From assembly GCF_027257155.1 (NCBI RefSeq), contig NZ_JAPWDU010000007.1:62001-126000 (forward strand): a stretch of DNA of 64,000 nucleotides, given 5' to 3'. Position numbers and translations under genes: made by a program. Position 1 is the stretch's first letter; each line of letters begins with the position of its first letter. The notes under the pieces are model-generated. The model was not told where the DNA came from. It made no database searches and saw nothing but the letters and a program-made list of their open reading frames with translations. Positions 1 to 64,000 of the stretch are shown here, piece after piece. The DNA comes from Cerasicoccus sp. TK19100. Its GTDB lineage: Bacteria; Verrucomicrobiota; Verrucomicrobiia; Opitutales; Cerasicoccaceae.

Positions 1-1080
1 CAGTTGGGTGTGCATCCCGGCATGAGCGAGCTGCGTGATTTGTTCAACGATGGTAACCTGGCTTGGGTGGCGAATGTCGGCACCTTGATCGAGCCCACGA
101 CGCTTAGCCAGTATCAGAATGATTTGGTGAACCTGCCGCTGGGCCTGTATTCGCACGCAGACCAGATCAAGCAGTGGCAGACTTCAGTTCCGCAAAGCGG
201 GGATGCGATCGGCTGGGGTGGACGTACGGCGGACCTTCTGCATTCGCTCAATGACAACGACCGCATCTCGATGAATATTTCGGTGGCGGGGAGTAACGTT
301 TGGCAAAACGGCAACAACACCTTTCAATATGCGATCGGCTCTGATGGATCGCAGGGACTGGATACCTACGACTACTGGTGGGGCGGTTATCCGGCGCGTG
401 GCGCGGCTGTGGATAGCCAGATGGACATCGAATATCAGAACCTTTTTCAAAAGACTTTTGCCCATTCAACGAAGAATGCACTGGAGGCGCACCAGGAGTT
501 TTCCGCTGCGACCGAGGGCATCGAGCTGACGACCGTTTTTCCCGAGACCTACCTCGGCGCGCAGTTGCAAATGGTGGCGCGGACCATCGCCGCGCACTCG
601 GCACTGGGGATGCGGCGGCAGACGTTCTTTGTGCAGTTTGGTGGTTGGGATCACCACGATGAAGTTCTGGGAAACATGGCCGACATGGCGCCGGTAATCA
701 GCCAGGCGGTCGGTGCCTTTTATGCCGCGATGGAGGAGATCAACGAGCAAAACAATGTGACGCTTTTTACGGCCTCTGACTTTGGCCGCACGCTGACTTC
801 GAACGGTGAGGGCTCTGACCACGCCTGGGGCGGCAATCATTTCGTTTGTGGTGGTGCGGTGAACGGCGCAAATATCTATGGCGTTTATCCGGATCTTTAC
901 GCGGGCAACCCGCTGGACACTGGCCGTGGCCGGCTAATTCCGTCGACTTCGGTTGATGAATATTTTGGGGAGCTGGCGCTGTGGTTTGGGGTGAGTCCGT
1001 CGGACTTGTCGACCGTGCTGCCTAACGTGGGGAATTTCTACACGCCGGGCGCAATTGGGCCACTGGGGATGATGGGGTAA
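1..1080 (+). CDS. DUF1501 family protein, 3' part only
   Basis: This is the C-terminal part of a DUF1501 protein; the frame is open through the left edge, so the true start lies outside the window. The residues HPGMSELRDL at the very beginning, FGGWDHHDE at about 637-663 and ASDFGRT at about 772-792 are typical of the family, as is the following D-H-A-W-G-G-N-H segment. DUF1501 proteins are usually exported, are related to the alkaline phosphatase/sulfatase fold, and often stand beside DUF1800 genes in Planctomycetes and Verrucomicrobia. Their biochemical role is not established. The next gene on the same strand starts 52 bases downstream, so the two may be cotranscribed. Confidence 0.88.
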   Translation, partial: QLGVHPGMSELRDLFNDGNLAWVANVGTLIEPTTLSQYQNDLVNLPLGLYSHADQIKQWQTSVPQSGDAIGWGGRTADLLHSLNDNDRISMNISVAGSNVWQNGNNTFQYAIGSDGSQGLDTYDYWWGGYPARGAAVDSQMDIEYQNLFQKTFAHSTKNALEAHQEFSAATEGIELTTVFPETYLGAQLQMVARTIAAHSALGMRRQTFFVQFGGWDHHDEVLGNMADMAPVISQAVGAFYAAMEEINEQNNVTLFTASDFGRTLTSNGEGSDHAWGGNHFVCGGAVNGANIYGVYPDLYAGNPLDTGRGRLIPSTSVDEYFGELALWFGVSPSDLSTVLPNVGNFYTPGAIGPLGMMG

Positions 1081-1096
1081 CTATGTATCGTCTCTA

Positions 1097-1113
1097 ACTT
1101 TGCGTCGCAAAGT
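1097..1113. repeat. 17-bp palindrome, copy in spacer
   Basis: ACTTTGCGTCGCAAAGT is a near-perfect palindrome between the DUF1501 gene and the next gene. It matches copies near 14581, 18185-18258, 54127, 55019, 55517 and 55706, with the shared form ACTTTG-N5-CAAAGT. It has no T-tract, so it is not a typical terminator. Confidence 0.7.
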
Positions 1114-1132
1114 AATTTAATGGATAGTAACG

Positions 1133-1702
1133 ATGGACCCTAAGCGCATAGGTTGGTGGTTGGGCTTGATTCTGGCGATTGGGATGACTTGGTATTTATC
1201 GCGATCGGAAGAGGTGCTCACTGAGCCGCCCATTGTTGTGCCGGAATTACCCACAGAGCCACCGTCGGTCGAGAATGAGACTGAGCCCAGCCCGGTCGCT
1301 GAAAAGGGAGGGCTGTATCGCGCACCGCTCAATCCGGTCGCGGCTAGGCTGAATGCGCCTGATTTATCTGCTCAGGACGACGTAGCGAACGTTCATCAAT
1401 TGCTGGTGCAGATGTTTGGTGTATGGAAAAGCCAGCGCCGGCCCATGAGCCTGAATGCTGAATTCACGCAGGCGCTCACGGGGGATAATCCGTCGCGTTT
1501 GGCATTTGTCCCGCCGAACCATCCGGCGATTATCGATGGCGAGTTAACGGATCGCTGGGGGCAACCGTATTATTTCCATCAACTGTCACTGGATCGAATC
1601 GAGGTGCGCTCAGCGGGGCCGGACCAGCGGCTTTACACGGAGGACGACGCGCTCTACTCGCCGTGGAAATCAACGCCTGATCCTGTGGCGAGCTCACCCT
1701 GA
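1133..1702 (+). CDS. membrane-anchored pseudopilin-like protein, unknown function
   Basis: A 189-residue protein with one N-terminal membrane segment (about residues 4-21) and then a Pro/Glu-rich linker. The C-terminal part has the pattern D-R-W-G-Q-P-Y, a short strand, then R-S-A-G-P-D and T-E-D-D. This is how the calcium-binding end of GspG-type pseudopilins reads. A canonical prepilin cleavage site is not evident, so it may be a pseudopilin-like accessory protein rather than a processed pilin. It follows the DUF1501 gene, and the pair may belong to an exported-protein cluster lying mostly to the left of the window. The start at 1133 is the first ATG in frame after the palindromic spacer. 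Confidence 0.65.
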   Translation: MDPKRIGWWLGLILAIGMTWYLSRSEEVLTEPPIVVPELPTEPPSVENETEPSPVAEKGGLYRAPLNPVAARLNAPDLSAQDDVANVHQLLVQMFGVWKSQRRPMSLNAEFTQALTGDNPSRLAFVPPNHPAIIDGELTDRWGQPYYFHQLSLDRIEVRSAGPDQRLYTEDDALYSPWKSTPDPVASSP

Positions 1703-1830
1703 GATTGCTTTTGATTGAGGCGGGGAATGATCCATACTGCAATCAAAGCTGGTCGCGGTAGCAGAGACGGCCATCGTTGTTCCGATGACCGCCCGCCATT
1801 AAAATACACTAGCTTAGATTCAGTAGACGA

Positions 1831-4281
1831 TTATTCGCCCTGAAGTGGGCCGTTGTTGAGTTCGAAAACTGAGCGGTAAAATGCGCTGTCGCCGTTGAAG
1901 AGGGTATCCTTGTATTCGATCCCGAACAATGTTGGCTCTTCCTCTTCCTGGTAGTAAAACTCAAACGGGTCGGAGCCGAGGCCGTCGCCATTGGAGCGCC
2001 AAGTGTCTGTGAGGCCATTATTGCGCTGTAGCTTCACATTCACGAGTGAATCAAGCATTGTGTCGTAAAGGTAGTAGGTAATTTGCTCGCCCAGGGGGGA
2101 CTCATAAACTTCAAAGGCGAAAAACCGGCTGAGCGATTGGTTATCCATCAGACGCTCGTAATGCAGGCCATCGTAGACGTCATAAAAGCTGGGCAAATCG
2201 CTACGAATGATTTCGTAAAGTGCATCATTGTCGGTTTGCGGCAGGATGCCGGCAAAGGTCGAGTCGGGGAAGGTGCCCTCAATGGCAAAATTTAAGTAGA
2301 AGACCGGGCGCAGGTAGGCGGGGTCGACGTTGTTGCTGAAGTAAGGTGCGCTGGTGAACTTTTGGCCGTTCCAGTCCAGCTCGCTATCCATCGAATCGAT
2401 GAAATGCTGGAACTCGCGGCGGAACTCCTCGTCCTCGACGCTCGATAGCGTGCGCTCGAGACCGATTTGCGCAGGATCTGAATAAGCGCCAAATGATGCA
2501 CCCAATGCGAAGTCCAGTGCGGTAGCGGTGGGGGTCAAGGGAACGGGCGAGCCTCCCTCGGGTGTGTATGACATATCATCGATGAAGACGGTGTTGTCGG
2601 GATTGGAGTATTTTTGAAACACAATGTGGACAGTGGTAACACCATCTGGAACAAAGGCCGTATACTGGTTCCAACCCGGAGTCTCCGGGGCATTGAAGGA
2701 TGCGAAGCTGTTCCAGGATTCGACCGTGGACGACAGGTTTAGATAATTGGATGGAAACGGGCTGCCTTCGATATTGGTAAAGTAAGCCCAGAACTCGATC
2801 GTCCCAGGGCCGCTGACCGGGATGGAGAGCACTGAATCCTGCTGATTGAATGAGTCCGTTTCACCAGCTTGAACAGCACTGCCGTCACCGTTGGTCACGA
2901 CCGTTTGGACGAACCACTCCGTTCCGGGCAATGGGCCATACTCCATGTTATTAAAGAGGTGATTGTTGTTGTCCGTGCGCGCCAGGATTAGATCAGCGGC
3001 ACTTTGGTAGGCGGACCAGAAGCGAAGCCAGGCTGCTTTTGCGGTTGCCAGATCGGCACCCGGATTGAGCTTTGTAAATTCAGGAAAGGTGCCAAAGAGC
3101 CACTGCAGGTGGACGGGGCTGCCATCATTAAACCATTCCGGATTGGAGCGCAGGAACTGACGGTCGCCAATCGTGCGTAGTAGTACATCCACGTTGTGAG
3201 CGTTGACCATGGTGATGGTGGCGATACCGCTCTCGGCGACGGCTTTTACGCCTCTGGTGTCCGCGTAATCCACGAGCATATCGTCGTCGTAGATTGTGGA
3301 GGAGAAGTTGACATCGGTTATCTCATCCATGTGGTCTACGACTTCCTGCAACGTTGGCATGATCTCATCATCGAGCCATGTTGCGATTTCATCGCCGGAG
3401 AAGGTTTCGCTGAAAATGGGAAATTCGGTTGGTTCGCCGATTTCCACCGTTTGGCCTGGTGTTGAGTTGGTGATCAAGGTGGTGTCCAGCGCGCCGGTTA
3501 ATCCGCTGCCGGAGTCGGTGAGCTGGCCTGCGTTGGGGTCTTGTCCATAGAATCGCAGATTATCAATCCGAGCAAAACTGTTTCCGACCGGTGTGTCCGA
3601 TGATCTCTCAAACACAAAGGCTATTTCGTGGGGGGCAGCATCGCCAAAATAGAGGTAGGCTTCTGTCCAGTTAACGGCACCCTGGTATTCGAAGCTCAGT
3701 TCCCCGTCCACGTAGATCATAAATACGTCATCGAAGTTGTTGGTCTCCAATTCTAGCGCAAATGAAACGGTGTGTGCATCGACCGTGGATACGGTAAGTA
3801 TCGATTTTTCTCCCGGCGCGAGTATGCCGCTTTGGGCGCAGGAGACATTGATATAGCCATAGAAGTTGTCGGGCTTGAAATTGACCGTATCTACCGTCCA
3901 TGCTGCATCGCTGGTCAGAGTCTCTGCGTCCATGATGTAGTATTCCACATCGGCGCTTAGATTGAAAAGATCCGGGACGTAATTGGTTAGGCCGGCGCTG
4001 GCCATCAGAGATGAAAATTCCGGCTGCTCGACGATTCTCATCAGCTTGACGGCGGAAATAAGCATGTTGGCCTCATCATTGCTAGGCTCCTGAACCAGGG
4101 CGTTTACCAGGTAGGTTTGCGCCAGATTTAGGTTATCGTTTTCCAGCGCAGTGCGGGCATTCGCAATATCTGTAGCGGCGTCAGCGTGGAGGGCTGGTGC
4201 CGCGATGATGGATGCGCTTAATGCAGCGAGGCTAGCGCTGCGCTTGAGGCAATTCCAGTTCGAGAAGTTTTCTGTTACCAT
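1831..4281 (-). CDS. large exported protein with a TPR-like start and beta-rich domains
   Basis: An 816-residue protein with a probable signal peptide (about residues 10-34, ending near A-L-H-A-D-A). Residues about 36-80 look like TPR helices (alternating N-A-R, L-A-Q, N-A-L and E-A-N positions). Two beta-rich stretches, near residues 130-245 and 470-570, end in D-N-L-R-F-Y-G and D-D-M-S-Y-T-P and resemble carbohydrate-binding jelly-roll modules. The remainder is acidic and helical with no motif I recognise. It is probably periplasmic or surface exposed. Its first 50 bases overlap the end of the upstream exported-protein gene in another frame, suggesting coupled translation. The function is unknown. 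Confidence 0.7.
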   Translation of the reverse strand: MVTENFSNWNCLKRSASLAALSASIIAAPALHADAATDIANARTALENDNLNLAQTYLVNALVQEPSNDEANMLISAVKLMRIVEQPEFSSLMASAGLTNYVPDLFNLSADVEYYIMDAETLTSDAAWTVDTVNFKPDNFYGYINVSCAQSGILAPGEKSILTVSTVDAHTVSFALELETNNFDDVFMIYVDGELSFEYQGAVNWTEAYLYFGDAAPHEIAFVFERSSDTPVGNSFARIDNLRFYGQDPNAGQLTDSGSGLTGALDTTLITNSTPGQTVEIGEPTEFPIFSETFSGDEIATWLDDEIMPTLQEVVDHMDEITDVNFSSTIYDDDMLVDYADTRGVKAVAESGIATITMVNAHNVDVLLRTIGDRQFLRSNPEWFNDGSPVHLQWLFGTFPEFTKLNPGADLATAKAAWLRFWSAYQSAADLILARTDNNNHLFNNMEYGPLPGTEWFVQTVVTNGDGSAVQAGETDSFNQQDSVLSIPVSGPGTIEFWAYFTNIEGSPFPSNYLNLSSTVESWNSFASFNAPETPGWNQYTAFVPDGVTTVHIVFQKYSNPDNTVFIDDMSYTPEGGSPVPLTPTATALDFALGASFGAYSDPAQIGLERTLSSVEDEEFRREFQHFIDSMDSELDWNGQKFTSAPYFSNNVDPAYLRPVFYLNFAIEGTFPDSTFAGILPQTDNDALYEIIRSDLPSFYDVYDGLHYERLMDNQSLSRFFAFEVYESPLGEQITYYLYDTMLDSLVNVKLQRNNGLTDTWRSNGDGLGSDPFEFYYQEEEEPTLFGIEYKDTLFNGDSAFYRSVFELNNGPLQGE

Positions 4282-4789
4282 GGTGCAGGTGGAGGGATCC
4301 GTTGATGGGCTGAGTTATTAGAGAGAGATTCGAAAGGGATGTCATGCCATTGGGCGTTAAGACCGAGCCTGAGCTGGCGTGGATTTGGCACATGGTCGGA
4401 GTGATCAGGATTCGCGCGTCGCGAAGCGTCAGCGACCAGTGGCGTTCGCATTCAATGCGCACCAGGCGTACGTCTAGTTCTGGCAACCCCCCATCTGAAA
4501 GCAGTCGCCGGAATTTCGGAGCGAGGGCGTTATTTTCCGGCCAGTAGCTGAATTTGAAAGTCGCCGAGTCGAATGCCAGATGGTCCATCATGCCCAGTTG
4601 GAATGGGCCAAATTTGGGGGCAGTGGGCTGGATGCTGGCAATTTCGAGCTTCGCCCAACGATCCCCGCTGGCTTCATCGAACAGCGGAATGCGTATGCCC
4701 TCTGCCGATTTTAAATCGGTCTTTGCCTGAGTGGTCGGCATAGCCATCAGCAGGATAATAGCAATCTGGAGCAGCAGCAGCTTCAGCAT
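4232..4789 (-). CDS. small exported protein of unknown function
   Basis: A 185-residue protein with a clear signal peptide (hydrophobic L/I/A run at residues 2-17, probable cleavage after T-Q-A). The rest has alternating hydrophobic residues suggesting a beta-sheet fold. The phrases N-A-L-A-P-K-F and L-D-V-R-L-V-R-I-E-C-E are followed by H-W-S-L-T-L-R-D-A-R. There are two or three cysteines, which could pair in the periplasm. I recognise no family, although the general look recalls periplasmic proteins with an LptC- or DUF-type beta-jellyroll. It is first in a two-gene minus-strand unit with the 816-residue exported protein, which starts 50 bases inside this gene. Confidence 0.6.
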   Translation of the reverse strand: MLKLLLLQIAIILLMAMPTTQAKTDLKSAEGIRIPLFDEASGDRWAKLEIASIQPTAPKFGPFQLGMMDHLAFDSATFKFSYWPENNALAPKFRRLLSDGGLPELDVRLVRIECERHWSLTLRDARILITPTMCQIHASSGSVLTPNGMTSLSNLSLITQPINGSLHLHHGNRKLLELELPQAQR

Positions 4790-4968
4790 GGTAATTACAA
4801 ATTAATGACATCAGCGTGAACAGCGCAAACCTTTAGGCAATGTGTGATGAAAAAACCACGAAAGGTATCTGAGATTGCTGAGAATTGGCGTTTGTATGCT
4901 GTTTTTTCGGTCCGGAAGATCGCAAATTTCATTTGCGCAATGAAGGTCCGTAGCTTCTATATCAACGC

Positions 4969-6381
4969 ATGGCGGGGCTATCCTATCAGCAAATCCAAGA
5001 CGCGCTTGCCGCACAGCCTTTGTTCGAGAACAAAACCTGGCGCTTGTCGCCCGAACCCTGGCGGCTTACGAGCAAGCAAATCAACGCACTCGAACAAATC
5101 GGGCAGGCGTGCCTGGATTTTTATCTGGCGCTCGACAACCTTTACCGCCGCTGTGCCGAGGGGAAAAACCTCCTGCGCAATCGCGAGCTGACGGCCCCCT
5201 GGGTGTGCAGTTATCTGGACCGTGGAAAGCCGCGCCGGCTGATCGAGCATGCCCGGTTAAAGGAGTTTAAGGGGCAGGTGCCGCTCGTGCTACGCCCGGA
5301 TCTCTTGCAGACCGAAGACGGCTTTGCCCTGACAGAGATGGACAGCGTTCCCGGCGGCTTGGGGCTGACCGCATTCCTCAACCGACTCTACGGCATGAAC
5401 GAGCGCGAATTCGCGCCCGACATCGTGGGTGGCGTTGGCCAAGTGGAGGAGGATTGGTATCGATGCCTCGCCGCGACGGCACCGAAGAAGGAGAACCCGC
5501 TGATCGCCGTCATCGTCAGCGACGAAGCCGCCGTTTACCGACCGGAGTTTGATTACTTGACTGCCCGACTGCGTGAGCGTGGGCTGCGCGTGCATGCGCG
5601 CCACCCGGACGACCTGATGCCGATGGGGGACAGCTTGTGCATTCCGGTCGAAGGGAACCCGGAGGAGGTCGACATTATTTACCGTTTCTGGGAGCTGTTT
5701 GATGTGGGCAATGTCTCGACGGCGCAGGATATCTTACGCGTGGCGGAAGATGGCGGTGTGGTCGTCTCGCCGCCAATGAAAGCCTATCAGGAAGAGAAGC
5801 TGAACCTGGCCCTGCTGCACCATCCGGTGTTGGACGATTACTGGCGTGAGAATTTACCCCGCCGCTCTTTTAAGGCGCTGAAGAAGGTCGTGCCGCATTC
5901 CTGGATTATTGATCCGGTGGAGCTCCCGCCCAACGCCGTGCTCGACGCGCCGTGGGTCGATGGCAAGCCCATCCGCGAATGGGAGCAGCTTGCGGAGGCC
6001 AGCCAGCGCGAGCGCAACTTAATCATCAAGGCCAGCGGCTTTCACGAAACCGCCTGGGGCGCGCGCAGTGTCACGCTGGGTAGCGACAGCTCCAAGGCAG
6101 ACTGGCAACAGGCGATCGAAGAGGCCGTCGATTTGGCCGATGAGACGCTGCACATTTTGCAGGATTACCGTAAGCCGGTCCGCCTGAAGCATCCGGTGTT
6201 TTCGGAGGACGGTGAGGCGGTTTACGAGATGGAGGGCCGCCTGCGTTTGACGCCGTATTTCCTGGTAGAGGGCGATCAGGCCAAACTGTCGGCCTGCCTG
6301 GCAACCTTCTGCCCGGCGGACAAGAAGATCATCCACGGCATGAAGGACGCTGCGATGCTGCCTTGTCGCGTGGTGGATTGA
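4969..6381 (+). CDS. ATP-grasp-like protein of unknown substrate
   Basis: A 470-residue soluble protein. The middle holds L-V-L-R-P-D-L-L-Q-T, E-D-G-F-A-L-T-E-M-D-S and V-P-G-G-L-G (about residues 104-135). A later stretch has N-L-I-I-K-A-S-G-F and A-W-G-A-R-S-V (about 350-370). This order, with a conserved N/D-E-x-D-S segment and a late lysine strand, resembles circularly permuted ATP-grasp ligases such as the glutathionylspermidine-synthase/DUF403-neighbour group. I infer an ATP-dependent ligase-like enzyme, but no substrate can be named. The start at 4969 is the first ATG giving this conserved N-terminus. A competing frame at 4844-5191 has no family features and was dropped. Confidence 0.6.
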   Translation: MAGLSYQQIQDALAAQPLFENKTWRLSPEPWRLTSKQINALEQIGQACLDFYLALDNLYRRCAEGKNLLRNRELTAPWVCSYLDRGKPRRLIEHARLKEFKGQVPLVLRPDLLQTEDGFALTEMDSVPGGLGLTAFLNRLYGMNEREFAPDIVGGVGQVEEDWYRCLAATAPKKENPLIAVIVSDEAAVYRPEFDYLTARLRERGLRVHARHPDDLMPMGDSLCIPVEGNPEEVDIIYRFWELFDVGNVSTAQDILRVAEDGGVVVSPPMKAYQEEKLNLALLHHPVLDDYWRENLPRRSFKALKKVVPHSWIIDPVELPPNAVLDAPWVDGKPIREWEQLAEASQRERNLIIKASGFHETAWGARSVTLGSDSSKADWQQAIEEAVDLADETLHILQDYRKPVRLKHPVFSEDGEAVYEMEGRLRLTPYFLVEGDQAKLSACLATFCPADKKIIHGMKDAAMLPCRVVD

Positions 6382-6398
6382 TCGGTGTTTGGACCGAA

Positions 6399-6779
6399 CT
6401 ATCTTAAGAAGAAACCGGCGACTTTGCCATCGCGCACCCACATCTCAGCGACGAGGTCGTGGTTGGGCTTGGTGGTGAAGCTCAGCTTCCAAAAATAGCC
6501 TTTTACACCATCCGGGCGGGTGACATCACCCCAATAAGTCGCAGTGTAGCCACCAGCAATGGTTGCGCCAACTTGATCGTGGACGCGCTGAAGGACTTCC
6601 GGGGTCATCGCTGATTGCATGGTCTCATTGCAAACCGAGTGAAAGGTTTTAATATCATCCTTCTCAATCGCTAAGAGCAGGGTCTCGAGGTGTTGCGAGG
6701 CGGATGCCGGTGGGGTCGATGCCTGGGCGGATAGGGCCAGGGCAAAGAGGGCGACGATGAGCATGGAAAACTGTTTCAT
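6399..6779 (-). CDS. small exported protein, DUF4019/DUF3887-like
   Basis: A 126-residue protein with a signal peptide (residues 1-19, cleavage near A-Q-A). The mature part has a helical stretch with D-I-K-T-F-H-S-V-C-N, then strands ending in W-V-R-D-G-K-V-A-G-F-F-L-R. The layout of a short helical domain followed by a curved sheet is that of SnoaL/DUF3887/DUF4019-type proteins, which are usually small periplasmic proteins without a known reaction. The start at 6779 was chosen over 6818 because it places the signal peptide at the N-terminus. The gene converges on the ATP-grasp-like gene and ends 17 bases after it. Confidence 0.6.
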   Translation of the reverse strand: MKQFSMLIVALFALALSAQASTPPASASQHLETLLLAIEKDDIKTFHSVCNETMQSAMTPEVLQRVHDQVGATIAGGYTATYWGDVTRPDGVKGYFWKLSFTTKPNHDLVAEMWVRDGKVAGFFLR

Positions 6780-6851
6780 GCCGATAAGTTGTAAGGGCAG
6801 AAGCCGGCCGCGCAACAAAACTCTGACTTTATTCCTAGAGATGAAAATGCG

Positions 6852-7544
6852 CTATATAGCGGAGGAGAGCGTTTTCTGCACGTAGGTTTCCCGCGCCTTG
6901 ACCTGGATGATTTTTTGCTGGGTCAGCTCGTAGGCCGTTAGCTTGCCGCCGTAGGCACAGCCGGTGTCAATGCAGATGGACCATTTGGTGCGGACGACTT
7001 TGGAGCGCGGTGTGTGGCCGGTGACCACGAATGGCGGGCCGTGCCAGTATTTCATCCACGTCTCGCCGTTGGAGACATCGGAGCGCTTGCCCCAAGCCCC
7101 GCTTTTCTTGTTGTAAACCTGAATCTGGGTAACGACGTCTGCCGGTTGGTCGTCCCAGGGCTTGTTGGGCAGAAACCCGCCATGGACGATGACGGTTTGC
7201 AGGCCGGGGAAGTGGAGGTTTAGGTGAAACTCCCGCATGAAGCGCCAGTCGGCGTCGTTCAGCTTGGGGATGGTTTCCCAGTCGTAGTCTTTGAGGATGG
7301 AGCGGTCCTGCGATTCGTGGTAGCGCAAGAGGCGCAGCTCGTGGTTGCCCAGTAGGCAGTAGCTGCCAGGTAGCTCGCGCGCGATTTTGAGCACTTCGGC
7401 GGAGTTCGGCCCCCGGTTGACCAGATCTCCCACGAAAACAACCATATCGTGTTGGCCAAGATCGAGCAGATTGAGCAAGTCCTCCAGCTCTCGGCTGCAG
7501 CCATGCACGTCGCCAATGGCGTATATTTTTCCGGGATGAGTCAC
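6852..7544 (-). CDS. calcineurin-like metallophosphoesterase
   Basis: A 230-residue cytoplasmic phosphatase of the PPP/ApaH type. All the metal-binding signatures are in order: G-D-V-H-G (about residues 11-15), V-G-D-L-V-N-R-G, L-L-G-N-H-E, V-H-G-G and T-G-H-T-P. These bind the two metal ions and the phosphate. Family members include protein serine/threonine phosphatases and diadenosine tetraphosphatases. The short length and simple domain favour a PrpE- or PphA-like phosphatase, but the substrate cannot be read from sequence. It starts with M-T-H-P-G-K-I-Y-A, the usual short lead into the first motif. Confidence 0.85.
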   Translation of the reverse strand: MTHPGKIYAIGDVHGCSRELEDLLNLLDLGQHDMVVFVGDLVNRGPNSAEVLKIARELPGSYCLLGNHELRLLRYHESQDRSILKDYDWETIPKLNDADWRFMREFHLNLHFPGLQTVIVHGGFLPNKPWDDQPADVVTQIQVYNKKSGAWGKRSDVSNGETWMKYWHGPPFVVTGHTPRSKVVRTKWSICIDTGCAYGGKLTAYELTQQKIIQVKARETYVQKTLSSAI

Positions 7545-7660
7545 TAAAGTCGTTAGGTCAGCTAGTAGGTAAACATTCTTAGTTTTCTGTGCTCATGGCC
7601 ATTCGCAAGTCTAAGCTATTCACAAATAATGCTGAGGAATTGCGACGCGAAATTATTCCA

Positions 7661-8410
7661 TTAATCGCTCAGCCCTGCGCCTGGCGGCTTTTGCGCCACG
7701 AGGAAAAACGATGGCATGATGTGCGTCAGCAGGGACAAGACGCTTTCGGGCAGGCGGTTAACGGCCCGCTGGAGGCTGCGGTCTTTTTGATTGGCGACAT
7801 AGTGAAATTGCTCCGGGGCCTGGATGATACGTGGCGCATAGTTGGTAACCGTGTCGGTGTGCGCCCGCAGAAGTTTGGTCAGTTGTCCGTAGCTCAGCGG
7901 GTAAACGTCCCAGGCTTTGCCGCGCTTTTTCTCGAACACTTTTGCCGCCATGTGTTGGGGCAGGTAACCAAGAAAGAAGATGCTGGAATGCACCTCGCGG
8001 GGCCAGTAGCGGTTGGGCGTTGCTACATAAAGGAAGCCGCCGGGCCGCAGCACACGGAATGCCTCCGCCAGATGTAGGCGCTGGTCTTCGATGTGTTCAA
8101 TGACCTGATTGCTGATGACGACATCGAACGAATTATCCTCAAAGGGCATGTGCGCGGTGTCCACTTGGTGGAAACGGTAGCCTTCGCGCACCTGTCGTTC
8201 GTCGACGACATCCACGCTGTCCAGCGAGCCAAAGTTATCGGCAAAGAACGCGCTCATGAAACCGCTGCCGGTGCCTGCCTCCAGCACCTTGGCCTCGGCC
8301 GGCACAATGTGCTGCCCGATGATGGCGAGCACTGTCCGCGCCTTGCGGATGCGGTGCTCTTGATTCATGAAAGCGTAGCTGGTCATGGTGTAAGTGTCTT
8401 GGGCCAGCAT
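7661..8410 (-). CDS. class I SAM-dependent methyltransferase (type 11)
   Basis: A 249-residue methyltransferase. Motif I is V-L-E-A-G-T-G-S-G-F (about residues 42-51), which forms the SAM pocket. It is followed by D-V-V-I-S-N-Q-V-I-E-H-I and R-V-L-R-P-G-G-F, typical of the UbiG/type 11 group. The C-terminal part (Y-F-L-G-Y-L-P and later) is variable and would set the substrate, which is unknown. The region after motif III has W-P-R-E-V-H-S and an amphipathic stretch, so a lipid or cell-envelope glycan substrate is possible. Two possible starts lie at 8410 and 8386; the longer is given. It is transcribed away from the next plus-strand gene. Confidence 0.8.
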   Translation of the reverse strand: MLAQDTYTMTSYAFMNQEHRIRKARTVLAIIGQHIVPAEAKVLEAGTGSGFMSAFFADNFGSLDSVDVVDERQVREGYRFHQVDTAHMPFEDNSFDVVISNQVIEHIEDQRLHLAEAFRVLRPGGFLYVATPNRYWPREVHSSIFFLGYLPQHMAAKVFEKKRGKAWDVYPLSYGQLTKLLRAHTDTVTNYAPRIIQAPEQFHYVANQKDRSLQRAVNRLPESVLSLLTHIMPSFFLVAQKPPGAGLSD

Positions 8411-8502
8411 GGGGCACCGGCTGGCTGCGGCGATAAAAAATACGCGTCGGGGCAGAGTATTGCCTTGGCGTTGGGGGGTGGATGCGAGAAAATGGGTTTG
8501 TA

Positions 8503-8997
8503 ATGGATTGGCAGATTAAACCACTGGCCCGGGAGTGCGCCGTCTCCGGTGAAGCCTTTGAGATTGGCGATGAGGTCGTGTGTTTTCTCTACCGCGATGA
8601 AGAGGGGCAGCTGCAACGCGCCGACGTTTCGGAGGCCAAGGTGGATGACTTTCCCCGCCCGGAGGCCGTCCTTGGCCGTTGGGGCCGCGAAGTTAAGCCG
8701 CGCGGCGAGGAGGAGAAGGAAGCCCGCGCACATGCCTTGGCCACCAGTGAGGAGCTTTTCCTGTCGATGTTTGAGGCCGATGGGGCCGAAGTCGCCGAAG
8801 ACCGCGAACTCTTCAAGCAAGTCTTGGCGCTGCTGTTGGAGCGCAAGCGCATCCTGCGCTCCAAGGGGCGCCCGGAAAGCGGCGTGCAGACTTACCTGCA
8901 CGTTCGCACCAAGCAGGAGTATCAAGTCCTGTCCGCCGACCCAGACCCCATGGCATTGGTCCGCATTCAGGAAGAGCTTAACGCGCTCGTGTTTTAA
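8503..8997 (+). CDS. conserved hypothetical protein, Cys/Glu-rich small protein
   Basis: A 164-residue soluble protein. It begins M-D-W-Q-I-K-P-L-A-R-E-C-A-V-S-G and continues with G-D-E-V-V-C-F-L, a pattern like the first knuckle of a small zinc or beta domain. The second half is helical with V-L-A-L-L-L-E-R-K-R-I-L-R and ends in an acidic tail. Proteins of this shape are common in Verrucomicrobia and Planctomycetes as unnamed conserved genes. The ATG at 8503 was preferred to 8482 because the conserved-looking sequence starts there. The gene is 10 bases upstream of the next plus-strand gene, so they are probably cotranscribed. Function unknown. Confidence 0.6.
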   Translation: MDWQIKPLARECAVSGEAFEIGDEVVCFLYRDEEGQLQRADVSEAKVDDFPRPEAVLGRWGREVKPRGEEEKEARAHALATSEELFLSMFEADGAEVAEDRELFKQVLALLLERKRILRSKGRPESGVQTYLHVRTKQEYQVLSADPDPMALVRIQEELNALVF

Positions 8998-9007
8998 GTA
9001 GTGCGGG

Positions 9008-9415
9008 ATGGCTGACCATCGCAAAAGCCAGGCTTTGATTGTCGGCTTGATATCGATTTTCGGCGCCCCGCTGGCGCTCTACAACATGTATCTGATGAAC
9101 TGGATGATTTTCAGCGATTTCGGTGCGGAAGTGTATGCCTGGGACTCGATCTGCAATCAATTGCCCGGAGTTATCTCGACCGTGCTATTGGGCATCGCCA
9201 GCGTTGTCTGCGGTATTGGATTAAAAAATGGATACGGTTGGGCGGGTCTCACGTGGCTGATTGTGTGCCTGGTTTTTGTGGCGCTAAGTTTATTTGAGTT
9301 ATGCCTCTCTGCCCATTGGATTTTGGCGATCAAGTTATCATTCTTCCTATATTTAAGCTACTATGCGGTCGATAGAATAAGGGTATATGATAGATCCAAA
9401 AATGCCCCAATCTAG
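9008..9415 (+). CDS. small integral membrane protein, unknown function
   Basis: A 135-residue protein with four predicted membrane segments, near residues 11-33, 50-72, 78-100 and 105-122. It has no recognised family motif. Its 3' end overlaps the next gene by 29 bases in another frame, which suggests translational coupling in a short operon 8503-10172. Confidence 0.55.
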   Translation: MADHRKSQALIVGLISIFGAPLALYNMYLMNWMIFSDFGAEVYAWDSICNQLPGVISTVLLGIASVVCGIGLKNGYGWAGLTWLIVCLVFVALSLFELCLSAHWILAIKLSFFLYLSYYAVDRIRVYDRSKNAPI

Positions 9416-10172
9416 TTTTATCCTTACCGAGGAGTCGGCAAGCGGTAGCGACACATTGGTCATTGTTTTTCTAAACTTATATTACTACCAGCCCGATAAG
9501 CGTAACGCTTATGTTGCGAAAGCGGGCTTCGCTGAGGCGCATCGCATCTTTATCTACGATAGCTCGATCAATATGCTGCAGCTCGGGCTGTCGCCAGGTT
9601 ATCCGGGTGTGGCCAGTGTGCTGGGCTATATTCGGGAGCAAATTGCCCGGCTAAAGCCAAAGAGGATTGTTACGAGCGGCTCATCGGCGGGTGGGCACGC
9701 GTCACTACTGTTTGGCCATTTGCTTAAGGCTGATGTGAGCGTGGCCTTTGCGCCGTATACGAATCTGCGCCCCGAGGCCTTTGAGGCACGGGGCAAGGCG
9801 AGTAGCTATATCGGGCGCCATATTCAACGCCTGATTGATGGCTCCCCGCTGTTGGTTCCCGAATACCTCGACCTGCGGCCCTTGCTTGAATACTATAATG
9901 GCAAAACGAAATTCCTGGTCCATGTCGGCCGTGGGTGTCTGCAGGACGTCACACGCGCACGGCATCTCCAGGGCTTGCCCGGAGTGCGGGTATATGAGCA
10001 TCGATTTAACTATCACGTAATTGATGGCTACCTAACCGAGTGTGGTCATCTGCGGGCCTGCCATAGTGACAGTTATCGGTTGCCGCCGGCACCTCGCATT
10101 TGGTTGGACCGTGTGCGTTTCTGGGTGAATTTTCGCTTGGGCAGACTGCGGCGCATGCGCCAAACCGCCTGA
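9387..10172 (+). CDS. alpha/beta-hydrolase-like protein
   Basis: A 261-residue protein with the nucleophile-elbow pattern G-S-S-A-G-G (about residues 97-102) preceded by a hydrophobic strand K-R-I-V-T-S. This points to an alpha/beta-hydrolase fold with Ser as nucleophile. The following L-L-F-G-H-L-L and S-V-A-F-A-P fit the helix and strand after the elbow. A late H in Y-H-V-I-D-G-Y is a candidate catalytic His. Similar proteins stand in capsule or cell-surface gene groups, and the substrate is unknown. The ATG at 9387 has a purine-rich AAGGGT about six bases before it; an internal ATG at 9402 is the alternative start. Confidence 0.55.
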   Translation: MIDPKMPQSSFILTEESASGSDTLVIVFLNLYYYQPDKRNAYVAKAGFAEAHRIFIYDSSINMLQLGLSPGYPGVASVLGYIREQIARLKPKRIVTSGSSAGGHASLLFGHLLKADVSVAFAPYTNLRPEAFEARGKASSYIGRHIQRLIDGSPLLVPEYLDLRPLLEYYNGKTKFLVHVGRGCLQDVTRARHLQGLPGVRVYEHRFNYHVIDGYLTECGHLRACHSDSYRLPPAPRIWLDRVRFWVNFRLGRLRRMRQTA

Positions 10173-10232
10173 TAAAACGCTGATTTCGGCGACCGCGCCT
10201 TGAATAATTGGCACCTGCGTTTTTATTGGCAC

Positions 10233-10973
10233 ATGGCTGAAAACAACGAGACCCCCGTCGCTTATATCGCAGGAATTACTGGCAGTATTGGCCAAGAACT
10301 GGCCAAGCGCCTTATCAATGCCGGTTGGCGGCTAGGGGGCTTTGCGCGAAATCCCGACCGATTGGGCGATATTGAGGCGACCGTGGTTGCGGCGGACGCC
10401 ACGGATTCTGCTGCGCTCTCCGATGCCTTTAGCGAGCTACAGGAAAAGCTCGGTCCGCCGACGGCTTACGTGCACTGCGTGGGCTCGATTTTGCTCAAGC
10501 CAGCGCACATCACCAAGGACGAGGAGTGGGCCCAGACCATCGATCTCAATTTAAATTCTGCCTTTTACGGCCTGCGCTCTTCGGTCAAGGCGATGAAGCA
10601 AGGGGGCTCGATCGTGCTGATCAGTTCCACTGCGGCACAGGTCGGCTTGCCGAGCCATGAAGCGATTGCGGCGGCTAAAGGAGGTGTGGAGTCGCTGGCC
10701 CGCAGCGCGGCGGCCACCTACGCGAGTAAGGGGATTCGCGTGAACAGCGTTGCTTTAGGTCTGGTGGAAACGAACCTGAGCGAAGCCATGCTCAGCAGCG
10801 AAACCGGGCGAAAAATTTCTGAGGCCATGCATCCGCTGGGCCGGGTAGGGCAGCCTGCCGACGCCGCGAGCCTCATCGCTTGGCTGGCTTCAGAAGATGC
10901 CAGCTGGGTCACGGGTCAGTGCTGGGCCTGCGACGGCGGTGTATCCAGCGTCCGCCAGAAAACGAAGGTCTAG
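10233..10973 (+). CDS. short-chain dehydrogenase/reductase (SDR)
   Basis: A 246-residue NAD(P)-dependent oxidoreductase of the classical SDR family. The cofactor motif is A-G-I-T-G-S-I-G (about residues 13-20), a variant of T-G-x-x-x-G-x-G. The usual N-A-G of strand 4 is replaced by H-C-V-G. The catalytic Ser is in I-S-S-T-A-A and the Y-x-x-x-K pair is replaced by H-E-A-I-A-A-A-K, so the Tyr is His here. The C-terminal S-W-V-T-G-Q and C-D-G-G are standard. The missing Tyr suggests altered or weak catalysis. The ATG at 10233 follows a short unconserved lead. An intrinsic terminator at 11000-11030 ends the unit. Confidence 0.82.
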   Translation: MAENNETPVAYIAGITGSIGQELAKRLINAGWRLGGFARNPDRLGDIEATVVAADATDSAALSDAFSELQEKLGPPTAYVHCVGSILLKPAHITKDEEWAQTIDLNLNSAFYGLRSSVKAMKQGGSIVLISSTAAQVGLPSHEAIAAAKGGVESLARSAAATYASKGIRVNSVALGLVETNLSEAMLSSETGRKISEAMHPLGRVGQPADAASLIAWLASEDASWVTGQCWACDGGVSSVRQKTKV

Positions 10974-10999
10974 CGGCATGCTCCAGCTCTCATATTGAC

Positions 11000-11030
11000 A
11001 CCGCATTGGCTATCGCTGATGCGGTTTTTT
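11000..11030 (+). terminator. intrinsic terminator after the SDR gene
   Basis: Seven-base arms ACCGCAT and ATGCGGT enclose a 12-base loop and run into a six-T tract. It separates the SDR gene from the BMC operon and shows that the pduL reading frame cannot start at 11029, which lies in the T tract. Confidence 0.8.
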
Positions 11031-11053
11031 GCGCGCATTTGAAATAATTGTGC

Positions 11054-11083
11054 TTGACCATATGGAAGATTTTGGAAGATATT
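11054..11083 (+). promoter_or_regulatory. candidate promoter of the BMC operon
   Basis: TTGACC (11054-11059) is followed after 18 bases by GATATT (11078-11083), a fair sigma-70-like pair just downstream of the preceding terminator. If real, transcription would begin near 11090 and translation of pduL would have to start after that, for example at the GTG at 11128. Hand-read only. Confidence 0.3.
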
Positions 11084-11796
11084 GGTCAGACTTTTCCAAA
11101 ACCTCCAATTTTAACCCCGACCCATTTGTGAGCGCCAATCCCGCTATTTCCCGTTCCCAGATCGAAAAACTGGTCCGTGAGAGCGTCTACAAGCAGCTCG
11201 GCATGTCCGCGCCGACCGGCGGCCCGAATCCGCTTGTGGTGAATGTCAGCGCCCGGCACTGCCACCTGACACCTGAGGCGGTGGAAATTCTTTTCGGCAA
11301 AGGCCACGAGCTGAAGCCCATGAAGTGGCTCTACCAGGAAGGCCAATACGCGGCGGAAGAATCCGTGACCATGGTCGGTCCGCGCAGCCGCGTTATTTCG
11401 AACCTCCGCATCCTTGGCCCGTGCCGCGACTTGAACCAAGTCGAGCTGGCCTACACGGACTCGATCGCCATGGGCTATAAAATTCCCGTTCGCCAATCCG
11501 GCGACATCAAGGGCACGCCCGGCTGCATGCTGATGGGCCCCGCCGGCTTCCTCGAGCTGGACGAAGGCGTCATCCGCGCCGCGCCCCACGTGCACATGCA
11601 CTCCGCCGACGCCAAATACTACGGCGTCAAGCAGGGTGACTACATGAAGATGCGCGTGGGCGGCGAGCTTGGCGTTACTTTCGACCGAATCTTCGTCCGC
11701 GTGAAGGACGAGTTTAAGCTCGAAGTTCACATCGACACCGACGAAGGCAACGCCTGCGGTCTCACGCCCGACAGCCACGTCGAACTCATTAAATAA
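11062..11796 (+). CDS. pduL: phosphate acyltransferase PduL (BMC phosphotransacylase)
   Basis: PduL moves the acyl group from acyl-CoA to phosphate inside microcompartments and so recycles CoA. The two metal-binding His clusters are seen in V-S-A-R-H-C-H-L-T and H-V-H-M-H-S-A-D-A, which hold the two zinc ions of PduL. The family repeats around them (G-P-x-R and R-x-S-G-D-I-K-G-T-P-G) are present. Before the catalytic part lies an amphipathic helix, S-R-S-Q-I-E-K-L-V-R-E-S-V, a typical encapsulation peptide. It is first in the BMC operon and would act on lactyl-CoA. The ATG at 11062 is annotated; the GTG at 11128 is an alternative that still keeps the encapsulation peptide. Confidence 0.9.
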   Translation: MEDFGRYWSDFSKTSNFNPDPFVSANPAISRSQIEKLVRESVYKQLGMSAPTGGPNPLVVNVSARHCHLTPEAVEILFGKGHELKPMKWLYQEGQYAAEESVTMVGPRSRVISNLRILGPCRDLNQVELAYTDSIAMGYKIPVRQSGDIKGTPGCMLMGPAGFLELDEGVIRAAPHVHMHSADAKYYGVKQGDYMKMRVGGELGVTFDRIFVRVKDEFKLEVHIDTDEGNACGLTPDSHVELIK

Positions 11797-11797
11797 C

Positions 11798-11884
11798 GTT
11801 CGAAAAGTTTGTAAGTTCGTAAGTTCAAAAAGTTAATCTAACTCAAATCACTTTTTTTCCTACAAACTTACGAACCTTTCGAAC
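11798..11884 (+). repeat. TTCGAA-rich inverted repeat in the pduL/BMC-H spacer
   Basis: The left arm (11798-11826) has GTTCGAAAAGTTTGTAAG and the right arm (11863-11884) has CTTACGAACCTTTCGAAC, nearly its reverse complement. The rest of the spacer to 11933 repeats TACGAAC and CACGAAC. Related arms occur in other spacers of the same operon. Confidence 0.65.
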
Positions 11885-11933
11885 TCTACGAACCTCACGA
11901 ACTTTAATTAACCTTACAAACCTAAGAAAAATC

Positions 11934-12203
11934 ATGAGCGAATCACTCGGAATGGTAGAAACCCGCGGTTACGTGGGCAGCGTCGAAGCCAGCGACGCGA
12001 TGGTTAAGGCCGCGAACGTCGAGCTCGTGCGCCAAGTATCCATCGGCGGCGGCTTCTTAACGGTCCTCTGCAAGGGCGACGTCGGCAGCGTAAAGGCAGC
12101 CGTCGAAGCTGGTGCCGATGCCGCAGCTAAGGTTGGCGAGCTCGTCTCTTCCAACGTCATGGCCCGCCCTCACAGCGACCTGCTCAAGCAGTTCACACTC
12201 TAA
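11934..12203 (+). CDS. BMC-H shell protein, first copy
   Basis: An 89-residue single BMC-domain protein that forms hexameric tiles of the shell. The opening G-M-V-E-T-R-G-Y-V and the late G-D-V-G-S-V-K-A-A-V-E-A-G-A are the core BMC motifs. The pore-loop position reads S-I-G-G-G, glycine-rich, which favours a small central pore for small metabolites. It is separated from the second BMC-H gene by only 29 bases and is probably translated with it. The copies differ in the pore region and C-terminus, suggesting division of labour between pores. Confidence 0.95.
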   Translation: MSESLGMVETRGYVGSVEASDAMVKAANVELVRQVSIGGGFLTVLCKGDVGSVKAAVEAGADAAAKVGELVSSNVMARPHSDLLKQFTL

Positions 12204-12232
12204 ATTTTTAACACCTTAAGAAAGACATCAAA

Positions 12233-12511
12233 ATGGCTAAGCAAGCTGTAGGCATGATCGAAACCAAGGGCTTCATTACTCTTCTCGAAGCCTGTGACGC
12301 CGCCCTTAAATCGGCGGATGTAACCATGAGCGGCTGGGACAAAATCGGTTCCGGCATCGTAACCGCGTTTTTCGTGGGCGACGTCGCTGCCGTAAAGGCT
12401 GCCGTTGACGCCGGTGCCGAAGCCGCATCGCAAGTAGGCGACGTGCTCGGTGTGCAGGTCATCCCGCGTCCGCACGAAGACCTCGCCAAGCTCGGCAACT
12501 GGATGGGCTAG
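12233..12511 (+). CDS. BMC-H shell protein, second copy
   Basis: A 92-residue BMC-H protein with the start G-M-I-E-T-K-G-F-I, the pore segment K-I-G-S-G and the motif G-D-V-A-A-V-K-A-A-V-D-A-G-A. The pore matches the classic G-S-G type of PduA-like hexamers. It stands between BMC-H copy 1 and acetate kinase. A fold-back AT-rich spacer follows. Confidence 0.95.
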   Translation: MAKQAVGMIETKGFITLLEACDAALKSADVTMSGWDKIGSGIVTAFFVGDVAAVKAAVDAGAEAASQVGDVLGVQVIPRPHEDLAKLGNWMG

Positions 12512-12529
12512 ATTTGAATTCAAAATTAT

Positions 12530-12611
12530 AAATTCAAAATGCAAAAAATAGAATCGCATGCGCGTTACGAGAACTCGCTCAGCTGGTTTTTGAATTTTGC
12601 ATTTTAAATTT
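12530..12611 (+). repeat. AT-rich inverted repeat before ackA
   Basis: AAATTCAAAATGCAAAA (12530-12546) pairs with TTTTGCATTTTAAATTT (12595-12611) with one mismatch, so the spacer can fold into a long stem just before the kinase start codon. It could affect mRNA processing or limit translation of ackA relative to the shell genes. Confidence 0.6.
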
Positions 12612-12619
12612 TGCATTTA

Positions 12620-13804
12620 ATGAAAATCCTTGTCGCTAACCTCGGCTCCACGTCGTTCAAATACCGCCTCTATCAATTAGACGGCGGCGAAGAACGCATG
12701 TTGGCCAAGGGCGGTTATGAGCGTGTCGAAGACTTTGCGCCAGTGATCGAAGATTGCTTGGCGACGCTCGAAAAGGACGGCCACTTGACCGGCGAAAGCG
12801 ACCTCGACGCTGTCGGTTTCAAGACCGTGCTTGGCAAGGATCTCAGCGGTTGCGTGGAAGCGGACGATAAAGTGCTCGCCGCGCTGGAAAGCTTCAAGGA
12901 AGTCGCTCCCGCGCACAACCCGGCATACGCCAACGGCATTCGCATGTTCGCGCAGGTGATGCCGTCCGTTACCCGGGTCGCGCTTTTCGAAACCGCATTC
13001 TACCAGTGGGTGCCGAAGCCGTCGTCGATTTACTCTGTGCCGCAAAGTTGGCATGATGCCGGGGTCCGCCGTTATGGCTTCCACGGCGCCAGCCATAAGT
13101 TCATTGCCGAGCGCTCCGCGCAACTCATCGGCCGTGAAGACGTGGCCGCGAAGGTGCAGGCGCTTTACCAAAAGGGCGACACCGCGATCGACGGCAAACC
13201 GCTGCGCGTGATCTCCTGCCACCTCGGCGGCAGCAGCTCCGTGACCGGCATCAAGAACGGCGTCGCGATTGGCGCATCAATGGGCTTCTCTCCGCAGAGC
13301 GGCCTGCCGCAAAACAACCGCGTCGGCGACCTCGATTCCATGGCCGTGCCCTACATGATGAAGACGCAGGGCCTGAGCGTTGAGGAGTGCGAACGTCAGC
13401 TCACCAAGGAAGGCGGCCTGCTCGGCATTTCCGGAGTCAGCAACGATTTGCGTGACGTGCTCGAAGCAGCCGACGGCGGCAACGAACGCGCTCAACTCGC
13501 CATTGACCACCTCGTCGACAGCATTCGCCACTGGGCCGGCTCCTTCGTCTTTAAGATGGGCGGCTTTGATGCGATTTGCTTCACCGGCGGCATTGGCGAA
13601 AACAACGCTGGCCTCCGCGCCGCAGTCTGCGCCGGCCTCGAAGAATTCGGACTCATCCTCGACCCCGCGGCCAACGCCGCTACCCGCGACGAAGGCGACA
13701 TCAGTGCGGCAAGTTCACGCATCAAAGCCTACGTCATCCCCGCCAACGAAGAGTTGGTCATCGCGCGCGAAGTTTCCCGCTTCCTCGCCGCGCAACCCGC
13801 TTAA
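12620..13804 (+). CDS. ackA: acetate kinase family protein of the BMC operon
   Basis: A 394-residue acetate/propionate kinase-type protein, expected to take acyl-phosphate from PduL and make ATP plus carboxylate, probably lactate here. Family marks include A-N-L-G-S-T-S-F (Asn7), H-G-A-S-H (about 155-159), N-N-R-V-G-D (the Arg of M-G-T-R in the family), G-G-I-G-E-N-N and A-N-E-E-L. By hand alignment Lys68 stands where the family has the catalytic Arg91 (Methanosarcina numbering), and F-E-T-A-F-Y replaces F-D-T-A-F-H, giving Glu124 in place of Asp148. So it is a divergent member with altered active-site residues. The ATG at 12620 is preferred to 12611 because it gives the exact family N-terminus. 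Confidence 0.88.
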   Translation: MKILVANLGSTSFKYRLYQLDGGEERMLAKGGYERVEDFAPVIEDCLATLEKDGHLTGESDLDAVGFKTVLGKDLSGCVEADDKVLAALESFKEVAPAHNPAYANGIRMFAQVMPSVTRVALFETAFYQWVPKPSSIYSVPQSWHDAGVRRYGFHGASHKFIAERSAQLIGREDVAAKVQALYQKGDTAIDGKPLRVISCHLGGSSSVTGIKNGVAIGASMGFSPQSGLPQNNRVGDLDSMAVPYMMKTQGLSVEECERQLTKEGGLLGISGVSNDLRDVLEAADGGNERAQLAIDHLVDSIRHWAGSFVFKMGGFDAICFTGGIGENNAGLRAAVCAGLEEFGLILDPAANAATRDEGDISAASSRIKAYVIPANEELVIAREVSRFLAAQPA

Positions 13805-13889
13805 TTTCACTCACTCACTAAACTTTCCAACTTCGAACAACCAACTTTCGAACCTTCGAACATTTCCAACCTTCAAACCAATAAATACA

Positions 13890-14186
13890 ATGGCATCTCA
13901 AGCAATCGGACTCCTCGAAACCAAGGGACTCATCTCGCTCGTGCAAGGCGTCGACGCCATGCTCAAGGCCGCTAACGTCGAACTCGTTGGCCCGATGAAG
14001 AGCGTAGGCAGCGCACTCGTAAGCGCTACGATCGTAGGCGACGTCGCCGCCGTAAAGGCAGCTCTCGACGCCGGCGCAGAATCCGCCGCATCTTTCGGCG
14101 AAGTCGTCAGCGCCCACGTCATCGCCCGCCCGGCCGACGAAATCTCCAAGGTCCTGCCCACGGCTCCAGCCAAGGCAAAGAAGTAA
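13890..14186 (+). CDS. BMC-H shell protein, third copy
   Basis: A 98-residue BMC-H protein starting M-A-S-Q-A-I-G-L-L-E-T-K-G-L-I and carrying G-D-V-A-A-V-K-A-A-L-D-A-G-A. The pore-loop position reads K-S-V-G-S-A, different from the other two copies. It has a short Lys/Ala tail (T-A-P-A-K-A-K-K) that would lie on the shell surface. The ATG at 13890 is the only start matching the other BMC-H proteins; the longer reading frame that begins inside ackA is a frame artefact. Confidence 0.93.
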   Translation: MASQAIGLLETKGLISLVQGVDAMLKAANVELVGPMKSVGSALVSATIVGDVAAVKAALDAGAESAASFGEVVSAHVIARPADEISKVLPTAPAKAKK

Positions 14187-14190
14187 GTTC

Positions 14191-14249
14191 GTAGGTTCAG
14201 TGGTTCGAAGGTTCGTCAGTTTATTCAACCTTCGAACTTTCAAACCTAC
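14191..14249 (+). repeat. TTCGAA inverted repeat after the third BMC-H gene
   Basis: Arms 14191-14213 (GTAGGTT, then GTTCGAAGGTT) and 14227-14249 (AACCTTCGAAC, then AACCTAC) are reverse complements except for an internal loop of about five bases. The hairpin sits between BMC-H and BMC-P genes and has no T tract, so it is not a plain terminator. Confidence 0.65.
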
Positions 14250-14272
14250 CAACCTTCGAACTCTAAAAGACC

Positions 14273-14581
14273 ATGTTTCTCGCGAAAGTCATCGGCCACG
14301 TAGTGGCGACCAAGAAGGACGACAAAATGAAGGGGCGTAAGCTGCTCATTTTACGTCCGCAGTTGGTCGACCCTGAAGATCCGACCAAGTTCAGGGACGG
14401 CTCGAATACTGTGGTCGCCGTGGATGGCCTGGGCGCGGGCAAAGGCGAGATGGTGCTTTTTGTGCAGGGCAGCTCCGCCCGCGCAACGGAAGGCATGAAG
14501 CCGCTGCCCGTCGACTGCGCAGTCGTGGGCATCGTCGACACCGTCGATGTGCTGGGCAAGCAAACCTACAAGGCCAAATAA
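14273..14581 (+). CDS. BMC-P (EutN/CcmL) shell vertex protein, first copy
   Basis: A 102-residue EutN/CcmL protein that forms pentameric vertices. Signs are F-L-A-K-V-I-G-H-V-V-A-T-K-K, the strand L-L-I-L-R-P, a central V-A-V-D-G-L-G-A-G-K-G-E and a late V-G-I-V-D-T-V. It follows the third BMC-H gene after a fold-back spacer. Three BMC-P paralogues lie in this locus, as is usual for the Planctomycetes-Verrucomicrobia type, where they may cap different vertices. Confidence 0.94.
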   Translation: MFLAKVIGHVVATKKDDKMKGRKLLILRPQLVDPEDPTKFRDGSNTVVAVDGLGAGKGEMVLFVQGSSARATEGMKPLPVDCAVVGIVDTVDVLGKQTYKAK

Positions 14582-14615
14582 CTCTGTATCGGAAAGTAAC
14601 TCTGCAACACAAAGC
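14581..14615 (+). repeat. two degenerate copies of the 17-bp palindrome
   Basis: ACTCTGTATCGGAAAGT (14581-14597) and ACTCTGCAACACAAAGC (14599-14615) are tandem weak copies of the ACTTTG-N5-CAAAGT element, placed at the start of the spacer before the aldehyde dehydrogenase gene. The first overlaps the last base of the BMC-P stop codon. Confidence 0.5.
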
Positions 14616-14671
14616 GATTCAACTTTTCGAACTTACCAACCTTCGAACTTTCGAACCTTTTATAGATCCCC

Positions 14672-16147
14672 ATGAGTTTGCAAATCGATGAAGCGGTCCT
14701 CAAAGGCGTAGTCGCCGACGTTCTCCGCAAACTTCAGGCCCAAGCCTCGGGCAGCCCCGTGGCCGAAAGCAAAAAAGAAGACTGCGGCTGCTCCTGCGAT
14801 GGCGCTTGCTCGCGCGGCGAGCTGGGCGTTTTCCAAAATGCCACCGACGCCGCCGCTGCCGCCAAGGAAGCGCAGAAGAAGCTGCGCAAGCTCGGCATCG
14901 AAGGCCGCGACAAGGTCGTGAAGATCGTTAAGGCAACCTGTGCCGAGAAGGCAGTGGAGTGGGGCGAGCTGGAGTTTGCCGAAACCAAGATCGGCCGCCT
15001 CGAGCACAAGATTGCCAAGCTGCAGGGCATCCCGAATTTGCCGGGTGTTGAGTGGCTCGCGCCACGTGGCATGAGCGGCGACCACGGCATCACGATGGAA
15101 GAGAATACGCCGTTTGGCGTCATTGGCGCGATCACGCCGGTTACCCACTCCATCCCGACGCTTTCCTGCAACATTGTCAGCATGGTGGCTGCGGGCAACA
15201 CGGTGGTCTTCAACGCGCATCCCGGTGGCGCCAAGTGCGCAGTAGCTGCGGTGCGTGAATACAACAAGCGCTTTAAGGCCGAGCTCGGCATTGAGAACAT
15301 CGCGACGATCATCGAAAAGCCGACCCTCGACAGCTTCAACGAGCTTTGCGCATCGCCCGACGTGAACCTGCTTTGCGTGACCGGCGGGCCTGGCGTCGTC
15401 AACGCCGCCATGAAGAGCGGTAAGCGCGCGATCTGCGCCGGCCCGGGCAACCCGCCCGTCGTTGTCGATGACTCGGCTGACCTCGATAAGGCTGCGACCG
15501 ACATCATCTTTGGTGCCGCGTTCGACAACAACCTGCTCTGCATCGGCGAAAAGCAAATCTTCGTCGTCGACAAGGTTTACGACCAGTTTATCGGCGCCCT
15601 TAAGAAGGCCGGCGCGTTCCAGCTCAACGCGGAACAACTCGACCGCCTGACCAAGGTTGCCTTCACCTTTAAGGGTGATGGCGGCGGCTGCTCGCACCCG
15701 GTCGTCAACCGCGACCTCGTGGGCGCTGACGCAACCAAGCTCGCGCAAATCGCCGGCACCTCCGCGCCCGCTGGCACACTGATGCTCTTTGCCGAAACCA
15801 ACGAAGACCACCTGTTCGTGATTGAAGAACAGATGATGCCGATGGTGCCCGTGATCCGCGCCCGCGACATCGACCACGCCATCGAAATGGCCGTCAAGTC
15901 CGAGCATGGCTACAAGCACTCGGGCATGATCCACACGTTGAACGTCGTGAACATGGGTAAGATGGCCCGCGCCCTCGACACCACGTTGTTCGTCAAGAAC
16001 GGCGCCTGCGTAGCCGGTCTTGGCACGGGCGGCGAAGGCTACTCCAGCTTCTCCATCGCCACGACGACCGGCGAAGGCATCACCACGCCTGACACCTTTA
16101 CCCGCCGGCGCCGCTGCGTCCTGGTCGACTCTCTTCAGATGTATTAA
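14672..16147 (+). CDS. CoA-acylating aldehyde dehydrogenase (BMC lumen)
   Basis: A 491-residue aldehyde dehydrogenase of the PduP/EutE type. It oxidises an aldehyde, likely lactaldehyde, with NAD and CoA to acyl-CoA. Residues 3-22 form an N-terminal amphipathic encapsulation peptide (Q-I-D-E-A-V-L-K-G-V-V-A-D-V-L). A Cys-rich linker follows with Cys38, 40, 42 and 46. The catalytic region starts with G-V-I-G-A-I-T-P-V-T-H-S (about 149-160), and the nucleophile is Cys290 in N-L-L-C-I-G-E-K. The V-C-V-T-G-G-P-like stretch (near 235) and G-P-G-N-P-P-V are the NAD/CoA marks of the acylating family. The BMC-P and aldolase genes around it support a lumen role. Confidence 0.92.
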   Translation: MSLQIDEAVLKGVVADVLRKLQAQASGSPVAESKKEDCGCSCDGACSRGELGVFQNATDAAAAAKEAQKKLRKLGIEGRDKVVKIVKATCAEKAVEWGELEFAETKIGRLEHKIAKLQGIPNLPGVEWLAPRGMSGDHGITMEENTPFGVIGAITPVTHSIPTLSCNIVSMVAAGNTVVFNAHPGGAKCAVAAVREYNKRFKAELGIENIATIIEKPTLDSFNELCASPDVNLLCVTGGPGVVNAAMKSGKRAICAGPGNPPVVVDDSADLDKAATDIIFGAAFDNNLLCIGEKQIFVVDKVYDQFIGALKKAGAFQLNAEQLDRLTKVAFTFKGDGGGCSHPVVNRDLVGADATKLAQIAGTSAPAGTLMLFAETNEDHLFVIEEQMMPMVPVIRARDIDHAIEMAVKSEHGYKHSGMIHTLNVVNMGKMARALDTTLFVKNGACVAGLGTGGEGYSSFSIATTTGEGITTPDTFTRRRRCVLVDSLQMY

Positions 16148-16155
16148 ATTTTAGT

Positions 16156-16250
16156 GTTCGAAAGGTTCGTAAGTTCGAAGAGTTCGTAAGTTACGATCCA
16201 ACTAACCAACCAACCTTTCGAACTTTACGAACTTTCAAACCTTACGAACT
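16156..16250 (+). repeat. TTCGAA inverted repeat before the second BMC-P gene
   Basis: GTTCGAAAGGTT (16156-16167) is the exact reverse complement of AACCTTTCGAAC (16212-16223). Around it the spacer repeats GTTCGTAAG on the left side and CTTACGAAC or TTTACGAAC on the right side, so alternative pairings are also possible. No T tract follows. Confidence 0.65.
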
Positions 16251-16255
16251 TCCCA

Positions 16256-16513
16256 ATGATCCGCGCCCGCGTAGATGGCAATGTAGTCAGCACCATGTGT
16301 CACCAGACCATGCGCGGCTGGCGTTTGCTGATCTGCCAGCCGATCGATGAGGAAGGCCAGGACCAAGGCCAGCCCGTCATGGCGATCGATCCGCAAGGCG
16401 CCGGTGTTGGCTCGACCATCGTTATCACTACCGACGGCAAGGGCGTTCGCGAATTCCTCGGCATCGATAAGACCCCCATTCGCAACATGATCCTCGCCAT
16501 CGAAGACGAGTAA
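16256..16513 (+). CDS. BMC-P (EutN/CcmL) shell vertex protein, second copy
   Basis: An 85-residue EutN/CcmL protein, the shortest of the three. It begins M-I-R-A-R-V-D-G-N-V-V-S-T and has the strand L-L-I-C-Q-P, then A-I-D-P-Q-G-A-G-V-G-S-T and I-V-I-T-T-D-G-K. The family core is intact. The start codon lies just after the inverted-repeat spacer. It is followed 47 bases later by the third BMC-P gene. Confidence 0.93.
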   Translation: MIRARVDGNVVSTMCHQTMRGWRLLICQPIDEEGQDQGQPVMAIDPQGAGVGSTIVITTDGKGVREFLGIDKTPIRNMILAIEDE

Positions 16514-16560
16514 CAACTTTTCGAACTTACAAACCTTCCAACCTACGAACTTAATTTAAA

Positions 16561-16866
16561 ATGCGCTTCGGCAAAGTCATCGGCAAAGTCACCCTGAGTG
16601 ACAGCGATCCCTCCTACAAGGCGGGGCGTTTTCTGCTGGTTAGCCCGATGGATAAGGCGCGCATTCGTGGTGAGGATTTGCCGCCGGTTTCCGGTCTGCC
16701 CGATGTCGTGGTTTACGACAATGTGGGCGGCGGCCTCGGCGATGTCATTGGCTTTGTCGAAGGCGGCGAAGCGTCCGCAACATTTGATCAACCCACACCG
16801 GTCGACGCGTTTAACTGCGCGCTGATTGATGAAATTTCCTACCAGGGCAAGACCCACTCGCTTTAA
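16561..16866 (+). CDS. BMC-P (EutN/CcmL) shell vertex protein, third copy
   Basis: A 101-residue EutN/CcmL protein with M-R-F-G-K-V-I-G-K-V-T-L-S, the strand F-L-L-V-S-P, a central Y-D-N-V-G-G-G-L-G-D and the end A-L-I-D-E-I. Its loops differ clearly from the other two, notably an extra loop with R-G-E-D-L-P-P. The aldolase gene starts 20 bases after its stop, so the two are translated together. Confidence 0.93.
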   Translation: MRFGKVIGKVTLSDSDPSYKAGRFLLVSPMDKARIRGEDLPPVSGLPDVVVYDNVGGGLGDVIGFVEGGEASATFDQPTPVDAFNCALIDEISYQGKTHSL

Positions 16867-16886
16867 TAAACTCCCTTAAAATCGTC

Positions 16887-17966
16887 ATGAAAAAAGTATT
16901 CACCGGAAAAGACGTCGAAGAGCTGCTGGCCAGCGGCAAGGGCCTCTGCGCCATCCCCGACAAGGCCGTGCTGACTCCCTCCGCCAAGGACGCAATCCGC
17001 GCCGCGAAGAGCAGCGGCAAGGCTGTTGCCAGCGGCACCGCGAGCAAGCCCGCGAAAAAGGGCCCCGAGCCAATCGTGCCGGACTACGAATTTAAGTGGA
17101 AGCCCGGAACCGATCCAGTCGGTTATGAGGCAATTCAAGCCTACTTCAACTCGCCCGAACTCACGATCATCAAGGAGCGCATGTGTGACATGGGTCGCCG
17201 CATCTGGGCCAAGAATTACTGCGATGGCAACGGCGGCAACATCACCGTCCGCGTCGGCGATAATCTGGTGCTTTGCACGCCGACTTTGATCTCCAAGGGC
17301 TTCGTGGAATTGGAAGACATTTGCATGGTTGACCTTGATGGCAACCAAGTCGCCGGCACGCGCAAGCGCACGTCGGAAGTCAACACGCACCTCGCCATCA
17401 TGAAGGCTACGCCGGACGCGAAGAGCTGCGTGCACGCACACCCGATCCACGCCACGGCGTTCGCCATCGCGGGCGTCGCGCCTCCCACCTGCCTCATCCC
17501 CGAGCCGGAAGTATTCCTCGGCGAAATCGCTTTGGCCAAATACGAAACCCCCGGCACGCCGGAGAACGCCAAGGCAGTTGGCGCATTGGCGCCGCAGCAC
17601 CAGTCCATTATCATGCAGAACCACGGTGTCATCACCTGGGGCAAGGACGTCGAAGACGCCTACTGGAAGATGGAAAACACCGAGGCTTACTGTAATACCA
17701 TTTACATCGCATCGCAGCTCGGCCACGGCCTGAACACCTACGGCGGCAACAAGCTGAAGGAGCTCATTGCCATCCGCCGCCAGCTCGGCATGCCGGACCG
17801 CCGTGAGAACATGAAGGAGTGCGAGCTTTGCGACAACTCCGAGTTCCGCCCCGGCGTCGTGTGCAGCATGCCGTCAGCTCCGGCTGCGGCCAAGCCCACC
17901 AGCGGCGATGCGGAAGACCTCGTGCAGAAGGTCACCGACATGATTTTACAACAACTGAAAGGCTAG
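16887..17966 (+). CDS. class II aldolase (fuculose/rhamnulose-phosphate type) with BMC targeting
   Basis: A 359-residue protein. Residues about 90-310 form the class II aldolase/adducin domain with zinc-binding H-A-H-P (in S-C-V-H-A-H-P-I-H) and a second His in Q-N-H-G-V-I. Members of this BMC type cleave L-fuculose- or L-rhamnulose-1-phosphate to dihydroxyacetone phosphate and lactaldehyde, the compartment substrate. The N-terminal part (to about residue 70) has G-K-D-V-E-E-L-L and L-T-P-S-A-K-D-A-I, a small extension known from BMC enzymes. The last 17 residues (E-D-L-V-Q-K-V-T-D-M-I-L-Q-Q) look like a C-terminal encapsulation peptide after a Pro/Ala-rich linker. A weak hairpin follows the stop codon. 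Confidence 0.9.
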   Translation: MKKVFTGKDVEELLASGKGLCAIPDKAVLTPSAKDAIRAAKSSGKAVASGTASKPAKKGPEPIVPDYEFKWKPGTDPVGYEAIQAYFNSPELTIIKERMCDMGRRIWAKNYCDGNGGNITVRVGDNLVLCTPTLISKGFVELEDICMVDLDGNQVAGTRKRTSEVNTHLAIMKATPDAKSCVHAHPIHATAFAIAGVAPPTCLIPEPEVFLGEIALAKYETPGTPENAKAVGALAPQHQSIIMQNHGVITWGKDVEDAYWKMENTEAYCNTIYIASQLGHGLNTYGGNKLKELIAIRRQLGMPDRRENMKECELCDNSEFRPGVVCSMPSAPAAAKPTSGDAEDLVQKVTDMILQQLKG

Positions 17967-17971
17967 ATCGG

Positions 17972-17997
17972 GGAAAAGGGCTTTTCCTTTTTCCCTA
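17972..17997 (+). terminator. weak hairpin after the aldolase gene
   Basis: GGAAAA and TTTTCC arms (17972-17987) surround a four-base loop and lead into CTTTTTCCC. It could act as a leaky terminator that lowers expression of the next gene, the last of the operon. Confidence 0.4.
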
Positions 17998-18012
17998 AAT
18001 CTCTTCCTTCAG

Positions 18013-18960
18013 ATGAAAGCTGCGGTCATCGGTGGAGCCGGACTTTTCGGCAGCGCCGTGATCGCTGAGCTGGCATCGCGCGGGCTGTTTCACGAGATCA
18101 CGTTGATCGACGGCCAGGCCGAACTGGGCGAGGCCGAGGTAGCGGATTTGCGCGCCGCTTATCTGGGCCGTGATATCCGGATAAACTTTGCATCGCAAAT
18201 CAACTCTGTATCGCAAAGTGATGTGGTGATTGTCTGCCGTGGCTTTGCAACGCAAAGTGGGGAGTCGCGCTTTGAGTTGGCCCGCCGGAACCTGGGCCCC
18301 TTTTGCTGGCTGCTCGCGGAGTTGAAGCGAGTTGGCCTGCGGCGGGACGCCGTGGTGATCATTGCCGCCGAGCCGACGGAGTTGATGACGGCGCTGGCGG
18401 CGTCTTATCTGGATCTGCCGCCCGGGCAAATCCTGGGCATGGGCACGGTGGTGGATGCCATGCGCTTGCGCGCGGGGTTGTGTCAGCATTTTAACTTGTC
18501 ATCCGGTGAGGTGCAGGTCGGTGCGTTGGGCGTCCGTGGCAAGCACCTGGTGCCAGTTTGGTCGTCGGCCAATATTGGCGGCCAGGCGATCAGCCAGCTG
18601 CGGCCCTGGGAAGGCTCATGGCAGCACGCAATTGAGCAAGCTGTGCGCGAGGCGGACCTTTCCCAACTGCGTGGTAAGGGCGGTGCGTGGCGTGCTCCGG
18701 CTGCGGCGGTGGCGGATGTCGCGAATGCCGTAGTCCGCGATACCGGCGCGGTGCTTCCGGTCTGCGTGAGCCAGGCGTTTCGTGTTAGCCGTTACGGGTT
18801 GCGCCGCACAAGTATTGCGCTGCCGCATCCGGTGGGTCGACAAGGGGCAGGGGAAGTTATCGAGCAAAAACTCTGGCCCAAGGAACTCGCCGCGCTCAAG
18901 CAGGGGGCACGTCAAGCGCAGCGGGATTTGCAGGCGCTGTTGAAAATAGAACTGGGTTAA
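18013..18960 (+). CDS. lactate/malate dehydrogenase-like protein of the BMC operon
   Basis: A 315-residue NAD-binding protein of the LDH/MDH family. It has G-G-A-G-L-F-G (NAD loop), T-L-I-D-G (the Asp that favours NAD), G-E-S-R-F-E-L-A-R-R-N (substrate-binding Arg) and V-V-D-A-M-R-L-R (catalytic Asp/Arg). The catalytic His region reads L-G-V-R-G-K-H instead of the family L-G-E-H-G-D-S, so the catalytic His is replaced by Arg. N-P-V-D is also changed to A-E-P-T-E. In BMCs of this type this gene is proposed to reduce lactaldehyde to propanediol and restore NAD, which fits a changed active site. Three copies of a 17-bp palindrome lie in its coding sequence (18185-18258). Confidence 0.82.
   Translation: MKAAVIGGAGLFGSAVIAELASRGLFHEITLIDGQAELGEAEVADLRAAYLGRDIRINFASQINSVSQSDVVIVCRGFATQSGESRFELARRNLGPFCWLLAELKRVGLRRDAVVIIAAEPTELMTALAASYLDLPPGQILGMGTVVDAMRLRAGLCQHFNLSSGEVQVGALGVRGKHLVPVWSSANIGGQAISQLRPWEGSWQHAIEQAVREADLSQLRGKGGAWRAPAAAVADVANAVVRDTGAVLPVCVSQAFRVSRYGLRRTSIALPHPVGRQGAGEVIEQKLWPKELAALKQGARQAQRDLQALLKIELG
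18185..18258 (+). repeat. three 17-bp palindromes inside the LDH-like gene
   Basis: ACTTTGCATCGCAAATC (18185-18201), ACTCTGTATCGCAAAGT (18203-18219) and GCTTTGCAACGCAAAGT (18242-18258) match the element in spacers elsewhere. They are in frame and read N-F-A-S-Q, N-S-V-S-Q-S and G-F-A-T-Q-S. By hand alignment they do not lengthen the protein compared with LDH. Confidence 0.65.
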
Positions 18961-19003
18961 GCAAAGCTTGCGCTGATGGGCTGACTCGCATGAGAAATGC
19001 GCG

Positions 19004-19792
19004 ATGAGTGATTACTATACTCGCTTTGGTGGCATTGGCCGGCTCTATGGCGCGGCCAACCTCGAAAAGCTGCGGACCCTGCACGCGTGCGTGGTGGGCG
19101 TGGGCGGCGTGGGGTCGTGGTCGGTGGAGGCCCTGGCGCGCACGGGCATCGGGAAGATTACCATGATCGACCTGGACGACGTCTGCCTGAGCAACGTCAA
19201 CCGCCAACTGCCCGCGATGGACGGCGAGGTCGGCCAGCTAAAGGTCGACGTGCTGGCTGAGCGCATTCGACGCATCAACCCTGAGTGCGAGATCAACGCG
19301 ATGGCGACTTTTTTCACCGATTCGTCGGCCGACCGCATCCTGCAAAGTGGGTTCGATGTGGTGGTCGACGCCATCGACGCCGTGGCCAACAAATGCCGGC
19401 TGATCGCCGAGTGCCGTCAGCGCGGCATCCCGCTGGTCACGGTTGGCGGGGCCGGCGGGCGCAAGAATCCGGCCGCGGTCAAAGTGGAAGATCTGTCGCG
19501 CACGATTGGCGACCCACTGCTGGCTAAGGTGCGCAAGCAACTGCGCCGCGATCATGATTTCCCCCGCGAGCGTCGTTGGAAGTTCAAGGTGCCCTGTGTG
19601 TATTCCGACGAGCCGCCGGTCTTCCCCTGGGGCAATGGGACGGTCTGTGCGACGAAGGAGGAGGGCGCGTCACTGCGGCTCAACTGCGATCAAGGCTTTG
19701 GTACGGCGAGTTTTGTAACCGGGGCCATGGGCTTTGCGGCGGCCTCGGTGGCGGTCGATTTGGCCCTTCAGTCGGGCAAGGAGCCGAGTTGA
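19004..19792 (+). CDS. tcdA: tRNA threonylcarbamoyladenosine dehydratase (TcdA/CsdL)
   Basis: A 262-residue E1-like (ThiF/MoeB) enzyme that dehydrates t6A37 to the cyclic form in tRNA with ATP. Marks are R-F-G-G-I-G-R-L-Y-G at the start, the ATP loop G-V-G-G-V-G-S-W (about residues 32-39), D-L-D-D-V-C-L-S-N-V-N-R-Q and D-A-I-D-A-V-x-x-K. A typical P-C-V-Y-S-D-E-P-P comes late, where MoeB-type enzymes differ. It is a single gene 44 bases after the BMC operon; this neighbour link has no obvious functional meaning. Confidence 0.9.
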   Translation: MSDYYTRFGGIGRLYGAANLEKLRTLHACVVGVGGVGSWSVEALARTGIGKITMIDLDDVCLSNVNRQLPAMDGEVGQLKVDVLAERIRRINPECEINAMATFFTDSSADRILQSGFDVVVDAIDAVANKCRLIAECRQRGIPLVTVGGAGGRKNPAAVKVEDLSRTIGDPLLAKVRKQLRRDHDFPRERRWKFKVPCVYSDEPPVFPWGNGTVCATKEEGASLRLNCDQGFGTASFVTGAMGFAAASVAVDLALQSGKEPS

Positions 19793-19923
19793 CGGGACGA
19801 ACTAGGGGCTAAAGGCTCTTTATTTAGCACTGTTTTTACCTAGTTTGTTAAGGCGGACTTAATGAATCTTGCCGAAGTGATGGCATTAGTCGTATTTTTG
19901 GGCGATTCTACCGCATAAGTCTC

Positions 19924-20511
19924 ATGCCAATCATCCAGCCACAGTCACCCGAAGCCCAGCGTGCGCTACTCAACAGCGGCTCGAAGGGCATGGTGTATGG
20001 TCAGCGTGGCGCGATTAGCCGGGCTGCGCCGCAGGTGCAGGAGGCCATGCGCCTTGAGCAGCGCGAAATGCGCAAGCGGATGGTTTTTCGAGGTATTTGC
20101 GCATCGGCCGCATTGCTCATCGTGGTGGTGATTGCGGGATACTTTCTCAACAAGACGGCGAAAGCCAGTTGGGATGTCGTGACCGGTGCCAAGACTCCGG
20201 CGGCGACTTCGAGCCAGCCCGCGTTGATTGCGGTGGAGAACATTGTGGCAGAAGACCCGCGTCGCAACGACATCGAGTTTGCTGGTAATCACCAGCAGTT
20301 TTTGGATCGCGCGCAGGTCAATGGCGTCCGTTTTGGCGGTAAGCATACCCGCGCGATCATCAATGGCAACTTGTACCATGTGGGTGACGTTGTCGCGCCG
20401 GATCTTGGTTTGGTTTTCGTCGGGCACGACCCCGACGGCGAATACCTGCTCTTCCGCGATTCAAGCAATCGCACGGTGTTCCTCCATGTGAAGAACAACG
20501 AGGCGAGCTAA
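19924..20511 (+). CDS. single-pass membrane protein of unknown function
   Basis: A 195-residue protein with a polar N-terminus (about 55 residues, many Gln and Arg), one membrane helix (about residues 57-77) and an outer domain. The last 70 residues have strands G-V-R-F-G-G-K, T-R-A-I-I-N-G-N-L-Y and G-D-V-V-A-P-D-L-G-L-V-F-V-G. They look like a small beta-barrel that could bind peptidoglycan or a partner. I recognise no family. It stands alone between tcdA and a 600-base gap. Confidence 0.55.
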   Translation: MPIIQPQSPEAQRALLNSGSKGMVYGQRGAISRAAPQVQEAMRLEQREMRKRMVFRGICASAALLIVVVIAGYFLNKTAKASWDVVTGAKTPAATSSQPALIAVENIVAEDPRRNDIEFAGNHQQFLDRAQVNGVRFGGKHTRAIINGNLYHVGDVVAPDLGLVFVGHDPDGEYLLFRDSSNRTVFLHVKNNEAS

Positions 20512-20724
20512 GCCAGGGGGCCAAGGTATTTCCTTAATGGTTGTGCGGCGGTTTCTATAGGTTTCGCTGTGTCGTAGCCCCAGTCACAGGCTTTTGGTCT
20601 GCTCAATCGGCTACGCCTTGAGCTGCTTTCATCTGCGCTCCAACCTGAGTAGGCATTTAAGTGAAACTGCTCTAGCCGGAGCGATGGCGTGGGGTTTGAA
20701 AAGCCCCCTGCGGAGAATTGAAAA

Positions 20725-20758
20725 AGCCACTACTGTTGTTGGTACGACAACAGTGGCT
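20725..20758 (+). repeat. hairpin 5' of the tandem repeats
   Basis: AGCCACT (20725-20731) and AGTGGCT (20752-20758) flank further pairing of TGTTGTTG with CGACAACA, interrupted by a three-base bulge. A second hairpin AACAACA/TGTTGTT follows at 20769-20786. Confidence 0.6.
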
Positions 20759-20798
20759 ATGTTGCCTCAACAACAGTGGTGTTGTTTCCATAACAAAG

Positions 20799-20905
20799 CA
20801 TAGGGCTTTTTGAAAACACAGCAGTAGGCTTTTTGAAAAAGAAGCATTAGGCTTTTTGAAAAAGAAGCATTAGGCTTTTCGAAAACACAGCATAGGTCTT
20901 TTGCC
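20799..20905 (+). repeat. 23-bp tandem repeat, four units plus a partial
   Basis: Units begin at 20799, 20822, 20845, 20868 and 20891 (partial), exactly 23 bases apart. Each has CA-x-x-AGG-CTTTTTGAAAA in the middle, and CTTTTTGAAAAAG forms a small dyad. The middle two units are the most alike; the outer ones end in CACAG instead of GAAG. Confidence 0.8.
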
Positions 20906-21118
20906 AAGCACACGGTAGGAAAACGCTATTTTGGCTCAGTTGCTTCGGTTGGCGTGCTTGGGGTGCGCGTGTAGATGACCTGGAGCTGCTTGGTGTGGCA
21001 TCTGATTCTATCCCCGCCTGATTCGGGCGAGTTCGATGACGAATGTGCCAGGGGTGTTGCCTCGCGAAGCACCGGTGTGCGCCCGTAGGCTACTGAAGGG
21101 GTGGCTAATCGGGGGCGC

Positions 21119-21499
21119 TTATTCGCCGGTGTATTCGCCGAAGCAGAGAAGGCGGTCGTCGCAGTCGCGGACCACAAACTCGCGGAAGTCCCAGGGCATC
21201 TGGTCGAGGGGGCGGTGGAAACGGACGCCCTTGGTCTCGTATTCGGCAAAAAGCGGGGTGACGTCCTCCACGATCAGGTAGGCGTCGAGGTATTCAGCGG
21301 TAAACTTCTCCGGCGGGACGGGGAGGGCCTGGTCCACGTGGCGGAGAAAAATGGATTGGTCGTCGCGGATCAGGCCGCCGTATGCGACTGGTTCGCCGTA
21401 GGCAAACTGCTGTGCAAAGCCCAGTTGGTCCTGATAGTAGGCGACGGTGCGCGCAAAGTCCGTTGTGAAAAACTGGGGAACGGTGCGCGCGATCTTCAT
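21119..21499 (-). CDS. VOC (glyoxalase/bleomycin-resistance) family protein
   Basis: A 126-residue protein of the vicinal oxygen chelate superfamily, with the paired beta-alpha-beta modules of glyoxalase-type proteins. Signs are F-F-T-T-D-F-A-R-T-V-A-Y-Y-Q-D-Q-L-G-F, S-I-F-L-R-H, then E-Y-L-D-A-Y-L-I-V and W-D-F-R-E-F-V-V-R-D-C-D. The family includes isomerases and resistance proteins; the ligand is unknown. The start at 21499 is used since it begins M-K-I-A-R-T-V-P-Q-F-F, the normal first strand. It lies 10 bases downstream of panD and shares its operon. Confidence 0.85.
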   Translation of the reverse strand: MKIARTVPQFFTTDFARTVAYYQDQLGFAQQFAYGEPVAYGGLIRDDQSIFLRHVDQALPVPPEKFTAEYLDAYLIVEDVTPLFAEYETKGVRFHRPLDQMPWDFREFVVRDCDDRLLCFGEYTGE

Positions 21500-21509
21500 C
21501 GTGTTGGCT

Positions 21510-21905
21510 CTAAACGACGCGGAATTCCGCCTCTTCGAGGCCGGGAGCACGCTCCTTGACGATGGTGCGGTTGCCATCGGCGAGGACGACCACGCGGGGC
21601 GTCCATTCCTTGGCTTCCTCGGCAGTCATTCGGGCGAAAGACATGATCACGAGCAGGTCGCCCGGCTTGCCGCGGTGGGCAGCGGCACCATTGAGGCAGA
21701 TCTGGCGTGAGCCGGCCGGGGCCTCGATGGCGTAGGTTTCCAGTCGTTCGCCATTGGTGATGTTGCCCACGAGGATTTTTTCGTAGGGGAGCAGGCCGAT
21801 GCGCTCCATCAACTCAGAGTCAATAGCGAGCGAGCCCTCGTAGTCCACCTCTGCTTCGGTGACTTCGGCCCGCAAAATCTTACACTTGAGAATATCGACT
21901 AACAT
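21510..21905 (-). CDS. panD: aspartate 1-decarboxylase
   Basis: PanD decarboxylates L-aspartate to beta-alanine for pantothenate and CoA. It is made as a proenzyme that cuts itself between Gly24 and Ser25, forming a pyruvoyl group. The site here is Y-E-G-S-L, and it falls at residues 24-25 only if translation starts at 21905, which is why that start was chosen over 21911. Other marks are [17 protein letters not shown] and [12 protein letters not shown] (residues around the pyruvoyl pocket). The length of 131 residues fits the family. It pairs with a VOC-family gene. Confidence 0.93.
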
Positions 21906-21996
21906 GGTCATTCAACTGGCACAGCAAATTCTGTACGCAGAATCCCTTATAACAAATTAACTTTGGCCTGCCGTCAATGCGCAAGTGCGGTTTTGA

Positions 21997-23082
21997 TCAG
22001 CTGGCTTCCTGCGCCGCAGGCTTATTTTCGGCCTCGTGGCGTGCTTCCTTGCGGGCTTCGGAGAGCTGCTTGCGGCGGGCGAGTTCGCGCATATCCACGG
22101 CGAGGTCGTCCTTCTCGAAAATTTCCTGGCCAAGGATGTGCTCCATGACGTCTTCCATCGTGACCACGCCCGAGACGGAGCCAAATTCGTCCACCGCGAT
22201 CGCCAGTTGCTGGTGGTTCTTGAGGAACTGCTGCAGGGCATGGGCGGCGTTGGCGGTGTCGGGCACGTAAATGACCGGCTGGGTGAGGCGCTTCACGGTG
22301 ATGGCATCGCGGTCTTCGGCCTTGGCCTTGAGCAGGTCGCGGCGGCGGACAACGCCCGTGATGTTATCGATATTTTCCTCGTAAACCGGCAGGCGGGCAA
22401 AGGGGATATTGGGCAGGCGCGCAAAGACTTCGCCAATGGTTTCCGAGCAGTCCAGCGCGGATACGACCGTGCGTGGCGTCATGATCTCGCTGATCTTAAC
22501 GTCGTCCAGGCTCAGGGCGTTGGAGATGATCTGGCTCTCGTCGGCGGTCAGGGTGCCTTCCTTAGCGCTCCTTTCGGCCAGCAGGATGATCTCCTCTTCG
22601 CCGGATTCCTCGACGTTGCGCTTACCGGCGATGAACTGCACGAGTCTTTTGCACACGTAGGAAATGGGCATCATGGTCATCCGCACGTATTTAAGCGGGT
22701 AGATCATGTGCGGCAGCAGGCTGGGGCGGTAAAGGACGCCCAGATTCTTCGGGATGACCTCAGAAATGATCAGGATGCCGATCGTCATGGAAGCCGGCAC
22801 GACGTATTTGGCCATGTTGGGGTCTTCTGTGAAGACACGGACGGCGAGCACACCGGTAACGGTTGCGCCGAGGGTGTTGGCCACGGTGTTCAGGCTGAGG
22901 ATCGCGGAGGAGGTTTCCTCGATGTCCATCTTGAACTTTTCCAGCAGCTCGCCGCGCAGGGGCGACTTCTGCTTGAGTCCTTCGATTTCCGCGGTCGTGG
23001 TGCTGAGGATCATGGCCTCGAGCAACGAGCAGAATGCGGACACGGTCAACGTGAAGACTACTGCAATGACAAATGCGATCAT
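21997..23082 (-). CDS. CNNM/DUF21 membrane protein with paired CBS domains
   Basis: A 361-residue protein. The first half (residues 1-150) is the DUF21 domain with about four membrane segments and the conserved S-E-V-I-P-K-N. Two CBS domains follow (about 185-310) with S-E-I-M-T-P-R-T-V-V and F-A-R-L-P-V-Y. Homologues take part in magnesium or cobalt transport and cell-wall stress. The usual C-terminal CorC/HlyC domain is absent: after V-T-M-E-D-V-M-E-H-I-L-G the protein ends in a charged tail. A long frame on the opposite strand (22036-23226) has no family features and is a shadow. Confidence 0.88.
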   Translation of the reverse strand: MIAFVIAVVFTLTVSAFCSLLEAMILSTTTAEIEGLKQKSPLRGELLEKFKMDIEETSSAILSLNTVANTLGATVTGVLAVRVFTEDPNMAKYVVPASMTIGILIISEVIPKNLGVLYRPSLLPHMIYPLKYVRMTMMPISYVCKRLVQFIAGKRNVEESGEEEIILLAERSAKEGTLTADESQIISNALSLDDVKISEIMTPRTVVSALDCSETIGEVFARLPNIPFARLPVYEENIDNITGVVRRRDLLKAKAEDRDAITVKRLTQPVIYVPDTANAAHALQQFLKNHQQLAIAVDEFGSVSGVVTMEDVMEHILGQEIFEKDDLAVDMRELARRKQLSEARKEARHEAENKPAAQEAS

Positions 23083-23360
23083 CGCAGGCGGGCGGGCGCG
23101 TGGCCCGCGGTTCTAGGTAAAGGGTCTGTCTCTTCGTGTTCCATGGAAACTAATCCTGTATGCCATCGGTTATTATACCTAAATGCAAGCATAACCCGCG
23201 CCGGTTTGCGCGGCCAGTCGCATTGATTGCTATAACGATGAATTTTGGTGGCTTACGTGATATGGACTCCTGAGTATTTCTTGGTGCTAAAGTCATCTTT
23301 ATACCTTGACCGCTCTTTTAAAACGCCGTTTGATCTAGCTCCCAGACAACTCTTTACGTT

Positions 23361-23867
23361 ATGCAAACACCCAAAATTCTCGTTGCTGCATCAGCCCTTC
23401 TAGCCTCTTTTGCATTCACTGGTTGTGAACTATTTGAAGAAGGCTTTGAGCAGCCCGTTACCGTTTATTCATTTCCCACTGGCGCGGAAGTTTCCGTCGA
23501 TGGAGACAGCGTTGGCAAGACCCCGGTCACCGTTGAGCTCGGCCGACTCAAGGCGCACCAGTTTGTGCTGACGAAGTCCGGCTACAAGCCGCAGAAGGAA
23601 ACCGTCATGCCGACCCGCAACGAAGAGGGCAAGGGCCTTGTCCGCTTCGGCCTCATGGAAGACACTGGCCTCTACTTCGATCTGGAGCCGCAGCCTGTGC
23701 GCGCGAACCTCGTGACCGACGTGCTCCCCAACAGCAAGGGAATCGACGCCTATGCGGAGATGTCCACGCTGATCACCGAAGTCGACCAGCGCCGCGAATC
23801 CGGCCAGATCGGCCCGGTCGAGCACAAATACATCGTCGACCAGATCATCACCTTCTACGGCCAGTAA
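23361..23867 (+). CDS. PEGA-domain lipoprotein
   Basis: A 168-residue lipoprotein with a signal peptide and lipobox F-T-G-C (Cys22). The middle has the PEGA repeat pattern V-Y-S-F-P-T-G-A-E-V-S-V-D-G with G-K-T-P-V-T and H-Q-F-V-L-T-K-S-G-Y. PEGA domains occur in surface-exposed proteins, often where proteins bind each other or a matrix. It probably sits in the inner leaflet of the outer membrane. The C-terminus is helical and charged. It ends before an intrinsic terminator. Confidence 0.85.
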   Translation: MQTPKILVAASALLASFAFTGCELFEEGFEQPVTVYSFPTGAEVSVDGDSVGKTPVTVELGRLKAHQFVLTKSGYKPQKETVMPTRNEEGKGLVRFGLMEDTGLYFDLEPQPVRANLVTDVLPNSKGIDAYAEMSTLITEVDQRRESGQIGPVEHKYIVDQIITFYGQ

Positions 23868-23893
23868 GCCCGAAGAGAACGTCTTTTTTCGTG

Positions 23894-23919
23894 AAAACCC
23901 GGCCTCGTGTCGGGTTTTT
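23894..23919 (+). terminator. intrinsic terminator after the PEGA lipoprotein gene
   Basis: Arms AAAACCCG (23894-23901) and CGGGTTTTT (23911-23919) around a nine-base loop end in a T tract, 27 bases after the stop codon. Confidence 0.85.
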
Positions 23920-23957
23920 GCTTGGCTTGTGAGAGGATTGTCAGACAATCCGCGCCT

Positions 23958-25052
23958 ATGAGTGATTTGCAGCACACCCCGCTCTACGGATTTCACCTCG
24001 ACCACGGTGCCCGCATGGTCCCGTTTGCCGGCTGGGAAATGCCGGTGCAATACACAGGCATCCTCGATGAGCACACCGCCGTGCGCGAGCGCGCCGGGCT
24101 GTTCGATGTCAGCCACATGGGCGAGGCGCTGGTGACGGGGCCCGAGGCGGAGAAATTTCTCGATTATTTGCTGCCCAATAAGATCGCGGGCACGCCAGTG
24201 GGCAAGGGCGTCTATTCGCCGATGTGCCACCCGACTGGCGGCGTGGTGGACGACTTGATCGTCTATCGTCTGCGCGAGAGCGAGTTCCTGCTCTGTCTCA
24301 ATGCGGCCAACACTCAGAGGGACCTCGACTGGATTGCCCAGCACATCGGCGGCTTTGACTGCACGATGGAGGACGTCTCGGCGACCTACGCGCAGCTCGC
24401 CCTGCAGGGGCCCAAAGCGATGGAAATTCTTAACGCAGTGGCCCAAACTCCGGCGGGTAAGGAGCTGAAGGTGAAGCGCTTCCGCATTATCGAAACCGAG
24501 CTCGGTGGCATCCCCTGCCTGATCTGCGGCACCGGCTACACCGGGGAGAACGGCGTGGAAATTTACTGCCATAGCGGCCATGCCCGTCAACTGGCGGACC
24601 TGATTGTCGAAGTCGGCACGCCGATGGGCCTCGCCTTGGCGGGCCTCGGTTCGCGTGACAGCCTGCGTCTGGAGGCCGGGCTGCCGCTTTACGGCCATGA
24701 GCTGGGCGACGACATTACCCCGACCGAAGGCGGTGTGGGCTGGACCGTGAAGCTCGACAAGCCCGGCGATTTCATTGGCAAGGAAGCCCTGCTGGCCGAG
24801 CGTCAGAATGGCCCGAAGCGCAAGGCGGTCTTCTACATGATGGCCGACCGCCGGATTGCCCGCGCGGGCACCCCCGTCTTCGCGGGGGACCAGCAGGTGG
24901 GCGAGGTGGTCTCCGGCACGCAGTCACCGGTGCTCGGTTGCCCGATTGGCAGCGCCTTGGTCGACGCCCTGGCGGACGTCGGTTCGCTGGAGGTGGATAT
25001 CCGCGGCAAGCGTTTCCCGATCACCGCGAAGCAGCCGCCGTTACACAAGTAG
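23958..25052 (+). CDS. gcvT: aminomethyltransferase (glycine cleavage T protein)
   Basis: A 364-residue T protein that transfers the aminomethyl carbon from the H protein to tetrahydrofolate, releasing ammonia. Marks are L-Y[16 protein letters not shown], F-D-V-S-H-M-G (the folate site), G-T-G-Y-T-G-E-N-G and [10 protein letters not shown]. The start at 23958 gives the usual M-S-x-L-x-x-T-P-L-Y lead. The genes for H and P proteins are not beside it; the next gene is on the other strand. Confidence 0.92.
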
Positions 25053-25058
25053 CGCGGT

Positions 25059-25775
25059 TCACCACTCTTCACGCTTAAACGGGCGCTTGATCAACTGCTG
25101 GTGGGTAATCACGTTGATCTCGTAGGACAGGTAGTAGAAGCCCTCTTGGTTGTTCAAGGTGATGGGGCCCGACATATCGTAAAATATCGTTTCGTCGCCA
25201 AAGAGATAGGGCTCGCCCAGCCAATCGCGACCGGAGGCGACTTTGGCGCGGATAACACCGTCGGGCGCGTCGATGGACAAGGTTTCCCCCGAGCGAATGA
25301 AATGCTTGGAGAGGACTTTACCCGTATCGGCGTCTTCCAGCTTCACCAATGAGTGGAGCACCGGCGAGTCGTTGATGATCTCCAGCTGGTTGGGCGTGGG
25401 GCGCGAGTGGACCACGTGGGAGAGCCCGTGCTCGGGCAGGGGCAGGATGGCCGGCTGATCCGGATCGGGCGCGGGTTGCTTACCGAGGTCGAACTGCGGT
25501 CGTGAACGTTCGCGCGGCGTGGTTGGGCTAAAGGACGGCAGGCTGCTGTTCCACTCCGGCGAGATGCCGTCGTCGGCGGGCTGGTTTGTATTGGGTGACT
25601 CGAAGCGGCCGGGGAAGACCTGATCACGCAGGGTTTCGGCGGATTCCTTGGCCTTGGCGATCGCGGCCTCGACCCGCTCGGACTTGTAGGGCAGCGCAAT
25701 GTAGCCCACGACGAGCACGGTCGACAGAAAGCCGGTCAGGGCCAGTATACGGTAAATGAATCCAAAGAATCTCAT
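25059..25775 (-). CDS. single-pass membrane protein of unknown function
   Basis: A 238-residue protein with one N-terminal membrane helix (about residues 8-27), a charged helix A-A-I-A-K-A-K-E-S-A-E, a Pro/Ser-rich linker and a C-terminal beta-rich part that ends F-Y-Y-L-S-Y-E-I-N-V. I recognise no family. The start at 25775 puts the membrane helix at the very N-terminus; the frame continues to 25841 but that lead is unlikely. It converges on gcvT with only six bases between stop codons. Confidence 0.55.
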   Translation of the reverse strand: MRFFGFIYRILALTGFLSTVLVVGYIALPYKSERVEAAIAKAKESAETLRDQVFPGRFESPNTNQPADDGISPEWNSSLPSFSPTTPRERSRPQFDLGKQPAPDPDQPAILPLPEHGLSHVVHSRPTPNQLEIINDSPVLHSLVKLEDADTGKVLSKHFIRSGETLSIDAPDGVIRAKVASGRDWLGEPYLFGDETIFYDMSGPITLNNQEGFYYLSYEINVITHQQLIKRPFKREEW

Positions 25776-25874
25776 GACAGCGGCGCGGCAAAGTGCGCAC
25801 GATTTGCCTATTACGGAATTCCCTACCGTAATGGCCTGCAATCATTTTCTGGTAAAAATGAATGCAACTGTCTT

Positions 25875-26003
25875 GGCTGGAGGGCGACACTCCGTTGTCG
25901 CCGCCTCATAAAACATGAAGCCTAGAAGGACGGTGTCGCGTCACGAATCCCCAAAACTGATCGTTGGCAAGGGGTGGCAACAACGGAGTGTTGCCCTCCG
26001 GTT
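25875..26003. repeat. long inverted-repeat element, single copy
   Basis: Left arm 25875-25905 contains GGAGGGCGACACTCCGTTGT and right arm 25972-26003 contains ACAACGGAGTGTTGCCCTCC, nearly its reverse complement. The arms match the outer arms of the element at 55768-56010. No gene lies inside. Confidence 0.7.
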
Positions 26004-26038
26004 AAACGGCTCAATAGAGATTTCGCTTCTTCCGCCAA

Positions 26039-27469
26039 CTAGCTCCGCAAAAAGCTGTCGACTTTGTTGGCCACGATGACGCCGTAGTTGATCGTGCCGA
26101 GCCAGCCGCTCATGATGATGCCAACCGAACCGGCGTGGTAGAGGCCGGTGAGCTGGTCGGGCAGGGCCATGGACACCTTGAGCCCCTCAAACTTCGTGCC
26201 GAAGGAGGCACCGCCGAAGTGGCGGACATAGCTCTTGACGGTGCGCGGGGTGGCGGCTTCGAGGTGGTCGACCTTGCTGCGGATGTCGGGAATGTATTTT
26301 TCCAGGCCGTCGAGGGCCTCTTCGCACAGACGCGTTTTCGCCGCTTCGTAGTCTTCGTCGGAGAGGTCCTTCCAGTCGTCCCAACGCGCGTTGAGCGAGG
26401 CCACGATGGCGTAGCGGTCGTCCTCCACGTGGGGGCGCGTTTCCGGGTAGTAAACCGAGAACGTGCGGCTGCTGGTGGTAAAGCTGGTCAGCTCGTCGCT
26501 AGAGAAATCCTGCGCTTCGGAGGTGAAGACGAGGTCGCCGATAAAGGGGATCGACTCACCGCGCTTGATGCCGATGTAGACCTGGCAGGAGCTGGTGTTG
26601 AGGCGCACGGCCTCGGCTTCGGCAATGAACTCGGGCGTGAAGTTTTCTTTGCCCGCCAGTTCGAAAATGGTGTTTTTGATGTTGGCGTTCGAGAGCACGG
26701 CGCGGCACTTGACGGTGCGCGTTTCGCCGGTGCGCGGCTTGATGGTGACGCCCGTGATCTGGCCGTCCTCGACGTGGACTTGCTCGACGAGGCAGTTCTT
26801 GCGCAGGGTGACGCCGTTGTCTTCCAGAATGTCGCTCATCTGGGCGATTAGCTGATCCGTGCCGCCCTGGTAGATGAACACGCCCTTACTCATGAAGTTG
26901 GAGAACACGATGCCGTAGGTGATGGCCGGGTCGTCCCAAGTGGAGCCGTTGGCGTAGCTGATGGGCTCCATGAGCAGGCGGTGCACGTCGTTGCGGCCGG
27001 GGAAAAATTCCTCGAACATCTCCTTGGCCGTGCGGTCATCGCGGTCGTAGTAATTCATCTGGGCGAGGTGCTCGAAAAAGCCCTCCACCTGCTCGCGGGG
27101 CACGCCGAACTTTTCGACAAAAATCTTAGTGAAGTCCTCGCGGTCAAAGGTCGTCTCGACGTCGAACTGCGGGTTGATGAAGCGCACGCTCTTGAGCTGG
27201 ACGATGCGGTTGGCGATGTCCTTGCTCCAGTATTTGCGGCAGCTCTTGATCATGCCATGGGGGAAGCCGTGCAGCGAAATGTCGAAGATGTGCCGGCCGG
27301 GGCGCTTGAACCAGGTGGCGAGACCGCCGAGCTGGTAATGGTGCTCCAGCAGCAGGACGCGGTGGCCCATTTTTGCGAGGGTGTTGGCACCTGTCAATCC
27401 GCCGAGACCACTACCGATCACGACCACGTCATATTCGTCTTCAATGCCTTCCAGCCAGTCTTTCGCCAT
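26039..27469 (-). CDS. CrtI/retinol-saturase-like FAD oxidoreductase
   Basis: A 476-residue flavoprotein of the phytoene desaturase/carotene isomerase group. The dinucleotide motif is [11 protein letters not shown] (about residues 15-25), followed by L-L-E-H-H. The end has the family C-terminus G-L-Y-H-A-G-S-V and a final Y-G-V-I-V-A. The inner sequence fits all-trans-retinol saturase or carotenoid isomerase enzymes better than the classical phytoene desaturases, but the substrate is unsure. No other carotenoid gene lies nearby. It may act on a polyene or hopanoid/sterol-type lipid. Confidence 0.75.
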
Positions 27470-27617
27470 GTTGTTTCGAGGTATGAAAACCGGTCAAGGT
27501 AGGCGGCGGCGCGCGAAAGGCAAGGGCGGAACCACTGAACTTAGCACCACCTCGCTTTGGTTTTTACCAAAGTTTACCTTGGACCTCTTTGCGACATTCA
27601 GGTTTTCTACGCAGGTG

Positions 27618-28163
27618 ATGAAGCAAAACCTATTTTTCGCCCTGGCAATGTTCACGCTGTTCTTTTGCGCGGCCCATGCGGCACCGACGTTCGAGCTCAA
27701 TGGCACCACTTACACGCTGACCGAGGCCGACGGGGATATCTTTAGCTTTGCGCCGGAGGGAAACTCTGCGGAATCCGTGGAGCTGATCTTTGCGCCGGAA
27801 GGACAAGCCAAAGACGCCCTGCGCAGCTTTACCGATGGTTTGCGCGAGGAGCTGATGGCCAAGGGCCAAATCCAAAAGGCCAATATTGCCCGCAATGAAT
27901 CCGGGGCGACCATCGGCTACCTGATCGTGGGCTACTTTCAAGACGGCGACGCCCTCGTGGCCAGCATGCTGCGTACGATGACGGCTTTGGACGGCGATCA
28001 GTCGGTGAGTGTTGCCGTGGTCTATGAGCATCGCTTTGTCGGAGCCGATCCGCAAAAAGAGATGATCGCGTGGTTTAACGCCCATGGCCGCGCCACGGAG
28101 CAAGCGCTGCTGGCGTTAAAGAGTGTCCCCAGTGCGGGCGAGTTGGCTCAGAAGCCGGAGTAA
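27618..28163 (+). CDS. small exported protein of unknown function
   Basis: A 181-residue protein with a signal peptide (residues 1-22, cleavage near A-H-A). The mature part is a mixed alpha/beta domain with F-T-D-G-L-R-E-E-L, A-T-I-G-Y-L-I-V-G-Y-F and S-V-A-V-V-Y-E-H-R-F. There is no family that I recognise. It starts at 27618 because the longer frame from 27381 lies in the coding sequence of the opposite gene. It may be cotranscribed with the DUF1353 gene 53 bases later. Confidence 0.55.
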   Translation: MKQNLFFALAMFTLFFCAAHAAPTFELNGTTYTLTEADGDIFSFAPEGNSAESVELIFAPEGQAKDALRSFTDGLREELMAKGQIQKANIARNESGATIGYLIVGYFQDGDALVASMLRTMTALDGDQSVSVAVVYEHRFVGADPQKEMIAWFNAHGRATEQALLALKSVPSAGELAQKPE

Positions 28164-28216
28164 GTTCTTGGCGAAAGCCTGAGCTTGTAAGTATTGTTGA
28201 TTTCGGTTAGGAATCA

Positions 28217-28747
28217 ATGATGCCAACCAACCGCCATTATCATAACCGTGTCCGCCGCCTGCATGATTTTCGGCAGGAGCGCTTTATTAATTCGCTGAAC
28301 ATCGGTGCCTTCACTGGGCGCTTTTACCTGAGCTGGTCCGGCCCGAACCACTTCATGTATCATCCGGATGCCGCGGACCCATTCACCTACCATCGCAAGG
28401 ATGCCAATGGGGCTGTCGTCGAACAGATTACGCCCAAAGCCATGACGACCGATGGTGCGAGCATTCCGCGACTAGTTTGGCCCATTCCGGGATTTTCGCC
28501 GTGGGACTATGGCCCGGCGCACATCATTCACGATTGGGAATTTCAGGCGCACGACGACGGGTTAACGGATAAGTCCTTTGAGGAGGTGAACCTGACCTTT
28601 GCCGAGGCAATGCTCACGCTGATGCGTGTGGGCTACTTGGAAACGGCAAAGCCCCGCGAGAATCTGGATGCGCTTTACACGATATTTTCTTTCGTCAACT
28701 CCAGCCTCGGGCGCAAGGTGTGGGACGACAATGATAACGCCGATTAA
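28217..28747 (+). CDS. DUF1353 family protein
   Basis: A 176-residue protein with the DUF1353 mark T-T-D-G-A-S-I-P-R-L-V-W and the following G-P-A-H-I-I-H-D-W-E-F. DUF1353 is found in phages and bacterial chromosomes, and some members are thought to be small hydrolases or peptidases with a His/Asp centre, but this is not proven. There are no other phage genes here, so a phage link is not supported. It precedes ndh by 38 bases. Confidence 0.82.
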   Translation: MMPTNRHYHNRVRRLHDFRQERFINSLNIGAFTGRFYLSWSGPNHFMYHPDAADPFTYHRKDANGAVVEQITPKAMTTDGASIPRLVWPIPGFSPWDYGPAHIIHDWEFQAHDDGLTDKSFEEVNLTFAEAMLTLMRVGYLETAKPRENLDALYTIFSFVNSSLGRKVWDDNDNAD

Positions 28748-28785
28748 TTTGCATCGCGCCGGTTCGTGAGTAGAATGGCAACGCG

Positions 28786-30102
28786 ATGGGAGAGAGTACT
28801 GAGCAACGGGAACCGAGGGTAATCATTGTTGGCGGCGGCTTTGGCGGCGTTGCGACGGCCAAGGAGTTGAATGGCTTGTCGGCCGATGTGGGCCTTGTCG
28901 ACAAGCGCAACTATCACCTTTTTCAGCCGCTGCTCTACCAAGTGGCGACGGCGGCGCTCAACCCGGCGGACATCGCGGCACCGATTCGCCGCGTGTTCCG
29001 GCACCAGAAGAATGTCCACGTCGTCATGGGTGAGGTGGAGGCGGTCGACCTCGAAAACCGCCGCATCACGGTCAAGGGCGAGCAGGTGTCCTACGACTAC
29101 CTGGTGCTCGCGGCGGGCGCGGCTGATTTCTATTTTGGCAACGACCACTGGGCAAAAATCGCGCCCGGCCTAAAGTCGATTGACGACGCCACGGAGATTC
29201 GCCGCCGCTTCTTGCTGGCGTTTGAAGCAGCCGAGCTGGAAACCGATGACGCGGCGCGGCAAGCGGCGTTGACCTTTGTTGTCGTCGGTGCCGGGCCGAC
29301 CGGCTGCGAGCTTGCTGGTGCGATGATCGAGATCGCGCACGAAGTCATTCCGGCGGACTTTCGCCATGTCGACACGACCACGGCACGCGTCATCCTGATG
29401 GAAGGCGGGCCGCGCGTGCTCCCCGCTATGCCCGAGAAAAATTCTGCCGATGCCCTAAGGCAACTGGAGGATCTTGGCGTCGAAGTGCGCCTGAATACCC
29501 GCGTGACCGATATGAACGAGGACGGCGTTTTTTGCGGCGACGAGTTTGTCCCGACGCATAACATCCTGTGGGCCGCTGGCGTGAAAGGTGCGCCCGTTGG
29601 GCAGACGCTGGGCGTCGAGCTGGACCGGTCGGGGCGCATCGTTGTTGGGCCGGATTTGAGCATTCCCGGTCACCCGAACGTCTTCGTGATCGGGGATCAG
29701 GCCGCGGCCAAAAGCGCCAAGACGGGTAAGCCCGTGCCGGGTGTTGCCCAGGGCGCGATGCAGGGTGGGGCGTTCGTGGGGAAAATTATCCGCCAGGAAA
29801 TCGAGGCGCAGCAGCGCGGCGGACAGCCCCCAGAGCGCAACGCGTTCAGCTACTTCGACAAAGGCAGCATGGCGACGATTGGCCGCAACCGCGCGGTGGC
29901 GGACGTCTTCGGCTTGAAGATGCAGGGCTTCATTGCCTGGGTGCTTTGGGCGGCAATCCACATTTTATTCCTGATCAGCTTTCGCAACAAGGTGCTGGTG
30001 AGCATTGGCTGGCTGTGGACGTATATCTTCACCGCCCGCGGCGCGCGCTTGATCACCGGTGGCCGCGAACCCCGGGTTAAGCGCCCGCCGAAAATTGGCT
30101 AG
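28786..30102 (+). CDS. ndh: type II NADH dehydrogenase (NDH-2)
   Basis: A 438-residue membrane-bound flavoprotein that passes electrons from NADH to quinone without pumping protons. There are two dinucleotide motifs, V-G-G-G-F-G-G-V near residue 14 (FAD) and V-V-G-A-G-P-T-G-C-E near 167 (NADH). The end of the FAD domain has V-F-V-I-G-D-Q-A-A. The last 70 residues hold hydrophobic helices (G-F-I-A-W-V-L-W-A-A-I-H and similar) that anchor it to the membrane. The length fits the family. dgt starts 13 bases downstream. Confidence 0.93.
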   Translation: MGESTEQREPRVIIVGGGFGGVATAKELNGLSADVGLVDKRNYHLFQPLLYQVATAALNPADIAAPIRRVFRHQKNVHVVMGEVEAVDLENRRITVKGEQVSYDYLVLAAGAADFYFGNDHWAKIAPGLKSIDDATEIRRRFLLAFEAAELETDDAARQAALTFVVVGAGPTGCELAGAMIEIAHEVIPADFRHVDTTTARVILMEGGPRVLPAMPEKNSADALRQLEDLGVEVRLNTRVTDMNEDGVFCGDEFVPTHNILWAAGVKGAPVGQTLGVELDRSGRIVVGPDLSIPGHPNVFVIGDQAAAKSAKTGKPVPGVAQGAMQGGAFVGKIIRQEIEAQQRGGQPPERNAFSYFDKGSMATIGRNRAVADVFGLKMQGFIAWVLWAAIHILFLISFRNKVLVSIGWLWTYIFTARGARLITGGREPRVKRPPKIG

Positions 30103-30115
30103 CCATCGCTGGCGG

Positions 30116-31426
30116 ATGGGCTTTCATGAACGTGCGATGCCCGACGCTTTTTACACCGACTTCGACTCCGCCGCCTGGGGCGACCATGGCCCGCAACCGC
30201 CGGCGAATGATCCGCATCGCTCGCCGTATCAGGTGGACCGTGACCGGGTAGTGTTCTCGTTTGCCTTTCGCCGGCTGCAATCGAAGACGCAGGTTTTTCA
30301 ATCGGGCGAATACGATTTTTACCGCACGCGGCTGACGCACTCGCTAGAGGTGGCTCGCATCGCGCGCTCGATTGGCGAATGGCTGCGCCGGGAGGAAATG
30401 GGCGGGCAGTTTGTCGACCTCGATCTGCTGGAAGCGATTGGCTTGGCCCACGACCTCGGACACCCGCCCTACGGCCACATCGGCGAGCGTAAGCTCAACG
30501 AGCTGATGGCCGACTACGGCGGCTTCGAAGGCAATGCCCAGACCTTGCGCATTCTGACGCAGCTCATTTACGAACGCGCCGACGGTGCTACCGGCATGAG
30601 CCCGACACGCGCGTTTCTCGATGGCGTGCTCAAATACAAGGCGCTGCGCTCGGAGGAAACGGATCGCTTGGGCGAGCCGCCGGAAAACCACTTTATCTAC
30701 AATGAGCAGGCCAATATTCGTGACTTTGTTTTTGGCGGACGCGCGGCCCCCGACGGCCTGAAGCTGAATGATTTTAAGAGCATCGAGTGCCAGATCATGG
30801 ACTGGGCCGATGACACCGCCTACTCGCTGCATGACATCGTCGATGGCGCGAAGGCGGGCTTCCTGACCGTGGACACCGTCCAATCTTGGGCAGCCGGCCT
30901 GGACGATAAGCACGCCTGGATGGCCGATCACCCGAAATTCCGCGACTTGCTGGCCAACATGGCCGCGAACAAGCTTGAGCCGAAGTTTGCCCGCAAAGTC
31001 GGTGACTTCATTCACGCCTGTAAGCTGGAGCCGGTGGAGAATTTCCTCAGCGACCTCACGCAGCGCCACGCCTACACGGTGGTGATCGAGCCCGAGGTGA
31101 AGCAGGAGTGCGCGATTTACAAGAAGCTCGCGCTGGACGTGATTTTTAAGTCCACGCGCATCCAGCAAATCGAGTTCAAGGGCGGTGTGATCCTTACCAA
31201 GCTTTTCAACGCGCTGGCCGAGCACTACCTGCCGGGCCGGGTGAGTGGCCGCGCGCTCAAGCTCCTGCCCGAGCCCGCGCATAGCTGGACGATTGCCGCC
31301 GACAGCGAAGCCGCGCGCGCGCGCTACCTGTGCGACTTCATCGCCAGCCTGACGGACCCACAGGCCGCGCGTCTCTACAAGCGTTTGTTCGACCCGGACT
31401 TCGGCTCGATCACGGATTTGTCGTAA
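30116..31426 (+). CDS. dgt: deoxyguanosinetriphosphate triphosphohydrolase
   Basis: A 436-residue HD-domain dNTP triphosphohydrolase that splits dGTP to deoxyguanosine and triphosphate. The metal site is read in R-L-T-H-S-L-E-V-A-R-I-A and A-H-D-L-G-H-P-P-Y-G-H (the H..HD..D pattern), with W-A-D-D-T-A-Y-S later. The early F-S-F-A-F-R-R-L-Q-S-K-T-Q-V-F is a family mark. Starts at 30116 and 30137 are possible; the first is annotated. It is close behind ndh, so both may be transcribed together. Confidence 0.92.
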   Translation: MGFHERAMPDAFYTDFDSAAWGDHGPQPPANDPHRSPYQVDRDRVVFSFAFRRLQSKTQVFQSGEYDFYRTRLTHSLEVARIARSIGEWLRREEMGGQFVDLDLLEAIGLAHDLGHPPYGHIGERKLNELMADYGGFEGNAQTLRILTQLIYERADGATGMSPTRAFLDGVLKYKALRSEETDRLGEPPENHFIYNEQANIRDFVFGGRAAPDGLKLNDFKSIECQIMDWADDTAYSLHDIVDGAKAGFLTVDTVQSWAAGLDDKHAWMADHPKFRDLLANMAANKLEPKFARKVGDFIHACKLEPVENFLSDLTQRHAYTVVIEPEVKQECAIYKKLALDVIFKSTRIQQIEFKGGVILTKLFNALAEHYLPGRVSGRALKLLPEPAHSWTIAADSEAARARYLCDFIASLTDPQAARLYKRLFDPDFGSITDLS

Positions 31427-31455
31427 GGCTTAAGGTTAGCGATCATTGGCGTTGT

Positions 31456-31538
31456 CATGTAGGGCTCGCGCTTGCGCGATGCCGTACCCTGCTGATGGTG
31501 AGGCAATGGCGGAATCGCGCAAGCGCGAGCCCTACATG
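31456..31538. repeat. REP-like inverted repeat, one copy
   Basis: Perfect 24-base arms occupy 31456-31479 and 31515-31538, with core GTAGGGCTCGCGC and its complement. The 35-base loop holds CTGCTGATGGTGAGGCAATGG. The second copy at 55848-55940 is in opposite orientation with a related loop. Confidence 0.85.
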
Positions 31539-31642
31539 TAAGATTACTGTTTCATTGAATAGCTCGTTTCAGTTCGATCACCGACCTTTCTTAGTGTGTT
31601 TTTGCGTTGCCGGAATCGTTGGTTTTCTGCGAGAACCTTGCG

Positions 31643-32380
31643 ATGCAACCGCACCCCGAACTGACTGAGCACTACGATTCGCTTCAGGAGAAACAAGGTT
31701 TCCTGCGCCGGGTGTTCGACGATGCCGCGCCGCATTATGAAGGCATCGCCAAATGGGGTTGGTTTGGCACCGGGCACAATTACCGCGTGTGGACCTTGAA
31801 AAAGTATGGACTGCAGCCGGGCATGAAGGTGCTCGATGTCGCCGCCGGAACGGGCCCCACCGCCCGCGCTGCCCGCGACGTGATTGGCAAGGAAAACGAG
31901 GCCGACATCACCTGCCTGGAGCCCAGCGCCGGCATGATCGCCGAGTCCCGCAAGCTGATTAACTGCGAGCATATTCAGGCCGGCGCGGACGCCATGCCGG
32001 TGCCCGATGCGAGCTTCGACTTTCTGACGATGGGCTTTGCGCTGCGCCACGTGGACGAGCTGGAGCAGTCTTTCCGCGAGTTTCACCGCTGCCTTAAACC
32101 TGGCGGGAAAATGCTGATTATGGACGTCACTACACCGCCCGGCCGGGTGGGCAAAGTCTTCTTCAAGCTCTACTTTAAGCACATCCTGCCGGGGCTGACG
32201 AAGGTCTTTACCGGCAGTGAATCCGCGCGCTACCTGATGGCGTATTACTGGGACACGATGGACCAGATGGCCCCGACGGCGGAGGTCCTACAGGCGCTGC
32301 GCAAGGCTGGATTCCGCGAGCCAAAACATAACTTGCTCCTGGGGTGCTTTAGTGAATACTACGCCGAAAAATTCGAGTAG
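31643..32380 (+). CDS. ubiE: UbiE/MenG-like SAM methyltransferase
   Basis: A 245-residue methyltransferase of the ubiquinone/menaquinone group. Its early R-V-F-D-D-A-A-P-H-Y is the UbiE start, motif I is V-L-D-V-A-A-G-T-G-P, and the C-terminal L-L-G-C-F-S-E-Y is also typical. It most likely methylates a demethylmenaquinone or related ring. The symbol is given for the family and not as proof. The start at 31643 avoids an unconserved lead. A chorismatase-like gene is next, 129 bases away. Confidence 0.8.
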   Translation: MQPHPELTEHYDSLQEKQGFLRRVFDDAAPHYEGIAKWGWFGTGHNYRVWTLKKYGLQPGMKVLDVAAGTGPTARAARDVIGKENEADITCLEPSAGMIAESRKLINCEHIQAGADAMPVPDASFDFLTMGFALRHVDELEQSFREFHRCLKPGGKMLIMDVTTPPGRVGKVFFKLYFKHILPGLTKVFTGSESARYLMAYYWDTMDQMAPTAEVLQALRKAGFREPKHNLLLGCFSEYYAEKFE

Positions 32381-32509
32381 GCGCCTTATGAAACGACCGA
32401 CTTCTTTCGCGAACATACCGCATTTACCGGCTCCTTGCACATACCAGGCGAGGGGAACTTTTCACGCGCGTGAGACGTCTGCCAATCGCCGGAAGCGCAC
32501 CGTGTAGCT

Positions 32510-33418
32510 ATGCCCATCCGGGTTGTATTTGGTGCCAAAAAGTCCGGGCTCGATCCGGCCAACGGTGATATTCACGTGGCTACGCCGATGCTGCTGGGCA
32601 GCGGCGTGGAGGACCTTGTTGCGGGGCCGCAGGACATCTTCGAGCAATCGGAGCATCACTTCATTTCCGAGAGCGAAGGCTGGCTCAGCGCGGCCTATGT
32701 GCTGCCGATTCGCAGCACGATGGCCGACACCGCGCACGAGGCGTATCAGCGGGTCTTACGCGATTTCGCCGATGCTCAGTTGGTGCGGATTTGGAATTTC
32801 GTGCCGGGTATTAACGAGGAAGTCGACGGCCTGGAGAACTACCGCGCCTTTTGCCTGGGCCGCCACGAGGCGTTTGTGGAGCACTTTGGCGCGCGCGCCA
32901 ATGAGCAGTATTGCTCGGCCTCTGCGGTGGGTGTGGACGATGACTGTCTGGTGGTCAATGTGCTCGGGACGCACCGCCGTGCGCTGCATCAGGAAAACCC
33001 TTTGCAAGAGCCGGCCTATAATTACCCCGAGCGCTACGGGCCTCGGCCGCCGTGTTTTAGCCGTGCCTCCTACGTGCCGGGTGAGTCGCCCGCACTTTAC
33101 ATTTCCGGCACGGCTTCGGTTCGCGGCTCGGAGAGTATTTCGCCGGGCGACTTGGCGGGGCAGCTCAAAGTGACGGGTGAAAACCTTGACCGGATCATTG
33201 CTGAGAGCGTCAGCTCGTTGGGTCAGGATATTAAGTCCGTGGGCCAGGCCTATGGCCGCGCGTATGTGCGCCATCCTGAGCATATGGACGCGGTCATGGC
33301 GTGTATCGACGAGCATGCTTGGTGCACCCGCGAGCGCACGAACATCGTTCGCTCAGACATTTGCCGGAGTGAGCTTCTCGTAGAAATCGAACTTTCCTGG
33401 CCGGCAGTCTTGACCTAG
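32510..33418 (+). CDS. chorismatase-like protein (FkbO/Hyg5/XanB2 family)
   Basis: A 302-residue protein with the signatures of chorismatases. They are F-C-L-G-R-H-E-A-F, C-S-A-S-A-V-G, A-Y-N-Y-P-E-R-Y-G-P, L-Y-I-S-G-T-A-S-V-R-G and the end D-I-C-R-S-E-L-L-V-E-I-E. These enzymes split chorismate to pyruvate plus 3- or 4-hydroxybenzoate or a dihydrodiol. The Cys and Glu seven residues apart near the end are active-site positions that, from memory, help tell product types apart; both are present. Hydroxybenzoate could feed an aryl-polyene, a quinone or another aromatic product. The UbiE-like and flavin genes beside it support an aromatic pathway. Start at 32510 is the first ATG. Confidence 0.75.
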   Translation: MPIRVVFGAKKSGLDPANGDIHVATPMLLGSGVEDLVAGPQDIFEQSEHHFISESEGWLSAAYVLPIRSTMADTAHEAYQRVLRDFADAQLVRIWNFVPGINEEVDGLENYRAFCLGRHEAFVEHFGARANEQYCSASAVGVDDDCLVVNVLGTHRRALHQENPLQEPAYNYPERYGPRPPCFSRASYVPGESPALYISGTASVRGSESISPGDLAGQLKVTGENLDRIIAESVSSLGQDIKSVGQAYGRAYVRHPEHMDAVMACIDEHAWCTRERTNIVRSDICRSELLVEIELSWPAVLT

Positions 33419-33445
33419 CCGCCGCGGCGGGTGATCTGTGTTGCC

Positions 33446-34684
33446 ATGGCTGATCCCCATTCATCGTGCCTGATTATTGGTGCCGGTCCGGCGGGCGCGG
33501 CGGCGGGTATATTGCTGGCGCAATCGGGGCATCGTGTGGTTGTGGTCGAAAAGCAGGACTACCCGCGCTTTCATGTGGGCGAGTCGCTGATCCCGGCCGT
33601 GAACCCTGTGCTAAAAGAGCTCGGCGTGTGGGACCGGATGGACGGAGCGGGCTTTCTCCGCAAATACGGCGCGGAGTTTCTCTACGGGGACGGCGAGCAG
33701 ATGGTCCACAACGTCTTTGCTAATGGCTTTGTGCCGGGTTATGAATTTACCTACGAAGTCGAGCGCGCGAAGTTCGACCAACTGCTGTTGGACCGGGCTA
33801 AAGAAGCTGGCTGCGAGGTGCGCCAACCCGTTGCCGTAAAATCCCTGATGCAGGAAAACGGCCAATGGCGGGCCACGCTCAGTGATGGCTCGGAGCTGAC
33901 TGCCCATTGGGTGCTCGACGCCAGCGGTCGCGGCGGCGTGCTGCCGCGCACGCTGGGGCTCAAGCGTAGTGGATTCGACCATCTGCCGAAGCGCTATGCG
34001 GTGTTTAACCACTTTCGCGGCGTCCGGCGTCGGCCGGGTCGCGAGGCGGGCAATATCACGATCGTGCGCGTGCCGGTGGGCTGGTTTTGGTCGATACCAC
34101 TGGATGCCGAGCGGACCTCGGTGGGGCTGGTCACGACGGGGGCCAAGCAGCAGCGCCCGGAGGATGCTTTTGCTGAATCCGTGGCGGCTAATCCATTTAT
34201 GCGCGACTGGATGGCTGGTGCCGAGGCGCTGGGAGATTTCCACGTCGAGGCGGATTATTCCTTCCGCCAATCGCAGTTTGCGGGCGACAATTGGCTGCTA
34301 CTGGGGGATTCCGCGTGCTTCCTCGATCCGGTGTTTTCTTCGGGCGTTTATTTGGCGCTTTCCTCGGCCTCCAGCGCGGCAAAGCTGATCAACGAAGCCC
34401 GGGAACGCGGTGCCTTGACCCCGGCTGAACAGCAGGGCTACACGCGGCAGATCAATGATCGCGTGGCGGTGATGAACGAGCTCGTCAGCCTGTTTTACGA
34501 CCCGCATGGCTTCTCGGTTTTCATGAGCCCGACGAACACGCTGCAACTGTTTGCGGCGGTTAATTCCATTATCGCCGGACACACACAGATGGGGCCCGGG
34601 CTGCGCTGGCGTTTTCGGCTGTTTTGCGCGATTTGCCGCCTGAATCGCCGCCTGCCGCTCGTGCCGCTGGTGGAATTAAGCTGA
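33446..34684 (+). CDS. flavin-dependent monooxygenase/halogenase-like protein
   Basis: A 412-residue FAD protein of the geranylgeranyl-reductase/tryptophan-halogenase branch. It has the FAD motif I-I-G-A-G-P-A-G-A-A-A (about residues 11-21), F-H-V-G-E-S-L-I-P (a mark of this group), then W-V-L-D-A-S-G-R-G-G and L-L-G-D-S-A-C-F-L-D-P-V. The two W-x-W-x-I-P residues of halogenases are partly seen as G-W-F-W-S-I-P. So it may hydroxylate, oxidise or halogenate an aromatic ring or reduce an isoprenoid. It follows the chorismatase-like gene by 27 bases, which makes a joint pathway likely. Confidence 0.75.
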   Translation: MADPHSSCLIIGAGPAGAAAGILLAQSGHRVVVVEKQDYPRFHVGESLIPAVNPVLKELGVWDRMDGAGFLRKYGAEFLYGDGEQMVHNVFANGFVPGYEFTYEVERAKFDQLLLDRAKEAGCEVRQPVAVKSLMQENGQWRATLSDGSELTAHWVLDASGRGGVLPRTLGLKRSGFDHLPKRYAVFNHFRGVRRRPGREAGNITIVRVPVGWFWSIPLDAERTSVGLVTTGAKQQRPEDAFAESVAANPFMRDWMAGAEALGDFHVEADYSFRQSQFAGDNWLLLGDSACFLDPVFSSGVYLALSSASSAAKLINEARERGALTPAEQQGYTRQINDRVAVMNELVSLFYDPHGFSVFMSPTNTLQLFAAVNSIIAGHTQMGPGLRWRFRLFCAICRLNRRLPLVPLVELS

Positions 34685-34729
34685 CCGATTGCGCTTGGCC
34701 TCTTCGCGGTGAGCACGTAGATACCCTGT

Positions 34730-35998
34730 ATGATCCGCGTTCGTCGCTCCTCCATCCGCCGGTTCAACTCTCCTGATGACACTGCCCTGATTTGCTTTTT
34801 GTCCCTCACGCTGGGGTCGGGCGGTGCCGTTCGCGGCTGTGCGCTGATGCGCCCGCCCAGCGCGGATCATGACTTCGTGCAAGCCGCCGAGCAGGCTGCC
34901 CGCATGGCTACCGAAGTGCGCGCGGGAACGGTTTTCAGCTACTGGCAGCAGCTCCGCGATGCGCTGGCCTCGTGGCAGAAAACCAACGACAAGCCCGCAG
35001 CGGCCGCGGCCTTTGGCGTCGCCATCATTGAGCGCGCGCTCATGGACGCGTTTTGCCGCGGCACGGAAAAGCCCTTTGCTGCCTGTCTGCGCGATAACGA
35101 TTTTAAAATCGAACTGGGCAAAGTCTGCCGCCCGCTCAAAGGCCGGCACCCCAGTGATCTGTTGATGCCGGTCAATACTGGCTCGATGCCGCTGCAAATG
35201 CTGATCGCTCCCGACGCGCCACAAGCGCAACTGGATGAAGCGGTGGCGAAAGGCTATCGCAATTTTAGCCTTGGCCTCACCGGACAGGCTTCGACGGATC
35301 TGTTGCGGATCATTTCGCTGGCAGAATCGCTGGACCGGATCGAAGGCCGCTACGCCGTCAGCCTGGAGGGTAATGCGGCCTTCACCGAAGCACGTGCGCT
35401 GCGTGAACTGTGGGACGGCGTTAAGTCCACGCCGGAGCTAAAGAAATTTTCCCGCAGCATCGTCTGCATCGAGCAGCCGTTTGCCGTGGATGATACGCTG
35501 AGCAACGCTGCGCTGGCGCTTTTTGCCGAGTGGCCGGACCGGCCCGCGATTATCATCGACGAATCCGACGACGAGTTCGGTGCTTGCGCCCGCGCGCTGG
35601 AGTGGGGGTATGCGGGCACGGTCTTCCGCGCGGAGCGGGGCATCATCCCAGGCATCATCGACGCCTGCCTGCTGGGCGCGCGTCGCGACCGCGAGCCGAT
35701 CGGCAAGTGGACGATGATTGGCGGCCCGCTGAGCAATGGCCTGCCGTTGGCGCAGCTCAGTGAGATAGCGGCCACTGCGGCGCTCGGCCTTGGCTCGTGC
35801 ACGGTCTCGCCGGCTACCTTTGAGCCGATTGCGGCCGATGTGCCCTGGCGGGAAGATATCGCCAGTGCCCACACCGAAACCTTTGACTCGGACCTGTGCC
35901 TGCAAGCATCCGGCGGTGGCATCAGCCTGGGCGAAATTTTCCGCGCACCCTTCGGCTGCCTGCCGCAGATCGACGCCGCGGTCTTGGCCCATGCCTAG
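34730..35998 (+). CDS. enolase-superfamily-like protein with degenerate active site
   Basis: A 422-residue protein with the lay-out of the mandelate racemase/muconate lactonising/o-succinylbenzoate synthase families. It has Y-R-N-F-S-L-G-L-T-G where K-x-K is expected, S-L-E-G-N-A-A-F where D-x-N/G is expected, then I-E-Q-P-F and I-D-E-S-D-D for the second and third metal ligands. The catalytic lysine is missing at strand 2, so it may bind a ligand or have another reaction. The stop overlaps the next gene by 8 bases (ATGCCTAG). It may belong with the aromatic genes upstream. Confidence 0.62.
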   Translation: MIRVRRSSIRRFNSPDDTALICFLSLTLGSGGAVRGCALMRPPSADHDFVQAAEQAARMATEVRAGTVFSYWQQLRDALASWQKTNDKPAAAAAFGVAIIERALMDAFCRGTEKPFAACLRDNDFKIELGKVCRPLKGRHPSDLLMPVNTGSMPLQMLIAPDAPQAQLDEAVAKGYRNFSLGLTGQASTDLLRIISLAESLDRIEGRYAVSLEGNAAFTEARALRELWDGVKSTPELKKFSRSIVCIEQPFAVDDTLSNAALALFAEWPDRPAIIIDESDDEFGACARALEWGYAGTVFRAERGIIPGIIDACLLGARRDREPIGKWTMIGGPLSNGLPLAQLSEIAATAALGLGSCTVSPATFEPIAADVPWREDIASAHTETFDSDLCLQASGGGISLGEIFRAPFGCLPQIDAAVLAHA

Positions 35999-36920
35999 CG
36001 AAGCCATTGCCGCCGAGCACCGCGCGCTGCGCTTTAGCATCTGGGGGAACCTGGTGCTGGGCTTTCTCGGGATTATTTTTGCGGTGTTCAGCCGGTCGGA
36101 TGCCGTTCTGCTCGATGGCGTGTTTTCGCTGATTAATTTCGTGGTGGCGCTCCTCTCGCTGAAGGTCGCCAAAATGATCCTGCGCCCCACCGATGACCGC
36201 TACCCGTTTGGCTACGTTTACTACGAGCCGATGCTCAACCTGGGCAAAGGCCTGCTGATCGCATTGGTCTGCTTGTTGGCGTTCGTGTCGTCCGTCGAGG
36301 CGCTGATCCATGGTGGCCGTGAGATCGAGGCGGGCGTGGCGTTTTTCTACGCGATTGCCGCGACCGTGATAGCCGGGTTTCTTGCGCTGAATCTGCGGAA
36401 AATGGCGCGGCAATGCAGCTCGCCCATTGTCGATGTGGACGCGAAAAACTGGCTGCTCGATACCATCTTGAGCGCCGTGATTGCCGTCGCATTGTTGGTG
36501 GTTTACCTGCTGGAGAATTCGCGCTTCAGCGCCTGGACGCCTTATGCAGACCCCTTTGCGGTGATGGTGCTGACGCTGGTCTTCTTCCCGATCCCGGTGC
36601 AGATCATCCGCCATAATTGGGCGCAGATTTTGGGCCGTAATGTGGATGCGCAACTACTCGTCGATGCGCGCCAGACGCTGGCGGAATTTTTGCAAGACAA
36701 GGCTCACCTCAGCAGCGAAGTCCGGGCGGTGCGCGCCGGGCGGTTTGTCTATCTGCATTTGTTTATCGTGATCGCGAAGGACGCGCCCTGGCCGCAAAAC
36801 GTGGCGGAGCAGGACGCCTGCCGCCGCGCGATTCTCAATAAGCTCAAGCCAGCGTACCCCTATTTGGTGGTCGATGTAATCGTCACTCATGATCCGGATT
36901 GGGCGGAGATCGAGATGTAA
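35991..36920 (+). CDS. cation diffusion facilitator-like protein with altered metal site
   Basis: A 309-residue protein with six membrane segments and a C-terminal cytoplasmic domain, like CDF metal/proton antiporters. It has P-T-D-D-R-Y-P-F-G-Y as the loop mark. The metal site reads F-x-x-x-N in segment 2 (L-L-D-G-V-F-S-L-I-N) and N-x-x-x-D in segment 5 (N-W-L-L-D), where H/D-x-x-x-D is standard. So transport of zinc by the usual site seems unlikely, or another ion is used. The start lies within the last codons of the preceding gene, so both are translated together. Confidence 0.8.
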   Translation: MPSEAIAAEHRALRFSIWGNLVLGFLGIIFAVFSRSDAVLLDGVFSLINFVVALLSLKVAKMILRPTDDRYPFGYVYYEPMLNLGKGLLIALVCLLAFVSSVEALIHGGREIEAGVAFFYAIAATVIAGFLALNLRKMARQCSSPIVDVDAKNWLLDTILSAVIAVALLVVYLLENSRFSAWTPYADPFAVMVLTLVFFPIPVQIIRHNWAQILGRNVDAQLLVDARQTLAEFLQDKAHLSSEVRAVRAGRFVYLHLFIVIAKDAPWPQNVAEQDACRRAILNKLKPAYPYLVVDVIVTHDPDWAEIEM

Positions 36921-36978
36921 TTTCCGCCGTGAAAAATACACGTTGCCCCATGCTCAATTTCGCCAAGACTGACTGCCA

Positions 36979-38160
36979 ATGAATGGCGCGACGCAACGTT
37001 GTTGGGCGGAGATCGACCTGGCCGCACTGGAGCGAAACCTGGGGAAAATCCGGGCGGCGCTCCCGTCGCATATTCGCTACGTGGCCGTGGTCAAGGCCGA
37101 TGCCTACGGCCATGGCATGCCGCAGACGGTGGCGCGGCTCATGCAAAGCGGAGCCGACGCCTTTGCCGTGGCCAATGTTTACGAAGCCGCCGAGCTGCGC
37201 GAGATCGGTGCCGGTTGGCCGATCCTGGTGCTCGGGGCGGTGCTCCCCGAAGAGGAGGCGCATCTGCTGCATTACGACCTCGTTGCGACCGTTTCCACGG
37301 CGGAGGAAATCGAGCGCCTCGACAAGTTGGGGCGCAAGCACAAACGCCCAGTCCGCGTCCACCTAAAGGTCGATACCGGCATGGGTCGTCTCGGCGTTTG
37401 GCACACCGAAGCGCGGCCGGTTTTTGAGAAATTAATCGCCGCCAAGCATATTGCGCTGGAGGGCGTATTTACCCATTTTTCGAGCGCCGACAGCGATCCA
37501 GAATACACCACGCTGCAGCGCAAACGTTTCCTACAACTGCTCGACAAGTTGCCCGAACTCGCAGACCAGAAGCTGCTCATTCACGCGGATAACAGCGCCG
37601 GGCTCGACACGCTTTCACCGGACAGCCCCTTTAACGCCGTGCGCGTGGGGCTGCTGCAGTTCGGCCACGCGCCGTATCGCGGCTCACTGCTGGACCGCAT
37701 TAAACCCGAGCCGGTGCTGAGCTTTCACGCGCGGGTGGGCATCATCAAGGAGCTGCCGTCCGGCGTGCCGATCAGCTATTCGCAGACGCATCGTTTGCGA
37801 CGGCGGAGTCGGCTGGCGGTGCTTACCGCTGGCTACGGTGATGGCATTCCGACGACGGCCAGTAACCGCGCCGAAGTGCTGATCCACGGCCAACGCTGCC
37901 CCGTGCTCGGCCGCGTGACGATGGACCAAACCATTGTCGATGTGACCGACCTGCCCGAGGCCGCACCGGGGGACGTGGCGACTTTGATTGGTGCCCAACC
38001 CTTGCCGCCGCACTTGCGCGAGCCCGACCGCGAAGGCCCACAACTGGCGCGCATCACGGTGGAGGAGTTCGCCCACTGGTGCCACAACATCCCGTGGGAA
38101 ATCTTCTGCTCGATCACCAAGCGGGTGCCCCGACATTATAAGACGGCGCGCGAGCAGTAG
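36979..38160 (+). CDS. alr: alanine racemase
   Basis: A 393-residue PLP enzyme that makes D-alanine for peptidoglycan. Lys39 in [10 protein letters not shown] binds PLP. The second catalytic residue is the Tyr in I-S-Y-S-Q-T-H, and A-G-Y-G-D-G-I-P is a family mark. Asp/Arg positions near the phosphate are kept. The C-terminus is a little longer than E. coli Alr and ends in a charged tail. It stands apart from other cell-wall genes. Confidence 0.93.
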
Positions 38161-38189
38161 GCGGTACGTCCCTACCAAAAAACGTGTGC

Positions 38190-39506
38190 TTAGTCCAGTG
38201 CCTTGACCAGCACGATGCTGGCGCGCTTGGTGGATTCGTATTTTTCGCGGCGGACTTTTGGGAGGTCCGACGGGCTGCCTTCGACGAAGCCGGCGACCTC
38301 GAAAAAACGCGCACTTTGCGTGCTGAGCGCGATCAGCTTTTTATAGCCCTGGCGCTTGGCTTCGGAGATCGCAAATTCCGTCAACGTGCGGCCGACACCT
38401 TTGCCCTGATAGAACGGTTGCACGAGCACGCCCGCCAGTTCGGCGGCCTTGGGGCGCGAGCCTTTGAGTGGTTGCAGCGCGCAGCAGCCGATGATGCTCT
38501 CGTCGACCACGTAAACGAAGTAGTCGTCGATATGGTTTTCCACATCCTGCCGGGTGCGGGTGACGACGGCCTCGGTGCGGTTGGCGGCGTTGCGCAAAAT
38601 CTGATAAATCGCCTGCGCGTCTTTCTTGCGCGCTTCGCGAATTTGTTGGTAGGCGTTGGCGTGAATCATCGTGCCGAGGCCGACCTTGTCGAAGATCTCG
38701 GTGAGCAGTCCGCTAAAGACGCGGCCGTCCAAAATATGTGCGCGGGACACGCCGGCCTCCAGCGCGGCGCAGGCTTCGCGGGCCTTGCTGATGAGGCGCG
38801 TGTCCACGTCTTCCGGGCTTTTCTTGAGCGTTTTTTGCAACTCGTCCAACGGGACGTTGACCTTGGTGACGCCCTTGATCATTAGCCCCTCGTGTGGGGT
38901 CAGGTAAATGAGCTTGGAGGCCTGCATGCCGGTAGCGAGCTCAGTGGCCATCAGGTCGGAATTCACCCGCAGCGGGTCGCCCTCGCGGTCGAAGCAAATC
39001 GGGCTGAACACGGGCACGATGTCGCGGTCGAGCAAGTCGCGCACGAGACTAAAATCGATCTTGTCGACCTTGCCGGTATGCAGGTGGTTGACGCCGCGTA
39101 TCACGCCGACTTCGGTCGCGCGGACGGCGTTGGTTAGCGCGCACTTGAGGTTATGCCGCGTGAGCTGCCGCACGACGTTTTGACCGACCTCAGCCGAGGC
39201 TTTGGTGGCGAGCTTGAGCGTGGCGTCGTCCGTCGGCGCGCTGCCGTAGGCGTCGCTGATGGGGATGTTGCGCTCGGCAGAAAGATTTTTGAGCTGCCGC
39301 CCAATGCCGTGCACGAGCACGATGCGAATGTGCAGGCTCTTCAACACGGCGAGGTCGGTAATCACGTTGCCGAAGTTGTCGTCGTCGACCACGGAGCCGT
39401 CAATCGCCACGACAAAAATTTGCCCGCGGAACATCGGGACATACTCAAGGATGCCCCGCAAGTCGGAGGGTTTCAGCGAAGTGGTCGGAGGCGGCAAGTC
39501 ACTCAT
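38190..39506 (-). CDS. argA: amino-acid N-acetyltransferase (ArgA, N-acetylglutamate synthase)
   Basis: A 438-residue protein with an N-terminal amino acid kinase domain (about residues 20-275, which in ArgA binds arginine for feedback) and a C-terminal GNAT domain (about 285-430) that carries the acetyl-CoA loop Y-Q-G-K-G-V-G-R. It makes N-acetylglutamate, the first step of arginine synthesis. The first part has L-V-H-G-I-G-R-Q-L, a kinase-fold mark, with the ArgA-type W/F-R-x-x-x-P-Y-I region replaced by a close variant. The length fits ArgA. The gene converges on alr. Confidence 0.9.
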   Translation of the reverse strand: MSDLPPPTTSLKPSDLRGILEYVPMFRGQIFVVAIDGSVVDDDNFGNVITDLAVLKSLHIRIVLVHGIGRQLKNLSAERNIPISDAYGSAPTDDATLKLATKASAEVGQNVVRQLTRHNLKCALTNAVRATEVGVIRGVNHLHTGKVDKIDFSLVRDLLDRDIVPVFSPICFDREGDPLRVNSDLMATELATGMQASKLIYLTPHEGLMIKGVTKVNVPLDELQKTLKKSPEDVDTRLISKAREACAALEAGVSRAHILDGRVFSGLLTEIFDKVGLGTMIHANAYQQIREARKKDAQAIYQILRNAANRTEAVVTRTRQDVENHIDDYFVYVVDESIIGCCALQPLKGSRPKAAELAGVLVQPFYQGKGVGRTLTEFAISEAKRQGYKKLIALSTQSARFFEVAGFVEGSPSDLPKVRREKYESTKRASIVLVKALD

Positions 39507-39612
39507 TTACAATCAACTACTATCGCCGCGTGCGTGAGCGTAAACCAAAAAGCAAGGCTCGCCGCCGCGCTTTCGGGTTGTGCCACGGCCCGCGCCCTCC
39601 CAAGCTGAGGGC

Positions 39613-42012
39613 ATGAGGCATCCGATGGTTAAGATTCTTCTAGGCTTGGTGCTGCTGCTGGTGTTGCTGATTGGCGCGCTGGTGGCGGTGTATAATCTGG
39701 CACCCGATTTTCAGAAAAAGTTCGATAGCTTCGTGGCGGACTCGCCCAACTATGGCGATGCGATTATTTCCGACCCCGCCGCCGTGATTGCGCAGGATCG
39801 CTACCTGTCACAGATTCAGCCGATTTTTAATGCGCGCTGTATTGCCTGCCACGGTTGCCTGAACTCGCCTTGTCTGCTCAAGCTGACCTGCTACGAGGGC
39901 CTGGCGCGTGGTGCGCGGCCGGTCAACCCCGACGGCACGCATCTCTTCCCCGAGCGGCCGGTGCGGCTCAATGACGAGCCATCCGTCGAGGCTTGGCGCA
40001 AGCGTGGCTTTTTCTCCGTGGTCGCAGAAGACAAGCCCGAGGGCGAGCGCCTGCAGAACAGCATTCTCTATAAAATGATCATGGCGGGCTACGCGCACAA
40101 CCAGGGTGATTTCGCCCTCGCGCCGGTGGCCGATGTCCACGCCAACGCCAATAACCACGTCTGCGCGAGCGGCGGCAAAATCGACACCTGGTTGCAAAAT
40201 AATCCCGCCGCCGGGATGCCGTTTGCGCTGCCCGCGCTCAACGCGACGGAGATTCAGGTGCTCACGGATTGGATCAAAGATGGCGCACCCGGACCGACAC
40301 CGGAGGCGCAGGCGGCATTGAATTTTATCCCGTCGCAGTCGACCATCGATTCTTGGGAAAAATTTCTCAATCAGGATGACGAACGTTCGCCGCTGGTTTC
40401 GCGTTACCTTTACGAACACACGTTTTTGGCGACGTATCATTTCGATGCGATGCCGGATGCGTATTTCCGCTTGGTGCGCTCGGCGACGCCACCAGGGCAA
40501 CCGATCGAAGAGATCGTTACCTCGCGCCCGTTTGACGATCCGTTCGTTAGCAAGGAGGTGAAGAAAGTTTACTACCGGCTGCAAAAAATCACCGAAGCCC
40601 GCGCGCAGAAATCCTTCTTCGTTTGGGAGCTGGGCGACGCCGACCGCGCGCGCTTGGAGGAAATCTTTTTCGCGGAAAAATGGAACGGCGACGGGCCGCT
40701 TAATCCGGGCTACGCCTCGCACAATCCGTTTGAAGTTTTTCGGGCGATCCCCGCGATGCAACGCGCGACGTTTCTCTATGAAAATTCCAAGCTCATCGTC
40801 AGCGGCATGATCCAGGGACCGGTCTGCGTGGGCAACCTCGCGACGTATGCGATCAAGGATTACTTCTGGGCTTTTTTCGTGAAGCCCGAGAGCGATCCGG
40901 CGGTGCTCAACCCCGAGCTCGGCATGAAGCATTGGGAGGATTTTATGAGTTTCAGCGAGCGTGGCAACGAAGCTTACGAACAGGCCTACAAGCAGGTGCT
41001 GTATCAATACAAACCCGATGGCTATGCGATAACCGACATCTGGGATGGCGGCCGAAAGAACCCCAACGCGTGGCTGACGATCTTGCGCAACGAGACTAAC
41101 GCCAGCGTGGTTTACGGACGTAAGGGCGGCATCCCGCCAACGTTTTGGCTCGTCGATTTTAGTGGGCTGGAGCGGCTGTATTATTCGCTCGTCGCGGACT
41201 ACACTTACTGGGGCAGCACCGAGGAAAAGCTCAGCACGTGGACCTTTATGGGCTACCTGCGCCAGGAGTTCGAAGACAACTTTTTGCGGCTGCTGCCACC
41301 GAGCGAGCGCCAGCATTACCGTAACCAATGGACGCAGGGTATCGGGCAGGACATCCTCTTTACCATGCCGTTCCCCGGTGAGGATGCGCCCAGCGCCGTG
41401 AAGGGCGACGACACCGACCCGATCAGCCACGTGCTTGCGCAGATTCAGGCGCGACTCGGGGAGCAGGTGAGCGGTCCGCCTGATCCGCTCAACCCCGCGC
41501 AGACCCGCGATAAGGTGACTTTACCGGAGAGAATTGAGAGCATCGCCGATTGGGAAAACGCCGTCGCCGGGCTGACTATGCGAACGCACCAGAGCTTCAC
41601 GCCGTTTCTGCCGAGTCTGACTTACGTGCGTTTAAAGGACGGCGCGCAGGACCACGTTTATACGATTGTCGCCAACCGAGCCTATGCCTTTAACGACTTG
41701 GTCTTCGACGAGAATGGTGCCGCCCAACCCGAGCTCGATACGATGAGCGTTTATAAAAGCGTAATCGGCGATTTCCCGAACTTACTCGTCGAAGTAGAGC
41801 TGAGTGATGCGTTGACGATGCTTCAGCATTTGAAGGCGGTAAAGACGACTGCCGACTGGACCGCGTGGAAAAAGAAATACGGCGCGCTGCGCAATGAACC
41901 CGATTTCTGGCAGACCTTTGATTGGTTTACGGAGTGGAATTTTGCGAACCGCGCCCCGCTCGCCGGCCATTTCGACCTGACGTATTATATGTTTCAGGAT
42001 TCGGATTTTTAG
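39613..42012 (+). CDS. cti: fatty acid cis/trans isomerase
   Basis: A 799-residue protein that in Pseudomonas and Vibrio turns cis fatty acids of membrane lipids into trans ones under solvent, heat or salt stress. It has one N-terminal signal or membrane segment (about residues 6-24). A c-type haem mark C-I-A-C-H is followed by C-L-N-S-P-C in the periplasmic part (39835-39870). Later blocks such as N-E-T-N-A-S-V and T-H-Q-S-F-T-P-F-L fit the family. The start at 39613 has a close second ATG at 39625 with better spacing to a purine-rich stretch. It stands alone. Confidence 0.88.
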   Translation: MRHPMVKILLGLVLLLVLLIGALVAVYNLAPDFQKKFDSFVADSPNYGDAIISDPAAVIAQDRYLSQIQPIFNARCIACHGCLNSPCLLKLTCYEGLARGARPVNPDGTHLFPERPVRLNDEPSVEAWRKRGFFSVVAEDKPEGERLQNSILYKMIMAGYAHNQGDFALAPVADVHANANNHVCASGGKIDTWLQNNPAAGMPFALPALNATEIQVLTDWIKDGAPGPTPEAQAALNFIPSQSTIDSWEKFLNQDDERSPLVSRYLYEHTFLATYHFDAMPDAYFRLVRSATPPGQPIEEIVTSRPFDDPFVSKEVKKVYYRLQKITEARAQKSFFVWELGDADRARLEEIFFAEKWNGDGPLNPGYASHNPFEVFRAIPAMQRATFLYENSKLIVSGMIQGPVCVGNLATYAIKDYFWAFFVKPESDPAVLNPELGMKHWEDFMSFSERGNEAYEQAYKQVLYQYKPDGYAITDIWDGGRKNPNAWLTILRNETNASVVYGRKGGIPPTFWLVDFSGLERLYYSLVADYTYWGSTEEKLSTWTFMGYLRQEFEDNFLRLLPPSERQHYRNQWTQGIGQDILFTMPFPGEDAPSAVKGDDTDPISHVLAQIQARLGEQVSGPPDPLNPAQTRDKVTLPERIESIADWENAVAGLTMRTHQSFTPFLPSLTYVRLKDGAQDHVYTIVANRAYAFNDLVFDENGAAQPELDTMSVYKSVIGDFPNLLVEVELSDALTMLQHLKAVKTTADWTAWKKKYGALRNEPDFWQTFDWFTEWNFANRAPLAGHFDLTYYMFQDSDF

Positions 42013-42018
42013 ACGTAG

Positions 42019-42073
42019 GTCGGTCTCTTTAGAGGCCGACATATTGCTATGGCTAAGCACGTGCTTTTTAGCC
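42019..42073. other. two hairpins between convergent genes
   Basis: GTCGGTCTC pairs with GAGGCCGAC (42019-42040), and GGCTAAGCAC with GTGCTTTTTAGCC (42051-42073). They lie between the converging cti and TVP38 genes. They have no long T tract, so they may be weak terminators or a repeat element. Confidence 0.5.
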
Positions 42074-42136
42074 GGTATGTATCGTAAAGCCAACATGCAT
42101 CGCTGCATTGAAATGCGGATGGCTAAAGCCAACCGC

Positions 42137-42871
42137 CTACGCATCCTTCAACGCCTCGCGCGCCACATGGCTGATGTAAACTGTTGCAATGACCGCCACG
42201 ACCGCGCCGCCGCCCATCGCGATGTAGTGCCCGGCGCTGTGGTGCTCCTGGCCGGTGGCGAGCTTGGTCAGGTGGCCAGCGAGATTGCCGTAATACACCA
42301 CCGCGAGCGGGCTGACGAAGGCCCCCAGTGACGCAATGACATACGTGCGAAACGTGATGCGGCTCACGCTCAGAATGTAGCTTAGTGGGCCGACCGGCAC
42401 TGGGCCAAGTCGAAGCAGGAACGCCACGCGTAGTCCTTTTTCGGAGACGGCTTTATCGATCGCGTTGAACTTCGGGTGATGCGCCATGAAGGACTCCATA
42501 CGCCCCTTCAGCAAGTGGCGGCCGATCCAAAATTGAGCGAGCATCAGGAAGCACAACGCGATGGCTGTGTAACCATAGCCCCAGCCAAAGCCAAACAAAA
42601 CGCCTGCGATGAAGATGAATAAATTCGCTGGCACCAAGAACAGTGCTGCAATGCAGAACACCAAAATGAATATCGCGCCAGCCCAGTGACCTTGTGCTTT
42701 GATCCACGCCTCAATGTCCGGCATCTGGTCCTTGAGCAGCAGGCCCCCGAGCACGAGCAGCGCCGTGGCCACGGTGATGATGATACACTGCCGGGCGATT
42801 TTTTGCCAGTTATGCCGGTGGTCGTGCCGGGCCGTCGTGCGGTCCAGATGTTTGCCAAAGTAGCGGTGCAT
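42137..42871 (-). CDS. TVP38/TMEM64 (SNARE-associated/DedA-like) membrane protein
   Basis: A 244-residue inner-membrane protein with about six membrane segments. The mark of the family is the A-G-V-L-F-G-F-G-W-G loop, with the later F-L-L-R-L-G-P-V-P-V-G-P. The family is related to DedA and VTT-domain proteins, which are thought to move lipids or ions across membranes. The substrate here is unknown. An amphipathic His/Arg-rich N-terminus comes before the first segment. Confidence 0.85.
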   Translation of the reverse strand: MHRYFGKHLDRTTARHDHRHNWQKIARQCIIITVATALLVLGGLLLKDQMPDIEAWIKAQGHWAGAIFILVFCIAALFLVPANLFIFIAGVLFGFGWGYGYTAIALCFLMLAQFWIGRHLLKGRMESFMAHHPKFNAIDKAVSEKGLRVAFLLRLGPVPVGPLSYILSVSRITFRTYVIASLGAFVSPLAVVYYGNLAGHLTKLATGQEHHSAGHYIAMGGGAVVAVIATVYISHVAREALKDA

Positions 42872-42921
42872 GCTGAGTCTTAGTGAAGGTGATATCCCAC
42901 ATCAGGACCAGTCTAAATCAG

Positions 42922-44619
42922 CTAGTTATCATTGGCTGGTGTGGCTTCAGTGCGAAGCAGGTAGACCAAAAGCGCCAGCCAAAGTACGAACAGTCCGGTG
43001 AAGCTGGGGTATAGCTTGAGCACGAACGTCATCGGTAGTAGGAAAGTCGCGATCTGCCAAACCAGGGCAGCGATAAGTCTCGTCATGTCGCGGCGATGCT
43101 CGCGGGTGTCATCCTTTTTCCAAGCACGTGGCCAGAGCCCAAAGGGGCGAATCTGGCGGTAGAAATTTTCCTGCACTACCCGGGAGGTTGGGGACGAGAG
43201 AAATGTTCCCAGCAAGCAACCGATGGCCGACACCCCCATCACGCTCAGCAGAATTTGAAGCTCGTTTAGGCCCAGGTCGACAAAGACCAACGAGAACGAC
43301 GCGCCGAAGCCGAAGACTATCCCCAGTGCGAATCCGAGCCCGTTGAAGCGGCTCCAATACCAACGCAGCGTGAACGGCACAAGGAAGGCAGGGAAGAGCT
43401 GGATGACGATCGTTACCCACACATCGACGACGGACTCCACCGTTAGCAGCGCCAGTACAAGACCAGCGGCAACAATGCCAATCGAGGCCACATAACCCGC
43501 AATGACTTGGGCGCGTTGCGAAGCCTGTGGCTTGGCCAACTGGAATACATCTTTGACGACGTAGGATGCACCCGCGTTGATCGTGCTGTCGAAGGTAGAC
43601 ATCGATGCGGCAAAGATCGCCGCTACGACAATGCCGCGAATGCCGGCGGGAAAAAACTCTGATTGGAGCACCAGGGGAAGAATGCGCTCGGGGTCATCCT
43701 GCCCGATGCCCAAGTGGATGGCCAGCACGGCAAAGCCCAGCACCATCGGCCAGCGAAAGGCAAACAACACCGCCCAGAGCATGGCGATGCGCGAGCAGGC
43801 GCGCTCGTCCGGCGCGGCGTAAAAGCGCTGCGCCATGTAGGCGGAGCCACCCGAGCCGCCGAGCCCCTCCATGAGCCCTTTGCCCAACCAGCCGAGCAGG
43901 AACAGGCCAAAGATTTCGTAGTCGCCCACGGCGCTGCCAAGCCTGGGGAAGACGGTGTTGTAGTCCGCGCCCGGCCAAGCGGCGAGTAGCTCGGGATCGA
44001 CCAGAAGCCATGCGCGAAGGGAAACATAGATCGCCGCCGCGCCAATGAGGAAAGCCTGAAATACATCCGTCCAGACTACGCCGTACAGACCAGAGACCAT
44101 GGTATACACCAGTGCGATAATAGCCATCGCAACGGAGCAGGTCGCGGGTTCGAAGGGTAGGAACACCGCGAGGAATTTACCCGCTGCCGCAATGAAAAAC
44201 ACGACCATGCCGACGGTGATGATCAGATAGGTCAGGGCGGCGAGCAGGCGCGCGAGCTTACCCTCCCAACCAGCGCCAAAGCGTAGCTCCATCCACTCGG
44301 CGGTGGTCATCACTTGCGAGCGCTGGTGCCATTTTCCCATGAACGCCAGAAAGACGGCAATGGGCAAAACGACGCCACCGCGCATCTCGATAAAAAAGCC
44401 GTGCAGGCCGAACAGGTAGATCAGCGTGACGATGGTCATCGTGCCGGCGGCGTCGAGATTACTCGACATGCCGGAGGCCCCGAGCGCCCACCACGGCATC
44501 TTGCGCCCCCCGAGGAAGTAGTCATCCGCGCTTTGGCTGGCCTTGCGCGCGAGGTAGAAGCCCATGCCGAGCAGGCCGACCAAATAAGCCGCGACGATGG
44601 TGTAGTCTAAGGGGTGCAT
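42922..44619 (-). CDS. sodium:solute symporter (SSS family)
   Basis: A 565-residue transporter of the SSS family with about 13-14 membrane segments, starting with the usual D-Y-T-I-V-A-A-Y-L-V-G and the F-L-G-G-R-K-M-P-W-W-A block. Sodium-binding residues near S-T-F-D-S-T are present. It would bring in a sugar, acid or other small solute. It is second in a two-gene unit after a sulfatase, 54 bases away, which hints that its solute is a sulfated or otherwise decorated sugar. Confidence 0.9.
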   Translation of the reverse strand: MHPLDYTIVAAYLVGLLGMGFYLARKASQSADDYFLGGRKMPWWALGASGMSSNLDAAGTMTIVTLIYLFGLHGFFIEMRGGVVLPIAVFLAFMGKWHQRSQVMTTAEWMELRFGAGWEGKLARLLAALTYLIITVGMVVFFIAAAGKFLAVFLPFEPATCSVAMAIIALVYTMVSGLYGVVWTDVFQAFLIGAAAIYVSLRAWLLVDPELLAAWPGADYNTVFPRLGSAVGDYEIFGLFLLGWLGKGLMEGLGGSGGSAYMAQRFYAAPDERACSRIAMLWAVLFAFRWPMVLGFAVLAIHLGIGQDDPERILPLVLQSEFFPAGIRGIVVAAIFAASMSTFDSTINAGASYVVKDVFQLAKPQASQRAQVIAGYVASIGIVAAGLVLALLTVESVVDVWVTIVIQLFPAFLVPFTLRWYWSRFNGLGFALGIVFGFGASFSLVFVDLGLNELQILLSVMGVSAIGCLLGTFLSSPTSRVVQENFYRQIRPFGLWPRAWKKDDTREHRRDMTRLIAALVWQIATFLLPMTFVLKLYPSFTGLFVLWLALLVYLLRTEATPANDN

Positions 44620-44673
44620 CCATTGTAACTAAATGGCAGACCTCCCTGGGGCTCAAGGAACTTTTAAATTTGT

Positions 44674-46047
44674 CTACTTCCCACGGGCTTGGAGCATGTC
44701 TTTGGACCACTGCTGGATCTCGGCCCATTGCTCGTCGGTGGCATTGAGCGGGTCGAACTGGCTGGGGTCGGTGTCGACGTAGAGCTTGCGGAAAAGTTCC
44801 TCATTGCAGTCGGGGTTCGGCGTGTTGTATTGCGCGCCGATTTCTTGTCGCCACGTATCGAGAGCTGCTTGCATGGCGGCGAGCTGCTGCGGGTTTTCGG
44901 CGGCGAGGTCTTCGCGTTCACTGATGTCGGCGGCGAGGTTGTAGAGCTCGGCGGTCTCGACGTCGTAGCGTTCGACGAGTAGCCAGTCGCCATCGCGCAT
45001 CGCGCCGCAGGGGCGGCCGCCCTGGTTGGTGTAATGCGGAAAATGCCAGAACAGCGGGCGCTCGATAATTTCCCCGCCGAGCAGGCCGCGGGCAAAGCTG
45101 GCACCGTCGAGGTTCGTGGGGGCCTCGGCACCAATTAGCTCCAGCAGCGTCGGAATCCAGTCCACGTTGTTGACCGGTGTATCGATCACCCGGCCAGCGG
45201 GGATGCTCTTTGGCCAGCGGACGATGAGCGGCACGCGTTGGCCGCCTTCGTAAACGTAGCCCTTGCCAGCGCGAAACGGCGTGTTGTGGGTAACGCGTTG
45301 ATGCCCGCCCTCGGGGACGTGGAGGCCACCGTTGTCCGAGGTAAAAACGACGATGGTGTTATCGGCCAGGCCGAGCTCGTCAATCTTGTCGAGCAAGACG
45401 CCCATGCTGTTGTCGAGCTCTTCGATTAGGCCGGCATAAACGGGCTCGAAGGCGTCCTTGTTTTTCTCGATAAGGCTGGGCTTGGCGGTGTAGGGAATGT
45501 GCGGCGTGTAGTGGCCGAGATACGCGATGAAGGGCTTGTCCTGATTAGCCTCGATGAATTCGATGGCCTTGTGGGTTAGTTCGTATTCGGCCTTGCCGCC
45601 TTCGGTCTCGGAAGGCTCGGTGCTCTTGCCGTCGGAGGGCCGGTAGACGTAGTCGAAGCCATGCTCTTCGGGGCCGGGCTCATTGCCCACATGCCACTTC
45701 CCGATAAGTCCGGTGGTGTAGCCGGCTTCTTTGAAATAGCGGGGCAGCGTCTTGATCGAGGTGGGGATGCTCATCTCGATTTCCGGATGGAGGACGCGCT
45801 GGGCCGGGCCATCGGGGCGACCGGGCAGGAACGTGGTAATGTGCAGGCGCGCGGGATTAAAACCCGTTAGCAAGCCCGCGCGTGAGGCCGAACAAATCGC
45901 CTGCGAGGCATAGGCCGAGGTGAAGCGCGTCCCCTCGGCGGCGAGGGCGTCGAGGCGCGGAGTGTTGTGATCCTCGCGGCCATCGCAGTGCAGGTCATTG
46001 ATGCCGAGGTCGTCACAGATAACGAAAACTATGTTGGGGGAATGCAT
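44674..46047 (-). CDS. type I sulfatase (S1 family, probably cytoplasmic)
   Basis: A 457-residue formylglycine sulfatase. Cys52 in C-S-A-S-R is the site turned into formylglycine (the C-x-P/A-x-R mark), and the N-terminal C-D-D-L-G holds the calcium Asp pair. Later K-W-H-V-G, G-H-Y-T-P-H and T-S-D-N-G-G are metal and sulfate marks. There is no signal peptide: the protein starts M-H-S-P-N-I-V-F-V-I. So it probably removes sulfate from a small sugar after uptake by the symporter encoded just after it. No maturase (FGE or anSME) gene is in the window. Confidence 0.92.
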   Translation of the reverse strand: MHSPNIVFVICDDLGINDLHCDGREDHNTPRLDALAAEGTRFTSAYASQAICSASRAGLLTGFNPARLHITTFLPGRPDGPAQRVLHPEIEMSIPTSIKTLPRYFKEAGYTTGLIGKWHVGNEPGPEEHGFDYVYRPSDGKSTEPSETEGGKAEYELTHKAIEFIEANQDKPFIAYLGHYTPHIPYTAKPSLIEKNKDAFEPVYAGLIEELDNSMGVLLDKIDELGLADNTIVVFTSDNGGLHVPEGGHQRVTHNTPFRAGKGYVYEGGQRVPLIVRWPKSIPAGRVIDTPVNNVDWIPTLLELIGAEAPTNLDGASFARGLLGGEIIERPLFWHFPHYTNQGGRPCGAMRDGDWLLVERYDVETAELYNLAADISEREDLAAENPQQLAAMQAALDTWRQEIGAQYNTPNPDCNEELFRKLYVDTDPSQFDPLNATDEQWAEIQQWSKDMLQARGK

Positions 46048-46182
46048 GGGCGTTGATTGAAGATAGTCAGGCCGCGAATGCCAATCACGTTTTAAGGTCC
46101 GCAGATTTCACATAATTGTAACTAGATTCTTTAGACTCTACTATTGATATCCAGTCTGAGTCTATTAACAGTAGAAGTTCTT

Positions 46183-48306
46183 ATGCTATCCAAGCCTACT
46201 TCCACTGCTCTCATCATTTCGTCACTCACACTGCCATTGGCGCATGCACAGTTTGCGCCGGGGCCAAACCCGATCAACGGTGCCAGCAGCTCGCCGCAGA
46301 CGCTCAGCTCGGGCACGGGCGAGATTACCAGCTCCGGCGTATTAACGGTCAGCGGGAGTAGTGTCGCCGTCACGGTTACTGGCGACAGCACGCTGATCAA
46401 CGGTAACTTCCTTCTGCAAAATGGCACGGGTCGCGCGGTGCGTATTAATACGCTGCCGAATACTTTTAATCTGGTTAACCATTCCGGTGCGTTTATCCAG
46501 ACGAGTGACGCGGACGCCATTCAGTGGAATGCCGGCACTGGCAACCCGAGTATCGACTTGGACAACGCCGGCACGATCACGACCTTGGGCAGCGGGCAGG
46601 CTATCGATTTTGATAGCTACATCGGCACGAATTTTGACCTCAATAATATGGTTGGCGGAACGATTGACGCCTCCGGCAACGTCGCCGTGCTGGTCGGAGG
46701 TGGCGGCCAAATCCTGAATAACGGGGTGATCCGCTCGCAGGCTGACCGTGCAATCGAAGCCGGTGGCACCATGACCATTAATAATTTTGGCAACATCGAG
46801 AGCACCAACGGCGACACCATTCGCGTCGGCGACAACAGCTTTGTCATCAACCAAAGTGGTGCCTACATTCAGGCGACCGCAGTCGTCAACGGCACGGAGC
46901 TGCAGTCGGATGACGGCATCAGCCTTGGTGAAGCGACCGGGGTTACAGTGACCAATAGTGGCACGATTCAAGGCCGCCATGGCGTAACGGGGGGTGCCGA
47001 CACTTACACGATTGAGGTGAACAACGAAGTCGGCGGCCTTATCACCGGGCTTAACGGCTCAGGCGTGAATATCGACGGGCTCACCACCACCTCCGGTGCC
47101 ACGGTCACCAATCGCGGCACGATCGAAGGCCGCGTCAGCTCGCTCTCCGGTGTCACCACGGGCGACGGCGATGGCGTGGATGTCGACGGCGTGCTCAACT
47201 TGACCAACTATGGCACCATTGCCGGTTTGGGCGCTGATGGCAACGACAGCGGCGGCAACCCCAACAATGCCGAGGGTGTTGCGGCTGGCGGCGGCATCAT
47301 CCACAACATGGAAGGCGGCGATATTTATGGCCAGGCGGCTACGGGCAATCTCTCCCGTGAAGGGCGAGGCATTTTGATCGATGACGGCATGGGTGGCTCA
47401 GGCGTGGCTACGACCACTATTAACAACGCGGGCTCGATCCGCGGTGTGTCCAGCTACGCGATTAAGTTTGTGGGCGAGTTTGACGACGAGATCGCCAACA
47501 GCGCCACGGGCACGATCCAAGGCAATGGCGTGGGGACCGGCGGCGCGATCCAGACCGGTGGCGGCAATGACACGATCAATAATTACGGCACGATCCAGGG
47601 TAACAACGGCATCGCGATCCAGACCGAAGGCGGCAATGACACCGTTAACCTGATTGGCGGCTCCGTCACCGGAAACATCGACGGTGGCACCGGCACGGAC
47701 TCGATCGATTTGTCCTCTGGCATCAATGAGCCGCTGACTTATGCGGGCATCATTTCCAACTTTGAAAGCAGTGAAATTTCCGGTGGCGTGGTGATCATCA
47801 ACGGCGAGGATCAAAGCACGCTGACCACGGTTTTGGCCGATGCAACCTTGGGGGGCAATGGCCAGTTCGCCGCGCTTACGCTGAACAGCGGTGCGACGCT
47901 TTCTCCCGGCAACAGCCCCGGCACGATCCAAGTAGCTGGCGACCTGAATTTCGATGCCGACACGCAGTTTGACTTCGAACTGGGCACCAGCTCTGACCTC
48001 GTCGATATCGAAGGCAGCATGGTTTTCGCCGGTGGTCCGATCACCTCGGCCGTTTTGAATATCTCCGATTCGGGCGGGCTGACCGAGACCACTTACACGC
48101 TCTTTGAATTCGGCTCCAGCAGCGGTTTCGATGAAGACAATTTTATCTTTGGCGATGTGCCGGATGGCTTCGAGGGCTTCCTGACGCTCAACGCAACGTC
48201 GTTGGATTTAACCGTCACCCAGGTGCCTGAGCCGGAGACGATTTGGTTCCTCGCCATGACAGGGCTGGCCTTGGTTTGGATGCGCCGTCGTCGCCAACAA
48301 AGCTAG
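46183..48306 (+). CDS. PEP-CTERM surface protein with Gly/Asn-rich beta repeats
   Basis: A 707-residue exported protein. Residues 1-24 are a signal peptide. The main part (about 30-520) has many short repeats with N-x-G-T-I, G-D-G-V-D-V-D-G and G-G-N-D-T-I-N-N-Y-G, typical of right-handed beta-helix, autotransporter-associated proteins. The end has V-P-E-P-E-T, a membrane segment and R-R-R-R, a PEP-CTERM sorting tail that exosortase would cut. It has no translocator barrel, so it is probably released or held on the surface or in a matrix. An intrinsic terminator follows. Confidence 0.85.
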   Translation: MLSKPTSTALIISSLTLPLAHAQFAPGPNPINGASSSPQTLSSGTGEITSSGVLTVSGSSVAVTVTGDSTLINGNFLLQNGTGRAVRINTLPNTFNLVNHSGAFIQTSDADAIQWNAGTGNPSIDLDNAGTITTLGSGQAIDFDSYIGTNFDLNNMVGGTIDASGNVAVLVGGGGQILNNGVIRSQADRAIEAGGTMTINNFGNIESTNGDTIRVGDNSFVINQSGAYIQATAVVNGTELQSDDGISLGEATGVTVTNSGTIQGRHGVTGGADTYTIEVNNEVGGLITGLNGSGVNIDGLTTTSGATVTNRGTIEGRVSSLSGVTTGDGDGVDVDGVLNLTNYGTIAGLGADGNDSGGNPNNAEGVAAGGGIIHNMEGGDIYGQAATGNLSREGRGILIDDGMGGSGVATTTINNAGSIRGVSSYAIKFVGEFDDEIANSATGTIQGNGVGTGGAIQTGGGNDTINNYGTIQGNNGIAIQTEGGNDTVNLIGGSVTGNIDGGTGTDSIDLSSGINEPLTYAGIISNFESSEISGGVVIINGEDQSTLTTVLADATLGGNGQFAALTLNSGATLSPGNSPGTIQVAGDLNFDADTQFDFELGTSSDLVDIEGSMVFAGGPITSAVLNISDSGGLTETTYTLFEFGSSSGFDEDNFIFGDVPDGFEGFLTLNATSLDLTVTQVPEPETIWFLAMTGLALVWMRRRRQQS

Positions 48307-48332
48307 TTTTAACAATTTTTACTGACTGAAAG

Positions 48333-48368
48333 AAAAGCCGCATGCTCCGTCTGGAGTATGCGGCTTTT
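48333..48368 (+). terminator. intrinsic terminator after the PEP-CTERM gene
   Basis: AAAAGCCGCAT (48333-48343) pairs perfectly with ATGCGGCTTTT (48358-48368), a strong stem with four Ts in the 3' arm, 27 bases after the stop codon. Confidence 0.85.
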
Positions 48369-48550
48369 GAATATTGAAATTGCGTTGACGCTTATTGGCG
48401 GCGAATGGCCGATAGGCCAAGGTGGTCGAAGTTATAGCGTCAAACACGATATGTTGCGCAGTTGGCAAGGACACCGATCATGCCTGCATAGGCTATATGT
48501 CTAACCACTAAACCTTGACTTCGCGGCTCTGCTATTAGTCTCTCTACGGT

Positions 48551-51500
48551 ATGGATAAGTTGCTTGCTGCCAACCGCAGTGAAATTGCCGTGCGCATTAT
48601 GCGCAGCGCGACCGAACTCGGGTTGCGCACCGTTGCCATTTACGCCGATGAAGACCGCTTTGGGGTTCATCGATTTAAGGCTGATGAGTCTTACAAGGTT
48701 GGGGTGGGAAAGGGCCCCGTTGCCGCCTATCTTGATATAGAGAGCATCATCTCGATGGCGGTTGAGAAGGGAGTTAAGTATGTCCACCCCGGCTACGGCT
48801 TCCTTTCGGAGAACGCTCACTTTGCCCGCGCCTGCGCGGATGCCGGTTTGGTGTTCGTTGGTCCGCAGCCCGAAATGCTCGAGCGCATGGGCGACAAAAC
48901 CGAGGCCCGAAAAATTGCCGAGATGGCCAAAGTGCCCACGCTCCCCGGCACGAAGGACCCGATCAAGGACCCCAAGAAGGCCAAGGCGGCCGCGAAGAAA
49001 GTTGGCTTCCCGCTGATCATTAAGGCGGCCTTCGGCGGCGGCGGTCGCGGCATGCGTGTCGTCAAGAAAGAGGAAGATCTCGAAAACCTTTTGCAGGAAG
49101 CGCAGAACGAAGCCCAGACCGCATTCGGCAACCCCGCCGTTTTCCTGGAGCGCTACGTGGGTCGCGCCAAACACATCGAAGTGCAGATCCTCGGCGACAA
49201 GCATGGCAACGTCATGCACCTGCACGAGCGCGATTGCTCGGTGCAGCGCCGCCACCAGAAGGTGGTTGAAGTGGCACCGTCGATCAACCTCCCGGACGAG
49301 ACCCGTATCGCGCTTTGTGACGCCGCGGTCAAGGTCGCCAAGGCTGTAAATTACGAGAACGCCGGCACCGTCGAGTTCCTCTACGACCTCGACACCGACG
49401 AGTGGTTCTTTATCGAGATGAACCCCCGCGTGCAGGTGGAGCACACCGTCACGGAAGTCATCACCGGCATCGACATCGTCCGCTCGCAGATCCTCATCGC
49501 GCAGGGCAAAAAGCTGACCGACCCCGAGCTGGCGCTGCCCAAGCAAGAAGACGTGCCGCGCAACGGCTTTGCCATGCAGGCCCGCATCACGACCGAGGAC
49601 CCGGAAAAGAATTTCGCGCCCGACTACGGCAAGATCGTTAACTACCGCTCGGCGGCCGGTTTTGGCATCCGCCTCGATGGCGCCATGGGCGACACCGGCT
49701 CGGTCATCACGCCGTTTTACGACTCGCTCCTCGTTAAGCTGACGGCGTCCGCCTCAAGCTTCGACATCGCTTGCCGCCGCATGCTGCGCGCCCTGCAGGA
49801 GATGCGTATCCGCGGCGTGAAGACGAACATTCCGTTCATCGAAAACGTCGTGAACCACCCGGACTTCGTTTCCGGCATGGCGACGACGACCATGATCGAC
49901 ACCTCGCCGGAGCTGTTCCAGTTCAAGCCGCGCAAGGACCGCGCCACGAAGCTGCTCAAGTTCCTCGGCGACACGATCGTCAACGGCAACGACCAGGTCA
50001 AAGGCCGTCCGGTGCCCAAAATGGACCTCCCCGTTATCGTCCCGGAATACGACCACAAGGAGGCCGTCCCGTCCGGCACGCGCGACTACTTGCTCAAGCA
50101 CGGTGCCACGAAGTTTGCCGAGTGGACGACTAAGCAGAAGCAACTGCTAATCACCGACACTACCTTCCGCGACGCCCACCAGAGCTTGCTCGCCGCCCGC
50201 GTGCGCACCTACGACATGATGCAGGTCGCCGGGGCCATGGCTCACCGCGCACCGCAGCTTTACTCCATGGAAATGTGGGGTGGGGCGACGTTTGACACCT
50301 CGATGCGCTTCCTGAAAGAGGGCCCGTTCAAGCGCCTGCGCAAGCTCCGCGAAAAAATCCCGAACATCTGTTTCCAGATGCTCTTCCGGGGGTCGAACGC
50401 CGTGGGTTACGCCGCCTATCCGGACAACGTCATTAAAGGCTTCATCAAGCACTCGGCCGAGGCGGGCATGGACATTTTCCGTATCTTCGACTCGCTGAAT
50501 TATTTGCCGAACCTGAAGGTCGCCATGGAAACCGTGGCCGGCCAAACGCACGGCGTTTGCGAAGGCACCTTGTGCTACACGGGTAACATCCTCGACGCCA
50601 AGCGCGACAAGTATGACCTGAAATACTACGTCGATCTGGCGAAGGAGCTGGAAAAGATGGGCGCGCATATTATCGCGATCAAGGATATGTCCGGCCTGTG
50701 CCACCCGATGGCCGCCGAGAAGCTCGTCAAGACGCTGAAGCAGGAGGTCGGCGTGCCGATCCACTTCCATACGCACGACTCCAGCGGCATCGCCAGCGCC
50801 TCGATCATCAAGGCCGCCGAGGCAGGGGTCGACGTGGTGGACCTCGCGATTTCCTCGCTGTCCGGCCTCACCGCGCAGCCGAACCTGAACTCGATCGTTT
50901 ACGCGCTCGCCGGTTCGCCTCGCGACACGGGGCTCGACCAGACTTTCCTCAACGAGCTGTCCATCTACTGGGAGGCCGTGCGTCAATATTACGGGCCGTT
51001 CGACACGTCGCCCAAGTTTGGCAGCGCCGAGGTCTACTCGCACGAAATGCCTGGCGGCCAATACACCAATCTGCGCGAGCAAGCGTCGGCCCTCGGTCTG
51101 GGCGCACGCTGGCCGGAGGTGGTCCGCTACTATGAGGAGGTCAACGAGCTCTTTGGTGACATCGTCAAGGTCACGCCGAGCTCCAAGGTGGTCGGCGATA
51201 TGGCGATCTTCCTGCTCACCCGTGGCATCGAGCCAAGGGACCTTTGCAACCTCGAGCCCGGCAGCCAGCCATTCCCAGCGTCGGTCATCGATATGCTCGG
51301 CGGCGGCCTCGGCCAGCCCAAGGGCGGTTTCCCGAAGAAGGTCGTGAAAACGGTCCTCGGCGACAAGAAGCCGCGCAAGGGACGGCCCGGCAGCTACGCC
51401 GAAAAAATCGACCTCGACGAGACGATGGCCAAGGTCACCAAGATGCGCGGCCGCGAGGCGAATACGGACGACCTTTACAGCTACCTGATGTATCCCGACG

Positions 51501-51991
51501 TCTACAAGCAGCTCGTGGATTTCGTCAAGGAGTATGGCCACGCCCGGGTACTGCCGACTCCGGCGTTCTTCTACGGCCTCAAGACCGGCGAGGAAATTTC
51601 CGTCGAGATCGAAGAGGGCAAAACGCTGTTCGTGAAGCTGATCACCATCGGTGAGCCCAACGAGGAAGGCTTCCGCACGCTGACCTTCGAGATGAATGGC
51701 CGTGCCCGCGAATGCGTGGTGCGGGACAAGTCCATCGCCTCCGAGGCTCAGAAGCGTCCCCAAGTCGATGCGGGTGACGAAAAGCAGGTGGGCGCGCCGA
51801 TTCCGGCAATGATCTCCAGCGTATCCGTTAGCGTGGGTAACAAGGTGAAGAAGGGCGACAAGCTCGTCGTCCTCGAAGCCATGAAGATGCAAAGCACCGT
51901 TTACGCGCCCTGCGATGGCGTTGTCGACGAGCTGACCATCAAGGCTGGTGACCAAGTCGAAGCCAAGGATCTCCTCGTCCGCCTCCGCTAG
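48551..51991 (+). CDS. pyc: pyruvate carboxylase
   Basis: A 1146-residue biotin enzyme that makes oxaloacetate from pyruvate, bicarbonate and ATP. The biotin carboxylase part (about 1-450) has the G-G-G-G-R-G-M ATP loop and E-M-N-P-R-V-Q-V-E-H. The carboxyl-transferase part (about 530-1000) has T-F-R-D-A-H-Q-S and K-D-M-S-G. The C-terminal biotin carrier part has E-A-M-K-M-Q, Lys1112 being the biotin site. All domains are present in one chain. It supplies the TCA cycle and gluconeogenesis when the cell grows on lactate or pyruvate. It is a single gene with a terminator after it. Confidence 0.95.
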   Translation: MDKLLAANRSEIAVRIMRSATELGLRTVAIYADEDRFGVHRFKADESYKVGVGKGPVAAYLDIESIISMAVEKGVKYVHPGYGFLSENAHFARACADAGLVFVGPQPEMLERMGDKTEARKIAEMAKVPTLPGTKDPIKDPKKAKAAAKKVGFPLIIKAAFGGGGRGMRVVKKEEDLENLLQEAQNEAQTAFGNPAVFLERYVGRAKHIEVQILGDKHGNVMHLHERDCSVQRRHQKVVEVAPSINLPDETRIALCDAAVKVAKAVNYENAGTVEFLYDLDTDEWFFIEMNPRVQVEHTVTEVITGIDIVRSQILIAQGKKLTDPELALPKQEDVPRNGFAMQARITTEDPEKNFAPDYGKIVNYRSAAGFGIRLDGAMGDTGSVITPFYDSLLVKLTASASSFDIACRRMLRALQEMRIRGVKTNIPFIENVVNHPDFVSGMATTTMIDTSPELFQFKPRKDRATKLLKFLGDTIVNGNDQVKGRPVPKMDLPVIVPEYDHKEAVPSGTRDYLLKHGATKFAEWTTKQKQLLITDTTFRDAHQSLLAARVRTYDMMQVAGAMAHRAPQLYSMEMWGGATFDTSMRFLKEGPFKRLRKLREKIPNICFQMLFRGSNAVGYAAYPDNVIKGFIKHSAEAGMDIFRIFDSLNYLPNLKVAMETVAGQTHGVCEGTLCYTGNILDAKRDKYDLKYYVDLAKELEKMGAHIIAIKDMSGLCHPMAAEKLVKTLKQEVGVPIHFHTHDSSGIASASIIKAAEAGVDVVDLAISSLSGLTAQPNLNSIVYALAGSPRDTGLDQTFLNELSIYWEAVRQYYGPFDTSPKFGSAEVYSHEMPGGQYTNLREQASALGLGARWPEVVRYYEEVNELFGDIVKVTPSSKVVGDMAIFLLTRGIEPRDLCNLEPGSQPFPASVIDMLGGGLGQPKGGFPKKVVKTVLGDKKPRKGRPGSYAEKIDLDETMAKVTKMRGREANTDDLYSYLMYPDVYKQLVDFVKEYGHARVLPTPAFFYGLKTGEEISVEIEEGKTLFVKLITIGEPNEEGFRTLTFEMNGRARECVVRDKSIASEAQKRPQVDAGDEKQVGAPIPAMISSVSVSVGNKVKKGDKLVVLEAMKMQSTVYAPCDGVVDELTIKAGDQVEAKDLLVRLR

Positions 51992-52056
51992 GCAACCTGC
52001 AGTCGCATCCAGTTATTTGCCCATTGGGCAAATTGCAGCGAGTAAATTTACTACAG

Positions 52057-52091
52057 CAGAGCCATTCCTCGTGGAGTGGCTCTGTTTTTTT
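52057..52091 (+). terminator. intrinsic terminator after pyc
   Basis: CAGAGCCATTCC (52057-52068) pairs with GGAGTGGCTCTG (52073-52084) with one wobble, followed by seven Ts. Confidence 0.88.
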
Positions 52092-52171
52092 GCCGCATTC
52101 GTTGGGTTTTTCTGAATAATCATTGACGCAGAAATATTTCCCATCAACATATCAAAATAAATTGATGCGTT

Positions 52172-53056
52172 ATGCCTCGTAAGATTATTTCCAAGTTCGC
52201 AGACGGCCGCAAAGTGTTCTCCGTCGAGTTTTTTCCCGCCAAGACTGAAGAAGGCGCGCGCCAGATCCTGCGCACCGCCCACTCGCTGAAGGCTTATAAT
52301 CCGGATTTCGTGTCCATCACCTACGGTGCCGGTGGCTCCACCCGTGAGCGCACCATCGAATACGGTGAGTTGCTACGCGACCTGTTTGACTACGAGGTCA
52401 TGCCGCACCTGACCTGCGTCGGCCACTCCAAGGACGACCTCGTGGGCATCCTGGAGCGCTTCCAGAAGAGTGATTTCCACAACATCATGACCCTGCGCGG
52501 TGACCCGCCCAAGGGCCAGACGGACTTTAAACCACACCCCGAGGGCCTGGCCTATGCGTCGGATCTGGTGGCGTTTATTAAAGAGCGTTTTCCGGACTTC
52601 TGCCTTGGTGTGGGCGGTTACCCGGAGAAGCATCCCGAGGCGTCGGACCTGCAAGCCGACTTGGCCAACTTGAAAATCAAGGCCGATGCGGGGGCAGACT
52701 TCATCACCACGCAGCTCTTCTTCCGCAACGAGCTGTATTTCAAGTTTGTCGACAATTGCCGCGCCTTGGGCATCGAAATCCCGGTTTTGCCGGGCGTGAT
52801 GCCGGCGCTGTCGTTCGACCAAGTGAAGCGCTTCTGCAACTTCTGCGGAGCCGACGTGCCGCGTGAATTGCTCGGCAAGTTGGAGCTGGTCAAAGACGAC
52901 GAGGTGGCCTCACAGGCGGTCGGCGTCGAATGGGCCTTCAAGCAGATCCGTGAACTGCTGGACAAGGGAGCGCCCGGCGTACACCTCTACATTCTGAATC
53001 GCTCAGCGGCGGCGGTGGAGCTGATGGAAAAACTCCGGTCGGCCAACGCGCTATAA
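52172..53056 (+). CDS. metF: methylenetetrahydrofolate reductase
   Basis: A 294-residue FAD enzyme that reduces methylene- to methyl-tetrahydrofolate for methionine synthesis. Marks are V-S-I-T-Y-G-A-G-G-S-T-R, H-L-T-C-V-G-H-S, L-R-G-D-P-P-K-G and A-D-F-I-T-T-Q-L-F-F. The early F-S-V-E-F-F-P-A-K holds the catalytic Glu. Length and motif order fit the bacterial family. Confidence 0.94.
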   Translation: MPRKIISKFADGRKVFSVEFFPAKTEEGARQILRTAHSLKAYNPDFVSITYGAGGSTRERTIEYGELLRDLFDYEVMPHLTCVGHSKDDLVGILERFQKSDFHNIMTLRGDPPKGQTDFKPHPEGLAYASDLVAFIKERFPDFCLGVGGYPEKHPEASDLQADLANLKIKADAGADFITTQLFFRNELYFKFVDNCRALGIEIPVLPGVMPALSFDQVKRFCNFCGADVPRELLGKLELVKDDEVASQAVGVEWAFKQIRELLDKGAPGVHLYILNRSAAAVELMEKLRSANAL

Positions 53057-53060
53057 ACAT

Positions 53061-53093
53061 AAAAAAGCCTGTCGGCACATGGCCAACAGGCTT
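53061..53093 (-). terminator. intrinsic terminator for the winged-helix gene (minus strand)
   Basis: AAGCCTGT and ACAGGCTT arms surround a loop, and on the minus strand the stem is followed by six Ts. It is 23 bases after the stop codon of the minus-strand regulator and just after metF on the plus strand. Confidence 0.75.
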
Positions 53094-53115
53094 GCTGAAA
53101 AAACGTTGCCGAAAA

Positions 53116-53487
53116 CTAGGCGGTGACGCCCTTGAGCACGCTGGCCTTTGATTTGGACTTCGAGCCCATTGATTGCGCGGCCTGCGTGAGCGCCAGCTCC
53201 AACGCCTCCAGATACTTCACGAACTTGCGGCGGCCAGCGGCGGACAGGCGCACAATGGTGCGGGCGCGGTTGCCACTGACGGCTTTCTTCGCGATGACGA
53301 TCTTTTCCTCCTCGAGCAGCTTGAGGTGGCGGTTCAGGTTGCCATCCGTCAGCTCGCAGGCTTCCTTGATTTCGCTAAAGCTCAGGCCTGCTTCCGACTC
53401 CGCAATGGCGGCGATCATGGCTAGGCGCTTGGGCTCGTGGAAGATGCGTTCCAGGTTTTCGTAGGGATTGTCCGATTTCTTATTCAT
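53116..53487 (-). CDS. winged-helix (HTH_27-type) transcriptional regulator
   Basis: A 123-residue regulator of the ArsR-like or HTH_27 winged-helix group. The recognition helix is in D-G-N-L-N-R-H-L-K-L-L-E and the wing follows with K-K-A-V-S-G-N-R-A-R-T. The last part is Ser/Lys-rich. It begins inside the last codons of the membrane gene upstream (8-base overlap), a tight pairing seen for such regulators with membrane partners. The start at 53487 gives the conserved N-terminus; the longer frame is not needed. Confidence 0.85.
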   Translation of the reverse strand: MNKKSDNPYENLERIFHEPKRLAMIAAIAESEAGLSFSEIKEACELTDGNLNRHLKLLEEEKIVIAKKAVSGNRARTIVRLSAAGRRKFVKYLEALELALTQAAQSMGSKSKSKASVLKGVTA

Positions 53488-54124
53488 AACTTTGGGACAG
53501 GTTGGGGAGCCCAAAAAAGCTCCAGATGGTGCGGCCTTCGGCCTCGTCGTAGTGTAAAACAAGGCCACCTAGCCACTCTCCGATGAAAAATACCGAGCCC
53601 ATCACCAGCGGCTGGCTCCACGCCCACTGCGGCCAGAGGAGGCAAACGGCACCTGCGGCAATATACCACGCACCGACCCAGCTGATTTTACGTGGTAGCA
53701 CGTGGCGTGAGGCTAGATTACCCAGGCCGTAGAGGCACATCCACAGGCCGGGGAGCAGCGCCACGGCACCCATGCGGATGCAGGCAAAGGACGCCACCGC
53801 GCCCACCGCAAAGGCGGGCACGACTTCCAGTGCGGGCTTAAGGCTCTGCCAATCGCGACCGACTTCCTCATCGTAGAGGAACCAGTAAACCAGCGCGCCA
53901 TAATTCAGAACCAAGCTAACCGCCAGGACGATGCCCCAGGCAACGAGTAGGCTGGCCAAGTCTGCCGGGGCATAGCCGCGGTGAATTGCCAGCGCCGCCG
54001 CGAGCGCAGTGCAGCCTCCCAGGGCGCGCGCCCGGCCAGAATACCCCTTAAAGCGCTGCTTCGTCAGGATGTGGCGCTTGAGTTCGCGCACTTCACGCAG
54101 TGCATGGTGCAGGCCGAAAGACAT
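53480..54124 (-). CDS. integral membrane protein paired with the regulator
   Basis: A 214-residue protein with about five or six membrane segments and no clear family motif. The first 35 residues are basic (H-H-A-L-R-E-V and similar). The tight coupling with the winged-helix gene suggests that both act on the same signal or substance, perhaps with the membrane protein as sensor or target. A degenerate 17-bp palindrome covers its start region (54127-54143). Confidence 0.65.
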   Translation of the reverse strand: MSFGLHHALREVRELKRHILTKQRFKGYSGRARALGGCTALAAALAIHRGYAPADLASLLVAWGIVLAVSLVLNYGALVYWFLYDEEVGRDWQSLKPALEVVPAFAVGAVASFACIRMGAVALLPGLWMCLYGLGNLASRHVLPRKISWVGAWYIAAGAVCLLWPQWAWSQPLVMGSVFFIGEWLGGLVLHYDEAEGRTIWSFFGLPNLSQSYE

Positions 54125-54126
54125 TC

Positions 54127-54143
54127 TCTTTGTATGGCAAAGT
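54127..54143. repeat. degenerate 17-bp palindrome
   Basis: TCTTTGTATGGCAAAGT has two changes from the ACTTTGTATCGCAAAGT form and lies directly in front of the membrane gene start. A partial second copy follows (TACTTTGTAAAAG). Confidence 0.4.
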
Positions 54144-54202
54144 TACTTTGTAAAAGCAAGTAGAAATTGCCAGTGCTGATCGGCCTTCGCGGTTGGGTGA
54201 AA

Positions 54203-54673
54203 TCAATCGTTGGCGAAAACTGCGTAGTGCCGATACTGGCGTTTGCGTAATTCAGACCGGCCCAAGCCGCTCGTGGTTCCCTCGGGTACCACGAAATCAA
54301 ACACCTGCACTTTGGCCGCCAGCGGGGCCAGTACTTCTTTGATTGCGCGTTGGTGTTCGGGGTCTTGTTCGTAGTGGCGCAGGGCGGCCTCGCTCTCGAA
54401 AATGAGGAGCACGCCGTAGTCGTAGTCCTGCACGATCTTGCGCTCGCCGGCCAAACCGTCGCCATAGGCCACATCGACGACGCCCGGGAAGTCGCGCCAG
54501 GCCTCGGTTTGCGCGGCGATGCGTTCGCGGGCGCTGGTGTCGTCGGGGTTCTTCAGCCATACGGCTACGAAATGGTAGACCAGACCGCTGCTGGGTAAAT
54601 CTGCTGACGGCATGGTTTGACACCCGGTCAACGTCATGAATAAACCCATTGCGATGAAACAAGCGCGAATCAT
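54203..54673 (-). CDS. Dabb-domain lipoprotein (stress-responsive A/B barrel)
   Basis: A 156-residue lipoprotein with signal peptide and lipobox L-T-G-C. The mature part has a Dabb (stress-responsive alpha/beta barrel) pattern: V-Y-H-F-V-A-V-W-L-K, F-P-G-V-V-D-V-A-Y-G and L-I-F-E-S-E-A-A-L-R-H-Y. Dabb domains are small ligand or enzyme folds, often dimers. The unusual lipoprotein location means a periplasmic ligand. The role is unknown. Confidence 0.8.
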   Translation of the reverse strand: MIRACFIAMGLFMTLTGCQTMPSADLPSSGLVYHFVAVWLKNPDDTSARERIAAQTEAWRDFPGVVDVAYGDGLAGERKIVQDYDYGVLLIFESEAALRHYEQDPEHQRAIKEVLAPLAAKVQVFDFVVPEGTTSGLGRSELRKRQYRHYAVFAND

Positions 54674-54744
54674 GGGCAATAGCCTTGGCGGGTCGACCGC
54701 TGCGGCAAGCTTTTTCCCGGAGGCCGGGGGGAGGGCGTTGCGCC

Positions 54745-55728
54745 ATGGCTAGCCAGCACAATCGTGCGCGACGGCCGATCCTTAGTTGGCGCAATGTGGA
54801 GCGTGTGGCGCTGATCTTCCTTTGGTTGGTGATCCTCGTTGTCAGCGCTGCGGGCTACTGGGGCCGCGATGAGTGGCAGTTGGACATATTGTCGAACTTC
54901 AAGATGCAGTATTACCTTGGCGCACTCATCTTGTGCGTGATTGCCGCCTGGCGCAGCTTCCGCGTGATCTTTTTTCTCGGGCTTGCATTGCTGCTGTGGA
55001 ATGGCGTGGAGGTATTTAACTTTGCACCGCAAAGTGTCGACCCGGAGCCGCGGGTCTATCGCGCGATCAGTGCCAATGTCTATACCGGCAACAATCAGGT
55101 GGACCGCACCGTTGCGTGGATTCGCCAGCAGGAGCCGGACTTCGTTGCTTTGATCGAAATCACCGCCGAGTGGGAGGACGACCTGGATGCGCTCGAAGAC
55201 ATCTTCCCCTACCAGCGCAAGCAGATGTGGGGCGGGCGTTACGGAGCCATCGTGCTCTCGAAGTATCCACCCACCGCGCAGGGCGCAGCGCTGGGCTATG
55301 CGGGCGTGGGTTCAGTGCCAATGGAAGTCATGACGCCTGACGGTCCGCTGATCGTGCTGCTGATACACCCGCTCTCGCCGACCAATGAGCGCTCATGGAA
55401 TTACCGCAGTAACGCGCTGGCCTCGATTGCGGAGTTTGCCCAAGCAAATGCTGACCGTGCGCCCATGCTTGTCATGGGGGATATGAATACCACCCCCTGG
55501 TCGCCGTTTTACCGAGACTTTGTATCGCAAAGTGAATTGCATCCGGTGGTAACGAGTTTTTTGCCGCGTCGCACTTGGCCCACGCGCAATCCGCTACTGT
55601 GGATCCCCATCGACCACTTTTTCCTGTCCAATGGCCTTGGTCCGATAACGCAATGGACGGGTCCCGATCTCGGCAGTGATCATTACCCGATCGGGTTGGA
55701 CTTTTGCTTTGTAGCGCAGAGTAAGTGA
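54745..55728 (+). CDS. membrane-anchored endonuclease/exonuclease/phosphatase family protein
   Basis: A 327-residue protein with three N-terminal membrane segments (about residues 18-36, 52-66 and 68-88) and a C-terminal EEP domain. The metal and catalytic residues appear in S-A-N-V-Y, A-L-I-E-I-T (Glu), V-M-G-D-M-N-T-T-P-W (Asp/Asn), I-D-H-F-F and G-S-D-H-Y-P-I (Asp/His). EEP proteins cut DNA, phosphoesters or lipids; membrane-anchored forms of this layout are not well described. Three copies of the 17-bp palindrome lie in its coding sequence (55019, 55517, 55706). Confidence 0.82.
   Translation: MASQHNRARRPILSWRNVERVALIFLWLVILVVSAAGYWGRDEWQLDILSNFKMQYYLGALILCVIAAWRSFRVIFFLGLALLLWNGVEVFNFAPQSVDPEPRVYRAISANVYTGNNQVDRTVAWIRQQEPDFVALIEITAEWEDDLDALEDIFPYQRKQMWGGRYGAIVLSKYPPTAQGAALGYAGVGSVPMEVMTPDGPLIVLLIHPLSPTNERSWNYRSNALASIAEFAQANADRAPMLVMGDMNTTPWSPFYRDFVSQSELHPVVTSFLPRRTWPTRNPLLWIPIDHFFLSNGLGPITQWTGPDLGSDHYPIGLDFCFVAQSK
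55019..55035 (+). repeat. 17-bp palindrome inside the EEP-family gene, first copy
   Basis: ACTTTGCACCGCAAAGT lies in frame and reads N-F-A-P-Q-S-V around residue 94. It matches the spacer copies with only the two central bases changed. Confidence 0.7.
55517..55533 (+). repeat. 17-bp palindrome inside the EEP-family gene, second copy
   Basis: ACTTTGTATCGCAAAGT reads D-F-V-S-Q-S-E in frame, close to the D-M-N-T-T-P-W motif of the active site. It equals copy two inside the LDH-like gene except for one base. Confidence 0.7.
55706..55722 (+). repeat. 17-bp palindrome at the 3' end of the EEP-family gene
   Basis: GCTTTGTAGCGCAGAGT is a slightly degenerate copy that encodes the last residues C-F-V-A-Q-S before the stop codon. 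It ends six bases before the end of the reading frame. Confidence 0.55.
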
Positions 55729-55767
55729 GAGTGCCCGTCGGTTGGCTGGTTCGTAGCGGTTAAGCTG

Positions 55768-56010
55768 AACCGGAGGGCAACGCTCTGTCGTTGCCACCCC
55801 ATGTAACCGACAACGCCGTTCCCTCAATGAGCGGAACCGATCAACGTCGGAATGTAGGGCTCGCGCTCGCGCGATGCCGCCTTTGCCTCACCGCCTACCA
55901 GCAGGATGCTGCGTCGCGCGAGCGCGAGCCCTACATTCCGCCATTGTCCAAACTCCGTGAATCCGACCTTCGCGGCGAGTGGTGGCAACAACGGAGTGTT
56001 GCCCTCCGGG
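55768..56010. repeat. outer inverted-repeat element with an element inside
   Basis: Outer arms CCGGAGGGCAACGCTCTGTC (55770-55789) and ACAACGGAGTGTTGCCCTCC (near 55989-56008) are near-complementary. They match the arms of the element at 25875-26003. The centre differs and holds a copy of the REP-like element. Confidence 0.75.
55848..55940. repeat. REP-like inverted repeat, second copy
   Basis: Perfect 27-base arms at 55848-55874 and 55914-55940, again with core GTAGGGCTCGCGC. The loop has GCCTTTGCCTCACCG, which matches the other copy's loop in the opposite direction. It is the same element as at 31456-31538. Confidence 0.88.
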
Positions 56011-56039
56011 AAGTAAACGGAACTTAAGGCAAACCGACT

Positions 56040-56612
56040 TCAGTGCTTCAGCCGCATGGTGTGCATTTGCACCGGGGCACCGCAGGAATCGTCGAATTGG
56101 ATGGCTGCCTCCACGCCGTGTTTGGCAATCGAGGCCGGGTCTTTCAGGCGATCATAGCATGCGTGCATCGCGCCGAGCGCGTATTCGCGGCCAGCGCCGA
56201 TCGCCCAGTAGCGGCTGTATTCATTGACGTTGCGGTAGCTGCTGATCCCGATGATGCCCTTCGGTGTGATGAGTAGGCCGTCGAGTTGCGAGGACTCCAC
56301 CGGCTGGCTTTTGTCCTCATGCGTTTCGAGGAAGAAGTCGTCACGCAAAATGGTGTGCAGGCCGCGAAGGGTGTCAAAAATTCCCTGGCGCGAATAGTCG
56401 TCCATGGCGTCAGGGTAATCGCGGATAAGGGTTTCGGCGATGTTGCCCAGCGCGCCCCAGCCGATCAGCCCCAGCCAGCATGGGCCCCATTTGTAGAGCT
56501 TGTGGTGGTTCACCTTGTGCTCGGGTGGCACCCGCATGCTGCCAGCGGTGAAGAGTGAATCCGCCGCGATGGCGACTCGGTTTCCTTTTTCCACGGCAAC
56601 GATTACGGACAT
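56040..56612 (-). CDS. proteasome-like Ntn-hydrolase, N-terminal Ser
   Basis: A 190-residue protein that looks like a 20S-proteasome beta or HslV-like subunit. It starts M-S-V-I-V-A-V-E-K-G-N-R-V-A-I-A-A-D-S with D-S-L-F-T-A-G-S, the place where the nucleophile and the Asp/Lys pair stand. After Met removal the first residue would be Ser rather than the standard Thr. The end has G-A-G-R-E-Y-A-L-G-A-M and H-G-V-E-A-A-I-Q-F-D-D-S-C-G, as in HslV and Anbu. No ATPase partner gene is adjacent. Its substrate is unknown. Confidence 0.78.
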   Translation of the reverse strand: MSVIVAVEKGNRVAIAADSLFTAGSMRVPPEHKVNHHKLYKWGPCWLGLIGWGALGNIAETLIRDYPDAMDDYSRQGIFDTLRGLHTILRDDFFLETHEDKSQPVESSQLDGLLITPKGIIGISSYRNVNEYSRYWAIGAGREYALGAMHACYDRLKDPASIAKHGVEAAIQFDDSCGAPVQMHTMRLKH

Positions 56613-56735
56613 GCCGCTATTGTTGGGCTCGTGGCCACATTGCCAACCAAATAAATGCCAGGCGTGGTGCGGGCTGCGGAGAAATGTCGTAAACTGCGGC
56701 TTGTATTAATCGGTCGGGGTCTGCTAACAAAGCGC

Positions 56736-58304
56736 ATGCGAAAATTGTTCAGCTTTGTGCTGCTGGTCGCCACGGCCATCGCCTGGTTTTCTGTCGTTGC
56801 CCCCGCTCAGGAGACAACCGTTGCTCGGGAGCTTGAGGCTAAGCAGGAGTCGGCTCCGGCAGATTCTGCCGATGAGAAGCCCGCCCCAGCCGAGGCCGCG
56901 GCTACCAAGGAGTCAACCGAGGCACAGCATCCCACGCCAGTCGACGAGGCCGCGACGCTGGTGGGTGAGACCGCCTCGGACCTCGGAGACTCGCTGCGCA
57001 CGTCGGTGCTCGATATCGCCCATGATGCGGTGGATGCCACGGGCTTCCGCTCCGAGATTTCTACGTTTCTGAATTTTAAGATCGGCAGTTTCCGCATGAA
57101 GGATCTCGCACTGAGTTTCTTCATTTTGCTCGTGGCCATGATGATGCGCAACTTCCTGACACGCGTCTTTTTCAAGCGTTTGCAGGCGATGGCGCGCAAG
57201 ACTGCCTTCGAGCACGACGACGAACTGCTGAAAGTCCTTGAAAAGCCGTTCTCTCTTTTCCTGCTTGCGCTCGGTATTTATTTGGCGATTTTGGCGCTGC
57301 CGCTGAGCTCGATGCTCGAGGGGCTGGTGGGCGATCTATTCCGTGGGCTCACGATGGTGCTCGCAGTGTGGGGTATGCTGCGCGCCACAGACATCTTTAC
57401 TAACATATTCAGCAATCAACTGGCCGCGCGCAACTCAGCGCTCCATGGCTTCGTGCCGACGATTAATAAGTCGCTGAAAATCTTTATCGTGATCGTGGGC
57501 GTGCTGCTGGTGATCGATAATTTGGGCTATAACGTCGGTGGCATTCTGGCCACCCTCGGCTTGGGCGGTGCGGCGATTGCCTTTGCCTCGCAGGACACGA
57601 TTAAGAACCTGTTTGGCACGTTCATGATCATGCTCGACCGACCGTTTAAAGTGGGCGACTGGATTATGGTGGGTGACAAAGTAGACGGCGATGTGGAAGA
57701 AATTGGCCTGCGTTCGACCAAAGTGCGCACTTGGCCGAAAACCGTCATTTCCATCCCGAACGGCGTCCTGGCCAACGAATATATTAACAACTGGACGCGC
57801 ATGCCCAAGCGCCGCGTGAAGCAGGTGATCGGCATCACCTACGAGGCGACCGCGGAGGATATGGAGGCGCTGGTGCAGGACATTCGGCAGATTCTTGGCA
57901 ACGATGAGGGCGTCAACCAGGAGTTTATTTTGGTCAATTTTACCGACTTCGGCAGTAGCTCGTTGGACATCCTGGTTTACTACTTCACCCTGTCGACGAA
58001 GTGGCTGGAATACATGGACGTGCGCCAGCGAGTGAACTGTAAGATCATGCGCGCCATCCACAAGCGTGGCCTGTCGGTGGCGTTCCCAACGCGCACGCTT
58101 TACCTGGACGGCCAAGTGGCGCGCCACATGGCGCAGGTCGACTACGAGGACCGCTGGGAAACTCAGCCGGGTCGTGGTGCCATGGGCGGCGGACGCCCCG
58201 CCGACACCGGTATCGACCCGAATCGCCCGCCTGGGCAGCTAGGTGGTGGCAACGACGGCGACGGCCGCTTACCTGGCGATTACGGTTCGCAGTTCCCGCA
58301 GTAG
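56736..58304 (+). CDS. MscS-family mechanosensitive ion channel
   Basis: A 522-residue channel protein. After a signal peptide (1-24) and a Glu/Ala/Pro-rich, likely periplasmic linker (about 25-85), several membrane segments follow. The pore helix contains G-G-I-L-A-T-L-G-L-G-G-A-A-I-A-F-A-S-Q-D. The MscS beta-domain has V-G-D-W-I-M-V-G-D and I-S-I-P-N-G-V-L-A-N. The end is Gly/Pro-rich, a disordered tail. It would open under membrane stretch and save cells from hypo-osmotic shock, fitting a marine life. The start at 56736 gives the signal peptide. Confidence 0.9.
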   Translation: MRKLFSFVLLVATAIAWFSVVAPAQETTVARELEAKQESAPADSADEKPAPAEAAATKESTEAQHPTPVDEAATLVGETASDLGDSLRTSVLDIAHDAVDATGFRSEISTFLNFKIGSFRMKDLALSFFILLVAMMMRNFLTRVFFKRLQAMARKTAFEHDDELLKVLEKPFSLFLLALGIYLAILALPLSSMLEGLVGDLFRGLTMVLAVWGMLRATDIFTNIFSNQLAARNSALHGFVPTINKSLKIFIVIVGVLLVIDNLGYNVGGILATLGLGGAAIAFASQDTIKNLFGTFMIMLDRPFKVGDWIMVGDKVDGDVEEIGLRSTKVRTWPKTVISIPNGVLANEYINNWTRMPKRRVKQVIGITYEATAEDMEALVQDIRQILGNDEGVNQEFILVNFTDFGSSSLDILVYYFTLSTKWLEYMDVRQRVNCKIMRAIHKRGLSVAFPTRTLYLDGQVARHMAQVDYEDRWETQPGRGAMGGGRPADTGIDPNRPPGQLGGGNDGDGRLPGDYGSQFPQ

Positions 58305-58330
58305 CGCGGCAACTCAATTGGCTGCCGCGC
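58304..58330. terminator. hairpin between convergent genes
   Basis: GCGCGGCA (58304-58311) pairs perfectly with TGCCGCGC (58323-58330). There is no T tract. It lies between the MscS gene and the converging nitrilase fusion gene and may slow transcription from both sides. Confidence 0.45.
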
Positions 58331-58347
58331 ATGGTGGCCGGAGGAAT

Positions 58348-59958
58348 TTACTTCGGCAGTTCCAGTGGGACGGATTTCGTGGCGTCGGCGTGTGGGGCGG
58401 GGGCGTTCTTGAGCTTGGCGCGGATTTCAAACAAATCCGTGCGGCGGTCGAAGCGCGGGCGGACGGCACCGCTGTTGCGGGCGCGGTGGAGGTCCGAAAT
58501 GTCGAGGTCGGTAATGAGCAGGGTTTCCACGTTACTATCGGCGATGGCCTGAATGCCGTCGCGGGCGAACTCGAAATCGCTGGGTGTGTAAACCGCGGCC
58601 TGGCCGTAATGGACGTCCATCGCGGGCACACTGGGCAGATTGCCAATGATTCCGGCGGTGACGACGTAGATCTGGTTTTCGATCGCACGGGCCTGCGCGC
58701 AGTATTTTACGCGAAGATGGCCCTGGCGGTTATCGGTGCAATAGGGGACGAAAATAATTTCGCAGCCCTGGTCAGCCAAGTAGCGCGTGGCCTCGGGGAA
58801 TTCGATATCGTAGCAGATTTGCACGCCGATTTTGCACTTGGGCGTATCGACCACGTAGAGCTCGCTGCCGCCGGAGATGCCCCAGTATTTGCGCTCAGCC
58901 GGGGTGATGTGGAGCTTTGGCTGGGCGATGTATTCGCCGTCGGGCGAGAAAACGAGGCTCTTGTTATAGATTTTATCGCTGCCGTCGCTAGCTGGGATCG
59001 GGTGGCTGCCGGCAATGAGGTAGCAGCCGTATTTACGCGCGAGGCCCGACATGAGCTCGACAAACTTATCGGTAATTTCCGATAGGCGGCGAATGCCCTC
59101 CAGGGCGGCGAGGTTTGGCATCGTTGAGAGCAGTTGCACCGAGAAAAATTCGGGAAACAGCACAAACTCGCTACTGTAGTCGGCCGCTGTTTCGATAAAA
59201 TACTCTGTTTGCGCGGCAAAGTCGGCAAAATCTTTTACGCCGCGCACCTTGTATTGCACTGCGGAAACGCGGACTTTGCTGCTCTGGCCTTCTTCGGGCG
59301 GGTCATAGTCCGGGTTGAGCCATTCGATGAGGCTGGCGTTGTTGAGGCTGTTGGGGTCGGGCAGGTAATTGTGTAAAATATCCCGCAGCACAAAGCCCTC
59401 GCGGAGTTGAAAGCTGAGCACGAGGTCCTTCAGCTCGCCTTCGACGACGAGCCGGGCATATTCGTCGGGCGACATTTTATCGGCGTGCTCGCTGTAGTTC
59501 CACAAGCGGCCACCGGCCAGAATCCGGCGCAGGTTCAGGTGTTGGCAGAGGCGGCGGCGGCCTTCATAGAGCGCGGCGCCCGCGCCCTGGCCGCGCGCAT
59601 CGGGGTCCACATAGACATCCGCGCCGTAAAGGGTGTCGCCCTGTGGGTTGTGGTTGTGAAAATATCCGCCATCGGTGATGCCCGCGTAGGTGTGGGGGCG
59701 CAAGGGGTCGTCGCCCATATCGACGATCAGGCTGCAGATCGCGCCAACGATTTTTCCATCGATCTCCGCAACGAGCTGGCCCTGCGGGAAATAGCGTAGG
59801 TGGCTGCGCAAGTGACCCTCGCTCCAGACGACGTTTTCCTCGGCTAGAGTCGGGTAAGCCTTTTTATTCAGCTCCACGAGGGTGGGAATGTCAGCGGCGT
59901 TGGCTGGGCGGATTTGGATGTCGTGCCCTTTGGGGCCGGTCAGCGAGTAAGGTTGCAT
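58348..59958 (-). CDS. GNAT acetyltransferase fused to a nitrilase-type hydrolase
   Basis: A 536-residue two-domain protein. Residues about 15-215 are a GNAT domain with the acetyl-CoA loop D-A-R-G-Q-G-A-G-A-A-L. Residues about 230-520 are a carbon-nitrogen hydrolase domain with the Glu/Lys/Cys triad: L-F-P-E-F-F, Q-P-K-L-H-I and V-Q-I-C-Y-D-I-E-F-P-E. The family is known as a fused GNAT/amidase in several bacteria, but the substrate is open. It may couple transfer of an acyl group with hydrolysis of an amide. The start at 59958 gives M-Q-P-Y-S-L. Confidence 0.9.
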   Translation of the reverse strand: MQPYSLTGPKGHDIQIRPANAADIPTLVELNKKAYPTLAEENVVWSEGHLRSHLRYFPQGQLVAEIDGKIVGAICSLIVDMGDDPLRPHTYAGITDGGYFHNHNPQGDTLYGADVYVDPDARGQGAGAALYEGRRRLCQHLNLRRILAGGRLWNYSEHADKMSPDEYARLVVEGELKDLVLSFQLREGFVLRDILHNYLPDPNSLNNASLIEWLNPDYDPPEEGQSSKVRVSAVQYKVRGVKDFADFAAQTEYFIETAADYSSEFVLFPEFFSVQLLSTMPNLAALEGIRRLSEITDKFVELMSGLARKYGCYLIAGSHPIPASDGSDKIYNKSLVFSPDGEYIAQPKLHITPAERKYWGISGGSELYVVDTPKCKIGVQICYDIEFPEATRYLADQGCEIIFVPYCTDNRQGHLRVKYCAQARAIENQIYVVTAGIIGNLPSVPAMDVHYGQAAVYTPSDFEFARDGIQAIADSNVETLLITDLDISDLHRARNSGAVRPRFDRRTDLFEIRAKLKNAPAPHADATKSVPLELPK

Positions 59959-60066
59959 AAAGATGTATATAATCGGCCATTGGTGGTGGAAAATCAAGTG
60001 GCATGAAGCATTGCCGAATTGTAACCTCAAAAAAACAATGTAGGCAACTGGTGAGGCGTAGTTCTC

Positions 60067-60139
60067 AAACAGGAAGATCGGGAAGACCGGAAAGTTGGCG
60101 CTCGCTTCCCGTTCTTTCCGATTTTCCTGTTTTTTTAAT
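60067..60139 (+). promoter_or_regulatory. leader hairpin with T tract upstream of recJ
   Basis: AAACAGGAA (60067-60075) pairs with TTCCTGTTT (60124-60132), with inner CGGAAAG/CTTTCCG and the competing GGGAAG/CTTCCC pair, then runs into seven Ts. The plus strand has no gene just before it, so it could be an attenuator in the recJ leader. Alternative pairings suggest a switch, but no ligand is known. Confidence 0.45.
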
Positions 60140-60244
60140 TTTATCGGTTCCAGCCGCTTGTTTACGGTGTTTACGCTGCGCTTTCTTGCTCAATGTCGCA
60201 AAAGCGTTGCCAAGACGTCGCGTTTTTGGTCGATTATCTTATTC

Positions 60245-61945
60245 ATGTTCTGGCGGACAATTGACACACCTCACGAAGCAATTAAGCGACTCCGGCGCGA
60301 ATTAGGCGTCTGTAATGTTGTCGCGACGCTGCTGGCGCAGCGGGGCTTCATTGATCCGGAGGATGCGGACCGCCACCTGAATCCGCGTCTCTCGCACCTG
60401 GATTGCCCCTTTTCTATTAATAATATGGATGCCGCGGTGGATCGCCTGATCGCCGCCATGGGCAACGGCGAGGAAATCTGCCTTGTGGGCGATTACGATG
60501 TAGACGGCGTGACGAGCACGTCGCTGATGGTGATGATTCTCCGCCGCCTCGGCGTGAGCCCGCGTTTTTACGTGCCGCGCCGCCTGGATGAAGGTTACGG
60601 CCTGAGCGATGCTGCGCTGGAGCGCGTCCTGAGCGATGGCGTGCCGGACCTGTTTATCGCGTTGGATTGCGGCACGAACTCGGTCAACGAAGTGGCGGCG
60701 CTGCGCAAACAGGGCGTCGATGTGCTGATTATCGATCACCACCAGTCCAAGGACGAGACGCCGGCAGACGCGATTTTGATCAATCCGCATATTTCCGGCC
60801 AAAGTGAGGCCGCCTGGGGCGATAGCTGCACGGTGGGGTTGGTCTTTAAATTTGTTCACGCGCTGGTGAAGCGCCTCCGCGAGCAGGGCAATCCGATCGC
60901 GAAAGAAATCAAACTCCGCGATTATCTGGACCTCGTGGCGCTGGGCACCGTGGCGGACCTCGTGCCTCTGCGTGATGAAAACCGCATTTTTACGCGATTT
61001 GGCCTGCAATGCCTCGGCCGCACGGAGCGCCCGGGCTTGCTCGCACTGATGCAGGTGGCCGGGCTGGAGCTGGAGCAACCGCTGGCCACGACGGATATCG
61101 CCTTTCGCCTCGGACCGCGGATTAACGCCAGTGGCCGTCTGGGAGACGCGGCCGTCCCGGTGAATCTTTTACTGAGCGAAGAATACAGCGAATGCCTGGA
61201 CATCGCGCGCGAGCTGGACACCCGTAACCGCGAGCGGCAGACGATCGAACGCGCGATTTTCGATGAAGCCCGCGAGCAGGCCCTTTCTCAGGGCGATGCG
61301 GCTGGGCTCGTGGTGTATGGCGCGGACTGGCATCCGGGCGTGGTAGGCATTGTCGCGGGTAAGCTGGCTAAGGAATTTTATCGCCCCTGCATCGCCCTTG
61401 GCGGTGAGGGGGAGTTGGCAAAGGGCTCCGGTCGCAGCGTGGCGGGCATCGACCTACAGGCGGCGCTGCATTTGTGCGACTCTCTCTTTATAGAATGGGG
61501 CGGGCATCCGATGGCAGTTGGTGTGACCCTGGAAGCCGCCCGCGTTGACGAACTGCGCAAAGCCTTTTCGCAGGCGGTATTGACCGTCGTTCCCGAGCCG
61601 CTGGAGCCGGAACTGGAAATTGCCGCCTGGATGGACGCCGCCGAACTGCGCGGCGACGTGGTCAATGCCTTGGACGAGCTGCAGCCCTACGGCCAGTCTC
61701 ACCCGACGCCGGTCATTGGCCTGCGCGGTGTGCGCTTGATGGATTCCGCCTTTGTCTTTGGCGGCCGGCACGCGCGTTTTCGTTTTCAGTGTAATGGCGG
61801 GGATGCGTTTTCCGCCGTTGCCTGGGGGATGGGCGACCGCCCGCCGCCAATGGGCCGGGAGATCGAGCTAGCGGTCAAGCTGGGCTGGAACCGTTGGCAA
61901 GGCCGCTGCGAGCCTCAGGCCGAGGTGCTCGACTGGCGCGGTTGA
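60245..61945 (+). CDS. recJ: single-stranded-DNA-specific exonuclease RecJ
   Basis: A 566-residue 5'-3' single-strand exonuclease for recombination and mismatch repair. The DHH-family metal sites are V-G-D-Y-D-V-D-G-V-T (about residues 80-89), A-L-D-C-G-T and I-I-D-H-H-Q. The DHHA1 part has G-G-H-P-M-A-V-G, and an OB-like C-terminal part follows. The start at 60245 gives M-F-W-R-T-I-D, close to the normal family start. Upstream is a 286-base leader with a strong hairpin. Confidence 0.94.
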   Translation: MFWRTIDTPHEAIKRLRRELGVCNVVATLLAQRGFIDPEDADRHLNPRLSHLDCPFSINNMDAAVDRLIAAMGNGEEICLVGDYDVDGVTSTSLMVMILRRLGVSPRFYVPRRLDEGYGLSDAALERVLSDGVPDLFIALDCGTNSVNEVAALRKQGVDVLIIDHHQSKDETPADAILINPHISGQSEAAWGDSCTVGLVFKFVHALVKRLREQGNPIAKEIKLRDYLDLVALGTVADLVPLRDENRIFTRFGLQCLGRTERPGLLALMQVAGLELEQPLATTDIAFRLGPRINASGRLGDAAVPVNLLLSEEYSECLDIARELDTRNRERQTIERAIFDEAREQALSQGDAAGLVVYGADWHPGVVGIVAGKLAKEFYRPCIALGGEGELAKGSGRSVAGIDLQAALHLCDSLFIEWGGHPMAVGVTLEAARVDELRKAFSQAVLTVVPEPLEPELEIAAWMDAAELRGDVVNALDELQPYGQSHPTPVIGLRGVRLMDSAFVFGGRHARFRFQCNGGDAFSAVAWGMGDRPPPMGREIELAVKLGWNRWQGRCEPQAEVLDWRG

Positions 61946-62126
61946 TTGCGGAATGCGGAGTTCGGAGTTCGGATTTTGCAAACGAGACTGTCCGCTAAGT
62001 GGCACGAAGGGATGCTAAGAAAATTTTAGCGCAGCCCTTATTTCGCATCTCATTGGGTATCTTTGACGGCCATCGCGTTAAAAAATCCGCAATCCGCATT
62101 CCCAAATCCGCAATTCCCCGCTGCTC

Positions 62127-63197
62127 CTATCTTATATAGATATAGTAGGAGGCGATGATGGCACCGAGGTAGACAAACGGGAAGCCCCAGAGCGATAGCT
62201 TGTCGATGAGGTCGGCTAGCTGTTCGCGTTTTTTCTTGTGGAGATACCAGAGCAGCAGGCTTTGGAAGACCACGCCCGCCATAATAATAAAGGACAGGAA
62301 GACAATGGCGTCCGTGAAGGTGAAGTAGGGGATGCGTGGTAGGGAGCCGTCGATCAGGAATTGGTAGGCGACAATCGTCAAAATGCCGATGAAGGCGATG
62401 TTCAGGCGGTCGGTCAGGTTGTTGGAATCGATCCAGAAAATCGACCACATCAATATGATTAGTATAAAGAGCGGAAAAAGGATGTCCCAGATAATGTGCC
62501 CGGGCTCACGTTGCAGGGTAAAATAGACTTTTAGTTGAGAGACTTCCTGGGGTTCGCCAAAGAAACGATGTTTGACGGTGATTACTTCACTGCGGACATC
62601 GAGCAGCTTCCATTCGGCGATGTTTATTTGATTGTTTAGCTGCACATAGTCCTCGCTGGCTTCGGTAATCGCCGGATCATCCTTTAAAATAACCTGCTCA
62701 GTGCTGTTGCCGAACGGAATGAGAATGGCGCTAAGCTCCTGCTGATCGAAAGGAAACTTTCTCAGGTTCATCGTGCTTTGAACGGTGATGTTGCGCTCCT
62801 CCAAGTAGCGCACGCGGCCATCACTGTAGACTTCTACCTTAATACCGTCGGCTTCGCCGGCCCCAATGCGGTTTAGCACGACAAACTGCGGCCACCAGCC
62901 GGAGTAGATTTCATTGAACTGAAACTCGCCCTGGAAAATCTTTACGTCCGCGCCGTATTCCTCGGCGTCAAAGGCCAGGCGGGGGTCTTTCCAGCGGGCA
63001 TAGAGGATAACTTCCGCCTCAAAGGTCTCATCCACTTCGGCTAGTCTGATAATATCGGCCACAAAGACGCCAACGGTCACCACTGTGGGGCTGGAAGGCG
63101 GGTTGGGCATGCCCGCATCGATACCAAATGTGCGGCTGGAGATTACAAGAAGTGCGATAAGTAGCTGAAAAACGCGTTGGAGATATAGCATATCCAT
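62127..63197 (-). CDS. pentameric ligand-gated ion channel (GLIC/ELIC type)
   Basis: A 356-residue bacterial Cys-loop-type channel. A signal peptide (about 1-27) leads to a beta-sandwich ligand domain with K-F-P-F-D-Q-Q as the Pro-loop mark (without the two cysteines of animal receptors). The four membrane helices follow: M1 with I-L-F-P-L-F-I-L-I-I-L-M-W, M2 with R-L-N-I-A-F-I-G-I-L-T-I-V, M3 with F-L-S-F-I-I-M-A-G-V-V and a short M4. Prokaryotic members are gated by protons or amines. It probably sits in the inner membrane. The ligand is unknown. Confidence 0.92.
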   Translation of the reverse strand: MDMLYLQRVFQLLIALLVISSRTFGIDAGMPNPPSSPTVVTVGVFVADIIRLAEVDETFEAEVILYARWKDPRLAFDAEEYGADVKIFQGEFQFNEIYSGWWPQFVVLNRIGAGEADGIKVEVYSDGRVRYLEERNITVQSTMNLRKFPFDQQELSAILIPFGNSTEQVILKDDPAITEASEDYVQLNNQINIAEWKLLDVRSEVITVKHRFFGEPQEVSQLKVYFTLQREPGHIIWDILFPLFILIILMWSIFWIDSNNLTDRLNIAFIGILTIVAYQFLIDGSLPRIPYFTFTDAIVFLSFIIMAGVVFQSLLLWYLHKKKREQLADLIDKLSLWGFPFVYLGAIIASYYIYIR

Positions 63198-63440
63198 GGA
63201 AATACCCTCAAATTAAGGCTCTGGTCGACCCGATTATGAGCGAAAACGCGGAAAATTCAGATTCAGCGCGTCATTAAATCGAAGGAGGCGATAAATCGAC
63301 TCGTGCTGTAGCCCTTTATTCATGGGGCTTTGGGGCCTGTGGATAACTATTTCGCTTTTTTCGAAAATATTCCTTGCCGAAGTGAATCTAAACTGTAGCT
63401 TCCGTCATCTTTCCCTGATGACTGGCCTCGCCGGTCGGAA
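63198..63440. other. intergenic stretch without a gene; hairpin at its end
   Basis: No reading frame has family features. CTTCCG (63399-63404) pairs with CGGAAG (63436-63441), with GTCATC/GATGAC inside, a branched stem that ends just before the tandem array. The rest of the stretch has nothing that I can identify. Confidence 0.55.
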
Positions 63441-63447
63441 GCGAAAA

Positions 63448-64000
63448 CGTTCTTTAAAAGGTCTAAGTTAGTGGTTTCGGGAGGCTGAAAAAAAGTTTAA
63501 ACTTTTTCTTGCCAACTGAAATTATTGAGGCAGTCTTCGCAACCTTTCGCACACCACTGAGTGGTAAGCGGAACCGAAAAAGATTCCTTCGGGAATCTAA
63601 TTCGAAACGTTCTTTAAAAGGTTTGAGAAGCGACGAGATTCGTCACCGAAAAAAGTTAAACTTTTTTGTTGACGACTCGGCATTGTCTCGGCACTTTTCG
63701 CAGTCTTTCGCTCATCGCTAAAGCGGTCAGCGAAACAACCAAAACCCAATCGGGTAAAGGTTGTTTTGTTCTTCAAAAGGCTTAGTGAAATTTGTCACGT
63801 CACCGAAAAAAGTTAAACTTTTTTGTTGACGACTCGACATTGTCTCGGCACTTTTCGCAGTCTTTCGCTCATCGCTAAAAGCGGTCAGCGAGACAGCCAA
63901 AACCCAATCGGGTGAGCGTTGTTTTTGTTCTTCAAAAGGCACTGTGAAATTTAAGTTTCGTTAATGTGAAAAAAGTGAAAACTTTTTGTTGACGAGCCGC
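63448..64000 (+). repeat. tandem array of about 160-bp units, possible rRNA leader
   Basis: Each unit has an A/T palindrome such as AAAAAAGTTAAACTTTTTT (63649-63667, 63806-63824; related at 63490-63507 and 63969-63987) followed by TTGACG (63669, 63826, 63989; TTGCCA at 63509). A TTCTTTAAAAGG or TTCTTCAAAAGG box precedes the next palindrome (63450, 63610, 63769, 63928). Spacing is 157-163 bases. The box resembles boxA of rRNA leaders. The array runs on past the right edge; reading frames here are not genes. Confidence 0.7.

Follow-up and report, generated by a model that had tools for sequence, protein, structure and literature searches.

Introduction

In Escherichia coli the rRNA (rrn) operons are transcribed from tandem promoters of the sigma-70 type provided with an UP element, an arrangement that the promoter-like array described here resembles. 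In the available parts of two accounts of the E. coli operons, two promoters are described (PMC5179076), with one boxA set in the leader, just after P2, and another set before the 23S gene (PMC10250234). Multiple promoters are also found in mycobacteria. There the hypervariable multiple promoter region (HMPR) of rrnA contains two promoters in M. tuberculosis and five in M. chelonae; the part of the description available to us mentions gene conversion for this promoter region, and treats BoxA as a leader motif conserved among operons (CL2) (PMC10218544).

We have analyzed a stretch of 64,000 nucleotides from Cerasicoccus sp. TK19100, a marine bacterium of the order Opitutales (Verrucomicrobiota); the stretch is termed the window (C7:62001-126000) and was read together with the sequence that follows it. 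Its last part resembles the E. coli P1-P2 leader (boxB-boxA-boxC), as far as that is described in the available part of PMC10250234, in having a hairpin before boxA, a boxA placed between promoter and 16S, and a boxA-like sequence before 23S. The difference lies in number: two promoters and one leader boxA set in E. coli, but here six promoter-like units, each with its own boxA-like motif. Several tandem promoter-like sequences, which are conserved, precede the one rrn operon here in a number that varies between species, and in this the locus would be comparable to the mycobacterial HMPR. The available description of the HMPR mentions no BoxA for each promoter, and it is by that description only that we set the two apart (PMC10218544). 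Tandem rrn promoters are thus already known; a boxA for each promoter appears to be undescribed, in that we did not find one among the matches listed for open-access titles and abstracts. Among the same matches we found no description of rrn promoters from the Verrucomicrobiota.

Results

The array lies upstream of an apparently single rRNA operon

The source assembly comprises 5.07 Mb in 13 contigs, and the contig that carries the window is 281 kb in length. A match to 16S rRNA begins at window coordinate 64320 (C7:126320), 320 bp past the window edge, and is followed by tRNA-Ala(TGC), tRNA-Ile(GAT), 23S and 5S, all on the same strand as the array. The array is therefore placed directly upstream of a 16S-23S-5S operon, in the position of its promoter and leader. 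The first-pass annotation had predicted that the repeats would precede an rRNA operon, and would have given this up had the next 1 kb lacked any gene for rRNA or tRNA. With the 16S match at 64320, well within that distance, the prediction is borne out.

A single 16S match was found in the genome (26 of 123 candidates scored, in a 13-contig draft). The presence of two or more rrn operons was considered and rejected, there being one 16S, one leader and one match to the leader DNA. The operon is internal to its contig, with protein genes on both sides, and is apparently the sole rRNA operon of the genome; less probably, it may be a collapsed repeat. On the 3′ side of 5S are open frames that read as methyltransferase-like and glycosyltransferase-like. 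On the other side, the divergent neighbor of the array is a relative of the bacterial neurotransmitter-gated ion channels. In the gap between recJ and the channel gene (about 61950-62125), GGAATGCGGAGTTCGGAGTTCGGATTTTGC is followed by CCGCAATCCGCATTCCCAAATCCGCAATTCCC; by eye these look partly complementary, a possible inverted repeat.

Six promoter-like units in series

Six promoter-like units precede 16S, five with their -35 element within the window and the last beyond its edge. Each has the same layout: an A/T-rich (UP-like) tract, a -35 element, 16-17 bp, a weak -10 element, a hairpin headed by CTTTC, and a boxA-like motif containing GTTCTT. The features are as follows.

Before the ion channel gene, upstream of the array: recJ
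62127-63197, minus strand: relative of ligand-gated ion channels, 356 aa (PF02931, E 9.6e-26)
63350-63461, plus strand: unit P6, the most distal; UP-like tract 63350-63373; -35 TTGCCG 63374-63379; -10 TAGCTT 63396-63401, spacer 16; CTTTCCC 63409-63415, opening a hairpin; boxA-like GTTCTTTAAAAGG 63449-63461; matrix score 14.3
63485-63621, plus strand: unit P5; A/T palindrome and UP-like tract to 63508; -35 TTGCCA 63509-63514; -10 AGTCTT 63532-63537 (or CAGTCT, spacer 16); CTTTCGC 63544; two hairpins; boxA-like GTTCTTTAAAAGG 63609-63621; matrix score 17.8
63645-63780, plus strand: unit P4; UP-like palindrome to 63668; -35 TTGACG 63669-63674; -10 CACTTT 63692-63697; CTTTCGC 63705; two hairpins; boxA-like GTTCTTCAAAAGG 63768-63780; matrix score 23.2
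63802-63939, plus strand: unit P3; UP-like palindrome to 63825; -35 TTGACG 63826-63831; -10 CACTTT 63849-63854; CTTTCGC 63862; two hairpins; boxA-like GTTCTTCAAAAGG 63927-63939; matrix score 23.2
63965-64000, plus strand: start of unit P2; UP-like tract to 63988; -35 TTGACG 63989-63994; past the window, -10 TAGCTT at about 64011 and boxA-like GTTCTTTCTGAAAG at 64065; matrix score 14.8
Past the window: unit P1; -35 TTGACG 64096; -10 CTTTAT 64119; boxA GTTCTTTGAAAAT 64173; matrix score 42.8

P4 and P3 share 99% identity across 82 nt, and 94% over the whole unit. The A/T palindromes (63488, 63648, 63805 and 63968) belong to P5 through P2, and by reading are out of phase with the UP tract usual in the order. 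On folding, the CTTTC box forms part of a predicted hairpin in all six units.

In the first-pass annotation four units had been proposed, each with a palindrome, a TTGACG and a boxA-like box, in a series ending at 64000. The four boxes and four palindromes are indeed present, and so is TTGACG in three cases (63669, 63826 and 63989), but the fourth has TTGCCA (63509) and there are six units in total, the series continuing past the edge with the boxA-like motif at 64065, the promoter at 64096 and the boxA at 64173. The pairing of promoters with boxes also has to be shifted. Given the order of elements within a unit, the box at 63449 is assigned to the promoter with its -35 at 63374, upstream of the interval then considered.

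The units resemble the rrn promoters of the order

We constructed a matrix from 54 proximal rrn promoters from 13 families of the Opitutales, leaving out the genus of the organism itself; 54 of the 72 genomes of other genera yielded a usable promoter. These promoters have an UP-like tract, TTGAC(G/C), 17 bp (49/54), yTTnnT, 6 bp (40/54) and CTTTCCC, where the frequencies of TTGACG and CTTTCCC are inflated because the ad hoc score by which the training promoters were chosen already rewarded both, the fixed spacings being less dictated by it. Within the UP tract, A occupies positions -56 to -52, T those from -51 to -48, and A again those from -43 to -41, a phase that agrees with the E. coli UP consensus.

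All six units score at least 14.3 with this matrix (range 14.3-42.8). Over positions 1-63200 of the window, both strands included, there was no match of 14 or above and one of 12 or above, and in shuffled leaders matches of 10 or above occurred at 0.10 per kb. Thus all six have an UP-like tract and a putative core promoter matching the rrn promoters of relatives. It had been stated earlier that no clear -10 element was present at standard spacing; since the units fit the matrix of the order, whose -10 is the degenerate yTTnnT, theirs is taken to be this degenerate element at 16-17 bp. A scan of the leader with the plain sigma-70 consensus gave one site, compared with a mean of 0.7 in shuffles, and that site overlaps the A/T tract of P3, away from the proposed promoter. 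Standard consensus is therefore unsuited to this leader.

A boxA-like motif follows each promoter

Four boxes in the window match boxA with no more than one mismatch; when the window was shuffled 100 times with dinucleotides preserved, the mean was 0.08 and no shuffle gave more than 1. The whole assembly of 5.07 Mb contains the exact pattern GTTCTTYAAAAGG four times, always in the array, and its reversed control not at all. There is a boxA-like motif after each of the six promoters rather than one boxA shared by them, and the proximal copy, GTTCTTTGAAAAT, is situated between promoter and 16S. Upstream copies often retain GTTCTT(T) only, with loss of the GAAA half.

A further boxA-like sequence, GTTCTTTGACAG (L003:3460), lies 150 bp ahead of the match to 23S. 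It has two mismatches to GTTCTTTGAAAA, and as there are seven such matches in 11 kb where 1.66 are expected by chance, it is weak evidence for a pre-23S boxA when taken alone. The 16S-23S spacer has a second boxA-like motif, GTTCTTTGATAG at L003:3002, before the tRNAs. The genome encodes NusB (PF01029, 107.8 bits).

Segments from the CTTTC box to the proximal boxA fold better than their mononucleotide shuffles (n = 66, mean z = -2.6, with 58/66 below -1), and the arms of the hairpin vary among genomes (CTTTCCC/GGGAAA, TTTCGC/GCGAAA, TTTCTC/GAGAAA). A search of L003 200-1330 for terminator-like sites gave none on the forward strand and one on the minus strand, with 2.1 expected. The idea of an intrinsic terminator closing each unit was accordingly rejected. 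Scans for Rfam families returned none over the window (gathering scores) or L003 300-1330 (to E 1), so that the units match no Rfam family.

Conservation and change within the genus

Three species of Cerasicoccus can be compared. The present genome has six units, G002 six and G003 seven, one unit each in G002 and G003 being recognized by eye rather than with the matrix. Scores are low for P5 of G002 (8.9) and P6 of G003 (10.4). The units of G002 occupy places matching those of our array, and the last boxA of G003 is masked. Between our array and that of G002, the elements (UP, -35, -10, CTTTC and boxA) are identical at 276/350 positions (79%) and the linkers at 283/540 (52%), in a comparison that treats positions as independent and in an alignment that leans on the same motifs.

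The most distal unit (P6 here) is 88-89% identical across the three species. Values for P2 are 72-78%, and for P1 77% between our genome and G002, P1 of G003 being cut by masking. The middle units are 58-76% identical between species. In the identity table, free end gaps have produced some spuriously low values, and only the higher ones have been used. Units P4, P5 and P6 of G003 are 91-94% identical to each other, but such likeness within a species fails in G002, where the middle units are 63-76% alike; our own P5 is closer to units of G003 (72-73%) than to our P4 (67%). Because some middle units are near copies of each other, the array appears to recombine. The pattern fits recombination that adds or homogenizes some modules of ~158 bp while the end units keep their types.

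Unit spacings in L009, L010 and L204 are mostly 156-163 bp, others being 135-137 and 105-107. A repeat of 158 bp would span about 15 turns of the helix, a sign perhaps of phasing or simply of duplication.

Promoter and boxA are associated across the order

For loci of the order that lie upstream of 16S or contain the leader, anchoring on the leader sequence GTTCTTTGAAAGTTACTTTGTGCGATTG gave 78 leaders from 74 genomes in 18 families, four loci with fewer than 18/28 leader matches being left out of the leader set. The 28-nt leader around the proximal boxA was found in 62/372 genomes of the order, and masking may have affected the rRNA regions of many of the rest. A 16S match was absent from near-complete genomes, several of one contig (G005, G007, G043, G116, G127, G212, G233 and others). 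The rRNA regions of many relatives thus seem to be masked, and runs of N are directly present in L204 and L206.

Seven of the 74 genomes were without a qualifying proximal promoter, and the remaining 67 were scored for chained units. The proximal leaders of the Opitutales share with our array the order UP tract, TTGACS, 17 bp, yTTnnT, CTTTCCC hairpin and GTTCTTTGAAA. They differ in number, mostly having one unit (20 genomes) or two (34), with three in 10 genomes and four, five and six once each. These counts are lower bounds, because some units (P3 of G002 and of G003) were recognized by eye only; the automatic count for G002 is two because its P3 (TTGATT) fell below the threshold. The serial layout had been called unusual in the first-pass annotation. 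It is not confined to this genome, and recurs across the order in smaller numbers.

What lies between tandem promoters in these genomes? GTTCTT is present in 43/68 inter-promoter segments, as against 4.3 on average and 9 at most in 200 shuffles; this count took both loci of two genomes. With one locus per genome, and segments spanning the CTTTC box to the next UP tract, it is the commonest 6-mer, in 38/66 segments and 10/11 families, and it is still the top 6-mer with the genus of the organism removed (32/60). The reverse complement, AAGAAC, is found in 0/66. Exact GTTCTT is absent from 28/66 segments, including 3/4 in family f24 and 15/25 in f14.

Beyond the order but within the class, 10 of 24 loci inspected upstream of 16S (L040, L042, L043, L046, L048, L052, L053, L055, L058 and L061) have a GTTCTT 66-70 nt past the point where a TTGAC box starts, and in eight of these ten a second boxA-like sequence, GATCTTTGA, lies nearer to 16S. 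A doubled boxA, the first near the promoter, may therefore be wider than the order.

Discussion

The conclusion that emerges, and that we hold with good confidence, is that the array serves an apparently single rRNA operon as its promoter and leader region, and is made up of six homologous promoter-boxA modules in series, at any of which polymerase would load. The position before the rRNA genes, the modules, their conservation, the order-wide association of boxA with a preceding promoter and the difference in copy number within the genus are all observed in the sequences.

Each module would consist of an UP-like element, a core of the sigma-70 type (TTGMCR, 16-17 bp, weak -10), a CTTTC hairpin and a boxA-type signal. 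We infer that each of the promoters P2 to P6 fires, that the boxA motifs act by binding NusB, and that output is raised. RNA polymerase should be able to load at any of the six modules; if transcription starts near the CTTTC box, it would pass its own boxA within about 35-70 nt, the distances in the six units putting the first base of boxA some 39-65 nt on. With boxA so soon after the start, an antitermination complex with NusB and S10 could form at once, and would let the polymerase cross the other promoters and a leader of up to about 910 nt on its way to 16S. Each added module would give the one operon a further site of initiation, and the number of modules would change as they recombine with each other.

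Three other readings have to be weighed against this. The upstream units might be worn tandem duplicates of P1 and its leader, under little selection, the proximal promoter alone doing the real work. The score of P1 (42.8) is far above the 14-23 of the others, there are recent copies among the middle units (our P3 and P4 at 94%, P4-P6 of G003 at 91-94%), and the species differ in the number of units, all as expected for such duplicates. Yet worn copies should not keep their elements better than their linkers over the whole array (79% against 52% between two species), nor should the most distal unit show the highest conservation along its length (88-89% among the three species) and GTTCTT be retained behind upstream promoters in 10/11 families; we regard this explanation as quite improbable. 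A different doubt concerns the motif itself. The upstream units could be promoters while GTTCTT is not boxA but, for example, a site of RNA processing or attenuation (a hairpin with a U-rich run). The motif is U-rich and placed after hairpins, and its upstream copies drift from GTTCTTTGAAA to GTTCTTTTC, GTTCTTCTG and similar forms. On the other hand the proximal copy is the full GTTCTTTGAAA within the conserved 28-nt leader, the order of hairpin then boxA matches E. coli boxB-boxA, the forward strand of L003 200-1330 gave no call of a terminator-like site, and a further copy precedes 23S, where the available part of PMC10250234 places the second E. coli set. A role other than boxA thus seems unlikely.

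The remaining reading, which we consider somewhat unlikely but the strongest of the three, is that the modules serve regulation more than raw output. The six promoters, which are not alike in UP phase, in their -10 or in the region of the start, would then each answer different growth signals. The P1 and P2 promoters of E. coli do answer different growth signals. In our array the UP tract of P1 is in the usual phase and its -10 is CTTTAT, P3 and P4 have palindromic tracts and CACTTT, TAGCTTCC is common to P2 and P6, and type is kept across species by the distal unit (88-89%), P2 (72-78%) and P1 (77% with G002). Against this, P3 and P4 are nearly identical in our genome, as are P4-P6 in G003, and units so alike would be expected to do the same job.

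Returning to serial promoter-boxA modules that would raise output, might the same apply to the order as a whole? We put forward, tentatively and as something that could equally turn out otherwise, that in the Opitutales promoter and boxA travel as one module, whose number (from one to at least seven) is tuned by recombination as an alternative to having more rrn operons, and which would make polymerase resistant to termination right after any start.

The survey provides a promoter model for the Verrucomicrobiota: TTGACS, 17 bp, yTTnnT and CTTTCCC. The array also raises the question of whether the loading of antitermination factors is a per-promoter function. Bacterial growth rate is usually tied to rrn copy number. 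A series of promoter-boxA modules that can be counted, all ahead of a single operon, would offer another means of scaling rRNA synthesis, an idea made testable by related species with six, six and seven modules. Our results suggest that, where rRNA operons are few, a bacterium may increase its output by multiplying whole promoter-plus-leader modules.
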